IMG/VR virus record: IMGVR_UViG_3300030406_000364
Coordinates: 1 to 50,469 of that record
DNA: 50,469 bases
Strand: one strand, 5' to 3'
Source: a virus
Part shown: positions 1-50,469 of the stretch, one piece after another
How positions within the stretch are numbered: position 1 is the first letter of the stretch
Layout of the letters: each line of letters begins with the position of its first letter
The notes under the pieces: generated by a model
Seen by the model: the letters and a program-made list of their open reading frames with translations, nothing else
The model's database searches: none
What the model was told of the DNA's origin: nothing
Translations under genes and position numbers: made by a program

Positions 1-254
1 AATGCAACAGTTTCGTTTGTATACCTTGAAGTATAACTTTCTGATGCATCATCATAAACAACAGCAGCACCTTCACCTTTAGTAGGTGCAGCACCAAAAC
101 CTGTGAAGAGTACTTCTTCTTCAAAAGCTCTGTCTGATGATTCTATTTCGTATAATGGTTTGTGTTCGTCTTCCACGCTGCCATATTCTATTCCAAAAAC
201 TGCATTCAGTCCAGGAAGTAGCTCTTTGGCAATACTTGCTCTATTTATAGCCAT
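1..254 (-). CDS. major capsid protein, N-terminal part (cut by window edge)
   Basis: An ATG at 254 opens a frame that runs off the left edge; the first 84 residues are visible. They begin MAINRASIAKELLPGLNAVF and contain TGFGAAPTKGEGAAV, which I recognise from N-termini of major capsid proteins of alphaproteobacterial phages, often annotated as Mu gpT-like. The protein would form the icosahedral shell. It follows the scaffold and two head-associated genes in the same minus-strand operon, the normal place for a capsid gene. A purine-rich ribosome binding site (GGAAAGG) lies just upstream. The C-terminus is outside the window, so the fold and length cannot be checked. Confidence 0.75.
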   Translation of the reverse strand, partial: MAINRASIAKELLPGLNAVFGIEYGSVEDEHKPLYEIESSDRAFEEEVLFTGFGAAPTKGEGAAVVYDDASESYTSRYTNETVA

Positions 255-273
255 TTAATTATTCCTTTCCTAA

Positions 274-900
274 TTAAGCTGTTGAAACAGTAGTTGTTAT
301 ATAATTGTCCATATGTGAATTGATACGTACTTCATACCAAGGATATGCGTCTGTCACACCTGCTGATGCTCCAATACCTGTATCCCAAGGTGCTCTACGT
401 ATTACTCTCATATGACTTGTTGCTTGTGTTGGACCAGATGCATCTAAAACATAGGCACTATTACCTGTTTTAGTTGAACCTGTTGCTAAAATCCAAGGTG
501 CATTATATACACCAGCTCCCATACCTGCTGAAGCAGTTACTGTTGCATCTGCTTGTATAAAGTATGTTTGATCTGGATCTCTTGCTACATGGATCTTAAC
601 ATCTGTGGCTGTGGTTCCTCCTGTCCAGTATCTACTAAATTCTTGATTTCCTGAAGCGTCTACATAACTAATTCCTTGGAATACTCCTGCTGTTTTAACT
701 GTTACGTTAGCAGGACTTGGAATTATTGTACCTAATGAATCAATGACTATAGGATCTCCTGTAAACATTGTTGTAGGCAATAATGCTGATGCAACCTTTG
801 GGGAAACATTCAAATCAATAGTGTCAATACCAGTAGAGTTAGAACCTGAACCATTTTTTCTCGCTAGTACAAGACCACGAGAAGCGTCTACTGATGCCAT
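274..900 (-). CDS. putative head decoration or capsid-associated protein
   Basis: A 208-residue protein, poor in Cys and rich in Thr, Ser, Ala and Gly, with predicted beta-strand character throughout (for example TVKTAGVFQGISYVDASG near residues 68-85). It has no signal peptide or membrane segment. It lies 19 bases upstream of the major capsid gene and downstream of the scaffold, a position often occupied by decoration or head-stabilising proteins. The start at 900 has a good GGAGAAAG site. The FQGISYVDASG type motif is common in small proteins next to capsid genes of marine phages. The role is inferred from context and composition. Confidence 0.55.
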   Translation of the reverse strand: MASVDASRGLVLARKNGSGSNSTGIDTIDLNVSPKVASALLPTTMFTGDPIVIDSLGTIIPSPANVTVKTAGVFQGISYVDASGNQEFSRYWTGGTTATDVKIHVARDPDQTYFIQADATVTASAGMGAGVYNAPWILATGSTKTGNSAYVLDASGPTQATSHMRVIRRAPWDTGIGASAGVTDAYPWYEVRINSHMDNYITTTVSTA

Positions 901-933
901 TTTCTTTCTCCTTTATTATAAGTAATAAAAGGA

Positions 934-1443
934 TTAATCCTGAAAGTTAGGTTGTCTTCCTGTTACTACTTTAGATTTACTGTTATTAGAAATAGGCATA
1001 CGAGAGTTATTATTACCCATGAGTTGTGCGTCAATCGCATCATTCATGGCTTTACTTTTATCTCTGTAAAACTTACTTCTAGCTTCGTATTTAGCAGTTG
1101 GGATTTTTGCTAATCCTACGTCAGCACGACAGACTACCCCTGCGTATCTACCTTCATCTCTCACGAAAGATGTTGCACTCATTTCAGGAACTTCAGCCAA
1201 GTCAACAAATTGCCAGCCTTCTTGCAGTTTCTTACCTATATGTTTGACATCATCTTGACCTTTAAGTGTCATTCTTAACCATCCTAATGTCATACCTTCG
1301 CTGGTAAAACGATCTTTAACTGCTTGAGGAATATGAACTACATCTTGTTCTTCAAATGTATATTCAACTTCTTCTCTAGCTTCTTGTTTTCTAGTTTCTT
1401 GTTCTCTTAAATTAGAACTACGTGTACTATTAATTCGTGTCAT
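934..1443 (-). CDS. conserved head-operon protein of unknown function
   Basis: A 169-residue soluble protein. The first 30 residues are charged (RKQEAREEVEY). The middle holds WLRMTLKGQDDVKHIGKK, followed by a block around VVCRADVGLAKIP; such blocks occur in uncharacterised proteins encoded between scaffold and capsid genes of marine phages. The C-terminus is Asn/Ser-rich and probably disordered. Its ATG at 1443 lies directly against the scaffold stop codon at 1444, so translation is probably coupled. I cannot assign a reaction; a minor head or assembly role is an inference from position. Confidence 0.55.
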   Translation of the reverse strand: MTRINSTRSSNLREQETRKQEAREEVEYTFEEQDVVHIPQAVKDRFTSEGMTLGWLRMTLKGQDDVKHIGKKLQEGWQFVDLAEVPEMSATSFVRDEGRYAGVVCRADVGLAKIPTAKYEARSKFYRDKSKAMNDAIDAQLMGNNNSRMPISNNSKSKVVTGRQPNFQD

Positions 1444-2439
1444 CTATTTTCCTCCACGCTGCATATTTATTGTTGTATACTCTCCTTCAGCTTTATCAGC
1501 TTTTTGTTTTTCAAGAGCATACTGTTCAAGTGGTATATTCCATTTGTTAGCTAATCTAATATCTTCTTTTGATAGCTTAACTTTCTTACTAGAACCTGGA
1601 GAGCTGCGAGATGCTCCAGCCACCACTTGAGCAGGTTTTGACGCTTCTTCCTGCTTACGAACTTCCTCAACTGGAGCAGCATTTGCTGCAAACTTATGAG
1701 GAAATGTTTCTTGCATCCTACGATCTATTTCAGTATAATACTCTGGATCTGTAGGATTAAAACCTTCTTCTTTTAACTGACCATCTATTGCTAAAGATGC
1801 TGCAGTCATAACTTGATCTGAACCAAACCATTCATTTCTTTGTGCCCATTCTGCTGCTCTTGGATCTGGAGTAGGCTGTGGTTGATACTGTTGCTGTACA
1901 GGTTGTTGTGGTTGTTGTTGTACAGGTTGTTGATCAAATTGTTGTTTCGTTACATTCAATGATTTTAAATCATTTTGTGCTTCGTTTAAAAATTCTTGAG
2001 CTTGTAATATCTTTGCAGAATCGCCTTCTTCATGTGCTGACTTATAAGCATTACGAGCTAATTCTAATTTATCTGTTATTTGTTTTTCACTTGCATCTAA
2101 ATTTAATTTAGAAACAGTATTAAATTGATGCTGTGAACTATTTAACTTTTGATTTAACTCTTCATTTTGTTTCATTAGTTGAGCAAGTTGTTCATCTCTT
2201 TCTTTACGTTGCTTAACTAATTGACGTATTCTTTTTTGAGCTCCTTTTGTTTCTATACCTTCAAGCTCTTTAGGTTCTTCTTTTTTAGGAGCTTCTTCTG
2301 TTGGAGTTTCTTCTTTTGCTGTAACAGGCGAAGGAACTTTATCTTCTTCATTCTCTTCACCTTCTACTTCATATTCTACTTTTTCTTCTTTAGGAGCTGT
2401 AGTATCTACTTCACTCCAGTCTTCTTGTTCTTGTTCCAT
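1444..2439 (-). CDS. capsid scaffolding-type protein
   Basis: A 331-residue, highly charged protein. Residues 1-70 are Glu/Lys/Pro-rich. About 65-160 is a predicted coiled coil (RIRQLVKQRKERDEQLAQL onward). About 165-190 is Gln/Pro-rich. A more ordered segment follows with EWAQRNEWFGSDQVMTAASL, a type of motif seen in scaffolding or capsid-assembly proteins of podoviruses. The C-terminus is basic (SSKKVKLSKEDI). Composition, coiled coil and position just before the capsid genes all point to a scaffold. A promoter-like sequence lies 55 bases upstream, so the scaffold-capsid block may have its own transcript. Confidence 0.7.
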   Translation of the reverse strand: MEQEQEDWSEVDTTAPKEEKVEYEVEGEENEEDKVPSPVTAKEETPTEEAPKKEEPKELEGIETKGAQKRIRQLVKQRKERDEQLAQLMKQNEELNQKLNSSQHQFNTVSKLNLDASEKQITDKLELARNAYKSAHEEGDSAKILQAQEFLNEAQNDLKSLNVTKQQFDQQPVQQQPQQPVQQQYQPQPTPDPRAAEWAQRNEWFGSDQVMTAASLAIDGQLKEEGFNPTDPEYYTEIDRRMQETFPHKFAANAAPVEEVRKQEEASKPAQVVAGASRSSPGSSKKVKLSKEDIRLANKWNIPLEQYALEKQKADKAEGEYTTINMQRGGK

Positions 2440-2493
2440 TATGTTACCTTTCGTTGTTTACGAGACATACGACTTACGTACTTCTATTATTAT

Positions 2494-2522
2494 ATTATAC
2501 ACTAAATTTTTATATTAAGCAA
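2494..2522 (-). promoter_or_regulatory. promoter for the scaffold-capsid block
   Basis: On the minus strand, TTGCTT (2522-2517), a 17-base spacer and a perfect TATAAT (2499-2494). The bases around the -10 read TAGTGTATAAT, the same 11-mer found at the TerL promoter near 8028. It lies in the largest gap of the head operon, between the GroES-like gene and the scaffold. Confidence 0.55.
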
Positions 2523-2525
2523 ATT

Positions 2526-2954
2526 TTATGTACTATATTTAGTTAAATTAAAAGTAGGATCTAAAAATTTAGGATCTTGTACTTTCATTATTACTTGATC
2601 ATCATACAATAAAATCATCTTAACATTTTTATATTGTATCTTTTGACCAGCATGTTTAGCATAACAAACATAATCTCCTAATTGACACCAAGGTCCTTTA
2701 GGAAATTTTTCTTTATCAGCATAAGCAAGTTCACCTATTTTTAAAACCTTACCTATAGTTGTTAAATACGACATATCGTCTTTGGTTGAATTAGGTAGTA
2801 ATATACCACCTTTAGTTTTTTCTTTTATTGATACAGGTCTTACGAGTACATGAAAACCTGGAAGTTCAGGTAAGACATCTGGAGTAGATTCATCTTCTTC
2901 TTCTGTTATCCACATGTCATTCTTAATTGAATTACCTAAATGTACCTGTTGCAT
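2526..2954 (-). CDS. GroES-like co-chaperonin (Cpn10 family)
   Basis: A 142-residue protein with a GroES-type core. PGFHVLVRP (32-40) begins the barrel. A mobile-loop-like segment follows at about 43-62 (KTKGGILLP), where ILL at 51-53 matches the hydrophobic tripeptide that docks on GroEL. Then come IGKVLKIGE (67-75), LGDYVCYAK (92-100) and LLYDDQVIMKV (115-125). It has an extra N-terminal tail of about 30 residues and a short C-terminal extension, so it is longer than bacterial GroES (about 97 residues), as T4 Gp31 is. It probably replaces host GroES on GroEL to fold the capsid protein. It sits directly upstream of the scaffold. Its start overlaps the previous stop (TAATG). No GroEL gene is in the window. 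Confidence 0.85.
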   Translation of the reverse strand: MQQVHLGNSIKNDMWITEEEDESTPDVLPELPGFHVLVRPVSIKEKTKGGILLPNSTKDDMSYLTTIGKVLKIGELAYADKEKFPKGPWCQLGDYVCYAKHAGQKIQYKNVKMILLYDDQVIMKVQDPKFLDPTFNLTKYST

Positions 2955-3148
2955 TAGTCATCCTCTTCTTCGTATAATCTTTTTTTAACGATCTCTGTTA
3001 GTTTATTTCTGGACCATTCAATTCCATAAATATTACCAACAAGTTGACGATAATGGGCAAAGTTATCTGCCTGCCCATCACTTACATTATTTCTTAATTT
3101 ATTGAGTTCGTTATTATATTCACTAACGACCTCATTCCAAATATCCAT
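2954..3148 (-). CDS. small conserved head-operon protein, unknown function
   Basis: A 64-residue soluble, helical protein, beginning MDIWNEVVSEY and containing GQADNFAHYRQLVGNIYGIEW. A pattern of this kind (aspartate, tyrosine, then LVG.I.G.E) recurs in tiny proteins between portal and capsid genes of marine podoviruses. The ATG at 3148 follows the PqqA-like stop by three bases and its own stop overlaps the co-chaperonin start, so it is translated within a coupled chain. No function can be assigned. Confidence 0.6.
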   Translation of the reverse strand: MDIWNEVVSEYNNELNKLRNNVSDGQADNFAHYRQLVGNIYGIEWSRNKLTEIVKKRLYEEEDD

Positions 3149-3151
3149 GTA

Positions 3152-3226
3152 TTAGATTTCTGCACAAGCGTAGCAGTTAATTTCTAATCCAACAGATACT
3201 TCTTTAATAATTGGTGATTTCCACAT
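3152..3226 (-). CDS. pqqA: PqqA-like coenzyme PQQ precursor peptide
   Basis: A 24-residue ORF. It matches the spacing of the PqqA family: M-W, then W-x2-P (W2, P5), P-x3-E (E9), E-x3-G (G13), G-x-E (E15), E-x3-Y (Y19) and a Y-x2-A-E ending (A22, E23). E15 and Y19 correspond to the Glu and Tyr that PqqE cross-links to build pyrroloquinoline quinone; the methylotroph peptide has the same framework. The start overlaps the previous stop as TAATG, and the next gene starts three bases after its stop, so it is embedded in a coupled head operon and not in stray sequence. No pqqB, C, D or E is in the window, so a host pathway would have to mature it. Translation and function are inferred; the motif match is direct. 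Confidence 0.75.
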   Translation of the reverse strand: MWKSPIIKEVSVGLEINCYACAEI

Positions 3227-3432
3227 TATCTTTTACCTTTAGTTGGTGAAGGATACTTCCAAGAAGAATCTTCACGTTGATTTAACACACCTTTTTTAGG
3301 TCTACTACCATAGTCACTTTGTGACATTTTAGTAAAGTCACCATACATACCACCATCTCCATTTGGAACATGAGTTGGGTATCCATTAGTCACACCTTTT
3401 TTAACAGGATATGCTTTATTCCCTATTGGCAT
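3226..3432 (-). CDS. small basic Gly-rich protein, unknown function
   Basis: A 68-residue basic protein rich in Gly, Lys, Pro and Tyr (GNKAYPVKKGVTNGYPTHVP near the N-terminus, SWKYPSPTKGKR at the end). It has no membrane segment and looks largely disordered. Its start overlaps the portal stop by 17 bases, with a GGAG site inside the portal gene, and its stop overlaps the PqqA-like start. It may be a minor virion or DNA-binding protein, but nothing in the sequence settles this. Confidence 0.55.
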   Translation of the reverse strand: MPIGNKAYPVKKGVTNGYPTHVPNGDGGMYGDFTKMSQSDYGSRPKKGVLNQREDSSWKYPSPTKGKR

Positions 3433-5971
3433 TATTTGCTCCTTTCATTTCTTCTTTTAATAAATCTGTAATAACATCAATAAGTTTAAAACTTCTTTCT
3501 CTGTCATCCAGATTCTCCATACTAGCTACTTTTTCTAAAGCATCTATACGAATTTTTTCCATATCTATAGCATTCTTTTCTTCTGCTAAAGTTGTCTTTG
3601 TTAATAAGTCTAAAGCTTTCATAGTTTCTTTTGAAGCTCTATCAAGATCTGCTTTCTCTTTTTTCAATACAGCATCTTGACCAGATTTACCTGCTTGTAC
3701 CATTAACTCTGCTTCTTCTAATTCTAATCTTTGTGCATCTAATGCAGAGTCTGCAGAATGTTTAGCCATAGTTGCTTGTAATTTTTGTTTTTCTAATTCT
3801 ACTTTTGCTTGCTCTAATGCAACCATTTGTTGTTCAGGTGATTGAGCTTGTCCCATTTGATTAGCATTTAATACTTGTTGAGCTGCAGTAGCCATAGCCA
3901 TTTCAGCAACTTGAGGATTCTGTTGTTGATCTGGTGGTAGTTGTTCCATTGTAGCTCTTGCCATACCATTCATTTGTTCTTGATATTTTAATACAGAATG
4001 TTCTTGTATGTTTGCTTCTAGTATTGGTTTTAATCTCGCCATTATAGGATTAGCACCATTCTGTGGATCTTGTAAATACATCATCTTTACTTGTATATGT
4101 GAATCATGGTTCTGTCCTGGAAATGCTGCAATAGGTATACCTTTAGTTGCAGCCATTATATCAGATACAGGATCTAATTTTTGTGGCTCTTTCTTTGGTG
4201 GAAGTATTTCTTCCATATTAGGCATATTAGCAGAATTTAATATTGTTCTATTTAATGCTTCAAGATTAAACATACCAGGAGGTGATTGCTGTGCCATTTG
4301 TAATGCCATTTGTGCAATCATCATCCTATGTGCATTTGATGGAATGTTAGGATCTGATACTGGTATCACATCTACTCTACCATCAAAGTCTTGTTTTAAT
4401 ACACTTTTCTCAGCAAATGGTACTTCATATGGATACTCTGAAGGTAGATAATCATAATTTATCTGTGCAAGTATTTTAAATTCATCTCTTTGAGATTTGT
4501 GTAATCTCTTATGAATAGCAGAGAAGAACTTGCTAGACGCTTCTAGTAATGCCATTGTTGTACCCACAGGTCCATAAGATGCTGCATCAGAAACAATTTG
4601 TTCTGTAGAGTCAGCAAACTTTTGACCTGTTTGAGTTATGAATTGAAGCATATTATATAGGGTAGAGGAAGGCTCTTTATAGGGGAGAGAGACAATAGCC
4701 TTGTTAAGATCTTGCCCTGTGGCTTCAACTTCTTTAAACTCACCTGGTGATATAGGATCGTTGTCACCAACAATTCTTACACCCTTTGCTTTGAATCCTC
4801 CTGGTAAGTTTGCGAATTGACCTGCATCCACTAAACTTCTCATGGCTGCAGTAGCAGTCATAGTTAAGTTTCCTAAAAAGTGCATGAGACCAAATCCATA
4901 GAAACTAAAGCCTGGTACGAATCTGTAATGAACAAAGTGAGACACTTTCTCTTGATTCTTATCATCCTTCTTATAGTTTCTACGAATGCTTAAAATTTGT
5001 TGTGATTTTTCTTCTACTGTTACAATATAAGGAAGAGCATAGTCTTCTTCTATTTCTAAATAACAATGTTGTTCTAGTAATGTATATTGTGGATCATTTG
5101 TTGCTGTAGGAGACAAACCAATAATTGTATCCATTTTTTCTGAAAAAGATGTAGGTTGTGGATTTGTTGCTTCTGGTAATTCTACATCTCTATAGATTCC
5201 TGATCGTATATCTTTTGCTAACTCAACAGGACTTCTATATATAACATGTGTATATCTATCTGCTTTACGTAAATTAGATGCATAATAAGAAACATAGAAT
5301 TGATCAATAGGAACAAATTCAGATACTGGTCTTTTTAAATTAGCATCATAATAAACTTTTTTAAATGCTGATCCAATCAAAGGGAGGTGGAACAGCATTC
5401 TTTCAAACTCATCAAAGTATTCAGGCATTTGCTCTGTTGTTTGATAGTTCATAAACTCTTGTACACGATTAGCTTGATCTTCTCTTTCAGGAGTAGACTT
5501 ACCTAATATCTGTGTTTTAACTGGACCTGCTGGTGGAAATAATTCTTGTATAGCTTTTGATTGAAACTTAACAGCAGATTCTATTAACATAGGATGTACT
5601 GCTGTACATGCACCTTCAAATGGTTCTGCAGTTTCTTCTATCTTTAAACCTAGAAGATCAAAACCTTTTTCAAACATTGCTTCCCATTCAGAACGAGATT
5701 CTTTGTCTGCAGTATAATTATCTATAACATCTGCTGCAATAATTTGTTGATCTTCTTCTTCTACTGTATCTGTAAGATCTCCATACCATTCTTGTATAGA
5801 TTGTTCAGCTTCCATTTCTATGCTTGTTTGTGAAAAGTCTACAGTAATACCACCATCATCTTCCATTTCAAATGTTGGTGCACCTTCCATCATATCTTCA
5901 GGTGTAGGCATTTGTACTACGTTTGTAACTTCTTCTCTAATTTTTTCAAAAGGATTTTTTTCTGTTGCCAT
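3416..5971 (-). CDS. portal protein
   Basis: An 851-residue protein directly downstream of the terminase group. The segment around residues 120-160 (HPMLIESAVKFQSKAIQELF, then FPPAGPVKTQILG) is characteristic of podovirus-type portal proteins that form the dodecameric ring through which DNA is packaged and ejected. The central region carries the expected alpha/beta stem-wing-like sequence. The last 170 residues are a long Ala/Glu/Lys/Gln coiled coil, matching the portal barrel. Its length suits the P22/T7-like portals with barrel extensions. The start overlaps the preceding stop (TAATG at 5971). It should sit at one capsid vertex and bind TerL during packaging. Confidence 0.85.
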   Translation of the reverse strand: MATEKNPFEKIREEVTNVVQMPTPEDMMEGAPTFEMEDDGGITVDFSQTSIEMEAEQSIQEWYGDLTDTVEEEDQQIIAADVIDNYTADKESRSEWEAMFEKGFDLLGLKIEETAEPFEGACTAVHPMLIESAVKFQSKAIQELFPPAGPVKTQILGKSTPEREDQANRVQEFMNYQTTEQMPEYFDEFERMLFHLPLIGSAFKKVYYDANLKRPVSEFVPIDQFYVSYYASNLRKADRYTHVIYRSPVELAKDIRSGIYRDVELPEATNPQPTSFSEKMDTIIGLSPTATNDPQYTLLEQHCYLEIEEDYALPYIVTVEEKSQQILSIRRNYKKDDKNQEKVSHFVHYRFVPGFSFYGFGLMHFLGNLTMTATAAMRSLVDAGQFANLPGGFKAKGVRIVGDNDPISPGEFKEVEATGQDLNKAIVSLPYKEPSSTLYNMLQFITQTGQKFADSTEQIVSDAASYGPVGTTMALLEASSKFFSAIHKRLHKSQRDEFKILAQINYDYLPSEYPYEVPFAEKSVLKQDFDGRVDVIPVSDPNIPSNAHRMMIAQMALQMAQQSPPGMFNLEALNRTILNSANMPNMEEILPPKKEPQKLDPVSDIMAATKGIPIAAFPGQNHDSHIQVKMMYLQDPQNGANPIMARLKPILEANIQEHSVLKYQEQMNGMARATMEQLPPDQQQNPQVAEMAMATAAQQVLNANQMGQAQSPEQQMVALEQAKVELEKQKLQATMAKHSADSALDAQRLELEEAELMVQAGKSGQDAVLKKEKADLDRASKETMKALDLLTKTTLAEEKNAIDMEKIRIDALEKVASMENLDDRERSFKLIDVITDLLKEEMKGANNANRE

Positions 5972-6243
5972 TATTTTATCTTTCCACCTTTTTTAAACTT
6001 TAATGTATACTTGGCTCCTACAGTACTTTCTCCACCTGGTCTATGAGACGCAGTACCTGTTACAGAGTGACGACCTTTTTTATATTCTACTCTGCCTTTT
6101 ATTTTTGAACCTTTTAATGGATCTTTTGTAAATAGATTTTTATTTTTAACATAACCTTGCAGATCAATATTCATTTTATCACCTGCTTTGGTATCATACT
6201 TTAATTTTGTTTTTGTGGGTTGTATGTTTATTTTTGTTCCCAT
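5971..6243 (-). CDS. small basic beta-rich protein, unknown function
   Basis: A 90-residue, strongly basic protein. It has alternating charged and hydrophobic residues (GRVEYKKGRHSVTGTASHRP around 49-68) and a Lys-rich end (LKFKKGGKIK). The GTASHRPGGESTVGAKY segment looks like a beta hairpin. It lies between TerL and portal, where small packaging or head-completion proteins are common. The start at 6243 lies inside the overlapping 50-aa ORF. Function unknown. Confidence 0.5.
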   Translation of the reverse strand: MGTKINIQPTKTKLKYDTKAGDKMNIDLQGYVKNKNLFTKDPLKGSKIKGRVEYKKGRHSVTGTASHRPGGESTVGAKYTLKFKKGGKIK

Positions 6244-6346
6244 ACTGTCTCTCTCTTTCTCTATAATAATCTACGTTAGGATCGTATTTATTAGTGATAG
6301 TTATAGTATGTTTTTGTTTAGGTACAAAAGCACACTTTTTTTCCAT
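6194..6346 (-). CDS. possible 50-aa protein overlapping the next gene
   Basis: An ATG at 6346, just after the TerL stop, opens a 50-codon frame with a hydrophilic product (MEKKCAFVPKQKHTITITNK at the start, then YDPNVDYYRERER). It fills an otherwise empty 118-base gap, which this compact genome rarely leaves. It overlaps the first 50 bases of the next gene in another frame and has no clear Shine-Dalgarno sequence. A promoter-like TATAAT ends just upstream. It may be a real small gene or part of a leader. Confidence 0.35.
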   Translation of the reverse strand: MEKKCAFVPKQKHTITITNKYDPNVDYYRERERQYGNKNKHTTHKNKIKV

Positions 6347-6352
6347 ACAACT

Positions 6353-6381
6353 ATTATAACACTAAACTCTCCAGTATGCAA
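6353..6381 (-). promoter_or_regulatory. promoter-like site at the end of TerL
   Basis: On the minus strand, TTGCAT (6381-6376), a 17-base spacer and a perfect TATAAT (6358-6353), preceded by TTTAGTGT as at the scaffold promoter. It overlaps the TerL stop and would drive the small ORFs, portal and head genes. The -35 element matches consensus at only the TTG. Confidence 0.45.
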
Positions 6382-7972
6382 GTTTTTTTTCTTTTGGTTC
6401 ATCTTCCCACTCTGGATCTTCAGGATGTGATAGATGCCAAGACTCTTTTACATAGTGTATAGCCATTGTCATTGCGTCAACTTGGTCATCATGTGCAGCA
6501 TTTGGAAAGCGTAACATTTCTTCTAATAAGTCTTCTGACCACTTTTTATTTTTAGGAAACCATACTTTACCTGCTTCCATCATAGGAGTAGCTGCATATA
6601 CTCTGGATACCTTATCTCTATCAGGTAAATATTCTAACACAGGTATACCAGCTCTACGCATATCTTGTATTAATGATTGTCCTGATGCTTTCTTTTCTAC
6701 CATACAAACATCAGGTCTATGTTCTTGATATAACATTTGTGTCATACGTCTTAATTCTGGATATTCAAATCTTCCTTTAATGTTTCCTAATAAAATAAGA
6801 TTACCTTGAAAAGATTCTATACCTTCTTCACTTTCATCATACATAGAGAATATACCCCATGTCTGAATAACACTATAATCTGCTGTTGTCTTGGTAGAAA
6901 ACGCTGTATCATACGTTTGTAGTATAAAATCACATGGTGGTGGCTCACCATATTCCCACCATCTTAACCATTTCTTTTTTATTAACCCACCTTCATCTGG
7001 TGTGGGATCTTGCATATATAAGGCATTCCAGTATCGTGCACCATTTGAAGCTTTAATCTCATGTTCATCTACACGTAGTACTTCATCTGGTTTCCATTCA
7101 GGAAAATAACTAGAACCTACTGGAAGATCTAGTAATTCTGCTGCATCTTCATCAAGCCATGCTGGAATACGTACAACTTCCCAAGGAATAACATCATAAT
7201 CCCCCATATTCTCTTCTTGTTTTAGTAACCATCCACAGAGATCATCATAATGATAACGAGTATTAATGATGAGTATAGAACCATTAGGCATTATACGTGT
7301 TCTTAATCCTGCTGGATACCATTCCTTAACGTATCTTCTGCCTGCTTCAGAGTATGAGTCCTCTTCTGACATAACATCATCAAGGATCGCAATGTGTGCA
7401 CCTCTTCCTGCAATCTGGGATCGTACTCCAGCAGCATAGTATTGTCCACCTTTGTTTGTTTTCCATTTTCCTGCTGCTCGTACATCTGAACGTAAGGACA
7501 CTCCTTTGAAAACATTTTGAAATTCTTCAGCATTAACCAAATCTCTGACAGAACGACCAAAATCGCTTGACAACTGGTCACTATGGGAAACAGTAAGTAT
7601 TTCATGTTCTGGATTCCTTCCAATATACCATGCAGGAAACAATTTAGAACAAATAACAGACTTTGATGAACGTGGTGGTAGAAAGACCATAAGTCTTTTT
7701 ATCTCACCAGACTCTAATTGACGTAGTTTCTCTGATAAAACCTCTATATGCTTACCCATTTTAAAGTCTGAAACAAGCATTGGAGCCATTTGTTTAACAA
7801 ATGTAAGAAAATCTCCTTTAGAATCCTGTTGAACTTTGTGGGAAACAAGTAATTGTAGGTTTAAGAGAGCTTCAAATTGTGATGGAGTCTCTATAGTCTC
7901 TATAGTATCTGTGGTTTCTATGATTTTGTATCCTTTGTTGTATGTTTTTATATATTTTAATAAGAAAAACAA
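6362..7972 (-). CDS. terminase large subunit (ATPase and nuclease)
   Basis: A 536-residue packaging motor. The ATPase part has a Walker A at about 98-106 (LPPRSSKS, a variant with Ser where Gly is usual), Walker B IAILDDV (195-201) and a coupling motif INTRYH (236-241). The C-terminal RNase H-like nuclease shows acidic residues at D355 (TYDTAFS), E426 (MVEKKASG) and D495/D496 (AAHDDQVDAM), as in T4 Gp17-type terminases. It cuts concatemers and pumps DNA through the portal. The first 30 residues come from low-complexity repeated codons (TIETIE) and have no ribosome binding site, so the true start may be internal. It is the first gene behind the strong promoter at 8028-8057. The matching small subunit is 22 kb away on the other strand. 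Confidence 0.92.
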   Translation of the reverse strand: MFFLLKYIKTYNKGYKIIETTDTIETIETPSQFEALLNLQLLVSHKVQQDSKGDFLTFVKQMAPMLVSDFKMGKHIEVLSEKLRQLESGEIKRLMVFLPPRSSKSVICSKLFPAWYIGRNPEHEILTVSHSDQLSSDFGRSVRDLVNAEEFQNVFKGVSLRSDVRAAGKWKTNKGGQYYAAGVRSQIAGRGAHIAILDDVMSEEDSYSEAGRRYVKEWYPAGLRTRIMPNGSILIINTRYHYDDLCGWLLKQEENMGDYDVIPWEVVRIPAWLDEDAAELLDLPVGSSYFPEWKPDEVLRVDEHEIKASNGARYWNALYMQDPTPDEGGLIKKKWLRWWEYGEPPPCDFILQTYDTAFSTKTTADYSVIQTWGIFSMYDESEEGIESFQGNLILLGNIKGRFEYPELRRMTQMLYQEHRPDVCMVEKKASGQSLIQDMRRAGIPVLEYLPDRDKVSRVYAATPMMEAGKVWFPKNKKWSEDLLEEMLRFPNAAHDDQVDAMTMAIHYVKESWHLSHPEDPEWEDEPKEKKLAYWRV

Positions 7973-8027
7973 ATAAAAACAAAAAACAATGTACTTATGG
8001 TTTTAGTAATTTTATATATTATATATA

Positions 8028-8057
8028 ATTATACACTACTCCCCACTTAATTGTCAA
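8028..8057 (-). promoter_or_regulatory. strong promoter for the packaging/head operon
   Basis: On the minus strand, a consensus TTGACA (8057-8052), an 18-base spacer and a consensus TATAAT (8033-8028), with TAGTG directly before the -10. Transcription would start near 8021, leaving a leader of about 50 bases before TerL. Both hexamers are perfect sigma70 matches, so host RNA polymerase should use it. Confidence 0.75.
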
Positions 8058-8141
8058 GTACTTTTTTTATTTTTTTTATTTTGATGAGAGATCCTGGTAT
8101 TTTTGTTGCATATATGGCACACCTGTATATATATATAACAT

Positions 8142-8357
8142 GCACGCACGATTTTTGGGGTGGGGTGTAGTCTCTATAGACTACAAAGTCTCATTATCTC
8201 TAAAGAGATACCTTAAAGTGCTTAAATATTAGGCAATCTTATAGATTGCACAAAAATTAGGCAGATGAATGCTTAAATTTTCATCATTCATGCGTGTATA
8301 ATGCATATATTTGCGACATGATATGCCTACAAATTAGGCAGTTAAACCTTTGGTTTA
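8142..8357 (+). other. array of short hairpins, possible structured RNA or origin region
   Basis: Between the divergent arms lies a run of inverted repeats with little spacing: 8166-8185 (8-bp stem, 4-base loop), 8195-8210 (7 bp, 2-base loop), 8233-8249 (7 bp, 3-base loop), 8265-8291 (7 bp), 8303-8326 (6 bp) and 8343-8357 (6 bp, 3-base loop). Woven between them are three copies of ATTAGGCA (8228, 8256, 8333). No ORF explains the region. It is less AT-rich at 8142-8185 than its surroundings. The dyads could be single-stranded replication signals, a folded RNA or protein-binding iterons. I can show the pattern but not the role. Confidence 0.5.
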
Positions 8358-8368
8358 CTTACTATTTT

Positions 8369-8404
8369 TTATTAATATATGAATGTATATGAATATATTA
8401 ATAA
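8369..8404 (+). repeat. AT-rich stem-loop repeat, copy A
   Basis: A perfect 12-bp inverted repeat (TTATTAATATAT at 8369-8380, its complement at 8393-8404) around the 12-base loop GAATGTATATGA. Within it, ATATGAAT occurs twice, 10 bases apart (8377 and 8387). First of five related elements. Confidence 0.8.
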
Positions 8405-8456
8405 ATAAATAGATGATGAAGTTGTTGTCGTTTTGATGAATGGCAATGATGAAATT

Positions 8457-8508
8457 TTGACAACATAATTAAAATATAATATATGAATGTATATGAATAT
8501 ATTATATT
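8457..8508 (+). repeat. AT-rich stem-loop repeat, copy B, with TTGACA
   Basis: A perfect 12-bp inverted repeat (AATATAATATAT at 8473-8484, complement at 8497-8508) with the same loop as copy A, GAATGTATATGA (8485-8496), and the same 10-base spaced ATATGAAT pair. A TTGACA lies at 8457-8462, so this may be a promoter with an operator across its -10 region. It precedes the 55-aa gene by about 30 bases. Confidence 0.75.
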
Positions 8509-8535
8509 ATTAATTAATAACTTTGGAGATTGAAC

Positions 8536-8703
8536 ATGAACGAACAAATTTGTAGTTTATTAGGCATGGCTATGGTTATATTTTCCATAGTCGCACTAAT
8601 ACCAACTATACATGCCAATATCGTATGGTTGGGAATTATACTAACAATTAATATATTAATTGGCATTGTTTTGATGTCAATTCACCAAATACTTGACACA
8701 TAA
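8536..8703 (+). CDS. 55-aa membrane protein, unknown function
   Basis: A small ORF beginning ATGAACGAACAA with a TTGGAG site about 10 bases upstream. The product is very hydrophobic and has two likely transmembrane helices, about residues 8-24 (LLGMAMVIFSIVALIP) and 29-49 (IVWLGIILTINILIGIVLMS). It is the first gene of the plus-strand arm, directly behind stem-loop copy B, so it is likely expressed immediately after infection. The stop lies just beyond the TTGACA of copy C. Early membrane peptides of this size may act on the host envelope or exclude other phages; no family is recognised. Confidence 0.6.
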   Translation: MNEQICSLLGMAMVIFSIVALIPTIHANIVWLGIILTINILIGIVLMSIHQILDT

Positions 8704-8741
8704 TTAAAAATAATATATGAATACTTATGAATATATTATTT
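8693..8741 (+). repeat. AT-rich stem-loop repeat, copy C, with TTGACA
   Basis: TTGACA at 8693-8698, then 17 bases to TATGAA (8716-8721), which is also the first of two TATGAAT boxes 10 bases apart. The flanking arms form an 11-bp perfect inverted repeat (8708-8718 with 8731-8741) around the loop GAATACTTATGA. It lies 24 bases before the start of the Gp88-like gene. Confidence 0.75.
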
Positions 8742-8764
8742 ATTAATTAATATTGGAGATGATT

Positions 8765-9538
8765 ATGATTTACGATTTATCAAAATTGCCAAAGGCAACA
8801 CAAAAAGAAATACAGAATAATTATTCTGAATTGTTTTCTAAATTTCCAGAAAATTTATTTTCTGTTAATGCAGATACAAAAACTAAAAAAGGTAAAAAAC
8901 TAAAAGTTTTGACAGGTATTATGTACCTTGCACCATATAAGTTAAGTGGTGTTAATGTCTGCCCTATGGCAGAACTAGCTAGATGTCATGAAGGTTGTTT
9001 AAATACTGCTGGTAGAGGACAATTTACATCTAATCAGATGGCAAGGTTAAGAAAAACATTGTTTTATCAACAATATCCTATTGAATTTAAACAGTTAATT
9101 CGTAAAGAATTAAACAGATTGATTAGACAAGCTAATAAAATAAACTTCACGCCTATGGTGCGATTGAATGGCACATCAGATGTGAGGTGGGAATTGTTTA
9201 TGCCAGAAATATTTAAAGAATATTCACATATACAATTCTATGATTACACAAAAATACCTAACAGAAAGTTAGGTAATATACAGAATTATGACGATACTTT
9301 CAGTTATTCTGGCGTAAAAGAATATCAACCTATGGTTGAAAAAGCTATTAAGAATAACAAAAGAATAGCAGTAGTGTTTAGAAGTAAAGAGAATCAACCA
9401 CGCACATTCATGGGAATGGATTGTGTGAATGGTGATGATACAGATGTAAGACCATATGATAAGCAAGGTGTGGTTGTTACTCTGTATGCCAAAGGCAAAG
9501 CTAGAAAAGATACTTCTGGTTTTGTAGTTGACAATTAA
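8765..9538 (+). CDS. phage Gp88-like (DUF7227-type) protein
   Basis: A 257-residue protein. I place the start at the ATG at 8765 because GGAG at 8755-8758 is six bases upstream; an earlier TTG or ATG would lie inside or against that site. The motif CPMAELARCHEGCLNTAGRGQ begins near residue 67, and VRLNGTSDVRWE follows near 135. Both are hallmarks of a family found in many phages (mycobacteriophage gene 88 type), with conserved Cys and Asn residues that suggest a metal or catalytic site. The biochemical role is unknown. Behind stem-loop copy C, it is probably an immediate-early gene. Confidence 0.7.
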   Translation: MIYDLSKLPKATQKEIQNNYSELFSKFPENLFSVNADTKTKKGKKLKVLTGIMYLAPYKLSGVNVCPMAELARCHEGCLNTAGRGQFTSNQMARLRKTLFYQQYPIEFKQLIRKELNRLIRQANKINFTPMVRLNGTSDVRWELFMPEIFKEYSHIQFYDYTKIPNRKLGNIQNYDDTFSYSGVKEYQPMVEKAIKNNKRIAVVFRSKENQPRTFMGMDCVNGDDTDVRPYDKQGVVVTLYAKGKARKDTSGFVVDN

Positions 9539-9558
9539 TTACCAATCTGGTAACAAAA

Positions 9559-9607
9559 TAATTATATATAATACTTGAAATGTATATGAAAGTATTATAT
9601 ATAATTA
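9559..9607 (+). repeat. AT-rich stem-loop repeat, copy D
   Basis: The longest copy: an 18-bp perfect inverted repeat (9559-9576 with 9590-9607) with the 13-base loop GAAATGTATATGA, one base longer than in copies A and B. There is no clear TTGACA before it. Just upstream is a separate small dyad, TTACCA-ATC-TGGTAA (9539-9553). Confidence 0.75.
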
Positions 9608-9675
9608 ATACAAACTTAAATATTCTGCCTGCGATATTTGAGTTTCTTTTAACAAGCATGGCATGGAGAACGACT

Positions 9676-9825
9676 ATGACTAACAGATATGGAAACCCAA
9701 CAGTAGCTAGATTTTATAACAAAGGTTATAATTCAGTTGATAGGGATATAAAATCTGGTAGATTTGTTTCTAAAGTGAAACCATCTACATCTTGGATTTC
9801 AAAAGTATTAAATATATTTATTTAA
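9676..9825 (+). CDS. 49-aa basic protein, unknown function
   Basis: I choose the ATG at 9676 (MTNRYGNPTVARFY) because GGAG lies at 9665-9668. Upstream in-frame starts would be inside stem-loop copy D and give an unlikely product. The peptide is basic (NKGYNSVDRDIKSGRFVSKV) and ends in a short hydrophobic tail (SKVLNIFI). It is an early gene of the repeat-controlled block. No family is recognised. Confidence 0.5.
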   Translation: MTNRYGNPTVARFYNKGYNSVDRDIKSGRFVSKVKPSTSWISKVLNIFI

Positions 9826-9842
9826 TTCTCCAAGACTGATTT

Positions 9843-9869
9843 GGTAGTTTGCAGTATAACTAAACTACT
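9843..9869 (+). promoter_or_regulatory. hairpin before the T5orf172-like gene
   Basis: GTAGTTT (9844-9850) and AAACTAC (9862-9868) form a perfect 7-bp stem with an 11-base loop, extendable by one G-T pair. It sits in the 82-base gap between two early genes, about 40 bases before the next start, and could act as a terminator-like or leader element. No T-run follows. Confidence 0.35.
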
Positions 9870-9907
9870 GTTTAACATTAATAAAAAAAAGAAAAGGAAA
9901 TAAAATT

Positions 9908-10393
9908 ATGACTAAATTAGTAAATTCTAATGAAATATTAAATGTAATTAAAGCACAAGTAACTACAGATGCGAACCTAAAAAATCAAGATAGGAAAGCA
10001 TACATATACCTAGCTAAAGGTGGCTACAGTACCTATAAGATAGGTTTTAGCGTGAATCCAGAGCAAAGAGTAAGGTCTTTCAATACTGGTAGTTACCATG
10101 ATAATATTTTATTAGAAAAAATAGATGTGTCTGGACTTGTTGAACACCTAGAAGATAAAACAATAAATGTTATGGGCATTGTATATAAGAAAAGGAAACG
10201 TGAGTGGGTAAAAATACCTGCGATAGATTCTAAAATAGTAAAGGCTCAATTTAGATTTATCGTAAAGAATATGGTTAATCACATTCGTAAGAATGTAAGA
10301 GACCATGTTAAAATGGAGAATAAAGTATTAGAAAAATACAATATTAAACCAAAGGTAGTTAATGTACAAACAACTGTTGCATTATCTAAATAA
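9908..10393 (+). CDS. T5orf172 / GIY-YIG-like domain protein
   Basis: A 161-residue basic protein. Residues about 31-60 read AYIYLAKGGYSTYKIGFS, then RVRSFNTGS, matching the start of the T5orf172 (Mug113) branch of the GIY-YIG nuclease superfamily: the Y-x-Y strand, KIG(F/Y)S, and an arginine followed by a turn. The second half is Lys/Arg/Asn/Val-rich and could bind DNA. Catalytic Glu identity is unclear, so it may be a nuclease or only a DNA-binding relative. The start at 9908 has an AAGGAAA site. It is flanked by hairpins on both sides, suggesting separate expression. Confidence 0.6.
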   Translation: MTKLVNSNEILNVIKAQVTTDANLKNQDRKAYIYLAKGGYSTYKIGFSVNPEQRVRSFNTGSYHDNILLEKIDVSGLVEHLEDKTINVMGIVYKKRKREWVKIPAIDSKIVKAQFRFIVKNMVNHIRKNVRDHVKMENKVLEKYNIKPKVVNVQTTVALSK

Positions 10394-10399
10394 TATTAA

Positions 10400-10430
10400 T
10401 AGTGTGTATGCTGTTGGAGTATGCACACTA
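10400..10430 (+). terminator. hairpin after the T5orf172-like gene
   Basis: TAGTGTGTAT (10400-10409) pairs with ATGCACACTA (10421-10430): ten pairs including one G-T, loop of 11 bases. It starts seven bases after the stop codon. There is no T-run, so it may be a processing or partial termination signal, not a classic terminator. Confidence 0.4.
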
Positions 10431-10449
10431 TAAGCATAAGGAAAATAAC

Positions 10450-10503
10450 ATGGATAACGAATTATTATTTTATATATGTGTGATTATTTTATTTTTACTT
10501 TGA
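10450..10503 (+). CDS. possible 17-aa hydrophobic peptide
   Basis: ATGGATAACGAA, preceded by AAGGAAA, encodes a 17-residue peptide that is almost one membrane helix (LLFYICVIILFLL). The stop codon lies within the TTGACA of stem-loop copy E, the same arrangement as the 55-aa membrane gene and copy C. It is too short to be certain. Confidence 0.3.
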   Translation: MDNELLFYICVIILFLL

Positions 10504-10548
10504 CATTTAATTAAAAATAATATATGAATACTATATGAATATATTATT
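10500..10548 (+). repeat. AT-rich stem-loop repeat, copy E, with TTGACA
   Basis: TTGACA at 10500-10505, 17 bases, then TATGAA at 10523-10528, the same geometry as copy C. The loop GAATACTATATGA (10526-10538) is enclosed by a 10-bp perfect inverted repeat (10516-10525 with 10539-10548); ATATGAAT is repeated 11 bases apart. It precedes the long run of small early genes. Confidence 0.75.
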
Positions 10549-10572
10549 ATTTAATTATTAAAGGAGAACAAC

Positions 10573-10788
10573 ATGAATGAACTAGAAAAATTTATAACAG
10601 ACTTCCAAGAACATGCAATGGTGCATGGTTCTAAACATGCAGTAACTGGTGAGCATATGCCTAAAGGTTGGCATAGTGATACTATTATCCAAGCATGTGT
10701 TGAGAAGTTTGGTGGAAGTGTAGATGAAGATTTACAATTAGTCAAAGATGCGAAAGCATTTATGGTTAAACAAATAGAAAGGACATAA
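10573..10788 (+). CDS. 71-aa early protein, unknown function
   Basis: Starts 25 bases after stem-loop copy E with a strong AAAGGAGAA site. The product is soluble and helical (MNELEKFITDFQEHAMVHGS, later AFMVKQIERT), with several His residues. First gene of the long co-oriented run of small proteins. No family is recognised. Confidence 0.6.
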   Translation: MNELEKFITDFQEHAMVHGSKHAVTGEHMPKGWHSDTIIQACVEKFGGSVDEDLQLVKDAKAFMVKQIERT

Positions 10789-10789
10789 C

Positions 10790-11008
10790 ATGGGATATGC
10801 AAAATCAATTATGATGAATGACGAACAGACATGGTGTGAAGATGTGATGTCATGTCTACGCAATGGACATGAAGATTTCTTTTCATTCATGTCTGAAGTT
10901 ATGACGAACTTAACACACCCAAATCCAAACCTAACTGAACAAGAAGTTATAGAGGAATTGGAATGGGTATGGGAAGAACATACTACTAACCATGCTGATG
11001 CATATTAA
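10790..11008 (+). CDS. 72-aa acidic protein, unknown function
   Basis: The ATG at 10790 is preceded by AAAGGAC inside the end of the previous gene. The product is acidic, with several Trp and Cys residues (EQTWCEDVMSCLRNGHEDFF) and an acidic helix EVIEELEWVWEEH. It is probably translated together with its neighbours. Function unknown. Confidence 0.6.
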   Translation: MGYAKSIMMNDEQTWCEDVMSCLRNGHEDFFSFMSEVMTNLTHPNPNLTEQEVIEELEWVWEEHTTNHADAY

Positions 11009-11018
11009 GGAGAATGTA

Positions 11019-11204
11019 ATGACAAATAAAGAATTAATAAGAGAACTACAAGCATACCCAGATGATGCTATCGTACAAATAAATAGTCCTAAGCATGACA
11101 AAGGTAGTGAAGATATATCCCATCTTATTATAGAAGATGAATATAATAATTCAGATTTAGCTACTTGTGTGGGTAAAATTTATATTGATTTAATAGGAGA
11201 ATAA
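11019..11204 (+). CDS. 61-aa conserved phage protein, unknown function
   Basis: I place the start at 11019 (MTNKELIRELQAYPDDAIVQ) because AAGGAGA lies eight bases upstream; a longer frame starting at 10992 would bypass it. The pattern ELI.EL...P.DA.V is common in small phage proteins and resembles a beta-rich fold that follows an N-terminal helix. The C-terminus is acidic. Biochemical function is not known to me. Confidence 0.6.
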   Translation: MTNKELIRELQAYPDDAIVQINSPKHDKGSEDISHLIIEDEYNNSDLATCVGKIYIDLIGE

Positions 11205-11205
11205 A

Positions 11206-11487
11206 ATGCATAAATCACAGATACACCCAAGCGTATTGAAGTTACCAAAGAGTGCAACATTTAATGCAGATGATGTACTCTCGTGGCTCAAAACAAATCA
11301 AGAAAAACTGCCAGAGTTACGCAGACTTGCGAATAGAACACCAAGAATTGAAGGTGCAAAGGCAGAACTAAAAAATGTTCAAGGTTATATCACTATGATT
11401 AATCATTACCTACGACATGGTGATTGGATTAGTGATTACTTTGGAGCAAACCAAGAAAGGAGAACACAATGGAAAAGAATAGCATGA
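11206..11487 (+). CDS. 93-aa basic protein, unknown function
   Basis: Starts one base after the previous stop, with GGAGAA upstream. A basic, helical product (LPELRRLANRTPRIEGAKAE, then HGDWISDYFG and a basic tail QERRTQWKRIA). It overlaps the next small gene by 19 bases. The charge differs from most neighbours, which are acidic, so nucleic-acid binding is possible. No family is recognised. Confidence 0.55.
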   Translation: MHKSQIHPSVLKLPKSATFNADDVLSWLKTNQEKLPELRRLANRTPRIEGAKAELKNVQGYITMINHYLRHGDWISDYFGANQERRTQWKRIA

Positions 11488-11639
11488 GTGCTAAACAATT
11501 CATAGAAGACCATAAAAACCTATGGTCTTCGTATAAATGCTCATGGAAAAAACTTGACAAACATCACATAGTGGTTTACTGTGGTGATAATTATGAAGTA
11601 CATTGGAAGTTTATTAACAACAAATGGAGATCAGAATGA
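11469..11639 (+). CDS. 56-aa protein, unknown function
   Basis: The ATG at 11469 is preceded by AAAGGAG. The frame fills the gap between two annotated neighbours and ends in an ATGA overlap with the next start. The product is rich in Trp, Lys and His (HKNLWSSYKCSWKKLDKHH, ending VHWKFINNKWRSE). Spacing, ribosome site and overlap make it a convincing small gene despite unknown function. Confidence 0.6.
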   Translation: MEKNSMSAKQFIEDHKNLWSSYKCSWKKLDKHHIVVYCGDNYEVHWKFINNKWRSE

Positions 11640-11812
11640 CTAAAGAACAAATACTAGATAAACTATATCAAGCAAAAGACTATGCGTCAGATGCTTTGAA
11701 TGTTGCACAACAAGCAAGTGAGTTGGCACAAGACGCAGAAACACAAGCAGTAGAAACATATGATAATGTATGTGATGCTATTGATATGTTAGAGGAATTA
11801 GAAGATGCTTAA
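11636..11812 (+). CDS. 58-aa acidic coiled-coil protein
   Basis: Starts at the ATG that overlaps the previous stop (ATGA at 11636), with GGAG ten bases before it. The product is one amphipathic helix, Ala/Gln/Glu-rich (ASELAQDAETQAVETYDN, ending MLEELEDA). It resembles small phage coiled-coil proteins; the binding partner is unknown. Confidence 0.55.
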   Translation: MTKEQILDKLYQAKDYASDALNVAQQASELAQDAETQAVETYDNVCDAIDMLEELEDA

Positions 11813-12044
11813 ACCTAATGATTGTATATCATGTGGTGAAGATACAAGCTTTGGCTCTGGCAGATTTGTTAATCGCATACCTGCAGATGATCACTACATG
11901 TGTGCTGAATGTCAGATGGTGGAGTGTGATATGTGTGATGAAAAAACTTTAGAGTATCATGTAACACTTGATGGTGAGTGGATATGTGATGATTGTAAAC
12001 CTAAATGTAACCCAGAACTTTTTGAGGAGAATGATAATGACTAA
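11805..12044 (+). CDS. 79-aa zinc-ribbon protein
   Basis: An acidic protein with four Cys pairs, CISC (7-10), CAEC, CDMC and CDDC, spaced as for two zinc ribbons or one double treble clef. The ends are acidic (NPELFEENDND). It overlaps both neighbours by eight bases. Early phage zinc-ribbon proteins often bind host transcription proteins or nucleic acids; that role is only a suggestion here. Confidence 0.6.
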   Translation: MLKPNDCISCGEDTSFGSGRFVNRIPADDHYMCAECQMVECDMCDEKTLEYHVTLDGEWICDDCKPKCNPELFEENDND

Positions 12045-12231
12045 AATAAAATATAAAACATATGCAGATGTGAACACATCAGTTGAGAGCATGGCTCTTG
12101 ATGCATACAAAGTAAGTAATATAAAACAAATACCATTGGCAGAGTTACAAGATTTTGCTAATGAATTAGAAGAAGGATTTACAGATTTAGATAACCAACA
12201 ATATAGTGAAGGAGAAAAATATGAAAGTTGA
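12037..12231 (+). CDS. 64-aa acidic protein, unknown function
   Basis: The start at 12037 (MTKIKYKTYADVNTS) is chosen for the GAGGAGA site upstream; a longer upstream frame runs through the zinc-ribbon gene in another phase. The product is helical and acidic (ANELEEGFTDLDNQQYSEGE). It overlaps neighbours by 8 and 11 bases. Function unknown. Confidence 0.5.
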   Translation: MTKIKYKTYADVNTSVESMALDAYKVSNIKQIPLAELQDFANELEEGFTDLDNQQYSEGEKYES

Positions 12232-12448
12232 TAAAGTTGTAGATATAATACACGCAATAGATGACAAGAAAGTTCCCTCTGATATAATAGATATTCTTGA
12301 TGTATCGCATTGGTCAGAAGGATTAGAAGATTACATAGATGTAGGTGATATGGATATGTATCATCTGTTAAGAACTTTTAATCTCTTGTTGCGTGATAGA
12401 GAGAAACTTACTAGAGTAATGAAAGCATTGGAGATTGAGAATGAATAA
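12221..12448 (+). CDS. 75-aa acidic protein, unknown function
   Basis: The start at 12221 (MKVDKVVDIIHAIDD) follows an AAGGAGA site. The product is acidic and helical, with a segment LEDYIDVGDMDMYHLLRTFN. It overlaps the next gene by eight bases. Part of the coupled run of small early proteins; no family is recognised. Confidence 0.5.
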   Translation: MKVDKVVDIIHAIDDKKVPSDIIDILDVSHWSEGLEDYIDVGDMDMYHLLRTFNLLLRDREKLTRVMKALEIENE

Positions 12449-12617
12449 CTACAGTATAATAACAGTAGCAACAGTAACTACTGAATATATAGTGAAGGCA
12501 GAGAATAAAAAAGAAGCAGAAGAAAAGTTTTATGATGGTGAATATGAAGATACGAATACATTAGATTACTATGATGAACATGTAGATAACATAGCATTAG
12601 ATGAGGAGAATGTATAA
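12441..12617 (+). CDS. 58-aa acidic protein, unknown function
   Basis: Starts at 12441 with a TTGGAG site. A beta-beta-helix-like beginning (MNNYSIITVATVTTEYIVKA) followed by ENKKEAEEKFYDGEYED recalls small phage proteins with a DpnD/PcfM-like fold. The stop overlaps the next start as TAATG. Function unknown. Confidence 0.5.
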   Translation: MNNYSIITVATVTTEYIVKAENKKEAEEKFYDGEYEDTNTLDYYDEHVDNIALDEENV

Positions 12618-12823
12618 TGATTAAAGAAACTGTATTAACACCACAAGAGATTGGACATTGGTTAGGTCATAGATTTATGCATGGTGATAGTTCTGATTGC
12701 CTAGAGTGGTTGCCAGATTTGATTGGCAGACTTGCTAATAAAGAACTTACTGTGGAAGAAATAGTACAAGAAATACAAGGCATGTATAAAGATTATATGT
12801 TAGATAAGGAGTATGAAGAATGA
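12617..12823 (+). CDS. 68-aa protein, unknown function
   Basis: The start overlaps the previous stop (TAATG). A helical, acidic product with a Trp/His-rich stretch (IGHWLGHRFMHGDSSDCLEW) and a C-terminal helix VEEIVQEIQGMYKDYM. It overlaps the next gene by four bases (ATGA). No family is recognised. Confidence 0.5.
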   Translation: MIKETVLTPQEIGHWLGHRFMHGDSSDCLEWLPDLIGRLANKELTVEEIVQEIQGMYKDYMLDKEYEE

Positions 12824-13113
12824 TATTTGTAAAATTTAAAATACAATATGGTGATTGTGAATTATATGATTACTCATGGTTTAAAGATTATGGTGAAGCA
12901 CACTATGAGAATGGTGAGTCTATTACAGATAAAGATATGATACGAGAAGTGTATGCTGAAGGAATAGAAGAAGAAATATTTGAAAATTACTTTGATGAAG
13001 ATACTAATATATACGAAGATGATAATTGTGATTTCATATCAGTATATAAAGTACAAGAGATGACACAAAAAGAATTAGATGTGTTAGTTAAAATGGGAGT
13101 GTTACACAGATGA
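12820..13113 (+). CDS. 97-aa very acidic protein, unknown function
   Basis: ATGA overlap with the previous gene. The product is strongly acidic and Tyr-rich (MIFVKFKIQYGDCELYDYSW, then EEEIFENYFDEDTNIYEDD). The charge pattern resembles DNA-mimic proteins, but no family can be named. It overlaps the next gene by four bases. Confidence 0.5.
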   Translation: MIFVKFKIQYGDCELYDYSWFKDYGEAHYENGESITDKDMIREVYAEGIEEEIFENYFDEDTNIYEDDNCDFISVYKVQEMTQKELDVLVKMGVLHR

Positions 13114-13331
13114 AAAGAAAATTTGATAAAGCAGAGATAGTATTCAATGATAGCTATAAATCTAATGGCTTTGAATATGGAGTGAGTATCATAAATAAAC
13201 TTTTAAAATCTCACAATTTAGAAATAAATATAAATTTCCTTGACGACTATGGAAATGATGCTATACTATTTGAAGATCCACATGATGATGATGGAGAGTT
13301 TGCTTGGGAAATTAAAGTGGAGAAAATATAA
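13110..13331 (+). CDS. 73-aa acidic protein, unknown function
   Basis: ATGA overlap at 13110. The basic N-terminus (MKRKFDKAE) is followed by a mixed alpha/beta sequence and a very acidic patch (ILFEDPHDDDGEFAWEIK). The stop overlaps the next start (TAATG at 13331). No family is recognised. Confidence 0.5.
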   Translation: MKRKFDKAEIVFNDSYKSNGFEYGVSIINKLLKSHNLEININFLDDYGNDAILFEDPHDDDGEFAWEIKVEKI

Positions 13332-13540
13332 TGATAGTAACTTGTGAACATTGTAAAGTTAATAAAGATATAGAAGAAGATATGACTTTAATAAGTAATA
13401 AAAGATTAAAAGAACACTACAAATTTGCTGATGTTTTATCGCCTTATGCTGATAAGTTAATGTGTGATGATTGCTACACAGAATTACGATACTACATTGC
13501 AGATGAATTAGATATTCAATTATCAGAAGTAGCAATATAA
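13331..13540 (+). CDS. 69-aa small zinc-binding-type protein
   Basis: Two Cys pairs, CEHC (5-8) and CDDC (45-48), about 37 residues apart, suggest a single zinc ribbon. The segment between them is helical and charged. It is the second small zinc-ribbon protein in this block, after 11805-12044. Translation is coupled by a TAATG overlap. Confidence 0.5.
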   Translation: MIVTCEHCKVNKDIEEDMTLISNKRLKEHYKFADVLSPYADKLMCDDCYTELRYYIADELDIQLSEVAI

Positions 13541-13553
13541 AGGAGAAAGTGTA

Positions 13554-13709
13554 ATGAAAGTAAAAGAAATAATATTTAAACTACAGCAATGCAATCAAGA
13601 GTTAGAATGCTATGGTTATTTTAAAGACGATATAAGAAATGTAGAAATGGTTGACAACAGTATGGAAGATAGAGTAGAATTTAATTTAGAACAATTAGAA
13701 GGAGATTAG
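13554..13709 (+). CDS. 51-aa acidic protein, unknown function
   Basis: A short ORF with a strong AAAGGAGA site ending eight bases before its ATG; the stop is one base before the next gene. The product is acidic (MKVKEIIFKLQQCNQELECY, ending VEFNLEQLEGD) and probably a helix-strand unit. MKVKEII.KL is typical of small phage proteins of unknown function. Confidence 0.5.
   Translation: MKVKEIIFKLQQCNQELECYGYFKDDIRNVEMVDNSMEDRVEFNLEQLEGD
13651..13680 (+). promoter_or_regulatory. promoter-like site before the 183-aa gene
   Basis: TTGACA (13651-13656), 18 bases, TAGAAT (13675-13680), inside the end of the 51-aa gene and 30 bases before the next start. It fits the pattern of internal promoters seen elsewhere on this strand, but chance matches are expected in AT-rich sequence. 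Confidence 0.35.
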
Positions 13710-13710
13710 T

Positions 13711-14262
13711 ATGAACATATTTGTATTAGACGAATGCCCTGTCATATCTGCACAGATGCAATGTGATAAGCACATAGTAAAGATGCCATTGGAAACTGCA
13801 CAGATGTTGTGTTCTGTGTTTCATAGGCATGGACAAGGAGATAAAGTACCATACAAAGAAGCACACAAGAACCACCCATGTACACTATGGGCAGGAGATA
13901 GTGCTGATAATTTTAGTTGGCTAGTACAACATGGTATGGAGTTATGCTTTGAATATACCAGAAGATATAACAAGATACATAAATGTCAACAAGTTATTAT
14001 GGATATAAGAGAAACAGATTGGGGTACATTGCAATATAAACCTACGTGTGGAACACCACATCCACAATGTATGCCAGATGAATACAAGTGTGCATTTGAT
14101 GATGCTGTACTAGCATACAGAAAGTATTATGTGAATGATAAGAAAGACATAGCCAAGTGGGATAAGAGTAGACCTGCACCAGATTGGTATACTAATAAGA
14201 AATATAGGACAGGGTATGACTATCACAATATGAGAGAAGAGTGGGTAGAGTTAGTTGCATGA
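13711..14262 (+). CDS. conserved phage protein with His/Cys motifs, unknown function
   Basis: A 183-residue protein with AGGAGA upstream. It begins MNIFVLDECPVISAQMQCDK, followed by CDKHIVKMPLETAQML, then HKNHPCTLWAGDSADNFSWL and a C-terminal RPAPDWYTN block. I recognise this His/Cys/Trp pattern from a family widespread in phages of many hosts. It is sometimes labelled pyrimidine dimer glycosylase-like, but I see no evidence for that activity. It could be a metal-dependent enzyme. The stop overlaps the start of a tiny membrane protein (ATGA). Confidence 0.6.
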   Translation: MNIFVLDECPVISAQMQCDKHIVKMPLETAQMLCSVFHRHGQGDKVPYKEAHKNHPCTLWAGDSADNFSWLVQHGMELCFEYTRRYNKIHKCQQVIMDIRETDWGTLQYKPTCGTPHPQCMPDEYKCAFDDAVLAYRKYYVNDKKDIAKWDKSRPAPDWYTNKKYRTGYDYHNMREEWVELVA

Positions 14263-14375
14263 TAAATAAAATAATTAAAATATTATTTGACATTTGTAAA
14301 TACATTGTGTTATTATGGCTTATGTATTTAATAGTACTGATGTTTTTAGGTACGTTTGGATTGGTAGGAACATGA
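14259..14375 (+). CDS. 38-aa membrane peptide
   Basis: The ATG at 14259 overlaps the previous stop (ATGA), and its own stop overlaps the next likely start at 14372 (ATGA). After a short basic tail (MINKIIKILF) the product is one long hydrophobic helix (YIVLLWLMYLIVLMFLGTFG). The double overlap supports a coupled real gene. It could be a small inner-membrane effector; nothing more specific can be said. Confidence 0.5.
   Translation: MINKIIKILFDICKYIVLLWLMYLIVLMFLGTFGLVGT
14287..14316 (+). promoter_or_regulatory. promoter-like site inside the 38-aa gene
   Basis: TTGACA (14287-14292), 18 bases, TATTAT (14311-14316), with TGT directly before the -10 as in an extended -10 element. It shares the TGTGT-plus-hexamer layout of the sites at 19468 and 24421, but it lies inside a coding sequence. 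Confidence 0.4.
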
Positions 14376-14584
14376 CAGTAACTAATAATTATATTGTATG
14401 TTTTTTATCAAAAGATAAAGATATTATATTAGAACCATTAGCTACATTTTCAGGAGATGTTATGTATTTTAAAACAGAAACAGATGCGAGAGATTATGTA
14501 GATAGATTGCTAGACAGAAATGATATGTCTGGCATAGATCCATTTGAAGACAACGAAACATTACAAATATTGAGAGTGCAATGA
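14372..14584 (+). CDS. 70-aa protein, unknown function
   Basis: I place the start at 14372 (MTVTNNYIVCFLSKDKD): it has GGTAGGAA upstream and overlaps the membrane peptide stop. The longer in-frame ATG at 14315 lies on a promoter -10. The product is a mixed alpha/beta acidic protein (TETDARDYVDRLLDRNDMSG). Its end overlaps the next start as ATGA. Function unknown. Confidence 0.5.
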   Translation: MTVTNNYIVCFLSKDKDIILEPLATFSGDVMYFKTETDARDYVDRLLDRNDMSGIDPFEDNETLQILRVQ

Positions 14585-14796
14585 TGACAGAAAAAGAAAT
14601 ATTAAGAAAGAATGTTAAAGATTTACAAAGACAGTTGCGTGATGCACACATAAGAATAAAAGAATTAAATGAAAAGTGTGATGAGTTGCGTAATAGATTA
14701 GGATTAGATAAAGAGTTTACAACTGCAGATGGGTGGGCAATGCCAGTAGAAAATCCAGATGCAACACACATAGAGAAGGAAGATAAGAATGGCTAA
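14581..14796 (+). CDS. 71-aa coiled-coil protein
   Basis: Start overlaps the previous stop (ATGATGA). Residues 1-44 form a heptad-rich helix (LRKNVKDLQRQLRDAHIRIK, then ELNEKCDELRNRLG). The tail is disordered and acidic. Overlaps the next gene by eight bases. Likely oligomeric; partner unknown. Confidence 0.5.
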   Translation: MMTEKEILRKNVKDLQRQLRDAHIRIKELNEKCDELRNRLGLDKEFTTADGWAMPVENPDATHIEKEDKNG

Positions 14797-15160
14797 TACA
14801 TTTACTGATTGGTTAAAGAAAGAAGCAGATGCTTATAACAACGAAAGGAAAAAAATAATGAAGACGCAAGTTAAAGAAAAAGTGGCTATGGTTTTAAATG
14901 CCAAACAAAAGAAAGGTTTACTTGATATTTTTAATTCAGGTAATAGTTTTGCAAATAGTTATAGAGAGTCAGGCATTAAGTATATAACTGCCTGGGAAAT
15001 AGAACAACTATTAGATTTAATAGATGATATGAAAGATTTATATGGCATATCACCTAGAAAATCTGATGAGCCAGACATGCATGGGGATATTTATCCTTGG
15101 CATTGGGCAGATCATGTATGGTCTGATGATCCTCAAGCATGGAAGAGGAAAGATGACTAG
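14789..15160 (+). CDS. 123-aa protein, unknown function
   Basis: The ATG at 14789 follows AGAAGGAAG. The N-terminal half is basic and helical (DWLKKEADAYNNERKKIMK); the C-terminal half is acidic and Trp/His-rich (GDIYPWHWADHVWSDDPQAW). The first half could bind nucleic acid. It precedes the primase-helicase by one small gene, so a replication link is possible but not shown. Confidence 0.5.
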   Translation: MANTFTDWLKKEADAYNNERKKIMKTQVKEKVAMVLNAKQKKGLLDIFNSGNSFANSYRESGIKYITAWEIEQLLDLIDDMKDLYGISPRKSDEPDMHGDIYPWHWADHVWSDDPQAWKRKDD

Positions 15161-15344
15161 TAAAGAACTTTGGGAAAGAGAGCAACGTCAAGTTTATCGT
15201 GAGTTTCTAAAAGAATATCTTGCTGAAGGTTATGATATAGGAGAAGCTAAATCATTAGCCAAACAAGATACGAAAGAAGTAATGGAAGATAAGCTTGACT
15301 TTGTTGAAGATTTATACGATAATACTTTAGATGATTTGGATTAA
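15153..15344 (+). CDS. 63-aa acidic helical protein
   Basis: The start at 15153 (MTSKELWEREQRQVYREF) has GAGGAAAG upstream and overlaps the previous stop by eight bases; longer in-frame starts lie deep inside the previous gene. The product is helical and acidic (EVMEDKLDFVEDLYDN). Function unknown. Confidence 0.5.
   Translation: MTSKELWEREQRQVYREFLKEYLAEGYDIGEAKSLAKQDTKEVMEDKLDFVEDLYDNTLDDLD
15295..15323 (+). promoter_or_regulatory. promoter-like site before primase-helicase
   Basis: TTGACT (15295-15300), 17 bases, GATAAT (15318-15323), each hexamer one base from consensus, ending 25 bases before the primase-helicase start. It lies inside the preceding gene. Confidence 0.45.
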
Positions 15345-15348
15345 TACT

Positions 15349-16995
15349 ATGGATAAACAATGGTTAGACAGAGGTCCTTGTCCTAATTGTGGATCAAGTG
15401 ATGGCAACGTACAACATAAGGAAGGTTATAGTCATTGTTTTGTATGTGGTACACATTTTAATAGCAAAGGAAATAAAATGGAAGCAGAAAAAGTTATACC
15501 AATGAAAACAGAAAGTGTTATAAAAACTGTAGGAACTTTAGGTGCGTTGAGTGAACGTAGTATATCAAAAGAAACTGCACAAAAATATAACACAGATGTT
15601 AAAGTCAATGGTAATATGAATACACACCACATCTACAAATACTTTGATGAAGGTGGCAACAATATTGCAAACAAGGTAAGAGATGTGGCTACAAAAAACA
15701 TGTGGACTGAAGGTAGTATGACTGATGCAGGATTGTTTGGTCAGAATATCTTTGCTCCTAATGGTAAGTACATTACAATTACTGAAGGTGAAGTAGATGC
15801 TATGTCTGCTTATGAATTATTAGGTAGTAAGTGGGCATGTGTATCTGTTAAGACAGGTGCTCATTCAGCATTGCGTGATTGTAAGAAAGCATTTGAATAC
15901 CTAGATAGCTTTCAGAATATTGTTATATCTTTTGATATGGACAAGCAAGGAAGAGAAGCAAGTGAAAAGGTTGCACAATTATTTTCACCTAACAAGTGTA
16001 AGATTATGCATATGGAATACAAAGATGCGAATGAATACTTAAAGGTTAGTAAACGTGAGGAGTTTTCAAGAGCATGGTGGAATGCACAACCTTATACTCC
16101 TGCAGGTATAGTCAATCTAAAAGATTTAAAGTCTACATTATTTGAAGAAGAGTATTGTGAGACTTGTTTATATCCTTGGAATAAACTGAATGATAAGACT
16201 TATGGTATGCGTACTGGTGAGTTGATTACCTTTACAAGTGGTGCAGGTATGGGTAAGTCTTCTATTATGCGTGAACTTATGTATCATATGTTAAGAAATA
16301 CAAATGATAATGTAGGTATACTTGCATTGGAAGAGAGTACAAAGAATACTGCATTTAATATCATGTCTGTTGAAGCAAATGCTAGACTATATATTAATGA
16401 GATACGTAAGAACTATAGTCAAGACCAACTAGACACATGGTTTGATAATACTATGGGTAGTGGTAGGTTCTTTGCCTTTGATCACTTTGGTTCTATTTCT
16501 AATGACGAGATACTTTCACGAGTACGATTCATGGCACAAGCATTGGATTGTAAATGGATATTCCTTGATCACTTATCTATACTTGTATCTGGACAGGAAG
16601 AAGGAGATGAAAGAAAATCTATTGATGTTCTTATGACAAAGCTACGTTCTCTGGTAGAGCAGACAGGTGTAGGATTGTTATTGGTATCACATCTACGTAG
16701 ACCTGCAGGTGATACTGGACATGAGAATGGAAGAGAGGTAACTCTGTCTCACTTGAGAGGTAGTGCGTCTATTGCACATCTATCTGATAGTGTGATTGCT
16801 TTAGAAAGAAATCAGCAAGATGAAGATGATGTTATTTCTAATACCACAACACTACGTATATTAAAGAACAGATATACTGGTGACACAGGTATAGCTACAC
16901 ATCTTTTCTATGATAAAGATACTGGTCGTATGAAAGAGATTGACAATCCTTATGAAGTAGATGATAATAATAACGAAGAGGAGATACCATTCTAA
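15349..16995 (+). CDS. DNA primase-helicase (T7 gp4-like)
   Basis: A 548-residue replication protein from the ATG at 15349; an earlier in-frame start adds six residues without a better site. It has a zinc-binding domain with Cys at 11, 14, 30 and 33 (CPNC...CFVC). The Toprim primase core has E147 (ITEGEVDAMS) and D196/D198 (VISFDMDKQG). The RecA-like hexameric helicase has Walker A GAGMGKSS (298-305) and Walker B WIFLDHLSIL (403-412). It would unwind DNA at the fork and lay down primers for the polymerase encoded next to it. The length is close to T7 gp4 (566). A promoter-like site lies 25 bases upstream. Confidence 0.93.
   Translation: MDKQWLDRGPCPNCGSSDGNVQHKEGYSHCFVCGTHFNSKGNKMEAEKVIPMKTESVIKTVGTLGALSERSISKETAQKYNTDVKVNGNMNTHHIYKYFDEGGNNIANKVRDVATKNMWTEGSMTDAGLFGQNIFAPNGKYITITEGEVDAMSAYELLGSKWACVSVKTGAHSALRDCKKAFEYLDSFQNIVISFDMDKQGREASEKVAQLFSPNKCKIMHMEYKDANEYLKVSKREEFSRAWWNAQPYTPAGIVNLKDLKSTLFEEEYCETCLYPWNKLNDKTYGMRTGELITFTSGAGMGKSSIMRELMYHMLRNTNDNVGILALEESTKNTAFNIMSVEANARLYINEIRKNYSQDQLDTWFDNTMGSGRFFAFDHFGSISNDEILSRVRFMAQALDCKWIFLDHLSILVSGQEEGDERKSIDVLMTKLRSLVEQTGVGLLLVSHLRRPAGDTGHENGREVTLSHLRGSASIAHLSDSVIALERNQQDEDDVISNTTTLRILKNRYTGDTGIATHLFYDKDTGRMKEIDNPYEVDDNNNEEEIPF
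16940..16968 (+). promoter_or_regulatory. promoter-like site before the polymerase pair
   Basis: TTGACA (16940-16945), 17 bases, GATAAT (16963-16968), 26 bases before the next start. It lies inside the end of the primase-helicase gene, so it may be chance, but the geometry equals the site at 15295. Confidence 0.4.
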
Positions 16996-17330
16996 TGTGG
17001 AAACATTATTGTAACGTAGAGAAAACTGAAATGGAAGTAGGTGATGGTGAAGAGTGTAACTGGTGTGGACTAGATGCTGAAGCTATGACCATAGATGGTT
17101 TTGATGATGCTATTATAGGTATAGGAGAACAATATGGAAAAAAACCTTTACATGTTTATTCATATAGTGTAATATGTAAAATATTAAGAGAACGAGATGG
17201 TATGACATGGGAAGAAGCAGAAGATTTTGCTCAATTTAATATTTTAAATGTGTGGGTAGGTGAGAGAACTCCCATGATATTATATAATGAGTATTGGTAT
17301 GATTGGAAAACAGATGAGAGCAGTAGTTGA
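16995..17330 (+). CDS. 111-aa protein, unknown function
   Basis: Start overlaps the helicase stop (TAATG). Cys/His residues near the N-terminus (WKHYCNV, then CNWCG at about 21-25) suggest a small metal site. Residues about 65-90 are helical (ICKILRERDGMTWEEAEDFA), a pattern shared with small phage proteins of unknown function. Its end overlaps the polymerase start by 17 bases. Position between helicase and polymerase suggests a replication accessory role, unproven. Confidence 0.55.
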   Translation: MWKHYCNVEKTEMEVGDGEECNWCGLDAEAMTIDGFDDAIIGIGEQYGKKPLHVYSYSVICKILRERDGMTWEEAEDFAQFNILNVWVGERTPMILYNEYWYDWKTDESSS

Positions 17331-18948
17331 TATAGAAGCAGATAGTTTAAATCCCACAAAGGTTCATTGTGTTGTGGCTAAAGATGTAGATACAGGTAAG
17401 GTTTATCCTTTTCCTCCTGACCTGCTACATGGGTTTAGAGATTGGTCACTAGGTGTTAAGCAATTTATTATGCATAATGGAATATCTTTTGATGCTCCTG
17501 TGCTTAATAGATTGCTTGGTACTGACATTAAACCACATCAAATAGTGGATACACTTATATTATCACAACTACTCAATCCCATGAGAGATAATGGTCATAG
17601 TCTGGAAGCATGGGGAAATAAATTAGCTATGCCTAAAGGAGATGTAGATACCTTTGAAGTATATACACCAGACATGTTAGAATATTGTAAACAAGATGTA
17701 AATATTACACATAAACTATTTGAAGTATTACAAAAAGAAGGTAGAGGATTCTCTAAATCTTCTGTGTATCTTGAGCATCAAGTACGTTTGATTATAGATC
17801 AACAAGAAAAGAATGGTTTCTATTTAGATATGCAGAAAGCTATGAGTTTATATAATAAGTTAAGAGATGAAGCAAATGAATTAGAAAAGTGGGCAGTAAC
17901 TAACTTTGATCCTACAGTTGTTGAGTTGAAAACAAAAACAAAATACATACCATTTAATATAGGATCAAGACAACAGATTGCAGAAAGATTAATGGAACTA
18001 GGTTGGAAACCTAAACAACATACAGATAAAGGAAATATAATTATTAATGAAGCAGTTCTGGATACTATAGAACTTCCTGAAGCAAAAAAGTTTTCACGAT
18101 TCTTTCTTTTACAGAAGCGTATCGCACAGATTAAGTCATGGATAGAAGCATGTGATGACACAGATGGTAGAGTACATGGTAGAGTTATGACTCTTAAAAC
18201 TATTACTGGTCGTATGTCTCATCACTCTCCTAACATGGCACAGATACCTGCAGTTCGTTCTCCATATGGAAAAGAGTGTAGAGATTGTTGGACAGTTGAT
18301 AATCCTTACACTCATTCCATAGTAGGAACTGATGCAAGTGGATTAGAGTTGAGATGTCTAGCACATTTAATGAATGATGCTACATTTACAGACATATTAT
18401 TGACAGGTGATATACATACACACAATATGCAAATGGCAGGATTAACTAACAGAGACCAGGCAAAGACCTTTATCTATGCCTTTATGTATGGTGCAGGTGC
18501 ATCTAAAATAGGTCAGATAGTAGGAGCAGGTGCTAAAGAAGGACAACAATTAATTAATAAGTTCTTATCAAGTATGCCTGCTCTGAAAAGAGTAAGAGAT
18601 TCTGTTACAAAAGCTGCAAGTAAAGGTATGATTAAAGGTATTGATGGTAGACTATTACATATACGTAGTCCTCATAGTGCCTTGAATACTTTGATACAAG
18701 GTGCAGGTGCAGTTGTGTGTAAGGTATGGCTTATCAATATGATTAAACGTATCAGAAGAATAGGTGTTGATGCAAAGCTTGTAGCATCTATACATGATGA
18801 GTATCAGTTTGAAGTCCTTAACAAAGATGTTAAAAGATTTGGACAGCTAACAAAAGATGCTATGAAAGATACAGAGAAACAATTACACATGAAATGTCCT
18901 TTGGATAATGAATGGAAGGTAGGGAGAACATGGGCACAGACACATTAG
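17314..18948 (+). CDS. family A DNA polymerase with 3'-5' exonuclease
   Basis: A 544-residue polymerase. I prefer the ATG at 17314, which puts the exonuclease motif at the very N-terminus; an in-frame start 27 bases earlier adds residues without homology. Exonuclease residues: D6 and E8 (DIEAD), D60 (HNGISFD), Y124 and D128 (YCKQD). Polymerase motif A has D340 (GTDASGLELR), motif B RDQAKTFIYAFMYG (R380, K384, Y388, Y392) and motif C HDE (494-496). Position 388 is Tyr, equivalent to E. coli Phe762 and T7 Tyr526. It is shorter than T7 gp5 (704), with less sequence between exonuclease and motif A. It replicates the genome with the adjacent primase-helicase. Confidence 0.93.
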   Translation: MRAVVDIEADSLNPTKVHCVVAKDVDTGKVYPFPPDLLHGFRDWSLGVKQFIMHNGISFDAPVLNRLLGTDIKPHQIVDTLILSQLLNPMRDNGHSLEAWGNKLAMPKGDVDTFEVYTPDMLEYCKQDVNITHKLFEVLQKEGRGFSKSSVYLEHQVRLIIDQQEKNGFYLDMQKAMSLYNKLRDEANELEKWAVTNFDPTVVELKTKTKYIPFNIGSRQQIAERLMELGWKPKQHTDKGNIIINEAVLDTIELPEAKKFSRFFLLQKRIAQIKSWIEACDDTDGRVHGRVMTLKTITGRMSHHSPNMAQIPAVRSPYGKECRDCWTVDNPYTHSIVGTDASGLELRCLAHLMNDATFTDILLTGDIHTHNMQMAGLTNRDQAKTFIYAFMYGAGASKIGQIVGAGAKEGQQLINKFLSSMPALKRVRDSVTKAASKGMIKGIDGRLLHIRSPHSALNTLIQGAGAVVCKVWLINMIKRIRRIGVDAKLVASIHDEYQFEVLNKDVKRFGQLTKDAMKDTEKQLHMKCPLDNEWKVGRTWAQTH

Positions 18949-20012
18949 TAAAAGAATTTAAAGGAAGAAAAGATCATGCTAATTATATTAAGCGTGGTAT
19001 ACAAGTAGAGAATGAATTTATAAAGACTGTGCAAGAGCATGGTTATTCAGTTGGTATAGCAAATGACCAAGAGAATATGTTTAAACATATAGATTTCTAT
19101 CTAACAAAAGATAATAAGACAGTTAGTGTAGATGTAAAAGCTAGAAGAACTGGAAATAAAAATAAGTTTTTTGATGACACATGGATTGTTGTTGAGTTTA
19201 AAAATACAATGGGTAATAAAGGTTGGTTATATGGTGACTGTAATTACTTTGTATTTGAACGAGAGCATGACTACGTATGGTGCTATGCAAAAGAGTTGGT
19301 AGAATTAACTGACAAAGTTGTAGATAAAAATACCAGAGTAGAGAGTTATAAAGATGCTGAATACAAAACATGGGGTAGAAGTTATCAAGGAAAGCAAGAC
19401 CTTATCTCAAGAATAGAGATGAGTTTAATATTAAAATTGAGCAAAACATTTATTATGAAAAAAACTCTTGACAAAAATGTTGAGGTGTGTCATAATTCAT
19501 TTATTAATAATAAAGAAAGGAACACAATTATGAGTGTTATTAAAGGAAACGCTTATTGGGCAAGCGTAACAAGTCCAAACACCACTTTCGATAGTGATGG
19601 TGTGTGGTCTATAGATGTTGGTAATCTTGATAAAAAGAATGCTGATATTGCTAAAGCTGATGGTCTATCCATCAAAAATAAGAATGACGACAGAGGTGAT
19701 TTCGTTACAGTAAAACGTAAAGTGAGACGTAAAGATGGGAACATGAACAAACCACCTGAAGTTGTTGACGCAGGCAAACGTAATATGTCTGGCACATTAA
19801 TTGGTAATGGTTCAGAAGTTAATGTACTTTATACTACATATGAGTGGGAGTTCAAAGGTCGTTCTGGAGTTTCTGCTGATCTACGTGCTGTACAGGTAAC
19901 TAATTTAGTACCTTACAACACAGATGCTGATGCAGAGGAAGCTTTTGAAGTAGTTCCTGATGGCTTCGTAAGTAATGAATCTGATGAGGAATTATCCTTC
20001 GCTTCTAACTAA
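18930..20012 (+). CDS. PD-(D/E)XK nuclease joined in frame to ssDNA-binding protein
   Basis: One uninterrupted 360-codon frame holds two proteins. Residues 1-185 look like a PD-(D/E)XK nuclease: E29 (VENEF), D55 (HIDFYL) and D68-V-K70 (SVDVKARR), then VVEFKNTMGNKGWLYGD, as in phage endonucleases placed after T7-like polymerases. Residues 201-360 look like a separate ssDNA-binding protein. No stop separates them. However, an ATG at 19530 with AAAGAAAGGA upstream and a near-consensus promoter at 19468-19496 sit at the joint, so the second part is surely also made alone. The start at 18930 is chosen for its GTAGGGAGAA site. The longer product might be a minor fusion. Confidence 0.7.
   Translation: MGTDTLVKEFKGRKDHANYIKRGIQVENEFIKTVQEHGYSVGIANDQENMFKHIDFYLTKDNKTVSVDVKARRTGNKNKFFDDTWIVVEFKNTMGNKGWLYGDCNYFVFEREHDYVWCYAKELVELTDKVVDKNTRVESYKDAEYKTWGRSYQGKQDLISRIEMSLILKLSKTFIMKKTLDKNVEVCHNSFINNKERNTIMSVIKGNAYWASVTSPNTTFDSDGVWSIDVGNLDKKNADIAKADGLSIKNKNDDRGDFVTVKRKVRRKDGNMNKPPEVVDAGKRNMSGTLIGNGSEVNVLYTTYEWEFKGRSGVSADLRAVQVTNLVPYNTDADAEEAFEVVPDGFVSNESDEELSFASN
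19468..19496 (+). promoter_or_regulatory. strong internal promoter for the ssDNA-binding protein
   Basis: TTGACA (19468-19473), 17 bases, CATAAT (19491-19496) preceded by GTGTGT, giving an extended -10. The last part is identical to the Hsp20 promoter at 24421. Transcription would start about 25 bases before the internal ATG at 19530. Confidence 0.7.
19530..20012 (+). CDS. putative ssDNA-binding protein (internal start)
   Basis: A 160-residue protein read from the internal ATG in the frame of the upstream nuclease. It is beta-rich (MSVIKGNAYWASVTSPNTTF, later VTVKRKVRRKDG, then YTTYEWEFKGRSGVSADLRA), matching T7 gp2.5-type and other phage ssDNA-binding OB-fold proteins. It ends in a Glu/Asp-rich acidic tail with a final aromatic (ESDEELSFASN), the part that recruits polymerase and helicase in such proteins. 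It should coat single strands at the fork. It has its own promoter, and a long hairpin follows 11 bases after the stop, suggesting a separate abundant transcript. Confidence 0.7.
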   Translation: MSVIKGNAYWASVTSPNTTFDSDGVWSIDVGNLDKKNADIAKADGLSIKNKNDDRGDFVTVKRKVRRKDGNMNKPPEVVDAGKRNMSGTLIGNGSEVNVLYTTYEWEFKGRSGVSADLRAVQVTNLVPYNTDADAEEAFEVVPDGFVSNESDEELSFASN

Positions 20013-20023
20013 CCAATGAAAGG

Positions 20024-20057
20024 ATGGAGAGGTGCTACTGAACGAGTATCTCTCCAT
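20024..20057 (+). terminator. terminator-like hairpin after the SSB gene
   Basis: A 13-bp stem (20024-20036 with 20045-20057, including two G-T pairs) and an 8-base loop, followed by TATTTATT. It lies between the putative SSB gene and the exonuclease gene, 11 bases after the stop. The T-run is interrupted by A, so termination may be partial. Confidence 0.6.
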
Positions 20058-20065
20058 TATTTATT

Positions 20066-20929
20066 ATGAAATCAATAGATACTTTAGTGAAAGATATATA
20101 TGGTTTATTTGATCCTCTTGTAGAGGTAGATTTAAATGACAAAGAAATAGATGAGCATTTAGATTCTTTTACAAAGAGTGTCAAAGAAACATTACGAATG
20201 TTTTTAAAAGAGAAACCTACACAGAAACGTAACTTAAGACTATCTGCTATAGGTAAACCTACTAGACAGTTATGGTATGACAAACATTCTAAAGATGAAC
20301 CTAAACCTTTAGAACCTAGTACAAGAATTAAGTTTTTATATGGACATTTATTAGAAGACTTATTAATATTATTCTGTAGACTAGCAGGACATACAGTAAC
20401 TGATCAACAAAAACAAATTGATGTTAATGGAATAAAAGGACATCAAGATTGTATGATTGATGGTGTTCTCGTTGATTGTAAGAGTGCATCAGGTAGAAGT
20501 TTTGAAAAGTTTTCTAAAAGAACTTTATATTCTGATGATCCTTTTGGTTATATTGCACAGATCTCTGCCTATGCTGAAGGCAATGGTGTAGATGAAGCTG
20601 CTTTTCTTGCTATAGATAAACAACATGGAGACATTTGTTTGACTCCTGTTCATTCATTGGAAATGATTAATGCTAAAGAAAGAATTGATTATCTTAAAGG
20701 AGTTATGGAACAAGACAATCCACCTGATAGGTGTTATGATGATTTGCCTGATGGAGCTAGTGGCAATCGTAAGCTTGCTATTGGTTGCTTGTATTGTTCA
20801 CATAAGCGTACTTGTTGGAGTGATGCTAATCAAGGTAAAGGATTACGTGTGTTTCAGTATGCAAAAGGTCATAGGTTTCTTACGAATGTTGCTAAAGAAC
20901 CTAACGTAGATGAGGTTTTAGATTGGTAA
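20066..20929 (+). CDS. Cas4/RecB-like PD-(D/E)XK exonuclease
   Basis: A 287-residue nuclease. Motifs in order: H94 and E97 (GHLLEDLL), D132 (GHQDCMIDG), D137-x-K139 (VDCKSAS), Q165 and Y169 (QISAY); together these form the RecB-type active site. Four Cys follow at 223, 241, 244 and 250; the C-x2-C-x5-C end resembles the Fe-S clamp of Cas4/AddB-type nucleases. It probably degrades host DNA or processes replication intermediates, as T7 gp6 does. It follows the SSB terminator-like hairpin. The N-terminal 60 residues are helical and not diagnostic. Confidence 0.8.
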   Translation: MKSIDTLVKDIYGLFDPLVEVDLNDKEIDEHLDSFTKSVKETLRMFLKEKPTQKRNLRLSAIGKPTRQLWYDKHSKDEPKPLEPSTRIKFLYGHLLEDLLILFCRLAGHTVTDQQKQIDVNGIKGHQDCMIDGVLVDCKSASGRSFEKFSKRTLYSDDPFGYIAQISAYAEGNGVDEAAFLAIDKQHGDICLTPVHSLEMINAKERIDYLKGVMEQDNPPDRCYDDLPDGASGNRKLAIGCLYCSHKRTCWSDANQGKGLRVFQYAKGHRFLTNVAKEPNVDEVLDW

Positions 20930-21354
20930 AAAATCATTGGGTAGATTTAAGAACAGGTAAACCTTTTACTCCTGATCTTGAACAGTTTGGTTTTGTATAT
21001 ATTATTACTAACTTGAAGACAGAAAAAAAATATATAGGATGTAAACAATATTTAATTGGTAAGTCTAAAAGACAATCAAGATGGCAATCTTACATGGGTT
21101 CTTCAAAGTATTTAAAGGAAGATATAAAGAAACTAGGTAAGAAAAATTTTAAGTTTGAAGTAATTGATGAATTTAAAAACAAAAGAAGTTTAAAATATTA
21201 TGAGTTAGCTTATCAAGTACAACATAATGTTTTAACTTCTTGTGTTGAAGGTTCAGATAATCATAAATATTATAATAATTATATAGGTGGTAAATTTTTT
21301 AGACCTGTAGAAAGAAAGGAGGTAAAAGATGTCACTAAAAAAAGCAATGTATGA
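20923..21354 (+). CDS. GIY-YIG endonuclease-like protein
   Basis: A 143-residue basic protein. FVYIITN (24-30) and KKYIGCK (35-41) are the two GIY-YIG strands. A conserved-looking turn SYMGSS follows near 56, and YYELAYQ supplies the catalytic-type Glu at 94. It resembles phage Seg-type free-standing endonucleases that cut DNA and may spread as homing elements. The frame has no ATG; the TTG at 20923, overlapping the previous stop, is the most upstream start keeping the whole domain. The gene is more AT-rich than its neighbours. It sits between replication genes. Confidence 0.65.
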   Translation: MVKNHWVDLRTGKPFTPDLEQFGFVYIITNLKTEKKYIGCKQYLIGKSKRQSRWQSYMGSSKYLKEDIKKLGKKNFKFEVIDEFKNKRSLKYYELAYQVQHNVLTSCVEGSDNHKYYNNYIGGKFFRPVERKEVKDVTKKSNV

Positions 21355-21556
21355 TACTGCATTGGCTGAATTTGAATCTAAAAGAGACAAAGCATTAGCT
21401 ACTGCTCGTATATACATGGAGAATCCTGTGGGTATAGGTGAACATCCACAAGTGATTGATGAATTTATTAAACAGATTGAGTTAGCTGCAAGTGCTGACG
21501 AAGCTGCACATATGTTAATAGATACATTTAGAGATGAGATAACAATAGAAGACTAG
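21329..21556 (+). CDS. 75-aa helical protein, unknown function
   Basis: The ATG at 21329 has an excellent AAAGGAGG site inside the end of the GIY-YIG gene. The product is helical and mildly acidic (KKAMYDTALAEFESKRDKAL, then VIDEFIKQIELAASADEAAH). It precedes another conserved unknown gene. No family is recognised. Confidence 0.55.
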   Translation: MSLKKAMYDTALAEFESKRDKALATARIYMENPVGIGEHPQVIDEFIKQIELAASADEAAHMLIDTFRDEITIED

Positions 21557-21559
21557 ACT

Positions 21560-21895
21560 ATGGACAAAGACTATCTTGGAATCTTAACAGAGATAGACAA
21601 GTATGAAAAGAGTAGTCCTGAAAGATTACTATTTTTATCTGTTATATTTCAAGCATTATTAGATGCTACAAAAGAAAAGACAAGAGTAGAATCATCACGT
21701 ACAAGTGTTGAAAGAGCTAATGCTCGTGCTTGGTTCTTCTGTAGTGTAGGTGTAACATGTGAGAACTTTGAGTATGTCTGTGAGAATGCAGGTATGGATG
21801 CAGAATATACAAGAGGTTTCGCACTTAAAGTAATTAATTCAAAGGAGATAAAATATGTCAGACAAAGAATCAGAAGAGTCTTGGATAAATCCTGA
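21560..21895 (+). CDS. 111-aa conserved phage protein, possibly DNA-binding
   Basis: A helical protein with the pattern NARAWFFCSVGVTCENFEYV, then CENAGMDAEYTRGFALKV. The second half reads like the helix-turn-helix segment of a conserved phage family: a W-F/L motif followed by F..VC..AGMD...TR. I therefore suspect DNA binding or regulation. It overlaps the next gene by 41 bases. Confidence 0.5.
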   Translation: MDKDYLGILTEIDKYEKSSPERLLFLSVIFQALLDATKEKTRVESSRTSVERANARAWFFCSVGVTCENFEYVCENAGMDAEYTRGFALKVINSKEIKYVRQRIRRVLDKS

Positions 21896-22211
21896 AGACA
21901 GAGGATGGTCTCAAGAAAGTTATAGAGATTATATGAAGAGAAGAGATGCTGAAGAAGATGCTATAAGAAAAGGTACGTATGAGTATGAGTATGATAATGC
22001 TACAGACAAACAAGTAGGTGGAAGTCATTACAAAGACTGTGTTATACAGCCTATAGAATATATTGTTAAAAATAAGCTTGACTTCTTGGAAGGTAATGTG
22101 GTAAAATATATAACTCGTCATAAAACAAAAGGCGAAGGTAGAAAAGATATAGAAAAAGTAATTCATTATGCAGAATTAATATTAGAACTAAAGTATGGAA
22201 AGGAAAATTAG
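21855..22211 (+). CDS. DUF3310 (SaV-like) protein
   Basis: A 118-residue protein. The C-terminal two thirds (about 50-112) is the DUF3310 domain: QVGGSHYKDCVIQPIEYI, then FLEGNVVKYITRHKTKGEGR and DIEKVIHYAELIL. The family is common in phages and has been linked to nucleotide metabolism and MazG-like helical folds, but no reaction is proven. The N-terminal 45 residues are charged. It lies directly before the ribonucleotide reductase (stop at 22211, next ATG at 22212). Confidence 0.8.
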   Translation: MSDKESEESWINPEDRGWSQESYRDYMKRRDAEEDAIRKGTYEYEYDNATDKQVGGSHYKDCVIQPIEYIVKNKLDFLEGNVVKYITRHKTKGEGRKDIEKVIHYAELILELKYGKEN

Positions 22212-24146
22212 ATGGCATCATTATTAGGAAATAATTATTTACCTACTGAATATCAATCATTCATTCACATGTCTAGGTATTCAAGATGGTTAGAAGATAA
22301 AGGTAGAAGAGAGAGTTGGAGTGAAACTGTAAGCAGACTTATATCTTTCTTTAGGCAACATATAGATAATGAATATAATAGTGTAATTAAAAATAAAGAA
22401 TGGAATGAATTAGAAGAAGCTATACTTTCATTACAAGTTATGCCATCTATGAGAGCATTAATGACATCAGGTGAAGCATTAGATAGAGAGAATGTTGCAG
22501 GTTATAATTGTTCTTATATTCCTATTGATAGTCCAAGAGCATTTGATGAAGTGTTATATATACTTATGAATGGTACAGGTGTAGGTTTCTCTGTTGAAAG
22601 ACAGTATGCAGATAAGTTACCTACTGTTCCTGATGTAGAGTTTGAACATACAGAAGATGTAGTATCTGTTGTGGATTCTAAAGAAGGTTGGGCAAAAGCA
22701 TTTAGAGATTTAATATCCTATCTCTACACAGGTAGAGTTCCTAAAATAAATGTTAGTAAAGTTAGACCTGCAGGTGCAAGATTAAAAACATTTGGTGGTA
22801 GAGCTAGTGGACCTCAACCTCTTGTTGATCTCTTTGACTTTACTATTCTTAAATTTAAAGGTGCAAGAGGTAGAAAGCTTTCTTCTATGGAGTGCCATGA
22901 CATTGTATGTAAGACAGGTGAGGTTGTAGTTGTTGGTGGTGTACGTAGATCAGCTCTTATTTCTTTGTCTAATCTTTCTGATCAACGTATTCGTGGTGCT
23001 AAAATGGGTGAGTGGTGGAATGAAAATCCACAAAGAGCATTAGCTAATAACTCTGTAGCATATACAGAGAAACCAGATCCAGGTATCTTTATGAAAGAAT
23101 GGCTATCATTATATGAAAGTAAATCAGGTGAGAGAGGTATGTTCAATAGAGCATCTGCTCAAGCTAAAGCTGCAGAGAATGGTAGACGAGATGCATCATG
23201 GGATTTTGGTACTAATCCTTGTAGTGAAATTATATTAAGACCTAATCAATTCTGTAACTTAACTGAAGTTGTGTGTCGTTCTACTGATACTATGACTACA
23301 CTTGTAAACAAAGTTAAACTTGCTACTATACTAGGTACAATACAATCTACCTTTACAAACTTTGGTTATCTTCGTAAGAGATGGCAGAACAATACAGAAG
23401 AAGAAAGATTACTTGGTGTATCTTTAACAGGTATTATGGATTCTGTTGAGCTCAATACTATTGATGGTCTAGCTCCTAGATTAGAAACATTAAAGAAACA
23501 TGCAGTAGAAACTAATAAAGTTTTAGCAAAGAAGTTAGGTATACCACAATCAACAGCTATTACTTGTGTTAAACCTTCAGGTACTGTAAGTCAATTAGTT
23601 GATAGTGCTAGTGGTATACATGCTAGACATAATCCTTACTACATTAGAACAGTAAGAGGTGATAATAAAGATCCATTGACAGAGTTTATGAAAGCATCTG
23701 GTATACCTCATGAGCCAGACTATTTAAAACCAGAACATCAAACTGTATTCTCTTTTCCTATGATGGCTCCTAAAGGTTCAGTATGCAGAACAGACATGAC
23801 AGCTATTCAACAATTAGAGATATGGAAATGTTATGCTCAACATTGGTGTGAACATAAACCTTCTGTAACTATAAGTGTTAAGGAAGAAGAATGGGTTCCT
23901 GTGGGTGCATGGTGTTGGGAAAACTTTGAACATGTAAGTGGTATATCTTTCTTACCATTCTCTGATCATACATATCAACAAGCACCTTATCAAGATATAG
24001 ATGAGAAGACTTATAAGAAGTTAGCAAAGGCTATGCCAACGAATATTGATTGGAATAAATTACAAGACTTTGAGAAAGAAGATAATACGAAAGGATCACA
24101 AGAACTTGCATGTACTGCAGGTGTATGTGAACTGGTGGACATATAA
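22212..24146 (+). CDS. B12-dependent (class II) ribonucleotide reductase
   Basis: A 644-residue single-chain reductase that makes deoxynucleotides for phage DNA. C100 (GYNCSY) corresponds to the first redox Cys. C337, E339 and C348 (NPCSEI...FCNL) correspond to C408, E410 and C419 of the Lactobacillus leichmannii enzyme, with identical spacing; C337 would carry the thiyl radical. The terminal shuttle pair is C634 and C639 (CTAGVC), also with identical spacing. It is about 95 residues shorter than the Lactobacillus protein. No separate radical subunit gene is present, as expected of a cobalamin enzyme. It relies on host B12. Confidence 0.92.
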   Translation: MASLLGNNYLPTEYQSFIHMSRYSRWLEDKGRRESWSETVSRLISFFRQHIDNEYNSVIKNKEWNELEEAILSLQVMPSMRALMTSGEALDRENVAGYNCSYIPIDSPRAFDEVLYILMNGTGVGFSVERQYADKLPTVPDVEFEHTEDVVSVVDSKEGWAKAFRDLISYLYTGRVPKINVSKVRPAGARLKTFGGRASGPQPLVDLFDFTILKFKGARGRKLSSMECHDIVCKTGEVVVVGGVRRSALISLSNLSDQRIRGAKMGEWWNENPQRALANNSVAYTEKPDPGIFMKEWLSLYESKSGERGMFNRASAQAKAAENGRRDASWDFGTNPCSEIILRPNQFCNLTEVVCRSTDTMTTLVNKVKLATILGTIQSTFTNFGYLRKRWQNNTEEERLLGVSLTGIMDSVELNTIDGLAPRLETLKKHAVETNKVLAKKLGIPQSTAITCVKPSGTVSQLVDSASGIHARHNPYYIRTVRGDNKDPLTEFMKASGIPHEPDYLKPEHQTVFSFPMMAPKGSVCRTDMTAIQQLEIWKCYAQHWCEHKPSVTISVKEEEWVPVGAWCWENFEHVSGISFLPFSDHTYQQAPYQDIDEKTYKKLAKAMPTNIDWNKLQDFEKEDNTKGSQELACTAGVCELVDI

Positions 24147-24412
24147 TTTGTTCACCTTGTATTGGTGTGTGTACACTAGAGAATGATGTTTGTATTGGTT
24201 GTTTTAGAACAAGTAAACAAATAGCTGATTGGGCATTTTATAATGATAAAGAAAGAGAAAAGATAATGAAAGAAACTAAACCTGCATTAGCTATAGAAGA
24301 TGTTGCATTAATTAGAAAAGTAATAACATATTATCTTAATAATATTTTTCCAGTTGATAAAGAAGAGCAAGAAAAACTAATGAACATCTTTCATAGGTTA
24401 GGTAGACTATAA
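24146..24412 (+). CDS. DUF1289 Cys-motif protein, probably with a non-ATG start
   Basis: The frame contains SPCIGVCTLENDVCIGCFRT followed by IADWAFYNDKEREKIM, the full DUF1289 signature (two C-x3-C/C-x2-C pairs, then a Trp helix). The first ATG or GTG option, GTG at 24167, cuts off the SPCIGV half. The motif is open back to 24131, and ATT at 24146 or ATA at 24143, overlapping the reductase stop, would restore it, perhaps by re-initiation. I therefore give the longer version. DUF1289 proteins are small putative Fe-S or zinc proteins of unknown function. The C-terminus is helical (LIRKVITYYLNNIF). Confidence 0.65.
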   Translation: MCSPCIGVCTLENDVCIGCFRTSKQIADWAFYNDKEREKIMKETKPALAIEDVALIRKVITYYLNNIFPVDKEEQEKLMNIFHRLGRL

Positions 24413-24420
24413 AAAAATGC

Positions 24421-24449
24421 TTGACTTTTATAGTAAAGTGTGTCATAAT
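24421..24449 (+). promoter_or_regulatory. promoter for the Hsp20 gene
   Basis: TTGACT (24421-24426), 17 bases, CATAAT (24444-24449) preceded by GTGTGT, an extended -10. The 11 bases through the -10 equal those of the SSB promoter at 19468. It lies in a true intergenic gap, about 107 bases before the Hsp20 start. Confidence 0.75.
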
Positions 24450-24556
24450 TACATCATAGAATGCCATTTTGGGTTCTATAAGAGAGTTCTGGTTAAAACT
24501 ACCATACAGTATTCAGCGTAGTCTCTCTATAACTCGCTTAATGAAAGGAGAAAAGC
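24450..24556 (+). promoter_or_regulatory. long leader of the Hsp20 gene with possible thermosensor folding
   Basis: About 100 bases separate the promoter from the Hsp20 ATG, unusual for this compact genome. Pyrimidine TCTCTCT (24522-24528) can pair with GAGAG upstream (24482-24486) or with the Shine-Dalgarno GGAGA (24547-24551). Such alternative folding is what RNA thermometers use in alphaproteobacterial hsp genes; here it is only a possibility. Confidence 0.35.
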
Positions 24557-24973
24557 ATGAGTTTATTTCATAACATAAATAGATATGCTATAGGATTTGA
24601 TCATTTGATGGATCATATGGTATCTCTACATAAAAATGATAGCTTAACAGGTAATGATTACCCACCTTACGATATAGTTAAAGAAGGTGATAATGATTAT
24701 CGTATAGAACTTGCAGTTGCAGGTTTTAAAAAAGATGAATTAAAGATTAACCTTAAAGATAATTATCTAACTATTGAAGGTGAGTCTAATTCAAAAAATT
24801 CTAATGGAGAATATCTTCATAAGAATATAGCACGAAGATCTTTTATTAAACGCTTTAGTTTAGCTGATAATGTAGAGGTTGAAGATGCTACGTTTGAGGA
24901 TGGTGTATTAGCTGTAAGTCTAAAACATAACATACCTGAAGAACAAAGACCAAAAGAAATAGTAATACACTAA
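24557..24973 (+). CDS. small heat-shock protein (Hsp20/IbpA family)
   Basis: A 138-residue chaperone. The alpha-crystallin domain covers about 36-130: YDIVKEGDNDYRIELAVAGF, LTIEGESN, RSFIKRFSLADNVEVEDATF, then GVLAVSLKH. The C-terminal EIVIH supplies an I-x-I-type motif that pairs subunits. It should hold unfolding proteins in an ATP-independent way during infection. Hsp20 genes are known from marine cyanophages and pelagiphages. It has its own promoter and leader, an AAAGGAGA site, and a 10-bp hairpin after the stop, so it is likely expressed as a single-gene transcript. Confidence 0.92.
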   Translation: MSLFHNINRYAIGFDHLMDHMVSLHKNDSLTGNDYPPYDIVKEGDNDYRIELAVAGFKKDELKINLKDNYLTIEGESNSKNSNGEYLHKNIARRSFIKRFSLADNVEVEDATFEDGVLAVSLKHNIPEEQRPKEIVIH

Positions 24974-24980
24974 CTTAAAT

Positions 24981-25015
24981 TGAGGGAGTGTTTTCTATTT
25001 CCTTTCACTCCCTCA
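24981..25015 (+). terminator. hairpin after the Hsp20 gene
   Basis: A perfect 10-bp stem, TGAGGGAGTG (24981-24990) with CACTCCCTCA (25006-25015), and a pyrimidine-rich 15-base loop. It starts 8 bases after the Hsp20 stop and ends just before the next ribosome site. With no T-run after it, it may stabilise or partly terminate the Hsp20 transcript. Confidence 0.5.
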
Positions 25016-25029
25016 CCAAAGGAGATTAA

Positions 25030-25797
25030 ATGAATACAGTTTATATTGGGTATGATCCAAAAGAAGAAACAGCATATCAAGTTTTAAAATTTTCATTGGA
25101 AAGAATTTCCAGTAAAAATATACGAGTAGTTCCAATTAGAAAAAACATAGTGGAACTAATGGGTTTATATAGAAGAGAATCTGAAATGATTGATGGTCAA
25201 CCTTATGATGTTATAGATGGTAGACCTTTTTCTACAGAGTTTAGTTTTACAAGATTTTTAGTACCTGCTTTAAATATGTATGAAGGTAAAGCTTTATTTA
25301 TGGATTCAGATATGTATGTTCGTGCAGATATAAATGAATTGTTTGATATTTGTAGCATGGATTATTATCCTCTATGGTGTGTGCATCATAAATATGAACC
25401 AGTTAAATCTACAAAGATGGATGGTAAAGTACAAGAACCTTATCGTAGAAAGAACTGGTCAAGTCTTATGATGTTTAACTGTGGACATGAATTAAATAAA
25501 AGACTTACACCTGAAGTGGTTAATACACAAACAGGTAGATGGCTACATGGTTTTGAATGGTTGCCTGATAAAGAAGCAGACATAGGTAGAATACCTGAAG
25601 AATGGAATTGGTTGGATGGTCACTCTTCTCCTGAACTAGATGCAAAGAATGTACACTTTACAACAGGTGGTCCTTGGTTTAGTGCTTGGAAACCACGAGG
25701 AGAGATAGAAGGTAAGTATGCAGTTGAGTGGTGTAATGATGCTCAATGGTTACAAATGAATAACATGATTGATCCAACGAAAGATTATATGATATGA
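25030..25797 (+). CDS. GT8-like glycosyltransferase
   Basis: A 255-residue protein. The N-terminal Rossmann strand MNTVYIGYDPKE, the DSD metal motif at 92-94 (ALFMDSDMYV) and HFTTGGPW (from 209) match GT-A fold transferases of the GT8 type, which move a sugar from a nucleotide donor. It probably modifies a host surface glycan, a phage protein or DNA; the acceptor is unknown. It is the first of three linked genes (glycosyltransferase, large fusion, methyltransferase). Four bases overlap the next gene (ATGA). The start has AAAGGAGA upstream. Confidence 0.75.
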   Translation: MNTVYIGYDPKEETAYQVLKFSLERISSKNIRVVPIRKNIVELMGLYRRESEMIDGQPYDVIDGRPFSTEFSFTRFLVPALNMYEGKALFMDSDMYVRADINELFDICSMDYYPLWCVHHKYEPVKSTKMDGKVQEPYRRKNWSSLMMFNCGHELNKRLTPEVVNTQTGRWLHGFEWLPDKEADIGRIPEEWNWLDGHSSPELDAKNVHFTTGGPWFSAWKPRGEIEGKYAVEWCNDAQWLQMNNMIDPTKDYMI

Positions 25798-28109
25798 CCA
25801 AAATAAATTTTGTTACTTCTTTTAATGAAGAAATATATAAGGTTGCAGGACATCACCTTATTAATTCTATTGATAATAATTGGGAACCTAGTTTAAAATT
25901 AAAATGTTATTATCATAAACTTGATCCTAAAAATTATTCTTTTAAATCTGATGTATCTTTAGAACCTTTAGATTCTATAGAAGAATACACAGAATTTTTA
26001 AAAGTAAATAAAGAACATGATGGTACAGAGTTTGGTAAGATACCTTATAACTGGAGACTAGATGCATTAAGATGGTCACATAAAGTATTTGCTTTAACAG
26101 AATATGCATTTGAATTATCAGAGAAAGATGCACAAGCAGGTTGGTTAATATGGATTGATGCTGACTCTGTTAGTAGTAAAAGATTAGTACCTGATGATAT
26201 ACTTGGTATGTTACCTGAAGCTTGTGATATAGCTTTTGCAGGTGCAAGAGATATGGATGGTGGAACATATGTTGATTGTTCTTTCATGGCTTTTAATTTA
26301 AATAAAAGACCTGCTCTTGATTTACTTGGTGATTTACGTGGTGCTTATATATCAGGAGAACTCTTGCAATATAGAGAATGGAATGATGCTTTTATAACAG
26401 AGAGACTTTTAAATATATATAAAGCTCATGGTATGAAAATACAACCTGTTCCACAAATAAAAGAATACATTACACACTTTGAAGGTATACATAATGTTAA
26501 TAATATTCCTGTTAGAGATGCTCAAGGTAATAGATTAGTTTCTTTATCAGAAGAACAAACATCTCAAGATATAACACCTTCAAGACATAAACATTTAGCT
26601 GATGTTATAAGACAGTATAAACCTAAATCTATTATAGAAGTAGGTACTTGGAATGGTGGTCGTGCTATTGAGATGGCTCTTGCTGCTTTTGAAAATCAAG
26701 ATGAAATATTATATAGAGGTTTTGATTTATTTGAAGATGGTACTATGGAGACAGATGCAGAAGAGTTTAATGTTAAAGCTCACAATACTAAAGCTGCTGT
26801 AGTAAAAAGACTACAAGAGTTTAGAGCAAAGATGATGGAGAAAAAGAAAGTCTTTACATTTGAATTAGGTAAAGGTAACTCCAGAGATATACTAAAAGAT
26901 CGTACTGATTTAGATGCAGACTTTGCTTTGATAGGTGGTGGTAATAGTATTAAGACTACAGAAAGTGACTATCAAAATTTAAAACATATTCCTGTTGTTA
27001 TGGTAGATAACTTCTTCAGAGAAGATGATGACAAAAATATTCCTGATAAAAAATATCATGGTACAAATACTTTAACTGACAGATTAAAAGGTCATAAGAC
27101 TATACGTAGATGGATTATACCTTCACAAGATAGAGTACGTGGTGGTGGCTTTACACACATGGCACTTATACTACATGATAAATCTCTTCCTGATATACCT
27201 AAAAGTTTATTAAGTGTACCTATTGTAGTTAATCCTCGTGATTGTGTACCTAAAGATTTTATTAGAGATAATATTAAAAACAATTTAAAACTTATAAAGA
27301 CATGGTTAGGTAAATTTCCTTTACATAAAGGTAATGTTATTCTTGTATCAGGTGGTCCTTACTTAAATATAGAAGAACTAAAAACACATATAAGAAATAA
27401 TCCTACCAGTAAAATTGTTTGTGTAAAACATTCTTATCCTACACTTATTAACAATGGTATAATACCTTGGGCATGTATTGTTCTTGATCCTAGACCTATT
27501 ACAGGTACAAGCACACATGGTGTAGTAAGAAAAGAATTATTTAAAAAGATAGAAAAGAAAACAAAGTTCTTTGTAGCATCTATGACAGATCCTTCTGTTA
27601 CTGAATATCTTATAGAGAAAGGTGCAGAGATACATGGATGGCATGCATTTACAGAATCATTACGTGATCCTGAAGAACAACAAAAGAAAATACAAAATCA
27701 ATCAGTAAAAATAAATCCAGAGATAGGTATACCTGAAGGTTCTACTCTTATTACAGGTGGTACATGTGCTGCCATGAGAGCATTAGGTATTATGCATACT
27801 ATGGGATTTAGACACTTTGATTTATTTGGTTTTGATTGTAGCATGGAAGAACCTACTGAAGAGCAAAAGAAAGAAACAACAGGTGCTGAAGATGAAGAAC
27901 CTAAACCTAAATATTTTAAGGTTGGTGTAGGTGATAAAAACTATTGGACTACTGGAGAGTTATTAGCTATGGCACAGGATTGTGAAAGAACTTTTACTAA
28001 TCCTCCAATGGAAATGAGTTTAAATTTATTTGGTAAAGATACTTTAGTTTCTTCTTTGTGGGAATTACAACCTAAACCAAAAACATTTAAGGAAACATTT
28101 GATGGATAA
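25794..28109 (+). CDS. glycosyltransferase / methyltransferase-like / DUF115 fusion
   Basis: A 771-residue protein with three parts. Residues 1-235 are a GT-A-like glycosyltransferase with D122-A-D124 (WIDADSV), distantly like the preceding protein. Residues about 265-410 contain IIEVGTWNGGRAIEM, a SAM-methyltransferase-like glycine loop, followed by a Rossmann-type pattern. Residues about 500-715 look like DUF115 (VILVSGGPYLN, DPRPITG, GGTCAAMRALGIMHTMGF), the domain of motility-associated factor (Maf) proteins that attach nonulosonic sugars to flagellins. I infer a glycan-modifying enzyme complex. Key methyltransferase residues downstream are unclear, so that module may be non-catalytic. 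It overlaps the next gene. Confidence 0.7.
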   Translation: MTKINFVTSFNEEIYKVAGHHLINSIDNNWEPSLKLKCYYHKLDPKNYSFKSDVSLEPLDSIEEYTEFLKVNKEHDGTEFGKIPYNWRLDALRWSHKVFALTEYAFELSEKDAQAGWLIWIDADSVSSKRLVPDDILGMLPEACDIAFAGARDMDGGTYVDCSFMAFNLNKRPALDLLGDLRGAYISGELLQYREWNDAFITERLLNIYKAHGMKIQPVPQIKEYITHFEGIHNVNNIPVRDAQGNRLVSLSEEQTSQDITPSRHKHLADVIRQYKPKSIIEVGTWNGGRAIEMALAAFENQDEILYRGFDLFEDGTMETDAEEFNVKAHNTKAAVVKRLQEFRAKMMEKKKVFTFELGKGNSRDILKDRTDLDADFALIGGGNSIKTTESDYQNLKHIPVVMVDNFFREDDDKNIPDKKYHGTNTLTDRLKGHKTIRRWIIPSQDRVRGGGFTHMALILHDKSLPDIPKSLLSVPIVVNPRDCVPKDFIRDNIKNNLKLIKTWLGKFPLHKGNVILVSGGPYLNIEELKTHIRNNPTSKIVCVKHSYPTLINNGIIPWACIVLDPRPITGTSTHGVVRKELFKKIEKKTKFFVASMTDPSVTEYLIEKGAEIHGWHAFTESLRDPEEQQKKIQNQSVKINPEIGIPEGSTLITGGTCAAMRALGIMHTMGFRHFDLFGFDCSMEEPTEEQKKETTGAEDEEPKPKYFKVGVGDKNYWTTGELLAMAQDCERTFTNPPMEMSLNLFGKDTLVSSLWELQPKPKTFKETFDG

Positions 28110-28746
28110 TTATGTACTACCAAAGAAACCAGAACCTTCTGAAAAATATGTAGAACTTGTAGAAGCTTACAAAGATCTACATAAAGAAGAAGATAAGTTT
28201 AGAGGTATAAGTTTAGTACCTTTTGCATATGATATATACAATATATTGTTACATAATAATTGTAAAAGTATATTAGATTATGGATGTGGTAAAGCTATAC
28301 CTTATAAAGAGAATCATAGAGATGTAGATCCTAAAAAGAAGATACCTAACTTTGATAAACCATTACATAAATGGTGGGGAGTAGATGAATTATTTTTATA
28401 TGATCCTGCTTATCCAGAACATGATAAGCTACCCACTAAAAAATATGACATGGTAATTTGTACTGATGTTCTTGAACATATACCTGAAGAAGATTTAGAT
28501 TGGGTTATAAGAGAGTTATGTTCTTTCTCACAAAGTACTATGTTTATTAATGTATCTACCTTACCTGCTAAAAAAACTTTTAAAACAGGTAAATATAAAG
28601 GAGAAAATGTACATGTAACTGTGCATGATCATGAGTGGTGGTTAAACAAAGTAAGTAAAATATGGAATGATAATAAAAATTTAAAAATATACTTGACTTC
28701 TACATCAAACGAAGGTATAATGGGAACATGCATTAAAGGAGAATAA
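28102..28746 (+). CDS. SAM-dependent methyltransferase (class I)
   Basis: A 214-residue protein from the ATG at 28102, chosen over an adjacent TTG. Motif I is ILDYGCGKAIPY (57-68); YDMVICTDVLEHI holds the motif IV-like strand, followed by a helix (EDLDWVIRELCSF). This is the Methyltransf_11/23 pattern. It overlaps the fusion gene by eight bases, so it probably acts on the same product, likely a sugar or small molecule. The substrate is not visible in the sequence. Confidence 0.75.
   Translation: MDNYVLPKKPEPSEKYVELVEAYKDLHKEEDKFRGISLVPFAYDIYNILLHNNCKSILDYGCGKAIPYKENHRDVDPKKKIPNFDKPLHKWWGVDELFLYDPAYPEHDKLPTKKYDMVICTDVLEHIPEEDLDWVIRELCSFSQSTMFINVSTLPAKKTFKTGKYKGENVHVTVHDHEWWLNKVSKIWNDNKNLKIYLTSTSNEGIMGTCIKGE
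28693..28721 (+). promoter_or_regulatory. strong promoter before the small membrane-protein cluster
   Basis: TTGACT (28693-28698), 17 bases, perfect TATAAT (28716-28721), inside the end of the methyltransferase gene and 30 bases before the next small ORF. It could give the membrane cluster and the terminase small subunit their own transcript. Confidence 0.6.
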
Positions 28747-28751
28747 GCATC

Positions 28752-28892
28752 ATGTTTCCATACAACGAAGACGAATGGCTGTGGTTGTCAGCTAGAAAAA
28801 CTTTACAAGGAGAATTAACTATATGGCAAAGAAAGTTAAAGAGACCAAAGATAATAAAAAAATTGCATACATTATTGCAGCGATTCTTTTAG
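28752..28892 (+). CDS. 46-aa basic protein, unknown function
   Basis: An ATG with AAAGGAGAA eight bases upstream and a promoter 30 bases before it. The product starts MFPYNEDEWLWLSARKTLQG and then is strongly basic (WQRKLKRPKIIKKLH). Its last 70 bases overlap the next gene in another frame. The length and overlap make it less certain than its neighbours. Confidence 0.4.
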   Translation: MFPYNEDEWLWLSARKTLQGELTIWQRKLKRPKIIKKLHTLLQRFF

Positions 28893-29176
28893 GAATAATT
28901 ATTCTTGGTTCTATTATAAGTAAACCTACTAAAGAAGCAGAAGCTAATGAGGAAATAAGAAGTACACTTCCTGGTTGGTCTGCTGGTTATAGATATTACT
29001 TTGATATGGATGAAGATGAAAAATCTAAACTAAGATTGTTTGGAAAATATAAACAAAAAAGTGGTGATACTTTTAGAGTTGGATGGGATAGACAAGTTGG
29101 TAAAGATTTAAATCAATTTGAAATAAATTCTGATGATGATGGTGTTATCTTCTTTGAACAGGAGTTTAAATTTTAA
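28823..29176 (+). CDS. 117-aa single-span membrane protein
   Basis: AAGGAGAA precedes the ATG. A charged N-terminus (MAKKVKETKDNKK) is followed by one transmembrane helix at about 14-32 (IAYIIAAILLGIIILGSIIS) and a soluble domain of about 75 residues (GYRYYFDMDEDEKSKLR, FRVGWDRQVG). The topology is N-in, C-out. It may be a lysis-related or envelope protein; nothing confirms either. Its stop overlaps the next start (TAATG). Confidence 0.6.
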   Translation: MAKKVKETKDNKKIAYIIAAILLGIIILGSIISKPTKEAEANEEIRSTLPGWSAGYRYYFDMDEDEKSKLRLFGKYKQKSGDTFRVGWDRQVGKDLNQFEINSDDDGVIFFEQEFKF

Positions 29177-29322
29177 TGAAAACATTTTTACTACTATTGA
29201 GTGTGGGGTTAGCTTCAGCTTGTGCTTTAGAAACACACCATGTTCAAGATGATTCAGTAATACAAGACGTTACAGTTATTAAATCTGCTAATGCTTGTAC
29301 ACAGGAAGGGAGTTGTAAGTAA
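29176..29322 (+). CDS. 48-aa lipoprotein-like exported peptide
   Basis: A TAATG start. It has a short signal peptide (MKTFLLLLSVGLASAC) ending in a Cys that resembles a lipobox, followed by a small Cys-containing tail with Cys near the end (ACTQEGSCK). It might be an outer-membrane spanin-like lipoprotein or simply a secreted peptide. The stop overlaps the next start. Confidence 0.5.
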   Translation: MKTFLLLLSVGLASACALETHHVQDDSVIQDVTVIKSANACTQEGSCK

Positions 29323-29447
29323 TGATTAAATGGATAATTGCTGCTATTGTAGTAGCTGTAATAGCTTATGGTGGATGGTATTACCATACTAATCCATCAG
29401 GAGATCAAGTTATAGAAGAGATACTTAAAGAAACTGGCACAGAATAA
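29322..29447 (+). CDS. 41-aa membrane peptide
   Basis: A TAATG start and a TAATG stop link it to both neighbours. One N-terminal membrane helix (WIIAAIVVAVIAYGGWYY) is followed by a short acidic tail. With the two neighbours it forms a row of three envelope proteins, a pattern typical of lysis modules, though no known holin or spanin family is recognised. Confidence 0.5.
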   Translation: MIKWIIAAIVVAVIAYGGWYYHTNPSGDQVIEEILKETGTE

Positions 29448-29788
29448 TGCCAGAGGTATTTAAAGTAGCTATGCTACTTGTATGTTTTAATGGTGATTGC
29501 ACACAATTTGAAAGTGCTCCTTACTCAAGAGATTTAAGTCAAGAGTTTTGTAGAAAGATGTTAGTCCATACTTTTCAAACTCAAGTTGGACCTTACTACG
29601 ATAAGATTATAGATTTTGAGAAGGATTCACCTGAAGATATTAAGATAACTTATGCAGGTTGTGATATTACACAGCGAAGACCAGATACAGATAACGATTG
29701 GAGAATAACACCTAATGCTGATCCAGAACATATTATCCCAGATCAAAATGATCTTAGATGGCAACAAGAGAAAGGACAAGACCTCTAA
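29447..29788 (+). CDS. 113-aa protein with paired Cys, unknown function
   Basis: Start by TAATG overlap. The N-terminus is moderately hydrophobic (VFKVAMLLVCFNGDCTQFES); Cys at 13, 18, 35 and 72 could form disulfides. No clear signal cleavage or membrane helix is visible. The C-terminus is polar (WRITPNADPEHIIPDQ). It could be periplasmic. It precedes the terminase small subunit by 66 bases. Confidence 0.5.
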   Translation: MPEVFKVAMLLVCFNGDCTQFESAPYSRDLSQEFCRKMLVHTFQTQVGPYYDKIIDFEKDSPEDIKITYAGCDITQRRPDTDNDWRITPNADPEHIIPDQNDLRWQQEKGQDL

Positions 29789-29854
29789 TGTTATTGGTTA
29801 TGTTATCTATTATTCTTTTATTCTAGGTATAATATTTATTTTAGTTAGTGTATC

Positions 29855-30262
29855 ATGGCTTTAAATGATAAACAAGAGAAGTTTGCTCAAGCGTATATCC
29901 TGCACAGAAATGCAACAGAAGCTGCAAAAGCTGCAGGATATGCTGAGAGTTCTGCCTATAATCAAGGTTATAGAAACTTACAAAATCAAGAAATAAAAGA
30001 ACGTATTGCAGAATTAGAGAATACGTTAGAGACTTCAGTAGATGTTATTACTGAAATAGAAAATCAATATACCTTTGCTAAAGCAAATGGTCACACCAAT
30101 AGTGCTATCAAAGCATTAGAATTATTATCACGTATAAGAGGAGCCAAAAGCGAGACAGAAATTGATATGTCTGCTGAAGGTTTAGAAGCTAATATTATAG
30201 AGAATCTAAAAGTATTAGGTAAAGAAAAAGTTATGGAGCTTATAAAAAAATGTGGCTTCTAA
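29855..30262 (+). CDS. terminase small subunit
   Basis: A 135-residue protein beginning MALNDKQEKFAQAYILHRNA, then TEAAKAAGYAESSAYNQGY, the helix-turn-helix of Terminase_2-type small subunits that recognise the packaging site. The rest is helical and would form the oligomer. It is far from TerL and on the opposite strand, the last gene of the plus arm. A lone TATAAT-like -10 lies at 29828-29833. A ribosome site is weak. Confidence 0.8.
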   Translation: MALNDKQEKFAQAYILHRNATEAAKAAGYAESSAYNQGYRNLQNQEIKERIAELENTLETSVDVITEIENQYTFAKANGHTNSAIKALELLSRIRGAKSETEIDMSAEGLEANIIENLKVLGKEKVMELIKKCGF

Positions 30263-30268
30263 TTTTAA

Positions 30269-30847
30269 CTACTGACCTGCAAGAGGATTGTTTAAAGCAC
30301 GTTCCAAAAGTTTTATTATTCTATCTTCTAATTCTTTTAGTTTCATATCTATCACTTCTCCTCTTCTAACTGCATCTGATTCAATAGCAGTACGCTTATT
30401 GTCAAACCTGTCACTTGCATGATCAATCATAGTTCTTAAATCTGTTTCAGTTTGTCTTAAAGAAGCTCTTACTTCTTGATCCATATTACGAGAACGTCTA
30501 TCAACTGCTGCCACTTGATCTTGTACTTCATTAATATCTTTTCTTAAATCTATTCTTATAGTTCGTGCATCATCTTGTGCTGCACCTACCAATTCTTTTA
30601 CACTACGTAATTCTGTACCCATATTATCTTCTAAAGAAATAATTCTTTCTTCTAATACATCTAGTTTTAAAGTAAAACCAGAAAGATCAGGAGCCACATA
30701 TTCATTTATCTTTTCCTCCATAGCTACCCACCTAGCATAACCTTCAAAGCCTGCCCATATAGCACCACCTAAAGTTCCTAGTAATGGGAAAATTAAAAAT
30801 AATTTACCACCTTTTACTTTAATACCTTGATATTCTACTTCACTCAT
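30269..30847 (-). CDS. membrane-anchored coiled-coil protein
   Basis: A 192-residue protein. A polar start (MSEVEYQGIKVKGGK) precedes a likely membrane helix at about 16-35 (LFLIFPLLGTLGGAIWAGF), then a long coiled coil (about 60-185: LDVLEERIISLEDNMG, ELKEL repeats). Such proteins are common in pelagiphage tail or lysis ends; function is unknown. A holin-like or spanin-like role is conceivable. Its start overlaps the stop of the secreted acidic protein by 8 bases. It ends six bases from the convergent terminase small subunit. Confidence 0.55.
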   Translation of the reverse strand: MSEVEYQGIKVKGGKLFLIFPLLGTLGGAIWAGFEGYARWVAMEEKINEYVAPDLSGFTLKLDVLEERIISLEDNMGTELRSVKELVGAAQDDARTIRIDLRKDINEVQDQVAAVDRRSRNMDQEVRASLRQTETDLRTMIDHASDRFDNKRTAIESDAVRRGEVIDMKLKELEDRIIKLLERALNNPLAGQ

Positions 30848-32420
30848 ATTGTTGTTGGATCATCCTTTCCATTTGTAAGCTTGATCTAACAGAGATATAA
30901 TCTCCTAAAGGATCAGGCATTAATTGATCAGCGTAAATCTCTTCCTCTGCATACCATTGCATCTGTTGTACTATATCTTGTTGTTGATATTGTTGTATAT
31001 CAGGACCAAGAGCAGTTACTAATGCTATGGTTGTCATCTGTGCTACAGGATCATATTGTGATTGTATTGTAGCTAGTATCTCGTTTGCTTTTTCTTGTTT
31101 CTTTTCTTGTTCTTTTGTAGTTTCTAATTTCTTTGATTCTGTTTTCTGATCCACTTCTTCTGCATCCATATCCTTACTCGCAACTTCCTTCTCTTGTGGT
31201 TCAGTCTCTTCTTTAGCTTCTTCTTTAATCTCTTCCATGTTATTGTCTTCAGAAACATCAGCGACCTCCTTTGTAGGTTCTTCGTTAGTTTCTTCTACAA
31301 CTTCAACAGGTTCTTCTTTAATCTCCTCAATAACTTCAACAGTTTCTGTAACAGTTTCTACTTCTACTTCTACTGGTTCTTCTACTGGTTGTTCAATAGC
31401 AACCTCTTTAACCTCTTCTAATGTAGGCATAGCTACATCAACATCCATTCCTATATCTTGTATTTCCTCTACCATTTCCTGAACTTCTGTTATAACTTCT
31501 TCATATGATACATTACCTTCATTATATTCTTCCATCATAGCACCAATTTCTATTGGCATATCTACCATCATCTCTTCCATAGGTTGTTCCATAGTAGGCA
31601 TATCAAATGTCATAACCATATCAAACTCTTCCATCATTTCATCCATTTGATATTGTTCTTCTGGTGTAGCAATGTCATATTGCTCTATTAATTCTACTGT
31701 TATTTGATCTTCCATTAATGCTGGTTGAACAATTTCTATCCATGTTTCTACTGATGTTGTTATGTGATTGTAATTAACTGTGTATTCTACATTATCAAAA
31801 AAATAATTCTTTGCTCCACCTATTCTTATAAATACCTTATCTAAATCTCCTGCAAAATCATACGTTCCTGTGTATGTTGTAGGTGTTTGATTATTTTGTA
31901 ATGTAATTTGTCCTGTATCCCATTGCAGAACATTATTATTATATCCTTTTGTTTGAAAATATCCTGTGGTATTTGCTTGTGAATGATGCATTTGTAGTTC
32001 CCATTCTAATGCACCACCATCTGATATATGAAATTGTGATATATCTACGTACTGATCAAAGGTTGTGTGTGAACTTGATGTGCCTTTACCACATGTACCT
32101 GTACCAAAGTACGCATTACAATTTGGCATACTTGCAGGACCTAGCCCACCCCAATCCAGATCCATATCACCCTCATAGCGATTCGCTACGATACCTGTAT
32201 CTTTGTGTAGTATATCACCTGTTGTTTTATGTTCAACAGTTGTAGTAGTCTCTGTTATTGTATCTATATGTCCTTCACCTAGATGTTCAGTCTCTATTTC
32301 TTGAGTGACTGTATCACCCTCTGGTAACATTTGAGCATTAGAGGAATAACAACATAAGAAGAACAGAGAAGATACCAAGAGCACCTTCGTCATTAATAAT
32401 TTCTTCATCTTTAATAGCAT
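30840..32420 (-). CDS. large secreted acidic protein
   Basis: A 526-residue protein with a signal peptide (about 1-30; basic MLLKMKK, hydrophobic VLLVSSLFFLCC, then SNAQ). The N-terminal domain (30-220) holds WGGLGPASMPNCNAYFG and beta-rich sequence that I associate with an uncharacterised exported protein of SAR11-type phages. Residues about 230-450 are a very acidic Met/Glu/Val repeat region (EPVEVEVETVTE, EEIKEEPVEVVEE), probably extended. The C-terminus is Gln-rich and helical. It would act outside the cytoplasm. It overlaps the neighbouring exported protein gene. Confidence 0.6.
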   Translation of the reverse strand: MLLKMKKLLMTKVLLVSSLFFLCCYSSNAQMLPEGDTVTQEIETEHLGEGHIDTITETTTTVEHKTTGDILHKDTGIVANRYEGDMDLDWGGLGPASMPNCNAYFGTGTCGKGTSSSHTTFDQYVDISQFHISDGGALEWELQMHHSQANTTGYFQTKGYNNNVLQWDTGQITLQNNQTPTTYTGTYDFAGDLDKVFIRIGGAKNYFFDNVEYTVNYNHITTSVETWIEIVQPALMEDQITVELIEQYDIATPEEQYQMDEMMEEFDMVMTFDMPTMEQPMEEMMVDMPIEIGAMMEEYNEGNVSYEEVITEVQEMVEEIQDIGMDVDVAMPTLEEVKEVAIEQPVEEPVEVEVETVTETVEVIEEIKEEPVEVVEETNEEPTKEVADVSEDNNMEEIKEEAKEETEPQEKEVASKDMDAEEVDQKTESKKLETTKEQEKKQEKANEILATIQSQYDPVAQMTTIALVTALGPDIQQYQQQDIVQQMQWYAEEEIYADQLMPDPLGDYISVRSSLQMERMIQQQYE

Positions 32421-32877
32421 TCTCTTTTAACCACTTCTCATAATCAGGTCTTTTTTCAGGATTATCTAACCATTCTTGTGCAGCTTCAATTCCAATTTTG
32501 CCCATGTATGGACAAGGTGTACCTGCCATTTCCATTGCTTGAAAGACTCTTTCGTCTTGACATAGCATGGCAACTGCACCTACTTTCATACCCATTCTAT
32601 ATAAAGCACGACTTAATTTTAATCTTTCACAATTTAAATCTCTTATAGATGTACCACCTGCTATACCTAGTATCTGTGATTGAATAGCAGCAGATGCAGC
32701 AAAGCTACAGACATCTTGATTACTGTTCATAATAGATGGAGCACTTGCAGTTGATGGAGCTCTATCAACGCTAGTTGTTCCACTAACAGTAGAGGTAGTA
32801 GATGTTACTGTATTCGTTTGTGCAAAACTTTGTAATGAAAATAAAAATGCAAATATAAATAAAAAATATTTAACCAT
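32338..32877 (-). CDS. exported protein with C-terminal membrane anchor
   Basis: A 179-residue product from the ATG at 32877, chosen because the signal peptide (MVKYFLFIFAFLFSLQSFAQ) then comes first; an in-frame start 39 bases earlier would hide it. A Ser/Thr-rich linker (TVTSTTSTVSGTTS) is followed by a conserved helical domain with four Cys (DVCSFAASAAIQSQILGI, RALYRMGMKVGAVAMLC). The end is a membrane helix (GIFSVLLMLLFL). It is known as a conserved unknown in marine phages and neighbours another exported protein. Confidence 0.6.
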   Translation of the reverse strand: MVKYFLFIFAFLFSLQSFAQTNTVTSTTSTVSGTTSVDRAPSTASAPSIMNSNQDVCSFAASAAIQSQILGIAGGTSIRDLNCERLKLSRALYRMGMKVGAVAMLCQDERVFQAMEMAGTPCPYMGKIGIEAAQEWLDNPEKRPDYEKWLKENAIKDEEIINDEGALGIFSVLLMLLFL

Positions 32878-33205
32878 AAGCAAAACTTTCTCCACATCCA
32901 CATTGTGAGGTAGCATTAGGATTATTAATTTTTAAATAACTTCCTGCTACATCTTTAGTAAAATCTATAATTGTACCTAATACATACATAATAGCAGTAG
33001 GATGTATGTATAATAAACCTTTATCTAATTTAATAATCTCATCTGAATTAACATCTTCAACTTCTGAATTAACAAATTCCCATTTATAATTAAATCCTGC
33101 ACATCCACCACCTTCAACAGATAATTGTACACCTAATGCTTTATGTTCATCTATGGTATTTGATAAGTATTCATTAGCTTCTTTAGTAATAGATACTGGT
33201 GACAT
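32870..33205 (-). CDS. A-type Fe-S carrier (IscA/ErpA/HesB family)
   Basis: A 111-residue protein with the three ligand Cys in canonical places: C35 (GGGCAGFNY) and C102/C104 (SQCGCGESF). The rest follows the HesB fold (MSPVSITKEANEYL, VQLSVEGGGCAG, DFTKDVAGSYLKINNPNA). Such carriers receive Fe-S clusters from IscU-type scaffolds and hand them to target enzymes. Fe-S carriers occur in marine phage genomes as auxiliary genes. Candidate clients here are the Cas4-like nuclease or host enzymes. The start abuts the lysozyme-like gene (33205). Confidence 0.9.
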   Translation of the reverse strand: MSPVSITKEANEYLSNTIDEHKALGVQLSVEGGGCAGFNYKWEFVNSEVEDVNSDEIIKLDKGLLYIHPTAIMYVLGTIIDFTKDVAGSYLKINNPNATSQCGCGESFAYG

Positions 33206-33825
33206 TATATAAACCTTTGTGCATTATAATTTTTATTAGGATCATTCATTACTCTACCACCATGTTTTCTACCATACTCTCCTTGTTGATATACTTTAAC
33301 AGCATTTTCAAAAGAAGTTCCTGAAGGTAAATCCATAATAGCTAATTTTTTTCCAGTAGTAATAGCTTCAGGATTATCTAAATAGTATCTTTGAGCTTCA
33401 GTTTTATTTTCATTTTTAATTATTTGTTTAACTAAACCATCTTCACCTTCTTCTTCATAAGCTTTTATAGCTCTTTGAATATATCCTTCTACATCTTCAT
33501 TATGTGTTGAAGCTTTTTTATATCTATCTTTTTTACTATCTTTATCATTATCTCCACCTAAATATCTTAACATAGCATCTTCAACATCACCTTTAGATCT
33601 TCTTAACTTTGATCTAATGTCTTGATATAATGCACGAATACCCATTTCTGGAGAATCAAAAACAGAATATCTTAATCCAGTTTTTTTACCTGTATAATAT
33701 TTTCCAGTTTCTCCTGCAAAGTTTTCACCTAATAAAATATTACCTGGATTATTATATATATTTGCCATTACTTCAGTTCCATATAATAATAATAATAAAA
33801 ATATTATTACTGTTTTTCCATCCAT
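33205..33825 (-). CDS. P5/lysozyme-like protein with N-terminal membrane segment
   Basis: A 206-residue protein. Residues 4-20 are hydrophobic (KTVIIFLLLLLYGTEVM), a signal or anchor. The domain NNPGNILLGENFAGETGKYY with VFDSPEMGIRALYQDI resembles the P5-type structural or lysozyme-like family of phages, which often act on peptidoglycan. A clear catalytic Glu is not evident. A basic C-terminus (YGRKHGGRVMNDPN) follows. It may be an exported endolysin or a virion muralytic protein. It overlaps the small membrane protein by 19 bases. Confidence 0.55.
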   Translation of the reverse strand: MDGKTVIIFLLLLLYGTEVMANIYNNPGNILLGENFAGETGKYYTGKKTGLRYSVFDSPEMGIRALYQDIRSKLRRSKGDVEDAMLRYLGGDNDKDSKKDRYKKASTHNEDVEGYIQRAIKAYEEEGEDGLVKQIIKNENKTEAQRYYLDNPEAITTGKKLAIMDLPSGTSFENAVKVYQQGEYGRKHGGRVMNDPNKNYNAQRFI

Positions 33826-34064
33826 CTATCTAGTTTTTCTTCTAGCTTATCAAATCTTGCTAGTAGTTTATTCATTTCATTAAATACTTCTTTACGTGTA
33901 GAATAATTAGTTGCCATAAACTCTCTAGTCTTTGCATCAGACAATGCATGATCTTTTAAATCTTCACGTAGTTTATTTATATCATTATTAATACTACGTA
34001 TCCACCATAGAAATGCACCTACAGCAAGCGTAAGTACAGCATTCCATAACATTATATCTTGCAT
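33807..34064 (-). CDS. small membrane coiled-coil protein, holin-like
   Basis: An 85-residue protein with an N-terminal membrane helix (about 5-22: MLWNAVLTLAVGAFLWWI) and an acidic/basic coiled coil (NKLREDLKDHAL, KLLARFDKLEEKLDRWMEK). This is the layout of XhlA/holin-accessory proteins. It directly precedes the lysozyme-like gene, so a lysis role is plausible, though no holin family match is certain. Confidence 0.5.
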   Translation of the reverse strand: MQDIMLWNAVLTLAVGAFLWWIRSINNDINKLREDLKDHALSDAKTREFMATNYSTRKEVFNEMNKLLARFDKLEEKLDRWMEKQ

Positions 34065-34067
34065 TGT

Positions 34068-37000
34068 TTAATCCTCGTCTACTAAATTGTAATTAAATAA
34101 TTGTTCATATAACTGACCTACATCATCATAAGGTAATGCTCCACCTGTATATTCTTCAGCTTCAGCTATTTGTCCTTGTGGTATATATGAAGGAAAGAAT
34201 TTATTTCTACTTGCAAAATCCATTTTTGAAATAATATCTTTAGAATCTATATTCTTTAAAAATTCTCTACTTACACCAGATAATATATCTTCATAATCTA
34301 AACCAAGTTCTTCGTATGCATCAACAATCTTTTTTAAATCTCTTTGTTTACCTAATCTTTTTAGTTGATCTTTTTTATAAGCATTCATAAACTGTTTAGA
34401 TCTTAATGCTGGATCTCTTGGTGAGTTAGGATTAGTCATAAACTTTACTTGATTATCTGATCTATCCATATCTTTAATTAAAGGAAATATTTGTCTACGC
34501 ATACCTGCAGTTATATCTAATCTTTGTGGTCTAATACCTAACCATCTAGCTTTACCTAATAAACCTTCTATCTCTACTTCAGGTATTGTATAATCATAAT
34601 CTGAAACAGCACCTCTATCTTCATATTCTCCTGTTTGTGGATTATACATTCCTTTACGTAACTCTTTACTTGTTCTATATTTCTGACCTTTTAATCCCAT
34701 AGTAATACCACCTGGAACTATTGTTGATCCTAAAATAGAACCTCCTTCTAATAATTTTTCTTTAAAATTTAAACGATCATCATCATAAACATTCATAGCT
34801 TTAATAATAGCTTCTGTAGACATAGAGGTTCCACCAAAAGGACCACCTATCTGCATAAAAGCTGCACCTAATCTTCTATTAAAATCTTCTGATAATCCTA
34901 CTTGACCTGTTCTAATTCCTTTCTCTGTTATATCTGCTAATTCTTTTGCTAGTAGTTTAACAGGAGCTTTAAAATAACTAAAAGGATCTATAGGTCCTAA
35001 GTTAATATAGTCAATTCCTAAGTGATTATTTTTATCTTTATTAAAATCACTTAAATATATTTTAGCTGTACCTTGCTCCCATGTTGGTTGTAATCTTTGT
35101 AAAGACTCTTGATCTTCACCTGTTATACCCATTAGATTAGCACTATAATTACCAAGTTGATCACCTGCTGTAGCTGTAGCAGTCATACCTGCTAATCTTT
35201 TATATCCCATATTTTTTAATTGTTTTTGAGCTTCTTTATTTTTTATACCTAAACGTGCTGCAGTATTACCTGTAATATCATCATATGTATCTCTTGCTAA
35301 ATTTTTTGATATACGAATCATTTCAGCAGGAAAAGCCATAAAATCTCCAACAGGTAATTTTCTAGCTTCTTTTAATGATTTACCTACTAAATTATAATTA
35401 GGCATTAGATCTCGTGTACGTCTTGCTGCTTCTTCTTCTATAACTTCTATAGGAGTTCCTTTAGGAAATACTTTTTTTAAATCATCTATAGTTTTTTCAA
35501 AGTGCATAATTTTAAAGAAGTCATCTTCAACTTGATATAAGTTTTGTGCAGCTTTAATAGGATTAGATTTTTTATTCATAGCTTGTTGAACTTTACCTGC
35601 AACAGTCTTTGAATCAAAATTAAATACTTGATTAGCTGCTCGTCTTATAATTTCTTGCCTAACACCACTCTCTGTAATATTAAGTTCTTGATAACGACCT
35701 AATCTTTTACCTAATTCTTTATTACTTTTACCTGTTAATTTTTCAGCAGCAGCTTTAAAAGAATCTTTTTTATAAGCAAAAGGATTCATACCATTTGCAA
35801 CAAGTAATATTTTATTACCTAAAGTATTTCTACCATGAGTACCAGGATTATAAATTGTTTTAGAAGTTTGTGTTGCAACTTTGTACATCATCCAAGCTTT
35901 ACCTATATCACTTGTAGGTCCTAAAACATCAGTACCTTCTTGTAAAAAATTTCTATAATTTTTATTAGCATACAAACCTTCTAAAGGATTTAATATAAGT
36001 TTTTCAGCATCTTTTCCTAAAATATCTTTTAATGTATCAGCTCCAAATTTTTCAAGACTTTGAACTTTAGTTCCTGTTAATGCTAAACCTTTTTCAAAAT
36101 CTGCCCAATCTCCTACAATAGGACCTGATCTATTTTCTATTTGATCTGCAGTTTTAGCTAATCCATTTTCTTTTAAATATTTAGCTATGTCATCTAAAAA
36201 ACTAGCATCAGCTTCCATTCTTGAAAGCTTTACCATACTATTCATATAATTTTTATATGGATCTTTTACTTCTCCCCACAATGCACGTACTTCTTTAACA
36301 TCTGCAAGTTTTGTTCTTGGCTTATAAACTTTACTTGAACTACCTATTCCAGTAGAACCTGTTTTTCTAAAAGGATTAAACACATCACCTATAGTTTTTT
36401 CAGATAAGTTTCCTCTAGCTAATAATTTTTTAATAGCACCTTCCATTTTATCTTCAGGTATACCTATACGTCTTAAATATTTTTCAATACCTGCACGCAC
36501 ATCAGTAGGTATATCTTTTATTTCTCTTGAAAAAGAAGGATCATCATATATTCTATAAGATCTATTTAACCATACTTTCTTTTTATTAGGATCATACATA
36601 GCTTTTACTTTAGCATTTTTTATTCTTCCTGCTATAGGTTTTCTAGCTTCTCTTATATTTTTTGCCATTTCTCTAGCTATACGTGCTACATCAGGAGCTT
36701 CTTGTAATAATGTTCTTAATGCTGCTTGTTCACCATTTAATACTCCATTTACAAGAAGAGTTAATTGATCTGTGTTTAATGAAGTTTGTGCATTATCTAT
36801 TGTCTTTGTTAAATCTTGAGCTAAACCATCAACTTCTTTTAGTGTTCGTTTTACTGCAGATTCTCTTTTAAGAATACGATCTCTTGTAAATTTATCTGTA
36901 CCTCTTGTTGTACTAAATCCTCTATACAAAGCATTACGTATTCCTACTTTATCTGCAGCTTTACCTAGTAATGTTGTAGGTGCAACATCTATTGCTAATT

Positions 37001-37835
37001 GTTGTTTTTTAGCTTTATCTTTTTTCTTTTTAATTAACTCTAAAGCTTTTGCTCTATCCATAGGTGTTTTTAACTTTGCTAATCCAGCAAACATACCAAC
37101 ACCAGATAAATTTAAAGCTAAACTATTTAACTTTTGTACAACTTCTGAATCATTAGGATCAACTGCAAATTTATTTAATAGATTACTTACTTCTGTTCCT
37201 TTTAATCCACCATATTCATCAGCTAAATCTAACATAGCATTATAAGTATTTTCATCTGCAGAGTCTTCTGCTATTGTATATCCTGTAGCATATGAACCAT
37301 AGTTTTCTAATCTATCTTTAAACTTTTTAGTTTGTTGTGCTTTAGGTCCTATAGCTGTAGCTTGCTTACCACCTATTACTACTTTACCACCTTTGATACC
37401 ATACTTAATAGCTTTACCAGGTAAAAAGAAAGAGCCTATATCAGCAGCAACTCTTGATACTTCTGATCCAGTACCTTCACCCATATAAGGATCAAACATT
37501 CTATCCATATAATCTTCAGCAGCATCAGGTATTATATCACTAGCAAATTGACTAATAGCTTCTGTTGTTTTAGGAGCAATCATTGTTCCTATATCTTTTA
37601 TATCTTCTCCTGCTTCGCCTAACATTCTACCAGCAATACGACCAAGAGCAAAGCCTTCAGGTCTAACAGTTTTACCTGAATCTATAAAAGATTTATATTT
37701 TTTATTAGCTTCTCGAAACTCTTCCATATCAATATTTTTTGATTCTAAATAAGAACGTGCTTTATTATAATCTAAATTTGGTATAGAATTTAATTCTTGT
37801 CGAGCTCTTTGATAAGTCTCTGATCTAAAATCCAT
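34068..37835 (-). CDS. very large internal virion / DNA-ejection-type protein
   Basis: A 1255-residue, mostly helical protein, the largest in the window. It starts MDFRSETYQRARQELNSIPN. Residues about 135-165 include Gly-rich segments (ADIGSFFLPGKAIKYG); residues 600-850 contain long charged helices (ADASFLDDIAKYLKENGL); the C-terminus is acidic. Size, composition and place after two more large virion genes match ejection proteins of podoviruses, which form a channel across the host envelope. I see no lytic transglycosylase active site. The assignment is by context. Confidence 0.55.
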   Translation of the reverse strand: MDFRSETYQRARQELNSIPNLDYNKARSYLESKNIDMEEFREANKKYKSFIDSGKTVRPEGFALGRIAGRMLGEAGEDIKDIGTMIAPKTTEAISQFASDIIPDAAEDYMDRMFDPYMGEGTGSEVSRVAADIGSFFLPGKAIKYGIKGGKVVIGGKQATAIGPKAQQTKKFKDRLENYGSYATGYTIAEDSADENTYNAMLDLADEYGGLKGTEVSNLLNKFAVDPNDSEVVQKLNSLALNLSGVGMFAGLAKLKTPMDRAKALELIKKKKDKAKKQQLAIDVAPTTLLGKAADKVGIRNALYRGFSTTRGTDKFTRDRILKRESAVKRTLKEVDGLAQDLTKTIDNAQTSLNTDQLTLLVNGVLNGEQAALRTLLQEAPDVARIAREMAKNIREARKPIAGRIKNAKVKAMYDPNKKKVWLNRSYRIYDDPSFSREIKDIPTDVRAGIEKYLRRIGIPEDKMEGAIKKLLARGNLSEKTIGDVFNPFRKTGSTGIGSSSKVYKPRTKLADVKEVRALWGEVKDPYKNYMNSMVKLSRMEADASFLDDIAKYLKENGLAKTADQIENRSGPIVGDWADFEKGLALTGTKVQSLEKFGADTLKDILGKDAEKLILNPLEGLYANKNYRNFLQEGTDVLGPTSDIGKAWMMYKVATQTSKTIYNPGTHGRNTLGNKILLVANGMNPFAYKKDSFKAAAEKLTGKSNKELGKRLGRYQELNITESGVRQEIIRRAANQVFNFDSKTVAGKVQQAMNKKSNPIKAAQNLYQVEDDFFKIMHFEKTIDDLKKVFPKGTPIEVIEEEAARRTRDLMPNYNLVGKSLKEARKLPVGDFMAFPAEMIRISKNLARDTYDDITGNTAARLGIKNKEAQKQLKNMGYKRLAGMTATATAGDQLGNYSANLMGITGEDQESLQRLQPTWEQGTAKIYLSDFNKDKNNHLGIDYINLGPIDPFSYFKAPVKLLAKELADITEKGIRTGQVGLSEDFNRRLGAAFMQIGGPFGGTSMSTEAIIKAMNVYDDDRLNFKEKLLEGGSILGSTIVPGGITMGLKGQKYRTSKELRKGMYNPQTGEYEDRGAVSDYDYTIPEVEIEGLLGKARWLGIRPQRLDITAGMRRQIFPLIKDMDRSDNQVKFMTNPNSPRDPALRSKQFMNAYKKDQLKRLGKQRDLKKIVDAYEELGLDYEDILSGVSREFLKNIDSKDIISKMDFASRNKFFPSYIPQGQIAEAEEYTGGALPYDDVGQLYEQLFNYNLVDED

Positions 37836-37838
37836 TAA

Positions 37839-40340
37839 TTAGAAACCTTCTTTTAAAGACAATATATCATCTGGTACAGCAGAATCTTCTATTTCTACAT
37901 TATTTCCTGGAGGTGGTTTTTGTGGTAGATTAGCATCTAAATAACTTTTAGCTAGAGTTTGTACAGCTACTGTTACTTCTTGTTTTGTTAAATTATCTTG
38001 ACTAATTTTTCTATCTTGCTGTTTAATTTGTGCTATAACTTCTTTATAAGCTCTATTCCATGCTGATGCTATTTGTTTATTTAATTCAGGTCTATTTTTA
38101 TAAGCATCTCCTCCTAGTAAAGGCATCATAAGATTAACACCATCTTTTGGATCTGGAAAAACATCACTAAAGTCTGTATCTTTATCAAACTCAAGTGCTA
38201 ATATAGCATTTTCATTTTGTGCTTGACCTAATGAAATTTCTGCATTAACAAGATCAGTTTCTGAAGCTAATCCTTGACCTCTAGCTGCTATTGTTTTAGA
38301 AGCTATATCTATATCTCTATCATTAGCTGCTATTAGATCTTCTCTTTTTGATTTAGTTAAATCTTTTTTACCAGTATAAAGGTCTTTACGTATATTTTTT
38401 TGTTCAGTACGTGATATAACTTTATCTGATTTTTCTTCAGCTCTTCTATCTCCACGTAGTGCAGCTAAACGATCTTGATAAGCTTGTTGTGTTTGCATAG
38501 CTTGAGGTAATGTTGCATCTGCAGCTTCAAGACCAGCACCAAGAACACCAGCAAGACCTTCTTGTTTAGGAGATGCTGTACCTAGTCTTGCAAAAAATTG
38601 AGCTAGATTACCATACTGTTGTCTTTGCATAGCATCTTTAGCAGTAGCTGACTCTGCATCAAAATATTTACCACGTTCTGCAGCATCCTCTGCCATTTGT
38701 TGTGCTAATATATTTTGTTCATTTGCTTGAAACTCTTCTAATGCTCTTAAATCAGCACCAAAATTATTTTCAATTTGTTCTCTTAATTGTTCAGAACTCA
38801 TTCTACCTTCATTTGCTTTTATAAAAGAATTTATATCTGCATTTAATTGATTTGTAGATGCTCTTAAACCTTCTAATCCTGAAGCATCTATAGTAGGATA
38901 ATCTGGTCTAGGTGTTCCTTCAAAAAAAGTATTACCTGTAGCTGATTGTAATGCATCTATTGCAGTAATACCACTATCACCTGTATTAGTATTACGTGTA
39001 ACTTCTATTGGTTCTATAATATTAGTATTAGTAGAATCTAATTCATCCATTTGATTAGATATTTCATTTTCAGTTAATTTTGGTTTTAATGCATCCATTG
39101 CTTGAGAAAATTCATTAGCAGGTTCTACTTCTTTACCTTGACCTTCAGCTTTAGCATCTTCAGCTATTTTTTTAGCATTAGCAAATGTTGTAAATCTTTC
39201 TGCTTTACCTGCTTTTAAATCTCTAAGTCTTTGTCTATATGCAGAATCAGTTTCACCTGGTAGTCTAGGATAAAAATCAGGTTCAGTTAATCCTTGAAAC
39301 ATTCCTGATGCTGCATTAATTACTGAATAATCTTCGCCACTACCCATTTCAGGAACAAAGACTTTTCCTGCTTGCTGTCTATAAACAATAGGAAGATCAC
39401 TTAATCCACCACCACCTTTTCTTCTAAGAAGATCTAAAGGATTATTACCTGTAAAGGCTCCATAAGCTGCACCTAGTGTACCTATTCCACCTATTAATTG
39501 TTGTCCTATAGATGGTGTAGGATCTGCAGGTTTAGCAAATGTTGTTGGTCTTACAGGTGCTCCTGTTACAACAGCTTGATATTGTCCCATAGTATCATAA
39601 GGAAAGTTTCTTTCTAATTGATATTGTCTAAAGGCTTCATCTAATGCTGTTTGTTGTTGTCTTTGTTTTTCTTCACCAATAGTTTGTATTGCACCAAGTT
39701 CACCAAGTTGTGCTTTAAATTGATTAGGAGCCATAGTAGCAAGTTGTGCACCTGCTTGACCTGCTGCAGTACGATCTGCTTGAAATCTTTTTACAGCATC
39801 TTGATAAGCTTGTTGAGAACCTTTAGCTTGTATATCACTTAATAATCTTTGTTGTGTATCTGCAGCCATACCTTCTAATATAGCTTGTCTACTACCACCA
39901 AAGCCACCTGTAGTTGCAGCTTTAGCAGCTAATGCAGGCACTACTTGTGATTCATATTGTTTAGTAGCTTCTCTTTTTTCTATGTCAACAACTGCTTGTT
40001 GATAAGGAGACATGTACTGTGTCATCTGTTCTGATGTCATAGGTGCTGCAGCAGATCTTGTTAAGTCCATAGCTTCTTGAAACACAGGAGCTTGTTGTCC
40101 TACAAGTCCTGATATACCTGTAAAAGCTTGTTGTTGTTCAGGTGTAAAGTCTGCAATCGTAGGACCTTGATAAGGTTGATAACCTTCTTTAGTTCTTTCA
40201 TTATAAAGAGCTTGAGCTTTACCTAATATATCTTTATAATATGGAGCTAACTCTTCAGGTAACTTTGAAGTTCCTAGCATTGGACCTGCTACTTGTGGTG
40301 CAGGTGCTCCTGTTTGAAATAATGATGATAATATTCCCAT
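37839..40340 (-). CDS. large virion or ejection-type protein
   Basis: An 833-residue Gln/Ala-rich helical protein. An N-terminal stretch (about 95-165) contains QYMSPYQQAVVDIEKREATK, then GGFGGSRQAILE, a pattern repeatedly seen in internal virion proteins next to tail genes of marine podoviruses. Coiled coils dominate the rest (EFQANEQNILAQQMAEDAAE). It has no signal peptide. It is three bases from the next large gene. Probably ejected with the DNA or part of the tail hub. Confidence 0.55.
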   Translation of the reverse strand: MGILSSLFQTGAPAPQVAGPMLGTSKLPEELAPYYKDILGKAQALYNERTKEGYQPYQGPTIADFTPEQQQAFTGISGLVGQQAPVFQEAMDLTRSAAAPMTSEQMTQYMSPYQQAVVDIEKREATKQYESQVVPALAAKAATTGGFGGSRQAILEGMAADTQQRLLSDIQAKGSQQAYQDAVKRFQADRTAAGQAGAQLATMAPNQFKAQLGELGAIQTIGEEKQRQQQTALDEAFRQYQLERNFPYDTMGQYQAVVTGAPVRPTTFAKPADPTPSIGQQLIGGIGTLGAAYGAFTGNNPLDLLRRKGGGGLSDLPIVYRQQAGKVFVPEMGSGEDYSVINAASGMFQGLTEPDFYPRLPGETDSAYRQRLRDLKAGKAERFTTFANAKKIAEDAKAEGQGKEVEPANEFSQAMDALKPKLTENEISNQMDELDSTNTNIIEPIEVTRNTNTGDSGITAIDALQSATGNTFFEGTPRPDYPTIDASGLEGLRASTNQLNADINSFIKANEGRMSSEQLREQIENNFGADLRALEEFQANEQNILAQQMAEDAAERGKYFDAESATAKDAMQRQQYGNLAQFFARLGTASPKQEGLAGVLGAGLEAADATLPQAMQTQQAYQDRLAALRGDRRAEEKSDKVISRTEQKNIRKDLYTGKKDLTKSKREDLIAANDRDIDIASKTIAARGQGLASETDLVNAEISLGQAQNENAILALEFDKDTDFSDVFPDPKDGVNLMMPLLGGDAYKNRPELNKQIASAWNRAYKEVIAQIKQQDRKISQDNLTKQEVTVAVQTLAKSYLDANLPQKPPPGNNVEIEDSAVPDDILSLKEGF

Positions 40341-40344
40341 CTCT

Positions 40345-42894
40345 TTATACCCTTTCCATCATGGGTTTTAAAGCTTGTAACCCACTTATTTCATTTGGTT
40401 GTTCTGTATTTCCATAAGCTTTCTTACGTACATGTTTAACAACTTTATCCATTACTTTAGCACCTGCATCTGCATTGCCATTACCAAGTGCTGCCATTGT
40501 ATAACTATCTACTACATATTCTGAAGGTGATACAGCTAATGTTCCTACTTGTTTTTTACCTTCTGTAATAGGCATATAAACATTATCTTCCATACCATGT
40601 CCTTCACCTGGAACCATACCACTAAATTCACCACCATGTTTTAAACTTATTAATCCACCTTCTTTAGCAGTAGCATAATCTGTACGTGCTACTAAGTTAG
40701 TACGTGGTGCTCTTCCTAATGCTCTATCTAATATCATAGATGCTGTTAAGTTTCTTGGTAGAGTTACACCAGAAGAATCTCTTATAACTGTTTGACCATC
40801 AAAGCCAGTATCAACTGTATAACCTGCTTCTCTTAGTTGTTGTTCTTTTTCTCTAGCTTCATTAGCATACATAACATCATAATCAGGTGTTGATAAATCC
40901 ATAGCTACAAGTTTAGCTATACCTTTTGGATTAGCATAATCGTCATATATTTGTGAACCCATTCTACTTAAATTTTCTTTACTAAATCCACCCTTTGCAA
41001 ATATACTTGTTGGTCCTTGACCTACATTACTTGCTAAATTTGCTCCTTGGTTTCCTCCAAAAGAAGTAATTTGATTTGTAACATTAGGACTAAATTGACC
41101 ACTTCTTGCAACATTAGAAGCTACATTAGCATTTCCTAAACCTATTTGATTAGCACTACCTATTGATTGACTATATGTTTTAGGAACAGCACCAGATTTA
41201 AAAACTAAGTTTGATTGAGGTATCATTTTATCAACACTTCCTGCTAAACTAGCTGAAGATGCACCTGATACATTACCTCCAGTAAATTGACTTATTCCTC
41301 TAGCTGTAGTATTACCTATATTTGGTGGTGGTCCTTGTAAAGCTACCTTTAAAGGTGAAGATTGAAAAGCAGGATTATTAATAGTTAAACCACCTTGTGC
41401 TCCACCTGATGCACCTGATGTAACTGCACTTGTACCACTTTGAGCTGCTGATCCACCTAATCCAGAAGAAGCTCCACCTAAGTAAGCTCCACCACCTGCA
41501 AATAAACCTGAAAGCAATCCTTGTTTTAAAGCATCTCCAGGTTTAGCACCTGCTATTAAATTACCTGCAAAAGAACCAAGAGCTGTTGATGCTCCTATTC
41601 CTAAAGCTGTTGTTGCTCCAAAAGCATAAGGTGCAGCTATCGCTAATGCAATAGGTGCTATTTTACGTATACTTTTAAATATACCTTTAAGACTAAATGC
41701 TTCAGGTAATCCTGTTACTGGATTGTATGTTATCTGACCAAGTGATGCTAATCCACTTAACTCTTCAGGATTCATATGGACTAATATGTTATCTCCATAT
41801 CTACCAAAACTTGCTAGACCTTGAGCTGTGTCAGCAAGTGAACCACCATGTTTAAAACCATGTAGTTGTCTTTGATAAGGATTATCCATATTAACACCTT
41901 GTGCTACAAGTTGTCTATATCTTTCTGCACGAGATACTCCTGGTACTGTTAATCTACCAGAATAATCTCTTGTAAATCCTTCAGCTATTAATCTAGCTTC
42001 TTCTTGATCTGCAGAACTAGGAGTATAAGGAACTCCTGGTCTACCTGGTGCGTGCATTGGACCTATTGTAGCTTCTCTTATTTTATCTCTTTCCATAGAA
42101 TCACTATAAGGTTTAGTTCCTAATCTACTATAATCATAATTAGATAATAATCCTGGATCTACTGCAGCATATTCGTCATTATACATAAATCTATCTGCAC
42201 CTTCACTTAAAGCAAGAGCATTAGCTGTAAAGTAATCCATATCTTTTAAATCATATCCTTGACCAAAAGTATTAACTGGTTGTGGTCGATATAAAGCAAT
42301 AGGTATTTTACCTGTATGTGGATCTCTATATATTGATCCTACTTGTTCTACATTTTGAACAATAGTTTCAGGTGCATCACTAGGTCTTGATAAAGTTATA
42401 CCTGCATCTCTAATATCGCTTGCATTATATATACCACCTCTTTGTTGTACATTTTCTAAGTCCATTACTGGAGAAAGAAAAGAACTATCTACAGCAGTCT
42501 TAGGTAAAACTGCAGGAGCAGCAGAAGTTCCACTAGCTAATGTACCTGCTGCATCTGTTCCACCACTAAAACTACTAGGTGCTGTTGCTGTTTGTGTTTG
42601 ACCTTGTAACATACCACCATGTAAAGATCTATTTAATATTCCTTCTTCTGTATTATCAAATACTTGTGTACCATCATCTAATACTTCTACTAAACCACCA
42701 GTTCCTATTTCACCACCATATTGTCTAGGAACCATAGGCATAGGAGCTTGTACCTGTGGCATACCCATAAGTCCTTGTGACGAAGGTAAAGCTTGTTCAA
42801 TAGATTGTAAAGCTCGTAGTCTATCTAATCCATCAGGACTTTGTACTGCATCCTGAAAGTTATTTAGCTGCTCTATTCTGGTGGGTGGCATCAT
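40345..42894 (-). CDS. large Gly/Ala/Ser-rich virion protein
   Basis: An 849-residue protein. The N-terminal half is polar with tail-like motifs (GGEIGTGGLVEVLDDGTQVF). Residues about 405-480 form an Ala/Gly-rich hydrophobic region (IALAIAAPYAFGATTALGIG), possibly membrane-inserting. Near the C-terminus, LKHGGEFSGMVPGEGHGMED recurs in marine phage virion proteins. The layout suits an ejection or tail component that contacts the membrane. Start overlaps the preceding stop. Confidence 0.5.
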   Translation of the reverse strand: MMPPTRIEQLNNFQDAVQSPDGLDRLRALQSIEQALPSSQGLMGMPQVQAPMPMVPRQYGGEIGTGGLVEVLDDGTQVFDNTEEGILNRSLHGGMLQGQTQTATAPSSFSGGTDAAGTLASGTSAAPAVLPKTAVDSSFLSPVMDLENVQQRGGIYNASDIRDAGITLSRPSDAPETIVQNVEQVGSIYRDPHTGKIPIALYRPQPVNTFGQGYDLKDMDYFTANALALSEGADRFMYNDEYAAVDPGLLSNYDYSRLGTKPYSDSMERDKIREATIGPMHAPGRPGVPYTPSSADQEEARLIAEGFTRDYSGRLTVPGVSRAERYRQLVAQGVNMDNPYQRQLHGFKHGGSLADTAQGLASFGRYGDNILVHMNPEELSGLASLGQITYNPVTGLPEAFSLKGIFKSIRKIAPIALAIAAPYAFGATTALGIGASTALGSFAGNLIAGAKPGDALKQGLLSGLFAGGGAYLGGASSGLGGSAAQSGTSAVTSGASGGAQGGLTINNPAFQSSPLKVALQGPPPNIGNTTARGISQFTGGNVSGASSASLAGSVDKMIPQSNLVFKSGAVPKTYSQSIGSANQIGLGNANVASNVARSGQFSPNVTNQITSFGGNQGANLASNVGQGPTSIFAKGGFSKENLSRMGSQIYDDYANPKGIAKLVAMDLSTPDYDVMYANEAREKEQQLREAGYTVDTGFDGQTVIRDSSGVTLPRNLTASMILDRALGRAPRTNLVARTDYATAKEGGLISLKHGGEFSGMVPGEGHGMEDNVYMPITEGKKQVGTLAVSPSEYVVDSYTMAALGNGNADAGAKVMDKVVKHVRKKAYGNTEQPNEISGLQALKPMMERV

Positions 42895-43124
42895 TATTTT
42901 ATTCCTTTGATATTCATGTAATTTGACTGTGGCTTTGTATTATCAGCTATAAAATTACTATTACTATTATACACTATTTTTGAAGAGTCTGCTATAGGTT
43001 TTACAATTTCTTGTGAATTATACATGTTTGGTGGTATAATTTCTCCTGTATTAATATTACCTACATAAGTACTTTCATTTAAAAATTTAAAAAATTCATT
43101 ATTCCTCAATTTAAATTTTCCCAT
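42894..43124 (-). CDS. 76-aa protein, unknown function
   Basis: A 76-residue hydrophilic protein rich in Asn, Ser, Ile and Lys (LNESTYVGNINTGEIIPPN, IVYNSNSNFIADNTK). It overlaps the previous gene by 19 bases and shares a junction base with the next. It may be a minor tail component. A TAGTGTATAAT element lies inside it (42966). Confidence 0.45.
   Translation of the reverse strand: MGKFKLRNNEFFKFLNESTYVGNINTGEIIPPNMYNSQEIVKPIADSSKIVYNSNSNFIADNTKPQSNYMNIKGIK
42966..42976 (-). promoter_or_regulatory. TAGTGTATAAT element, possible internal promoter
   Basis: On the minus strand, the 11-mer TAGTGTATAAT occurs here, identical to the -10 regions of the TerL and scaffold promoters. No good -35 is visible at 16-18 bases. 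It could help transcribe the large virion genes, or simply arise from coding sequence. Confidence 0.25.
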
Positions 43125-43393
43125 GCTTGTGTGGCTGTTGTACTAACATAACCTTTAAACTTACCTGCAGACGCTGCATATGCTATATCACCTTTTCTTG
43201 GTCTACCTATATCAGTTATTGTTACAACTGTATATATTTTTGTAGAAGGTGTTCCATCTACTTGTGCATCTCTGGTATCTAATTGATTAACTAAAGCTGC
43301 ACCCCATTGTTCTAAATCCTTATATATTTGTTCAACTTCAGGATTATCTTTTAATTCATTATATAATCTAGGTACTGCTGGATAACGTGCCAT
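43106..43393 (-). CDS. 95-aa tail-region protein, unknown function
   Basis: A 95-residue protein starting MARYPAVPRLYNELKDNPEV, with a helix (EQIYKDLEQWGAALVNQL) and a beta half (VVTITDIGRPRKGDIAYAA, then SAGKFKGYVS). The second half resembles small beta domains of tail fibre ends. It sits between the stabilisation protein and the large virion genes. The role is inferred from position. Confidence 0.5.
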   Translation of the reverse strand: MARYPAVPRLYNELKDNPEVEQIYKDLEQWGAALVNQLDTRDAQVDGTPSTKIYTVVTITDIGRPRKGDIAYAASAGKFKGYVSTTATQAWENLN

Positions 43394-45249
43394 TATCTTC
43401 TACCATCTGGTTGAATCGCTAATCTAATAGAACCCCATTTCCAGCTAGTACCTGCAGAGTCACAAGACACTCTTACTCTCCCCTGTCTTCCTCTGGCTCT
43501 CATATCTATCTTTGCTGTAGCATTTGTTACAGTATGTGGTGGACTTGGTTTTTCTCTTGCTGTACTACTTTCAGGAAAATCTTTTGTTTTAATTGAAAAA
43601 GTTAAACTACCATCACTTAAATCAAAGTCAGGAATAACTCTATTTAAAAACATAATCTCATTACCAGAATCTATATCAAAATCTGCTGATTCTATAAATG
43701 AAGACATTGCTTGTCCATCTGCTGTATACATTCCATCTACTTCATTATTATATAATTTATTACTTCCTGAATCTACACCTGTTGTTATTGTATTTCCAAA
43801 TACATGTTTATCTGCAAATGTTGTAAATATACTTTCTCCATAAGACCAATAGTTTTCATCAGGAGACCATACAACATAACTATCACATTCACTAGAATCT
43901 GTTGAAGGATATAACCAAATCACTTCTTTAAACTCTGAATTTATTCCACAGAATATTTTATCTTTTTGATCTACATTTAATCTATCAAATATATATCTTC
44001 TTACTGTACAAGGTAAACTTCTTACTTGTCCATCAAATACATAGAAGTTATCATAACCCATCCAAACTGCACGACCATCATAATCAACTGCTGCATGTTG
44101 TGATATTAATCCACAATTAGTTCCAAGTTGTGCAAAGTTAAAAATAAATGGTGGACCTACAAAAGTCATTGCCCATAAAGAATTATCTGTCCATATATTA
44201 ATAGCATTACGTGATCGTTTTGCTCCTACTATTTTTGTACCATCAGCAATAATAACTTCACCAGAAGTAGAATTTATAGATGGTGTCCAATTTGTATAAT
44301 CTTCTTGATTAGACCATCTTACAACCATAGGATTATATGTTCCTGATGGACTTGCTGTAGTACCAAACTCATTAGTTCCTAATGCTATCGCATGTCTATC
44401 ATTAGGAGATACTATTATAGAATTAACTGTTGTAGGTGAGTTAGTAACTATAGCTGCTCTTACTGGACTTGTTGATGCATCTGCATCCCAATAATAAATA
44501 GCACCACCTCTTCTATTTGCTAATACATCTTCACCCCAATTATCTAAACTCCATTGTGTTATCTCACTTGAGAAATCACTAGCACCTGTAGATGTTGGTT
44601 GATTCCATGCTCTTGTTTGTGATGCACATACAGTTGCTTGATAAGATGCAGCACCATAACCAAGACCTGCTGCAGCATTTGATACACCAGTTTTTAATAG
44701 ATAATGTATATGCCCATTGCCAGAAGATGATTGTGCAGCACTTGCTGTAGTTGCAACATTAACAGCAAAAGTATTTGCATTATTAACACTTACTTGATAC
44801 GTACTTGTACCTAATAAAATATTACCACCTATTGTTGCAGTACTGGTAAAGAATACATAATCACCTGTTGTTCTACCATGTGCTGTTGCAGATACTGTAA
44901 CAACATTAGCACTTAATGCAACACTAAAAGCATTTGTTAATGATGCACTAGCTGATACAGGTGTTACATCAAATATTTCATCTCCATTATGTTCATATAA
45001 CATTTGAGCTGTACCAAACATAGCTCTTTTAAACTGATCATTATCTGTCCATGTTATAATATCACGACCTGCACCATTAAATGTAGCAGATACTTTTGTT
45101 GCATAACCTCCTATATTCTCTGGTTTACCTGCACGAAATCGTACATTATTTGTATCATACCAAGAATTAGTTTCTGCATATTGTGTGGACTCTCTTCTAA
45201 TACCTGGTTGAAAGTCCATCTTAACGAGTTTTGAACTTGTTGAGGACAT
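43393..45249 (-). CDS. P22 gp10-like packaged DNA stabilisation protein
   Basis: A 618-residue protein, beta-rich with repeating short strand motifs, as in a propeller. Segments of note: MDFQPGIRRESTQYAETNSW at the N-terminus; RGGAIYYWDADASTSPV; MVVRWSNQEDYTNWTPSINS; WGSIRLAIQPDGRR at the end. These I recognise from head-completion/stabilisation proteins of P22-like phages, which close the portal channel and hold the tail. It lies in the tail arm beside fibre genes. Similar annotation exists in marine podoviruses. Confidence 0.6.
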   Translation of the reverse strand: MSSTSSKLVKMDFQPGIRRESTQYAETNSWYDTNNVRFRAGKPENIGGYATKVSATFNGAGRDIITWTDNDQFKRAMFGTAQMLYEHNGDEIFDVTPVSASASLTNAFSVALSANVVTVSATAHGRTTGDYVFFTSTATIGGNILLGTSTYQVSVNNANTFAVNVATTASAAQSSSGNGHIHYLLKTGVSNAAAGLGYGAASYQATVCASQTRAWNQPTSTGASDFSSEITQWSLDNWGEDVLANRRGGAIYYWDADASTSPVRAAIVTNSPTTVNSIIVSPNDRHAIALGTNEFGTTASPSGTYNPMVVRWSNQEDYTNWTPSINSTSGEVIIADGTKIVGAKRSRNAINIWTDNSLWAMTFVGPPFIFNFAQLGTNCGLISQHAAVDYDGRAVWMGYDNFYVFDGQVRSLPCTVRRYIFDRLNVDQKDKIFCGINSEFKEVIWLYPSTDSSECDSYVVWSPDENYWSYGESIFTTFADKHVFGNTITTGVDSGSNKLYNNEVDGMYTADGQAMSSFIESADFDIDSGNEIMFLNRVIPDFDLSDGSLTFSIKTKDFPESSTAREKPSPPHTVTNATAKIDMRARGRQGRVRVSCDSAGTSWKWGSIRLAIQPDGRR

Positions 45250-45252
45250 TAA

Positions 45253-46176
45253 TTACCTATCAAAGTTTTTTAATAATACTGCGTCTATTGTTGATGCACT
45301 ACGTGCCATATAAAGTAACATATCTACATCATTAGCACCTGTACTTAATACTGGAACTGTTGCAGATACAAACTGAAAAACTGTATTATAAGATAAAGTT
45401 CTATTACCTGTACCATCTTGTATTACATAAATACAACCACTTTGTCCTGCTACTGCATTGGATGGTGCAGCTAATGTTCTATTACCACCTAGAGTTACTA
45501 AAAAGTTATTACCTACAGCAAAGTCACTTGTAATACTTGCTGCATCTGTTAATGTAGTAATAGGATTATAAGCTCTAGCAGATGTTCCTATTTTTAATGA
45601 ACCTGCTTCATATGTAATATTACCTCTAACTGTTGCATCTGTTGTTACAGAAGTTCTTACATATCGTAAATCTGCTGCAGATACTTCAGGAACATTATTT
45701 GCACATACTCCTACATCTGCAGAAGCTGCTGTACCTAATCCTAATCCTTTTGCATTTGTTGAATAAACACTTCCATCTGTATCTACAACTATTTGTGATA
45801 CAGCTCCTTGAGCAACAGTTAAACCATCTCCAGCAGCAGTTTTTATTTTTACTACATTAGTTGTTGTTGTATAAGTTGTTTGATTATTTATTACATATCC
45901 TTTTGTAACATTAGGTATAATCATTGTTATAGTCGTATGTGCTCCACCTACAGTTCCATTTGCTTCAAGAAAAGCTGAACGAGGTACATCACTACCACCA
46001 TCTACTGCAGATAAAGTTACAGTAGCTGCTGATCCTAATGATACTGTTGTATATGCTGCTATGGCATCATCAACTAAACTGATAACACCATCATTTAAAA
46101 CTGCACCCCAAGAATTAGGATTATCTCCATCTCCTTGTTTTACCAGTCTTATTCTACTTGTGTATGTTGATGCCAT
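45253..46176 (-). CDS. tail fibre protein
   Basis: A 307-residue beta-rich protein. It begins MASTYTSRIRLVKQGDGDNP, a pattern typical of tail fibre N-termini that attach to the tail (RL..QG.GD..N.WG). The C-terminal 80 residues (NRTLAAPSNAVAGQSGCIYV, then FVSATVPVLSTGANDVD) resemble the end of the fibre at 49708-50469, suggesting a shared domain. It likely binds the host surface. Confidence 0.65.
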   Translation of the reverse strand: MASTYTSRIRLVKQGDGDNPNSWGAVLNDGVISLVDDAIAAYTTVSLGSAATVTLSAVDGGSDVPRSAFLEANGTVGGAHTTITMIIPNVTKGYVINNQTTYTTTTNVVKIKTAAGDGLTVAQGAVSQIVVDTDGSVYSTNAKGLGLGTAASADVGVCANNVPEVSAADLRYVRTSVTTDATVRGNITYEAGSLKIGTSARAYNPITTLTDAASITSDFAVGNNFLVTLGGNRTLAAPSNAVAGQSGCIYVIQDGTGNRTLSYNTVFQFVSATVPVLSTGANDVDMLLYMARSASTIDAVLLKNFDR

Positions 46177-46185
46177 TATGTACTC

Positions 46186-46524
46186 CTATTGTATTGTTTC
46201 TACTGTACTATCTATATCATAGTTGGCTCCACTATGATCTGCTCCTATTAAAGCACAAGAAAGTTTTTGATTATTTGTTATTACGATTGTCCATGCTCCA
46301 TTATCATTATTAACATATAATTCTATTAATTCATTATCACTATTTACTGCCCACCATTTACGTGACTCACCATGATTTTTTTTTAAATCTTCTGTTAAAT
46401 CTGTATGTGTTGCACATAATAAAGTTTTTATATATGTTTTTTGTATTACATCTATGTCTTGAGCTTTTGCTAAAGAACCAAATACTAATATAAAAAATAA
46501 TGCTATAAGTGGAATTAATTTCAT
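46186..46524 (-). CDS. 112-aa exported protein
   Basis: A signal peptide (MKLIPLIALFFILVFGSLAKAQ) is followed by a 90-residue domain with two Cys (ATHTDLTEDLKKNHG, ESRKWWAVNSDNELIELYVN, CALIGADHSGANYD). Small exported proteins of this kind lie near fibres in SAR11-type phages. The function is unknown; it may act in the periplasm or on the surface. Confidence 0.6.
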   Translation of the reverse strand: MKLIPLIALFFILVFGSLAKAQDIDVIQKTYIKTLLCATHTDLTEDLKKNHGESRKWWAVNSDNELIELYVNNDNGAWTIVITNNQKLSCALIGADHSGANYDIDSTVETIQ

Positions 46525-46525
46525 A

Positions 46526-47149
46526 TTATGTTCCTAATTTTGTCCAACGATTAACTCTAGCTATTACATCTATTGTTCCATCTTCTTTATAAGTATTAGT
46601 ATGTAATGCTATAAATGCATCCATATCTGCTGCATTAGTTATTGCTGTTTCTATTTCAGTTGCATCAGTACGTATTGCATTTCTCCATGTTTGTATATTA
46701 GATGGTATTGCTGTTCCTGCATCTGCTTTACGTATTATATACCAATCTGTTTGTGATAAAAATTCTGCTTGTTGTGTTTTAACTTTTTGTATAGCAATAT
46801 GTTTTAAGCCATAGTTAATAGTTTTAGAACCATCATCATTAAATAATTGATTTCCATCTTGATCTTTAGCATCTTCATTTTCTAATTTTCTATCAGCTTC
46901 TTTAACTCCAATAGTTCTTATAACACTATTACCATCTCCTGCTATAACATCTGAATGATTTTTTTCTATATAAAATCTAGTATCAAGATGTGATCCTGAA
47001 ATAACTACAGGTACAATACCTAAATCTTTACGTTGTGCATCTGTCCATATTGTAAATATTTGAGAAGAATAACGTACATTATTTAATACTATAGATTGTT
47101 TTTGACTATAATATTCTACTATTTTATTATCTTCTATTCGTGCCCACAT
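46526..47149 (-). CDS. tail fibre assembly/chaperone-like protein
   Basis: A 207-residue protein. The N-terminal part (MWARIEDNKIVEYY) is a small beta domain. A later segment, QTDWYIIRKADAGTAIP, then WRNAIRTDATEIE, matches the TDW...R...G..IP..W..YR...R pattern of phage tail fibre assembly chaperones (APC family). It lies between two fibre genes, the right place to help them fold and trimerise. Start and stop are tightly packed against neighbours. Confidence 0.6.
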   Translation of the reverse strand: MWARIEDNKIVEYYSQKQSIVLNNVRYSSQIFTIWTDAQRKDLGIVPVVISGSHLDTRFYIEKNHSDVIAGDGNSVIRTIGVKEADRKLENEDAKDQDGNQLFNDDGSKTINYGLKHIAIQKVKTQQAEFLSQTDWYIIRKADAGTAIPSNIQTWRNAIRTDATEIETAITNAADMDAFIALHTNTYKEDGTIDVIARVNRWTKLGT

Positions 47150-47158
47150 ATTTTATTC

Positions 47159-49708
47159 CTATCTTGCTGTTGCATATTTAAATGGATTATGTGCCATTGC
47201 TAAATATACTATTCCATCTGAATTAGTTGAGTTTGCGTTTGAATTTGAGGTGCGAATTTTTACCCCATTACTTAAAAAATCTACGTGCCTGTTTGAATTA
47301 TCTACTATGGCAGAATTATCATGCATAGATAATGTTTTTGATATAGGATTATATGGTCCATTTTTTGAATCCCAAACTAATGGATCATCTCCTGAAGAAA
47401 CATGTTTAATAACAAAAAGTGCAGGTTTAAATCCTAAATAAATAAATGTACCATCTGCATCACCATTTCCAACGTATTTTCCTGATTTAATATATCCTTC
47501 ACAATCTGCCCAACAATAAGCAAGATAAGTTCTACCACTATGATTTACTTCATTGTTATCTCCTAAATATACAAGACTACTTGAAGGAGTTGTATCTTGC
47601 CATACCACAGCATCTTGAAATGCAGTATTAGTAGCTAGATTTCCATATAATTCATTACCAGCACCTTTTGCATAAGTAGCCCAACTATTAGAACCATTAC
47701 GTTGTTTAACTACAACAAATGTTGGAACAGCACTTAATCCATGTCCTATAGTACCAGTTCCACCTGCACCACTATAAGTAGATATACTAAAGTGTCCACT
47801 TGGATCTACTTGCTGTGTTACACTTACTGAACCTGTAGAATTAGTAGATGTTGTTCCACCATTTAATCTCCAGTTCCACATTTGTTGTGTATGAGTACCA
47901 GAATTAAACCACGTACCACCAGTTAAAGTAAACTCTGAACCACTTTGAGCTTTAAAATTATATTGTGGAAGAGTATCTTCTTCATCATCAACATCTAATT
48001 TCATATATAAATTATTAGAACTAGCACCAAAATATCCTCTAGTTGTGTCTAAAGTATACCAGTTCTGACCTTGAACTGTTGATCTTGCCCAAGAATAATC
48101 TATTTGAAAACTTGTATCTATAGTTCTTTCTGAACCATTACCTGTGTATTGTAACATACCAAATAATTTTTGTGGATAATTGTCATCAGTTTGTGCAGGA
48201 TCAATTTCATCTACTACAGATAAATTTGCTGTGCATATTGCTAAATATCCAGATGGTACAGCACTAAAGAAATTACCATGACCATTAGCATCACTATTAT
48301 TACCTGCTGTTTTTACATTAGCAAATGTACCTTCTTGTCCAAAATTCATAATTATTATTGGTTGACTTCCACCAGTTGGTGCTGCTAAAGGAACCATACC
48401 AGACAAAAATTCACTAGCTGGTGTCCATGTTGCACCTGCTCCAGTTCTACTAGCACCTGAAGTAGGATCACCTTGAGAACCTCCACTTATTGTTTGGAAT
48501 GTTCCATTTTTACTAACATAAAAAGCACCATTATCCATATCTACAGCAATACCCATAACATCATTATTAGAACCTCTTGAGCCACTATAAGCTCCTGTTT
48601 CAGACCCACTTTTTCTAACTGTATTAGTATTATTAAGATATTGAATAGAACCAGTATCATTATAATTACCACCATTCATAGTATATGTATCAGGATCAAT
48701 AATACCTGCTGCTGGAGAATAACTACTTGAACCTCCACCACCAGTTATTACATATTCAAAATACCATTTACCAGATGCAGGTGTTTTAATTGTGCATGGA
48801 CATTGCCCATCTGTACTACCACTATATTCAATTTGCAAATTACCTTTAGATATAACTCCATACTTTGCATCTGAAGTTTGATCTCCTCTATATATTGGAT
48901 TTATAGTACAAAAATTATTAGTTGGAGTATCAGTTGTTTGATCAAATGATGATATATTGCCTACTGTAAGATCATTATTATTACCAGAACTGTCATTACC
49001 TAAATCACTACTAGACTCATATTTAAGATAAAAACCATTATTACCAAATGAAAGTCCACTTGGATCTTTTGGAATCCATACTCCATTTTTTTCTTCTCCA
49101 AAATCAGAAGCTGCATAACCTGTTCCATCTACAAATATTGTTTCAGCAAAATAAGCTTCATTAGATGTGCCACTACCCCAAGTAACTTGTCTGTTTAGAT
49201 AAAAACTTCCTTGGTCAGAATTACTATTTTGATTTTGTGACATACTTGTATAACCAGTATCAGAAAAAGATTGTGATACTCCATTAACATATAATTTTAC
49301 TCTATTTGCTGCTGTACTTTGTGTACTATCATAAGTAAATACTAAATGATACCAAGCACTTGGATCACGAAAAGCAGCAGAAGTTCTAAAAGAATAACTA
49401 CCATTATTACCTACATAGCCATAAAATGTTGCATTACCTGAATTATAAGTATAACGTAAATTTTCTAAAGTTCCAGAACCAATACTAAATACAAAACCTT
49501 CTCCATTTGTCCAATCACAATGTTTAAACCATGTAGAAAAAGTATATTTATCTACATTAGTAGCTGTACTCATACTTACATACATGTGGGAATTAGAACT
49601 ATCTTGAAATCTACAACTATTAGCTATTTGATGATCATAAAAATCAGCACCACCTGCACTTGCTGCTGCTGCTGCTGCTCCCATTAAATTATTTTGAAAT
49701 ACACCCAT
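47159..49708 (-). CDS. large tail fibre with LamG, SPRY-like and DUF7483 domains
   Basis: An 849-residue protein. After a Gly/Ala start (GAAAAAASAGG), a LamG/concanavalin domain covers about 30-215 (KYTFSTWFKHCDW, AWYHLVFTYDSTQ, VKLYVNGVSQS). An SPRY-like domain spans about 300-450 (GKWYFEYVITGG, GIAVDMDNGAFYVSKNGTF). The C-terminal region (about 660-849: GHGLSAVPTFVVVKQRNGS, GYIKSGKYVGNG, GIVYLAMAHNPF) resembles DUF7483, known from pelagiphage fibres. All are carbohydrate- or protein-binding modules, so this is probably a receptor-binding protein. Confidence 0.7.
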   Translation of the reverse strand: MGVFQNNLMGAAAAAASAGGADFYDHQIANSCRFQDSSNSHMYVSMSTATNVDKYTFSTWFKHCDWTNGEGFVFSIGSGTLENLRYTYNSGNATFYGYVGNNGSYSFRTSAAFRDPSAWYHLVFTYDSTQSTAANRVKLYVNGVSQSFSDTGYTSMSQNQNSNSDQGSFYLNRQVTWGSGTSNEAYFAETIFVDGTGYAASDFGEEKNGVWIPKDPSGLSFGNNGFYLKYESSSDLGNDSSGNNNDLTVGNISSFDQTTDTPTNNFCTINPIYRGDQTSDAKYGVISKGNLQIEYSGSTDGQCPCTIKTPASGKWYFEYVITGGGGSSSYSPAAGIIDPDTYTMNGGNYNDTGSIQYLNNTNTVRKSGSETGAYSGSRGSNNDVMGIAVDMDNGAFYVSKNGTFQTISGGSQGDPTSGASRTGAGATWTPASEFLSGMVPLAAPTGGSQPIIIMNFGQEGTFANVKTAGNNSDANGHGNFFSAVPSGYLAICTANLSVVDEIDPAQTDDNYPQKLFGMLQYTGNGSERTIDTSFQIDYSWARSTVQGQNWYTLDTTRGYFGASSNNLYMKLDVDDEEDTLPQYNFKAQSGSEFTLTGGTWFNSGTHTQQMWNWRLNGGTTSTNSTGSVSVTQQVDPSGHFSISTYSGAGGTGTIGHGLSAVPTFVVVKQRNGSNSWATYAKGAGNELYGNLATNTAFQDAVVWQDTTPSSSLVYLGDNNEVNHSGRTYLAYCWADCEGYIKSGKYVGNGDADGTFIYLGFKPALFVIKHVSSGDDPLVWDSKNGPYNPISKTLSMHDNSAIVDNSNRHVDFLSNGVKIRTSNSNANSTNSDGIVYLAMAHNPFKYATAR

Positions 49709-50469
49709 TATGCATACGCCTGTGAAATTATCATTTGAATATCTCCACCTACTCCATCACTTGAAGCAGATACTACTATGTAATCTAATCTGTCTACAGC
49801 ACCATTAGCTGTTGACATGGTTGGATCTGTACCACCTATAAACTTGAAGTCTGCATGATAAGCCATTGTACCACTTCCTCCACTCTGTGTCAAGAAAATA
49901 CTTCCTGTTTGTCCATCACGACAACCTATTGGTTGTGCTAATGTATGAGCTGCTGTAACTGTTGTACTAAAGTTTTGACATGCACCAAAGTTTAATGATA
50001 CAGATGTTACACCATTAATAGCTGTTGCACATACAACTGCTGCAGCACTTTTAGTTAATTGTAATTGACCTTCTAAACTTGTATTACCTGATACTCTTAC
50101 AGTACCTAAAAATCCTGAATTACCAGTTATTGTTGTAGTACCTGTTATTTTAGCAGTACCACCTACTGATGCATTACTATTAACATCAAGTGTACTTCCT
50201 AAAGATACAGCACCTGCAATAGTTACATGTCCACCTACATTTATATCACCACTTACAGATACATCACCATCAAAGGTTGCATTACCTGTTATAACTGCAG
50301 TACCTCCTAATGATGTATTACCTGCAACATCTAATGTTCCACCTACTGTAGTATTACCACTTACTCTAACTGTTCCTAAGAAACCTGCTGCTCCACTTAC
50401 TGTAGCTGTACTTAAAAGATTAACTGCACCACCAACTGATACTGCTCCTCCTATAGAAGCTGCTCCTGC
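49708..50469 (-). CDS. tail fibre protein, C-terminal part (cut by window edge)
   Basis: An open frame runs in from the right edge and ends at 49708, giving 253 residues and no start in the window. The visible N-terminal 130 residues are short repeats such as GGTLDVAGNTSLGGTA and FLGTVRVSGNT, typical of triple beta-helix fibre shafts. The last 110 residues form a beta domain (LAQPIGCRDGQTGSIFLTQS, then FKFIGGTDPTMST) that resembles the C-terminus of the fibre at 45253. An internal TTG at 49893 would give 61 residues but breaks the repeats. Confidence 0.65.
   Translation of the reverse strand, partial: AGAASIGGAVSVGGAVNLLSTATVSGAAGFLGTVRVSGNTTVGGTLDVAGNTSLGGTAVITGNATFDGDVSVSGDINVGGHVTIAGAVSLGSTLDVNSNASVGGTAKITGTTTITGNSGFLGTVRVSGNTSLEGQLQLTKSAAAVVCATAINGVTSVSLNFGACQNFSTTVTAAHTLAQPIGCRDGQTGSIFLTQSGGSGTMAYHADFKFIGGTDPTMSTANGAVDRLDYIVVSASSDGVGGDIQMIISQAYA

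Follow-up and report, generated by a model that had tools for sequence, protein, structure and literature searches.

Hundreds of aquatic phages carry a tiny gene, mostly unannotated, for PqqA, the precursor peptide of the cofactor PQQ. One of these phages is the source of the window, the whole stretch of 50,469 nucleotides analysed here, where pqqA, a metabolic gene of host type, lies among portal, terminase and GroES-like genes of a true viral genome. With good confidence, the phage is proposed to supply the consumed PqqA precursor to the PQQ enzymes of its host during infection. The best explanation of the sequence data is that phages acquired pqqA from PQQ-making bacteria and that it is a real gene, translated from predicted signals.

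The window gene encodes the 24-aa peptide MWKSPIIKEVSVGLEINCYACAEI and occupies positions 3152..3226 of the minus strand, stop included (ATG at 3226-3224, 24 codons, TAA stop). The earlier note on this DNA had recognised the motif spacing of PqqA in the frame, and every motif position that it listed was found in the peptide. The PF08042 profile matched MWKSPIIKEVSVGLEINCYACAEI at E 2.2e-5 with 24.8 bits, above the curated cut-off of 21.1, which bears out the identity proposed in that note. The equivalog model TIGR02107 also matched (E 1.1e-6, 28.4 bits; cut-off 20). Neither profile found a match in any of 14 control genomes, and the PHROGs collection held no family matching the peptide. The whole 58,140-bp source virus record contains one PqqA match. 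The Glu-x3-Tyr pair that is cross-linked by PqqE is present as E15 and Y19. Residues W2, P5 and G13 are also present and invariant among the compared 24-aa viral copies, an invariance that is not an independent test because the extraction motif itself demanded W, P and G. A Shine-Dalgarno-like AAAGG is located 5′ of the ATG, at 3236..3240 of the minus strand. Together with conservation in relatives, the profile matches confirm, at the level of sequence, that the frame is a genuine PqqA gene of a marine phage.

The gene is part of a late minus-strand operon with the order TerL, 90-aa gene, portal, 68-aa gene, pqqA, 64-aa gene and GroES-like co-chaperonin. The terminase large subunit (TerL, phrog_38; identified by profile matches) spans 6362..7972, its start codon being uncertain, and the portal protein (phrog_1216; PHROGs match and relatives) spans 3416..5971. 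The conserved 68-aa gene (cluster c5, 3226..3432) is upstream of pqqA and flanks the insertion point; the AAAGG motif falls within its 3′ end. Its stop shares one base with the pqqA start in the sequence TAATG. The conserved 64-aa gene downstream (cluster c0, 2954..3148) starts at 3148, 3 bases past the pqqA stop. Both junctions are as the earlier note had described them. The co-chaperonin (Cpn10) follows at 2526..2954 (PF00166, 8.1e-11; phrog_3188, 5.8e-17). Elsewhere in the window, the phage encodes an A-type Fe-S carrier (PF01521; 32870-33205, minus strand) and an HSP20 protein (PF00011; 24557-24973, plus strand). It is a speculation that radical SAM enzymes, PqqE among them, could in principle be helped by the Fe-S carrier.

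Relatives of the phage were gathered by the portal protein, the peptide not being used as a criterion. An intact PqqA was found downstream of the portal in 25 relatives with portals 78-100% identical to that of the window, and no broken copy was seen among the portal-found relatives. One relative (L013, portal 85%) lacks pqqA and has the 64-aa gene directly after the 68-aa gene, forming an empty site, while four others (L027-L030) are missing both pqqA and the 68-aa gene. At 39 more distant loci with a complete region (portal 61-73%), pqqA was not found at that site. The alignment comprised 26 portal-found copies, including that of the window, which reduce to 19 different nucleotide sequences and 13 different peptides. 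Across the 19 unique sequences, again with the window's included, pS was 0.47 and pN 0.099, giving a pN/pS of 0.21 and indicating purifying selection. The invariant positions were W2, P5, K8, E9, the run V12-G13-L14-E15-I16-N17-C18-Y19, C21, A22 and E23. The constraint on E15 and Y19 is tested free of search bias only by this portal-found set, the beta-type set described below having been retrieved with E and Y fixed. Two checks proposed in the earlier note thus came out in its favour: the frame is intact in related phages with W2, P5, E15 and Y19 invariant in the portal-found copies, and the substitution pattern is of the coding type (pN/pS of about 0.2). As judged from these alignments, pqqA is kept by selection in the virus.

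The gene extends well beyond this family. The IMG/VR collection was scanned with degenerate DNA patterns for two types of peptide, the alpha type, EINCYx(C/S)AE, and the beta/gamma type, GFE(V/I)TMY. The alpha-type pattern gave at least 120 matches, nearly all of those listed reading as a PqqA of 24-27 aa. At least 120 matches were also obtained with the beta/gamma-type pattern, and the W..P spacing was present in all 120 of those listed. The window peptide belongs to the alpha type (EINCY); the second viral type is GFEVTMY. A Shine-Dalgarno-like motif precedes 97.9% of the distinct alpha-type and 100% of the distinct beta-type viral copies listed, compared with 9.4% of random ATGs. Outside the searched core, the pN/pS of the beta type was 0.19 among the matches listed. 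The matches listed fall into 15 alpha and 24 beta gene-neighbourhood groups, about 39 together, and include podo-, sipho- and T4-like phages; these groups were drawn from common flanking genes and are rough and threshold-dependent, some singletons being short contigs.

Within the window phage family, pqqA is located either downstream of the portal or between TerL and the portal (L087, L122, L156, L158 and L176). Among the matches listed, other settings include the vicinity of TerS, of a T4 gp59-type helicase loader (phrog_269) and of a gp5-type baseplate hub (phrog_430), and positions in other phages include replication modules and T4-like genomes. The late, structural placement had been called odd in the earlier note, an argument that loses weight because the position of pqqA varies so widely across phages. 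Various enzymes neighbour the gene in particular groups. A redoxin (AhpC/TSA, PF08534) gene is found immediately 5′ of pqqA at five loci (L102, L115, L160, L188 and L194), its place being taken by a 2OG-Fe(II) oxygenase at two (L139 and L182). At L114 and L190, the neighbours of pqqA include a protein resembling class II tRNA synthetases (asparagine synthetase A-like) and the alpha subunit of a ring-hydroxylating dioxygenase (PF00848). At L082, L093 and L131 it is near a membrane protein resembling fatty acid desaturases and alkane monooxygenases (PF00487) and a second membrane protein with weak similarity to PHO4; an oxygenase that makes an alcohol next to pqqA at these three loci would be of interest.

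Cultured phages carry the gene as well. The 50,697 annotated GenBank phage records of INPHARED were searched by tblastn with PqqA peptides. The beta-type query recovered nine Methylophilales/Methylophilaceae isolate genomes (P19250A, Venkman EXVC282S, MEP301, MEP401, MEP402 and four Melnitz), a count and not a rate, as the presence of MEP431-434 and Venkman EXVC038S in the collection is unconfirmed. The gene may be near-universal among the Methylophilales phages recovered here. Members of the Zobellviridae and Kyanoviridae are among the cultured carriers. In the genomes read (P19250A, Venkman, MEP301, MEP401 and Melnitz-1), the ORF is intact and has a Shine-Dalgarno site. It is annotated as pqqA in none of the nine, being hidden from annotation because it is only 23-25 codons long. 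There is no annotated feature at the site in P19250A, Venkman, MEP301, MEP401 and MEP402, and in the Melnitz genomes a hypothetical protein overlaps the gene, on the opposite strand in Melnitz-1. In the latter (L441; MZ577095.1, 74848-74943), gene _151 runs antisense over pqqA just upstream of a tRNA-Leu and is likely a wrong annotation. The papers on MEP301, MEP401/402 and Melnitz name no pqq gene. A phage contig from the spring water of Manatee Spring also carries pqqA, again not annotated as such.

One further match, in Acinetobacter phage MD-2021a (L442, CAKLQF020000010.1), was rejected as bacterial contamination: besides ppk, its contig has pqqA-pqqB-pqqC-pqqD with a radical SAM gene after them. 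No match was obtained in INPHARED with alpha-type peptides by tblastn, and the Pseudomonas-type, Methylobacterium-type and alpha-type queries added no further phage from that collection. The collection also includes many phages that infect Pseudomonas, Klebsiella or Acinetobacter, which make PQQ as well, and no credible pqqA was found in them; any benefit must therefore be specific to some hosts. Where hosts are known, pqqA in the GenBank phage collection is confined to phages of methylotrophs.

Partner enzymes of PqqA were sought in the viral records too. Neither PqqE nor PqqD was found in the 58-kb record of the window phage, and among 50 alpha-type viral records there was no PqqE above the cut-off and no PQQ_2 dehydrogenase. 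Two weak PqqE matches in alpha-type records were rejected as a different radical SAM/SPASM protein. One of 50 mostly beta-type viral records has a PQQ_2 dehydrogenase: the 72-kb record G102 (locus L356, 34406-35671) encodes a PQQ_2 dehydrogenase of 628 aa in addition to its beta-type pqqA, and in this it resembles a Lake Baikal virus with PqqA plus methanol dehydrogenase.

Cells with a matching peptide possess the missing enzymes. The alpha-type pattern was found in 68 stretches of GTDB genomes, nearly all from Alphaproteobacteria. Sixteen streamlined marine genomes with a matching PqqA were followed, of 1.0-1.7 Mb and with a GC content of about 28-33% in the loci read. PqqE scored above the equivalog cut-off in 15 of the 16, and was present in 24 of 28 genomes of the wider GTDB family. 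Operons of the form pqqA-B-C-D-E are visible in the matching cells, with parts of PqqB, PqqC and PqqD confirmed. The earlier note had asked whether candidate hosts encode pqqBCDE; a full pathway is seen in the cells that match by peptide and are putative hosts. The matching cells also carry quinoproteins of 550-590 aa from the TIGR03075 family of PQQ alcohol dehydrogenases, a link to PQQ dehydrogenases made through genomes tied to the viruses by peptide alone; one of four quinoproteins scanned was above the cut-off of that subfamily and three were below it.

A second, stand-alone pqqA is present off the operon in four of the cell genomes (L200, L207, L210 and L264), flanked by LysR-type and MFS transporter genes or located at a contig end after the latter. 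The viral peptides MWKSPVVKEVAVGLEINCYACAEI and MWKSPIVKEVAVGLEINCYACAEI are identical to cell ones, and two viral peptides equal the stand-alone copies exactly. The window pqqA is closest to a stand-alone copy, that of L200, with 88.9% nucleotide identity. The putative host of the window phage is suggested by the pqqA gene alone. By portal (36-40% identity), the nearest cultured relatives infect SAR11 and Roseobacter. A portal relative (42%) was found in one of the 28 genomes of the candidate host family, on a 7.65-kb contig with no pqqA in the locus read; as a sign of an infected cell it is weak and possibly a binning artefact.

In PQQ synthesis, PqqA is first bound by PqqD; PqqE, a radical SAM enzyme, then joins the Glu to the Tyr, and the cross-linked peptide is trimmed to PQQ, at a cost of one PqqA per cofactor. 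Host PqqD would bind the peptide made by the phage, host PqqE would link its Glu15 to Tyr19, and the PqqB, PqqC and proteases of the host would complete the conversion to PQQ; MWTKPSATEMRFGFEVTMYVMNK is named beside MWKSPIIKEVSVGLEINCYACAEI as a candidate PqqD-PqqE substrate. Because PqqA is consumed stoichiometrically and the enzymes are reusable, the peptide would be the part to run short after host transcription halts. As transcription shut-off would spare the enzymes and end the PqqA supply, pqqA alone would be the minimal remedy, and at 75 bp it is the part that costs a phage least. With additional PQQ, periplasmic PQQ-dependent dehydrogenases of the methanol/alcohol dehydrogenase type would stay loaded, and substrate oxidation would go on supplying electrons and ATP for phage production. 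The published growth medium of the OM43 strain H5P1 includes PQQ from the outset, and this may hide such an effect. We infer expression of the gene in infection, its processing by host enzymes, an effect on PQQ and a benefit to the phage.

The literature supports the PqqA peptide as an adjustable input of PQQ synthesis. One methylotroph has been described as having five pqqA genes, of which three stand alone, and the authors regard other Pqq proteins as possibly reusable (PMC9851590). The second, stand-alone pqqA of the candidate hosts likewise suggests a role of gene dosage. According to the same article, purified PqqA added to a Gluconobacter extract gave 70-80% conversion to PQQ (Wang 2021), and single-gene overexpression of pqqA is cited as increasing PQQ in G. 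oxydans (Wang 2016, via PMC7936290). It is also rather probable, if less so than supply itself, that phages of PQQ-dependent bacteria share a general ‘consumable-only’ takeover, in which only the precursor peptide is carried and the maturation enzymes are left to the host.

Supply to a host pqq pathway was one of the functions put forward in the earlier note, and it is clearly favoured: some viral peptides equal cellular ones exactly, the window phage has neither PqqD nor PqqE, candidate hosts have the full pathway, and the cultured carriers grow on methylotrophs. The same note had also considered that the peptide competes with or mimics host PqqA. Phages often inhibit host functions, and a decoy occupying PqqD/PqqE could lower PQQ or divert the radical SAM enzyme; a substrate mimic would retain binding residues too, so that the alignments fit supply and competition alike. 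However, the Glu and Tyr that react are retained beyond the PqqD-binding parts, as is the whole core. Loss of E15 or Y19 would be expected in some decoy lineages and occurs in none of the 26 portal-found copies. Several viral peptides match cellular ones residue for residue and so should be substrates, and competitive inhibition is considered quite improbable. Modification by host PqqD/PqqE for another use, with PQQ as antioxidant or signal or with a different product, is unlikely in a similar sense. It would fit the redoxin gene adjoining pqqA in one viral group, as for redox protection, and the Fe-S carrier and HSP20 of the window phage, but the methylotrophs infected by the cultured carriers depend on PQQ for their central enzyme, and a PQQ_2 dehydrogenase in one of the 50 mostly beta-type records and the methanol dehydrogenase with PqqA of the Baikal phage also point to the dehydrogenases.

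The remaining readings deny the gene a function or its existence. Small host genes could be captured repeatedly as selfish or neutral passengers with no role in infection, and both the widely differing positions among phages and the close relatives without pqqA (L013 and L027-L030) are compatible with this. Purifying selection, ribosome binding sites in nearly all copies and the independent occurrence of the gene across about 39 neighbourhood groups nevertheless make it very improbable, and it is already largely refuted. An ORF of 24 codons is short enough to arise by chance, and the MD-2021a match really is a bacterial contig, yet a chance ORF or misassembled bacterial DNA has next to no probability in view of the family scores, the conserved and fixed phage locus and the isolate phage genomes with pqqA; for the window locus it is refuted. 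Precursor supply thus stands as the preferred reading.

PQQ-dependent oxidation of methanol and other alcohols is a major flow of carbon and energy in the sea and lakes. If precursor supply is true, phages influence methanol turnover through a 75-bp gene that is missed by standard gene calling. The gene is also a suggested signature tying uncultured phages to PQQ-dependent hosts, and ribosomal precursor peptides are worth seeking in phage genomes as auxiliary genes. Should the consumable-only strategy hold, pqqA would represent an auxiliary gene class defined by substrate consumption and not by catalysis.

The window peptide shares with cellular PqqA (PF08042/TIGR02107) its length, W-x2-P, G-x-E-x3-Y and A-E, and passes both curated models; it differs in being phage-borne and placed between virion genes, with no PqqD or PqqE found in the phage. 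A functional parallel is psbA of cyanophages, by which the phage replaces a damaged protein subunit (D1) of a host energy pathway. In both cases the phage brings the host component that an energy pathway exhausts soonest, although a damaged subunit is replaced there and a peptide is consumed for a cofactor here. Viral pqqA has been reported before, in Lake Baikal and in reservoir sediment, so the gene itself is not new. The Lake Baikal virus VP_266, which encodes PqqA and methanol dehydrogenase, was proposed to raise PQQ in a methylotroph host (PMC7678222). It likewise has a viral pqqA, but is one population with its own dehydrogenase, whereas the present phages carry the precursor only, in many lineages, with a peptide of alphaproteobacterial type and with cultured members among them. 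In the portions consulted of a study of viral contigs from reservoir sediment, pqqA, pqqE and pqqD are listed as phosphorus AMGs and read as phosphate solubilisation, viral pqqA being named and its peptide, spread and isolates not analysed (PMC13188868). The text of a survey of ocean viral AMGs contains no pqq, and no earlier report of the breadth, the precursor-only form or the presence in cultured methylophages was found in the open-licence literature. Set against these systems, three features appear new: how widely pqqA is spread, its precursor-only form and its occurrence in cultured phages.

Follow-up and report, generated by a model that had tools for sequence, protein, structure and literature searches.

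The segment at 8142–8357, taken as a whole, was judged to have about an even chance of being a terminase-linked array of protein-binding sites in double-stranded DNA at an early/late gene junction, an assessment that draws on sequence comparison among phages. The stretch of DNA that was analysed (the window) covers bases 1 to 50,469 of an IMG/VR phage record 58,140 bases long, and the segment lies within the junction between leftward late genes, of which terL is the first, and rightward early genes of this 58-kb phage. The early and replication genes, the latter encoding a T7-like primase-helicase and PolA, occupy about 8540 to 30262 in rightward orientation; beyond them the structural genes run leftward. 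The two terminase genes are as follows.

6362–7972, minus strand: terL, large terminase subunit, first late gene (phrog_38, E 2.6e-112).
29855–30262, plus strand: small terminase subunit, last early-strand gene (PF03592 Terminase_2, E 4e-16; phrog_51).

The first-pass annotation had described the segment as non-coding, with six short inverted repeats and three identical ATTAGGCA boxes, and all three descriptions were confirmed. No gene overlaps 8142–8357, and a coding leader peptide in a 30-codon ORF at 8140–8232 was rejected: its frame is not preserved in relatives, whose T-runs vary in length. The count of perfect inverted repeats with a stem of 6 bp or more was six, compared with a mean of 0.59 in dinucleotide shuffles of the same 216 bases, and none of 500 shuffles reached six. 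The ATTAGGCA boxes are on the plus strand at 8228, 8256 and 8333; since the entire 50-kb window contains seven copies versus 2.6 expected, three within 113 bases constitute a real cluster. The repeats and the dyad sites to which the boxes belong were located as listed, none with an assigned strand.

8166–8185: palindrome 1, TGTAGTCT-CTAT-AGACTACA, stem 8 bp, loop 4; 100% paired in nine relatives, with three two-sided changes.
8195–8210: palindrome 2, TATCTCT-AA-AGAGATA, stem 7 bp, loop 2; two-sided changes at two pairs in relatives.
8219–8235: dyad site 1, TGCTTAAATATTAGGCA, holding the box at 8228; same position for the first site in several relatives.
8233–8249: palindrome joining dyads 1 and 2, GCAATCT-TAT-AGATTGC, stem 7 bp, loop 3.
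8247–8263: dyad site 2, TGCACAAAAATTAGGCA, with a degenerate left half, holding the box at 8256.
8264–8285: inverted repeat GATGAA-N10-TTCATC, stem 6 bp, loop 10.
8324–8340: dyad site 3, TGCCTACAAATTAGGCA, holding the box at 8333; also a perfect inverted repeat, stem 6 bp, loop 5.
8343–8357: inverted repeat TAAACCTTTGGTTTA, stem 6 bp, loop 3, then a T-rich stretch; not scored as a plus-strand terminator.

A linker of the same kind as the palindrome at 8233–8249, GCAATCTAAGTAGATTGC, is present in L016 and L018.

The ATTAGGCA boxes proved to be the right halves of three 17-bp dyads of the form TGCYTA-W5-TARGCA, spaced 28 and 77 bp apart; one other match, a poor one, was found elsewhere in the 58-kb record. 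Close relatives with dyads carry them at the same place in the form TGCCTA-N5-TAAGCA, the first site often falling exactly four bases after the GATACCTT box. At the junction, many close relatives of the window phage have palindromes of other kinds, or no palindromes, instead of the dyad. The element was not found upstream of terL in HTVC023P, HTVC027P, 023Pt_psg01 or DSL-LC04, the isolates with the nearest TerL, and a comparison of the junction DNA with isolated phages found no direct DNA similarity.

Tandem arrays, defined as two copies within 30 bp, were then counted in IMG/VR. The asymmetric form TGCCTA-N5-TAAGCA was found in 99 contigs and the symmetric forms in 27 and 7, and a scrambled control pattern of the same composition was found in none. 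Overall, about 130 contigs belonging to 36 lineages carry tandem arrays, and the 84,980 bacterial and archaeal genomes searched yielded a single tandem match, inside an ORF. The dyad centre is composed entirely of A/T in 313 of 337 sites. Of 57 lineage-distinct pairs, 30 have a period of 18–23 bp, the commonest; once lineages were collapsed, helical phasing past two turns was not significant. In the largest array lineage the asymmetric dyad is present in both orientations relative to terL. The isolated SAR116 phage HMO-2011 has one perfect site, in a 490-bp junction between leftward late and rightward early genes. In the literature library searched, no paper contained the exact 17-mers, and searches for motifs described beside terminases gave no match. 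The earlier suggestion of an iteron-type binding region gains support from the appearance of the boxes as halves of tandem 17-bp dyads, mostly 18–23 bp apart, in many phage lineages.

A terminase was detected in 96 of the 128 array contigs, and in 85 of these 96 the array is 0–1300 bp 5' of terS or terL (93 when any distance is allowed), a count that is not fully blind, as the terminase seeds came partly from array neighbourhoods. Such linkage is what is looked for in a cos or pac site, HMO-2011 being an exception. The remaining three contigs, L219, L303 and L309, have terL and portal in the same direction with the array between them, 33–59 bp before portal. For 15 of the 36 array lineages, no terminase or portal was seen in the available stretch. 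In HMO-2011, terL is 8.6 kb from the site, and therefore the link there is to the junction, not to the terminase; what is constant across arrays is the start of the packaging or late genes, not always terL itself. The TerL proteins beside arrays belong to phrog_2, 3717, 9, 15 and 38 and the TerS proteins to phrog_57, 1482 and 5601, and PHROG and Pfam searches indicated that the small terminases have several folds (Terminase_2, Nu1-like and Sf6-like). The dyad arrays track terminase genes more consistently than replication genes.

Irrespective of terminase family, arrays occupy positions 5' of terS, 5' of terL or between the terL and portal genes. On this ground the likeliest job of the array was judged to be that of an accessory site recognised when DNA packaging begins, at the position that cosB with its IHF site, or pac, has in known phages; this role is put forward tentatively and at less than an even chance. 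A dimeric protein would bind the dyads side by side and thereby mark this end of the terminase operon. Contig ends were scattered, with no pile-up at the element and no sign of a cut site, though assemblies cannot decide packaging ends. A cohesive-end cut at the G-rich box described below was rejected on the same scatter of contig ends.

Since the small terminases beside arrays have different folds, they are unlikely to provide the putative binder in every array phage; more probable candidates are a DNA-organising protein of the host and a phage protein that is widely shared. A scan of the early ORFs, most of which are unassigned, identified no regulator with a DNA-binding fold, no initiator-like family and no candidate binder. 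It is possible, at less than an even chance and about as likely as the early/late-switch operator considered below, that the tandem 17-bp dyad is a hitherto undescribed, phage-wide cis element by which one kind of host or shared phage protein marks the start of packaging or of the late programme in phages with unrelated terminases. Packaging and late-switch sites are known for few model phages only, each tied to its own proteins, and one dyad sequence next to differing terminase families would suggest that many uncultured aquatic phages use a common factor, perhaps encoded by the host. The dyad also provides a sequence handle that is usable in a cultured carrier phage, such as HMO-2011 with its one site.

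Among the closest parallels is lambda cos, in which cosB contains R sites, bound by one TerS (gpNu1), and a site for the host DNA-bending protein IHF. Like the putative binding arrays, it has repeated protein-binding sites directly 5' of terminase genes, whereas the array motif is common to phages with Nu1-like, Sf6-like and Terminase_2 small subunits and shows no cut site. Protein-binding arrays near packaging genes are a known kind of element; the novelty lies in one motif being common to different terminase families.

The junction was also examined for promoters, and two were identified.

8028–8057, minus strand: late (terL) promoter, TTGACA-18-TATAAT, 12 of 12 consensus matches; kept upstream of terL in relatives.
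8103–8131, plus strand: rightward sigma70-like promoter, TTGTTG-17-TATATA; register and 16–18 bp spacing kept in about 30 divergent relatives.

The first-pass annotation had reported flanking divergent promoters, and divergent promoters were supported, the leftward one being perfect and the rightward one weak by consensus in the window and kept in register. It had placed the weak rightward pair at 8106–8135 as TTGCAT and TATATA. A weak promoter with TATATA (8126–8131) was indeed found, but relatives align the -35 hexamer as TTGTTG (8103–8108), a slight shift. Relatives have better hexamers in the same register, for example TTGAAA-17-TATAAT, so that two hexamers 16–18 bp apart, as in a sigma70 promoter, are conserved; transcription would be expected to start near 8138. 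In several relatives a separate TTGACA promoter is located further downstream, before the first early gene.

An operator or upstream activating array for the early/late switch was ranked second among the possible jobs, and remains a tentative alternative. According to this explanation, a regulator on the dyads between the divergent promoters would repress or activate the terL/late operon or the rightward promoter, and the array might act as an operator or enhancer. The array's position between the perfect late promoter and the early genes agrees with this, as do the divergent genes that flank it in the largest lineage and in HMO-2011, and AT-centred 17-bp dyads about two turns apart resemble operator arrays. 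However, the site between codirectional terL and portal in L219, L303 and L309 would be a poor place for an operator of the terminase operon, as would that in L203/L282, where the terS start codon follows the array after 10 bp, and the scan of early ORFs provided no regulator gene.

The rightward promoter begins a module that is common to phages with TerL 65–100% identical to that of the window and that is independent of the dyads. Its order is the promoter, a T-run with a G-box, about 40 variable bases and the GATACCTTA box, with nearly fixed spacing in relatives. The two boxes in the window are given below.

8152–8166, plus strand: T-run and G-box, TTTTTGGGGTGGGGT, 23–29 bp after the -10 element; aligned across relatives.
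8207–8215, plus strand: GATACCTTA box, about 75 bp after the -10 element; near-invariant.

GGGTGGGG occurs once in the window, at the G-box. Measured from the end of the -10 element in most relatives, the G-box starts at 23–29 bp and GATACCTT at 70–77 bp. The span from G-box to box end is 57–59 bp in most relatives, 49 bp in one sub-group and 28 bp in another, and the most distant clades have kept the G-box and lost GATACCTTA. The variable middle contains palindromes in the clade of the window phage, a dyad in L005–L007 and a perfect parS in L168. In place of the G-box (8157–8166 in the window), L028 has a C-run, CCCTACCCC, and L029 has CCCC; L025 lacks the G-box, and GATACCTT stays in all three. 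The C-runs in L028 and L029 with GATACCTT kept hint at a strand-symmetric DNA feature.

A structured non-coding RNA had been among the proposals of the earlier annotation, and the folding results argued against it. An RNA, or a 5' leader of the early operon such as an antitermination leader, would be in line with the conserved promoter just upstream and with the plus strand of 8142–8380, which folds 4.5 standard deviations better than shuffles (z -4.5). The minus strand folds as well, however (z -4.9), and in 28 relatives the conserved module had a mean z of -0.8 on the plus and -0.5 on the minus strand, with many values near 0 and no significant strand preference. Compensatory changes, whose absence was to count against function, were found: the two stems between the G-box and GATACCTTA had, in nine close relatives, 13 two-sided and 0 one-sided changes, 0 G-U pairs and three unpaired cells. 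Such changes are as compatible with a DNA dyad as with an RNA stem. Rfam gave no match at the gathering score, only chance-level matches above E 5, and the downstream TTGACA promoters of several relatives also speak against a leader. Neither a fold conserved across homologues, nor a strand-specific signal with G-U pairs, nor membership of a curated family was found. Folding on both strands, two-sided changes and orientation flips are better explained by a double-stranded DNA site than by an RNA, and an RNA reading was considered the least probable of all, highly unlikely.

Loop sequences appear in opposite orientation in different relatives (CTAT versus ATAG), a change that template switching would produce, and the hairpin sequences vary among relatives. 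Both observations would be explained if the palindromes were selfish or mutation-driven repeats, spread and kept perfect by template switching and with no job for the phage. This is improbable, as the fixed 17-bp length and the half-sites in 36 lineages, together with the terminase linkage, need selection.

A replication origin, at which the rightward promoter would make a primer or open the duplex and the dyads would serve as initiator iterons, is likewise unlikely, though ahead of the repeat and RNA explanations. The phage has the T7-like primase-helicase and PolA genes, the G-box and GATACCTTA box are at fixed positions 20–80 bases from the promoter start, and the tandem dyads adjoin an AT-rich stretch. 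The 18–23 bp spacings agree with the two-turn arrangement of iterons, the window's own spacings being longer. The junction coincides with a GC-skew flip; however, GC skew tracks the orientation of the genes throughout the window, and it was discarded as origin evidence on account of this confounding. In addition, arrays are located beside terminase genes, some with no replication genes in view, and many relatives of the window phage have no dyads. The iterons of plasmid and lambda origins are similar to the arrays in being 17–22 bp tandem sites about two helical turns apart that adjoin AT-rich DNA, and differ in that the arrays are linked to terminase rather than replication genes and have no initiator gene among the ORFs scanned.

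Further comparisons were made with sites of host proteins, a DNA-organising protein of the host being one of the two likelier kinds of binder for the terminase-linked array. The ParB site parS, TGTTTCACGTGAAACA, is a palindromic site of a host chromosome protein; its sequence differs from the dyad, and it is absent from the window's copy. Exact parS sites were found next to terminase in two phage lineages (L168, 1966–1981; L299, 14–29, and 14 related contigs). In L168 it occupies the same junction spot, and in the 15-contig lineage of L299 it is within 3 bp of the dyad array. This recurrence would agree with host DNA-organising proteins being recruited. The detailed comparison of the dyad with the Fis consensus serves as a lead only. 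Fis motifs have an A/T-rich centre (PMC8630636), as does the dyad, and the NtrC site, TGC-N11-GCA (PMC10746234), has the same outer frame; in the dyad the inner half-site CTA/TTA is fixed, unlike in either, and the similarity to both appears to be one of consensus only. The pac sites of P22 and SPP1, at which packaging starts, resemble the putative arrays in acting in cis near terminase genes. That of P22 is a 22-bp asymmetric sequence inside terS (PMC9611059), whereas the arrays are tandem intergenic dyads.

Several other features of the junction region were observed. Palindrome arrays of other kinds are located at the junction upstream of terL in L062, L050, L053, L149 and L003, and the palindrome of L003, TGAGAATGATTCTCA, has a Fur-like 7-1-7 shape. 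At the 5' end of terL (7880–7925 in the window) there is a tandem TAGTCTCTATAG-like sequence, equal to the arm and loop sequence of palindrome 1 (8166–8185) and common to relatives. The end of the 58-kb record (L200) overlaps its start (window 1–100) with a 20-base offset, by appearance a circular assembly, and this overlap is far from the element. The first larger early gene (8753–9538) encodes a GP88-family protein (PF17338) of unassigned function; another lineage, whose terminase differs (L279, L251), also has a homologue close to the array. Successive early genes are preceded by an AT-rich inverted repeat (TAATATATGAATGTATATGAATATATTA or variants of it), at 8373–8400, 8477–8504, 8711–8738 and further downstream, with TTGACA just upstream in at least two cases, as if each early gene had its own promoter.

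Follow-up and report, generated by a model that had tools for sequence, protein, structure and literature searches.

The stretch of DNA analysed here (the window) comprises 50,469 nucleotides, positions 1 to 50,469 of virus record IMGVR_UViG_3300030406_000364. Five stem-loops, designated A to E, lie on its + strand among short open reading frames and a GP88-family gene (Table 1). All five copies proposed in a first-pass annotation, at 8369, 8473, 8708, 9559 and 10516, are present, and the perfect arms of 10–18 bp and loops of 12 or 13 bases described there are confirmed, the inner arms of A to E measuring 13, 12, 11, 18 and 10 bp. In four of the copies, A, B, C and E, the helix extends further than first noted, to 18–19 bp: beyond a single bulged base in the 3′ arm, absent from D, lie 6–8 further pairs. 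Folded as RNA, the + strand forms 18–19 outer pairs in each of the five, with energies of −9.9 to −16.2 kcal/mol and z-scores of −2.3 to −6.4. No such hairpin with at least 10 contiguous pairs occurs in forty random 50-kb sequences matched to the dinucleotide make-up of the region, against four observed in addition to D. The five stem-loops exist and greatly exceed what chance would give. Each was said to stand upstream of an early gene, where "early" describes gene layout rather than timing. B to E have an open reading frame downstream; A is followed directly by a 7-codon frame and otherwise by no gene.

Table 1. Stem-loops and associated features of the window
Feature	Position	Strand	Remarks
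Hairpin A	8362–8412	+	Cap GAATGTATATGA at 8381–8392; 104 nt ahead of B
TTGACA before B	8457–8462	+	19 nt before TATGAA; kept in relatives L001, L024 and L032; possible −35 element
Hairpin B	8466–8516	+	Cap GAATGTATATGA at 8485–8496; precedes ORF 8536–8703 (55 aa)
TTGACA before C	8693–8698	+	17 nt before TATGAA; overlaps end of upstream ORF
Hairpin C	8701–8749	+	Cap GAATACTTATGA at 8719–8730; starts at stop codon of ORF 8536–8703
GP88-family gene (PF17338)	8765–9538	+	Downstream of hairpin C
Hairpin D	9559–9607	+	18 perfect pairs; tip GAAATGTATATGA at 9577–9589; precedes ORF 9676–9825
TTGACA before E	10500–10505	+	17 nt before TATGAA; overlaps stop codon of 17-codon ORF
Hairpin E	10508–10557	+	Cap GAATACTATATGA at 10526–10538; precedes ORF 10573–10788 (71 aa)

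Other features of the window deserve mention. Several TTAGGCA repeats occupy positions 8225–8345, between divergent gene blocks. The leftward block, whose first open reading frame runs from 7972 to 6362, is headed by a perfect sigma-70 consensus on the − strand (8028–8057; TTGACA-18-TATAAT, 12 of 12 positions). Two promoter-like near-duplicates, CTTGACA...GTGTGTCATAATT, lie at 19458–19497 and 24411–24450 and are 75% identical over 40 nt. A 17-codon hydrophobic open reading frame (10451–10504) precedes hairpin E, and its peptide is kept in L242, L262 and L279.

The loops, originally taken to be open, re-pair at the tip. Within two GA dinucleotides, the fold of A, B, C and E places AT against AT, and the tips read GA, AT, 4–5 bases, AT, GA; D has a deviant cap with one extra A and is predicted to be open. 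GA opposite GA is the arrangement of tandem sheared G·A pairs, and the tip is therefore read as GA, two Watson–Crick pairs, a small loop, two pairs and GA. More generally, this GA cap consists of GA, 2 bp, a loop of 3–5 nt, 2 bp and GA on a stem of free sequence: the complementarity and the two GA dinucleotides are conserved, while the stem, inner pairs and loop vary. With GA/GA as the flanking dinucleotides, 65 long hairpins are found, a count over loci fetched by the motif that for this reason overstates frequency. Other dinucleotides tried give 0–6, except TA/TA, whose 22 are attributed to simple TATA palindromes. The small loop is often GNA, and GNA triloops with C–G closure are common, in part because GNA was built into seeds, which inflates these counts; many other loops are not GNA (ACTT, ACTAT, ATA, TTAA). 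The paired ATATGAAT boxes that the first-pass annotation regarded as the element are a by-product of cap symmetry combined with AT/AT inner pairs and a stem that starts with TAT. They are absent from the GA-cap hairpin upstream of the same GP88-family gene in the close relative L262.

The exact 20-mer ATATGAATGTATATGAATAT matches 35 IMG/VR virus contigs, in which the copies are hairpins. One set of these contigs is closely related to the window (L001, L016, L024, L032), a second marine caudovirus group (records G002, 59.5 kb, and G004, 58.6 kb) forms another, and the remainder are singletons. Searches with later seeds brought in L242, L262 and L279 (at copy E), as well as L170, L177, L384, L442 and L107. 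Other seeds place the cap in the NAD-operon leaders of Vequintavirinae as well as in several groups of marine caudoviruses. An AC/GT seed finds long-stem leader hairpins in more phages, where a single record can hold as many as five copies in a cluster, and the second marine group has additional GA-cap hairpins with AC/GT inner pairs, outside the search pattern used. Vequintavirinae isolates (CR3, Pectobacterium phage phiTE, KaOmega, coliphage A73, SSBI34 and others) have leaders with one to three GA-cap hairpins; the genes that follow are small hypothetical ones, joined in most isolates by those for ribose-phosphate pyrophosphokinase and NAD salvage. In L341 (2501–2570) and other Vequintavirinae leaders, at least two such hairpins stand in tandem before the ribose-phosphate pyrophosphokinase or NAD-salvage genes and are unannotated.

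No well-formed GA-cap hairpin is found in HMO-2011, HTVC103P, HTVC115P or CRP-7, isolated relatives with the same layout, and neither the window region nor the second phage group shows DNA similarity to isolated phages. A match near the attachment site of SPBc2 is single, short and imperfect and was taken as chance, and the ICP1 matches cover 18 bases of the query's tail without involving the hairpin. Nor is a host origin indicated: an 18-mer gives scattered matches in bacterial genomes, mostly with short stems. One 9.75-kb contig, L672, contains the CTGAACGNAGTGAAG pattern ten times on both strands and looks like a mirrored assembly. In bacteria too the GA cap is present, at terminator-like sites and in dispersed repeats. 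Since the bacterial dispersed repeat TGTCATTCTGAACGNAGTGAAGAATCT (L731–L750) carries it on a short stem, the cap itself is not phage-specific; what is reported here as new is its use on long leader hairpins.

Location relative to genes is strongly one-sided. Across both strands of nine virus records (G000, G002, G004, G015, G016, G017, G019, G020 and G023; about 370 kb), picked for carrying the motif but with positions elsewhere in them free to match, there are 24 GA-cap hairpins of 7 or more pairs, every one of them on the coding strand. As read from the listed sequence, 23 of the 24 stand directly before a gene start, the exception being copy A. Over all loci, a ribosome-binding site and start follow within 150 nt on the cap strand in 42 of the 65 long hairpins and on the other strand in 4; for random positions the figure is 24%. 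The hairpins sit in the gap that runs from the preceding stop codon to the following ribosome-binding site; the helix mostly ends 4–30 nt ahead of that site, and the start is outside the helix. In 49 of the 65 hairpins the complement folds less well than the cap strand. AC-type seeds taken together show a weaker strand bias (18 versus 10), and wobble-pair asymmetry offers too few usable cases over all 65 hairpins. The one-sidedness, the position between stop codon and ribosome-binding site, and the better fold of the coding strand all suggest that the element acts at the level of RNA.

Pairing is maintained while sequence changes. Pattern-only seeds fix the cap and two or three pairs, and all five further pairs form in 32 of 113 matches to AC-type seeds, against 0.67 with flanks shuffled among matches, and in 14 of 87 matches to AT-type seeds, against 0.5. 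In the 12 sequences of the second phage group, 96.6% of cells pair and five pairs change on both sides; covariation is 0.218 versus 0.105 in shuffles, none of 500 shuffles reaches 0.218, and sliding the pairing partners abolishes it. The GP88-family gene illustrates the same freedom. In L262 the gene is 91% identical and a GA-cap hairpin occupies the same place, with an AC cap (tip TTGAACGATAGTGAA) and a different stem. The window has an AT cap there, L442 has an AT cap with another loop, and no hairpin is found near the gene in L177, L384, L401 or L406. Because the element changes type or is absent beside this gene, the hairpin is a module, kept as structure and not as sequence. The B–C, C–D and D–E distances also differ between the window and L001: the hairpins persist, and the intervening genes differ.

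The first-pass annotation had favored a family of early promoter-operators, with TTGACA and TATGAA as −35 and −10 elements and a regulator that would bind the twin boxes or the palindrome. The TTGACA hexamers at B, C and E are confirmed; TATGAA follows after 17 bases in C and E, and after 19 in B. The hexamer before E is retained in L242, L262 and L279 although adjacent upstream bases differ, and the hexamers persist even though the upstream open reading frames, whose ends they overlap, read them in different frames. B, C and E may thus also have a host promoter, its −35 element just upstream of the hairpin. Should the hexamer at C and E serve as a −35 element, RNA initiated from it would begin within the hairpin and be missing the 5′ arm. 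A and D have no TTGACA at the corresponding place, nor has the GP88 hairpin of L262, and a scan finds promoter-like sites in the region no more often than in shuffles. The box and operator portion is not supported. Loop conservation in relatives had been posed as a test, and in L262, at the 91%-identical gene, both tip and stem are different and the boxes are not kept. No half-site is conserved in all copies, as a protein-bound operator would have; stems vary freely with pairing kept, and arms that change on both sides in this way would not be expected of protein half-sites. A DNA palindrome would have no reason to be one-sided. Taken as a whole, the promoter-operator proposal is unlikely.

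The idea least stressed by the earlier annotation, that the copies might also be RNA stem-loops in transcripts, is the one supported by the coding-strand location and the covariation. The copies may be hairpins of about two helical turns in the leaders and intercistronic gaps of rightward phage messages, shaping phage mRNA through processing or stability; we put this account at about an even chance of being correct. The two GA dinucleotides would form tandem sheared pairs and so a stable cap, allowing the helix to snap shut while the message is being made. In a polycistronic mRNA the hairpin could then serve as a boundary. It would either be cleaved by an RNase specific for double strands, host RNase III being one example, or block RNases, with the outcome that each small gene would obtain its own message end. 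A helix near two turns would suit either role. RNase III sites between cistrons have at least about 20 pairs, a length reached in A, B, C and E with 18–19 outer pairs, two inner pairs and two G·A; the total is 22–26 pairs in 25 of the 65 hairpins. An RNase III processing site is accordingly a prediction from helix length and position, and cutting, protection and protein binding would all fit the same sequence data.

Protein binding is the main rival to an mRNA-shaping role. The hairpins might be bound specifically by an RNA-binding protein, encoded by phage or host, that turns translation of the next gene down or up, as the short distance from helix end to ribosome-binding site and a tip that is the only conserved sequence would suggest. 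However, the loop bases vary widely, the start site does not lie within the helix, and the carrier phages have no protein common to all of them, a shared phage-encoded binding protein having been sought and not found. The window shares with other carriers replication and structural proteins and a few unassigned ones, each in only some carriers. We consider such a protein possible but rather doubtful. About equally tentative is a broader suggestion, that a tip-only RNA element has been gained repeatedly by unrelated double-stranded DNA phages before early or accessory genes, one conserved host factor recognizing the tip and being exploited to set the expression of new genes.

The hairpins might instead act as DNA, the cap aiding formation of single-stranded hairpins or cruciforms for replication, packaging or gene exchange. 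Extra-stable GNA and GNNA mini-hairpins such as GCGAAGC are known for DNA (PMC4686876), the form in which GNA triloops are best known, and many GA caps share with them a loop held by two closing pairs; the prevalence of C–G-closed GNA triloops, partly a matter of seed choice, adds to the resemblance. The occurrence of the same cap in dispersed bacterial repeats and the exchange of genes between hairpins, which mark junctions where small genes swap, would also agree with a role in DNA. Those mini-hairpins are synthetic single-stranded DNA without tandem GA or a long stem, whereas the GA cap occurs on one strand, the coding one, in every well-formed copy of the nine records and just before genes in nearly all. 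Many of its loops, moreover, are not GNA. A function in DNA seems quite improbable.

Almost nothing is known about regulatory RNA in uncultured marine phages. Four fixed tip bases plus complementarity make these elements findable in any genome without sequence similarity. They mark the plug-in places of accessory genes and, for AT-rich phages, make it possible to test directly how early messages are shaped.

Comparison with described elements yields analogues rather than a match. Rfam 15 has no family over the hairpins of the window and several relatives, and the long hairpins of relatives retrieve only weak microRNA models below gathering scores. Literature searches found no described GA-capped phage hairpin. 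Intrinsic terminators are not indicated: the stems in the window are AT-rich, no T run follows on the + strand, and a terminator scan returns none of them. In N4-type hairpin promoters, used by the virion RNA polymerase, a 3-base loop lies on the template strand; here the cap is on the coding strand. The early genes of T7 have RNase III hairpins of about two helical turns in their gaps, a handful per genome, each before a ribosome-binding site. The GA-cap hairpins resemble these in length, gap position, number and proximity to the ribosome-binding site; we know of no conserved GA cap in the T7 processing hairpins. T4 and enteric bacteria use extra-stable RNA hairpins of the CUUCGG type between genes, likewise topped by a constant, stable tip while the helix sequence is free; their tip is C(UUCG)G, as against GA-NN-loop-NN-GA here. 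The T7 sites and CUUCGG hairpins are best regarded as candidate functional analogues, and the extended start-associated sequences (ESAS) of cluster K mycobacteriophages as a positional one. ESAS are inverted repeats with a 4–13-bp spacer; each genome has several, immediately before gene starts. Conserved 17-bp arms stand beside a 13-bp box, and their function is unknown (PMC3203893). In ESAS the arms are conserved, whereas in the GA-cap hairpins the arms are free and the tip alone is conserved.
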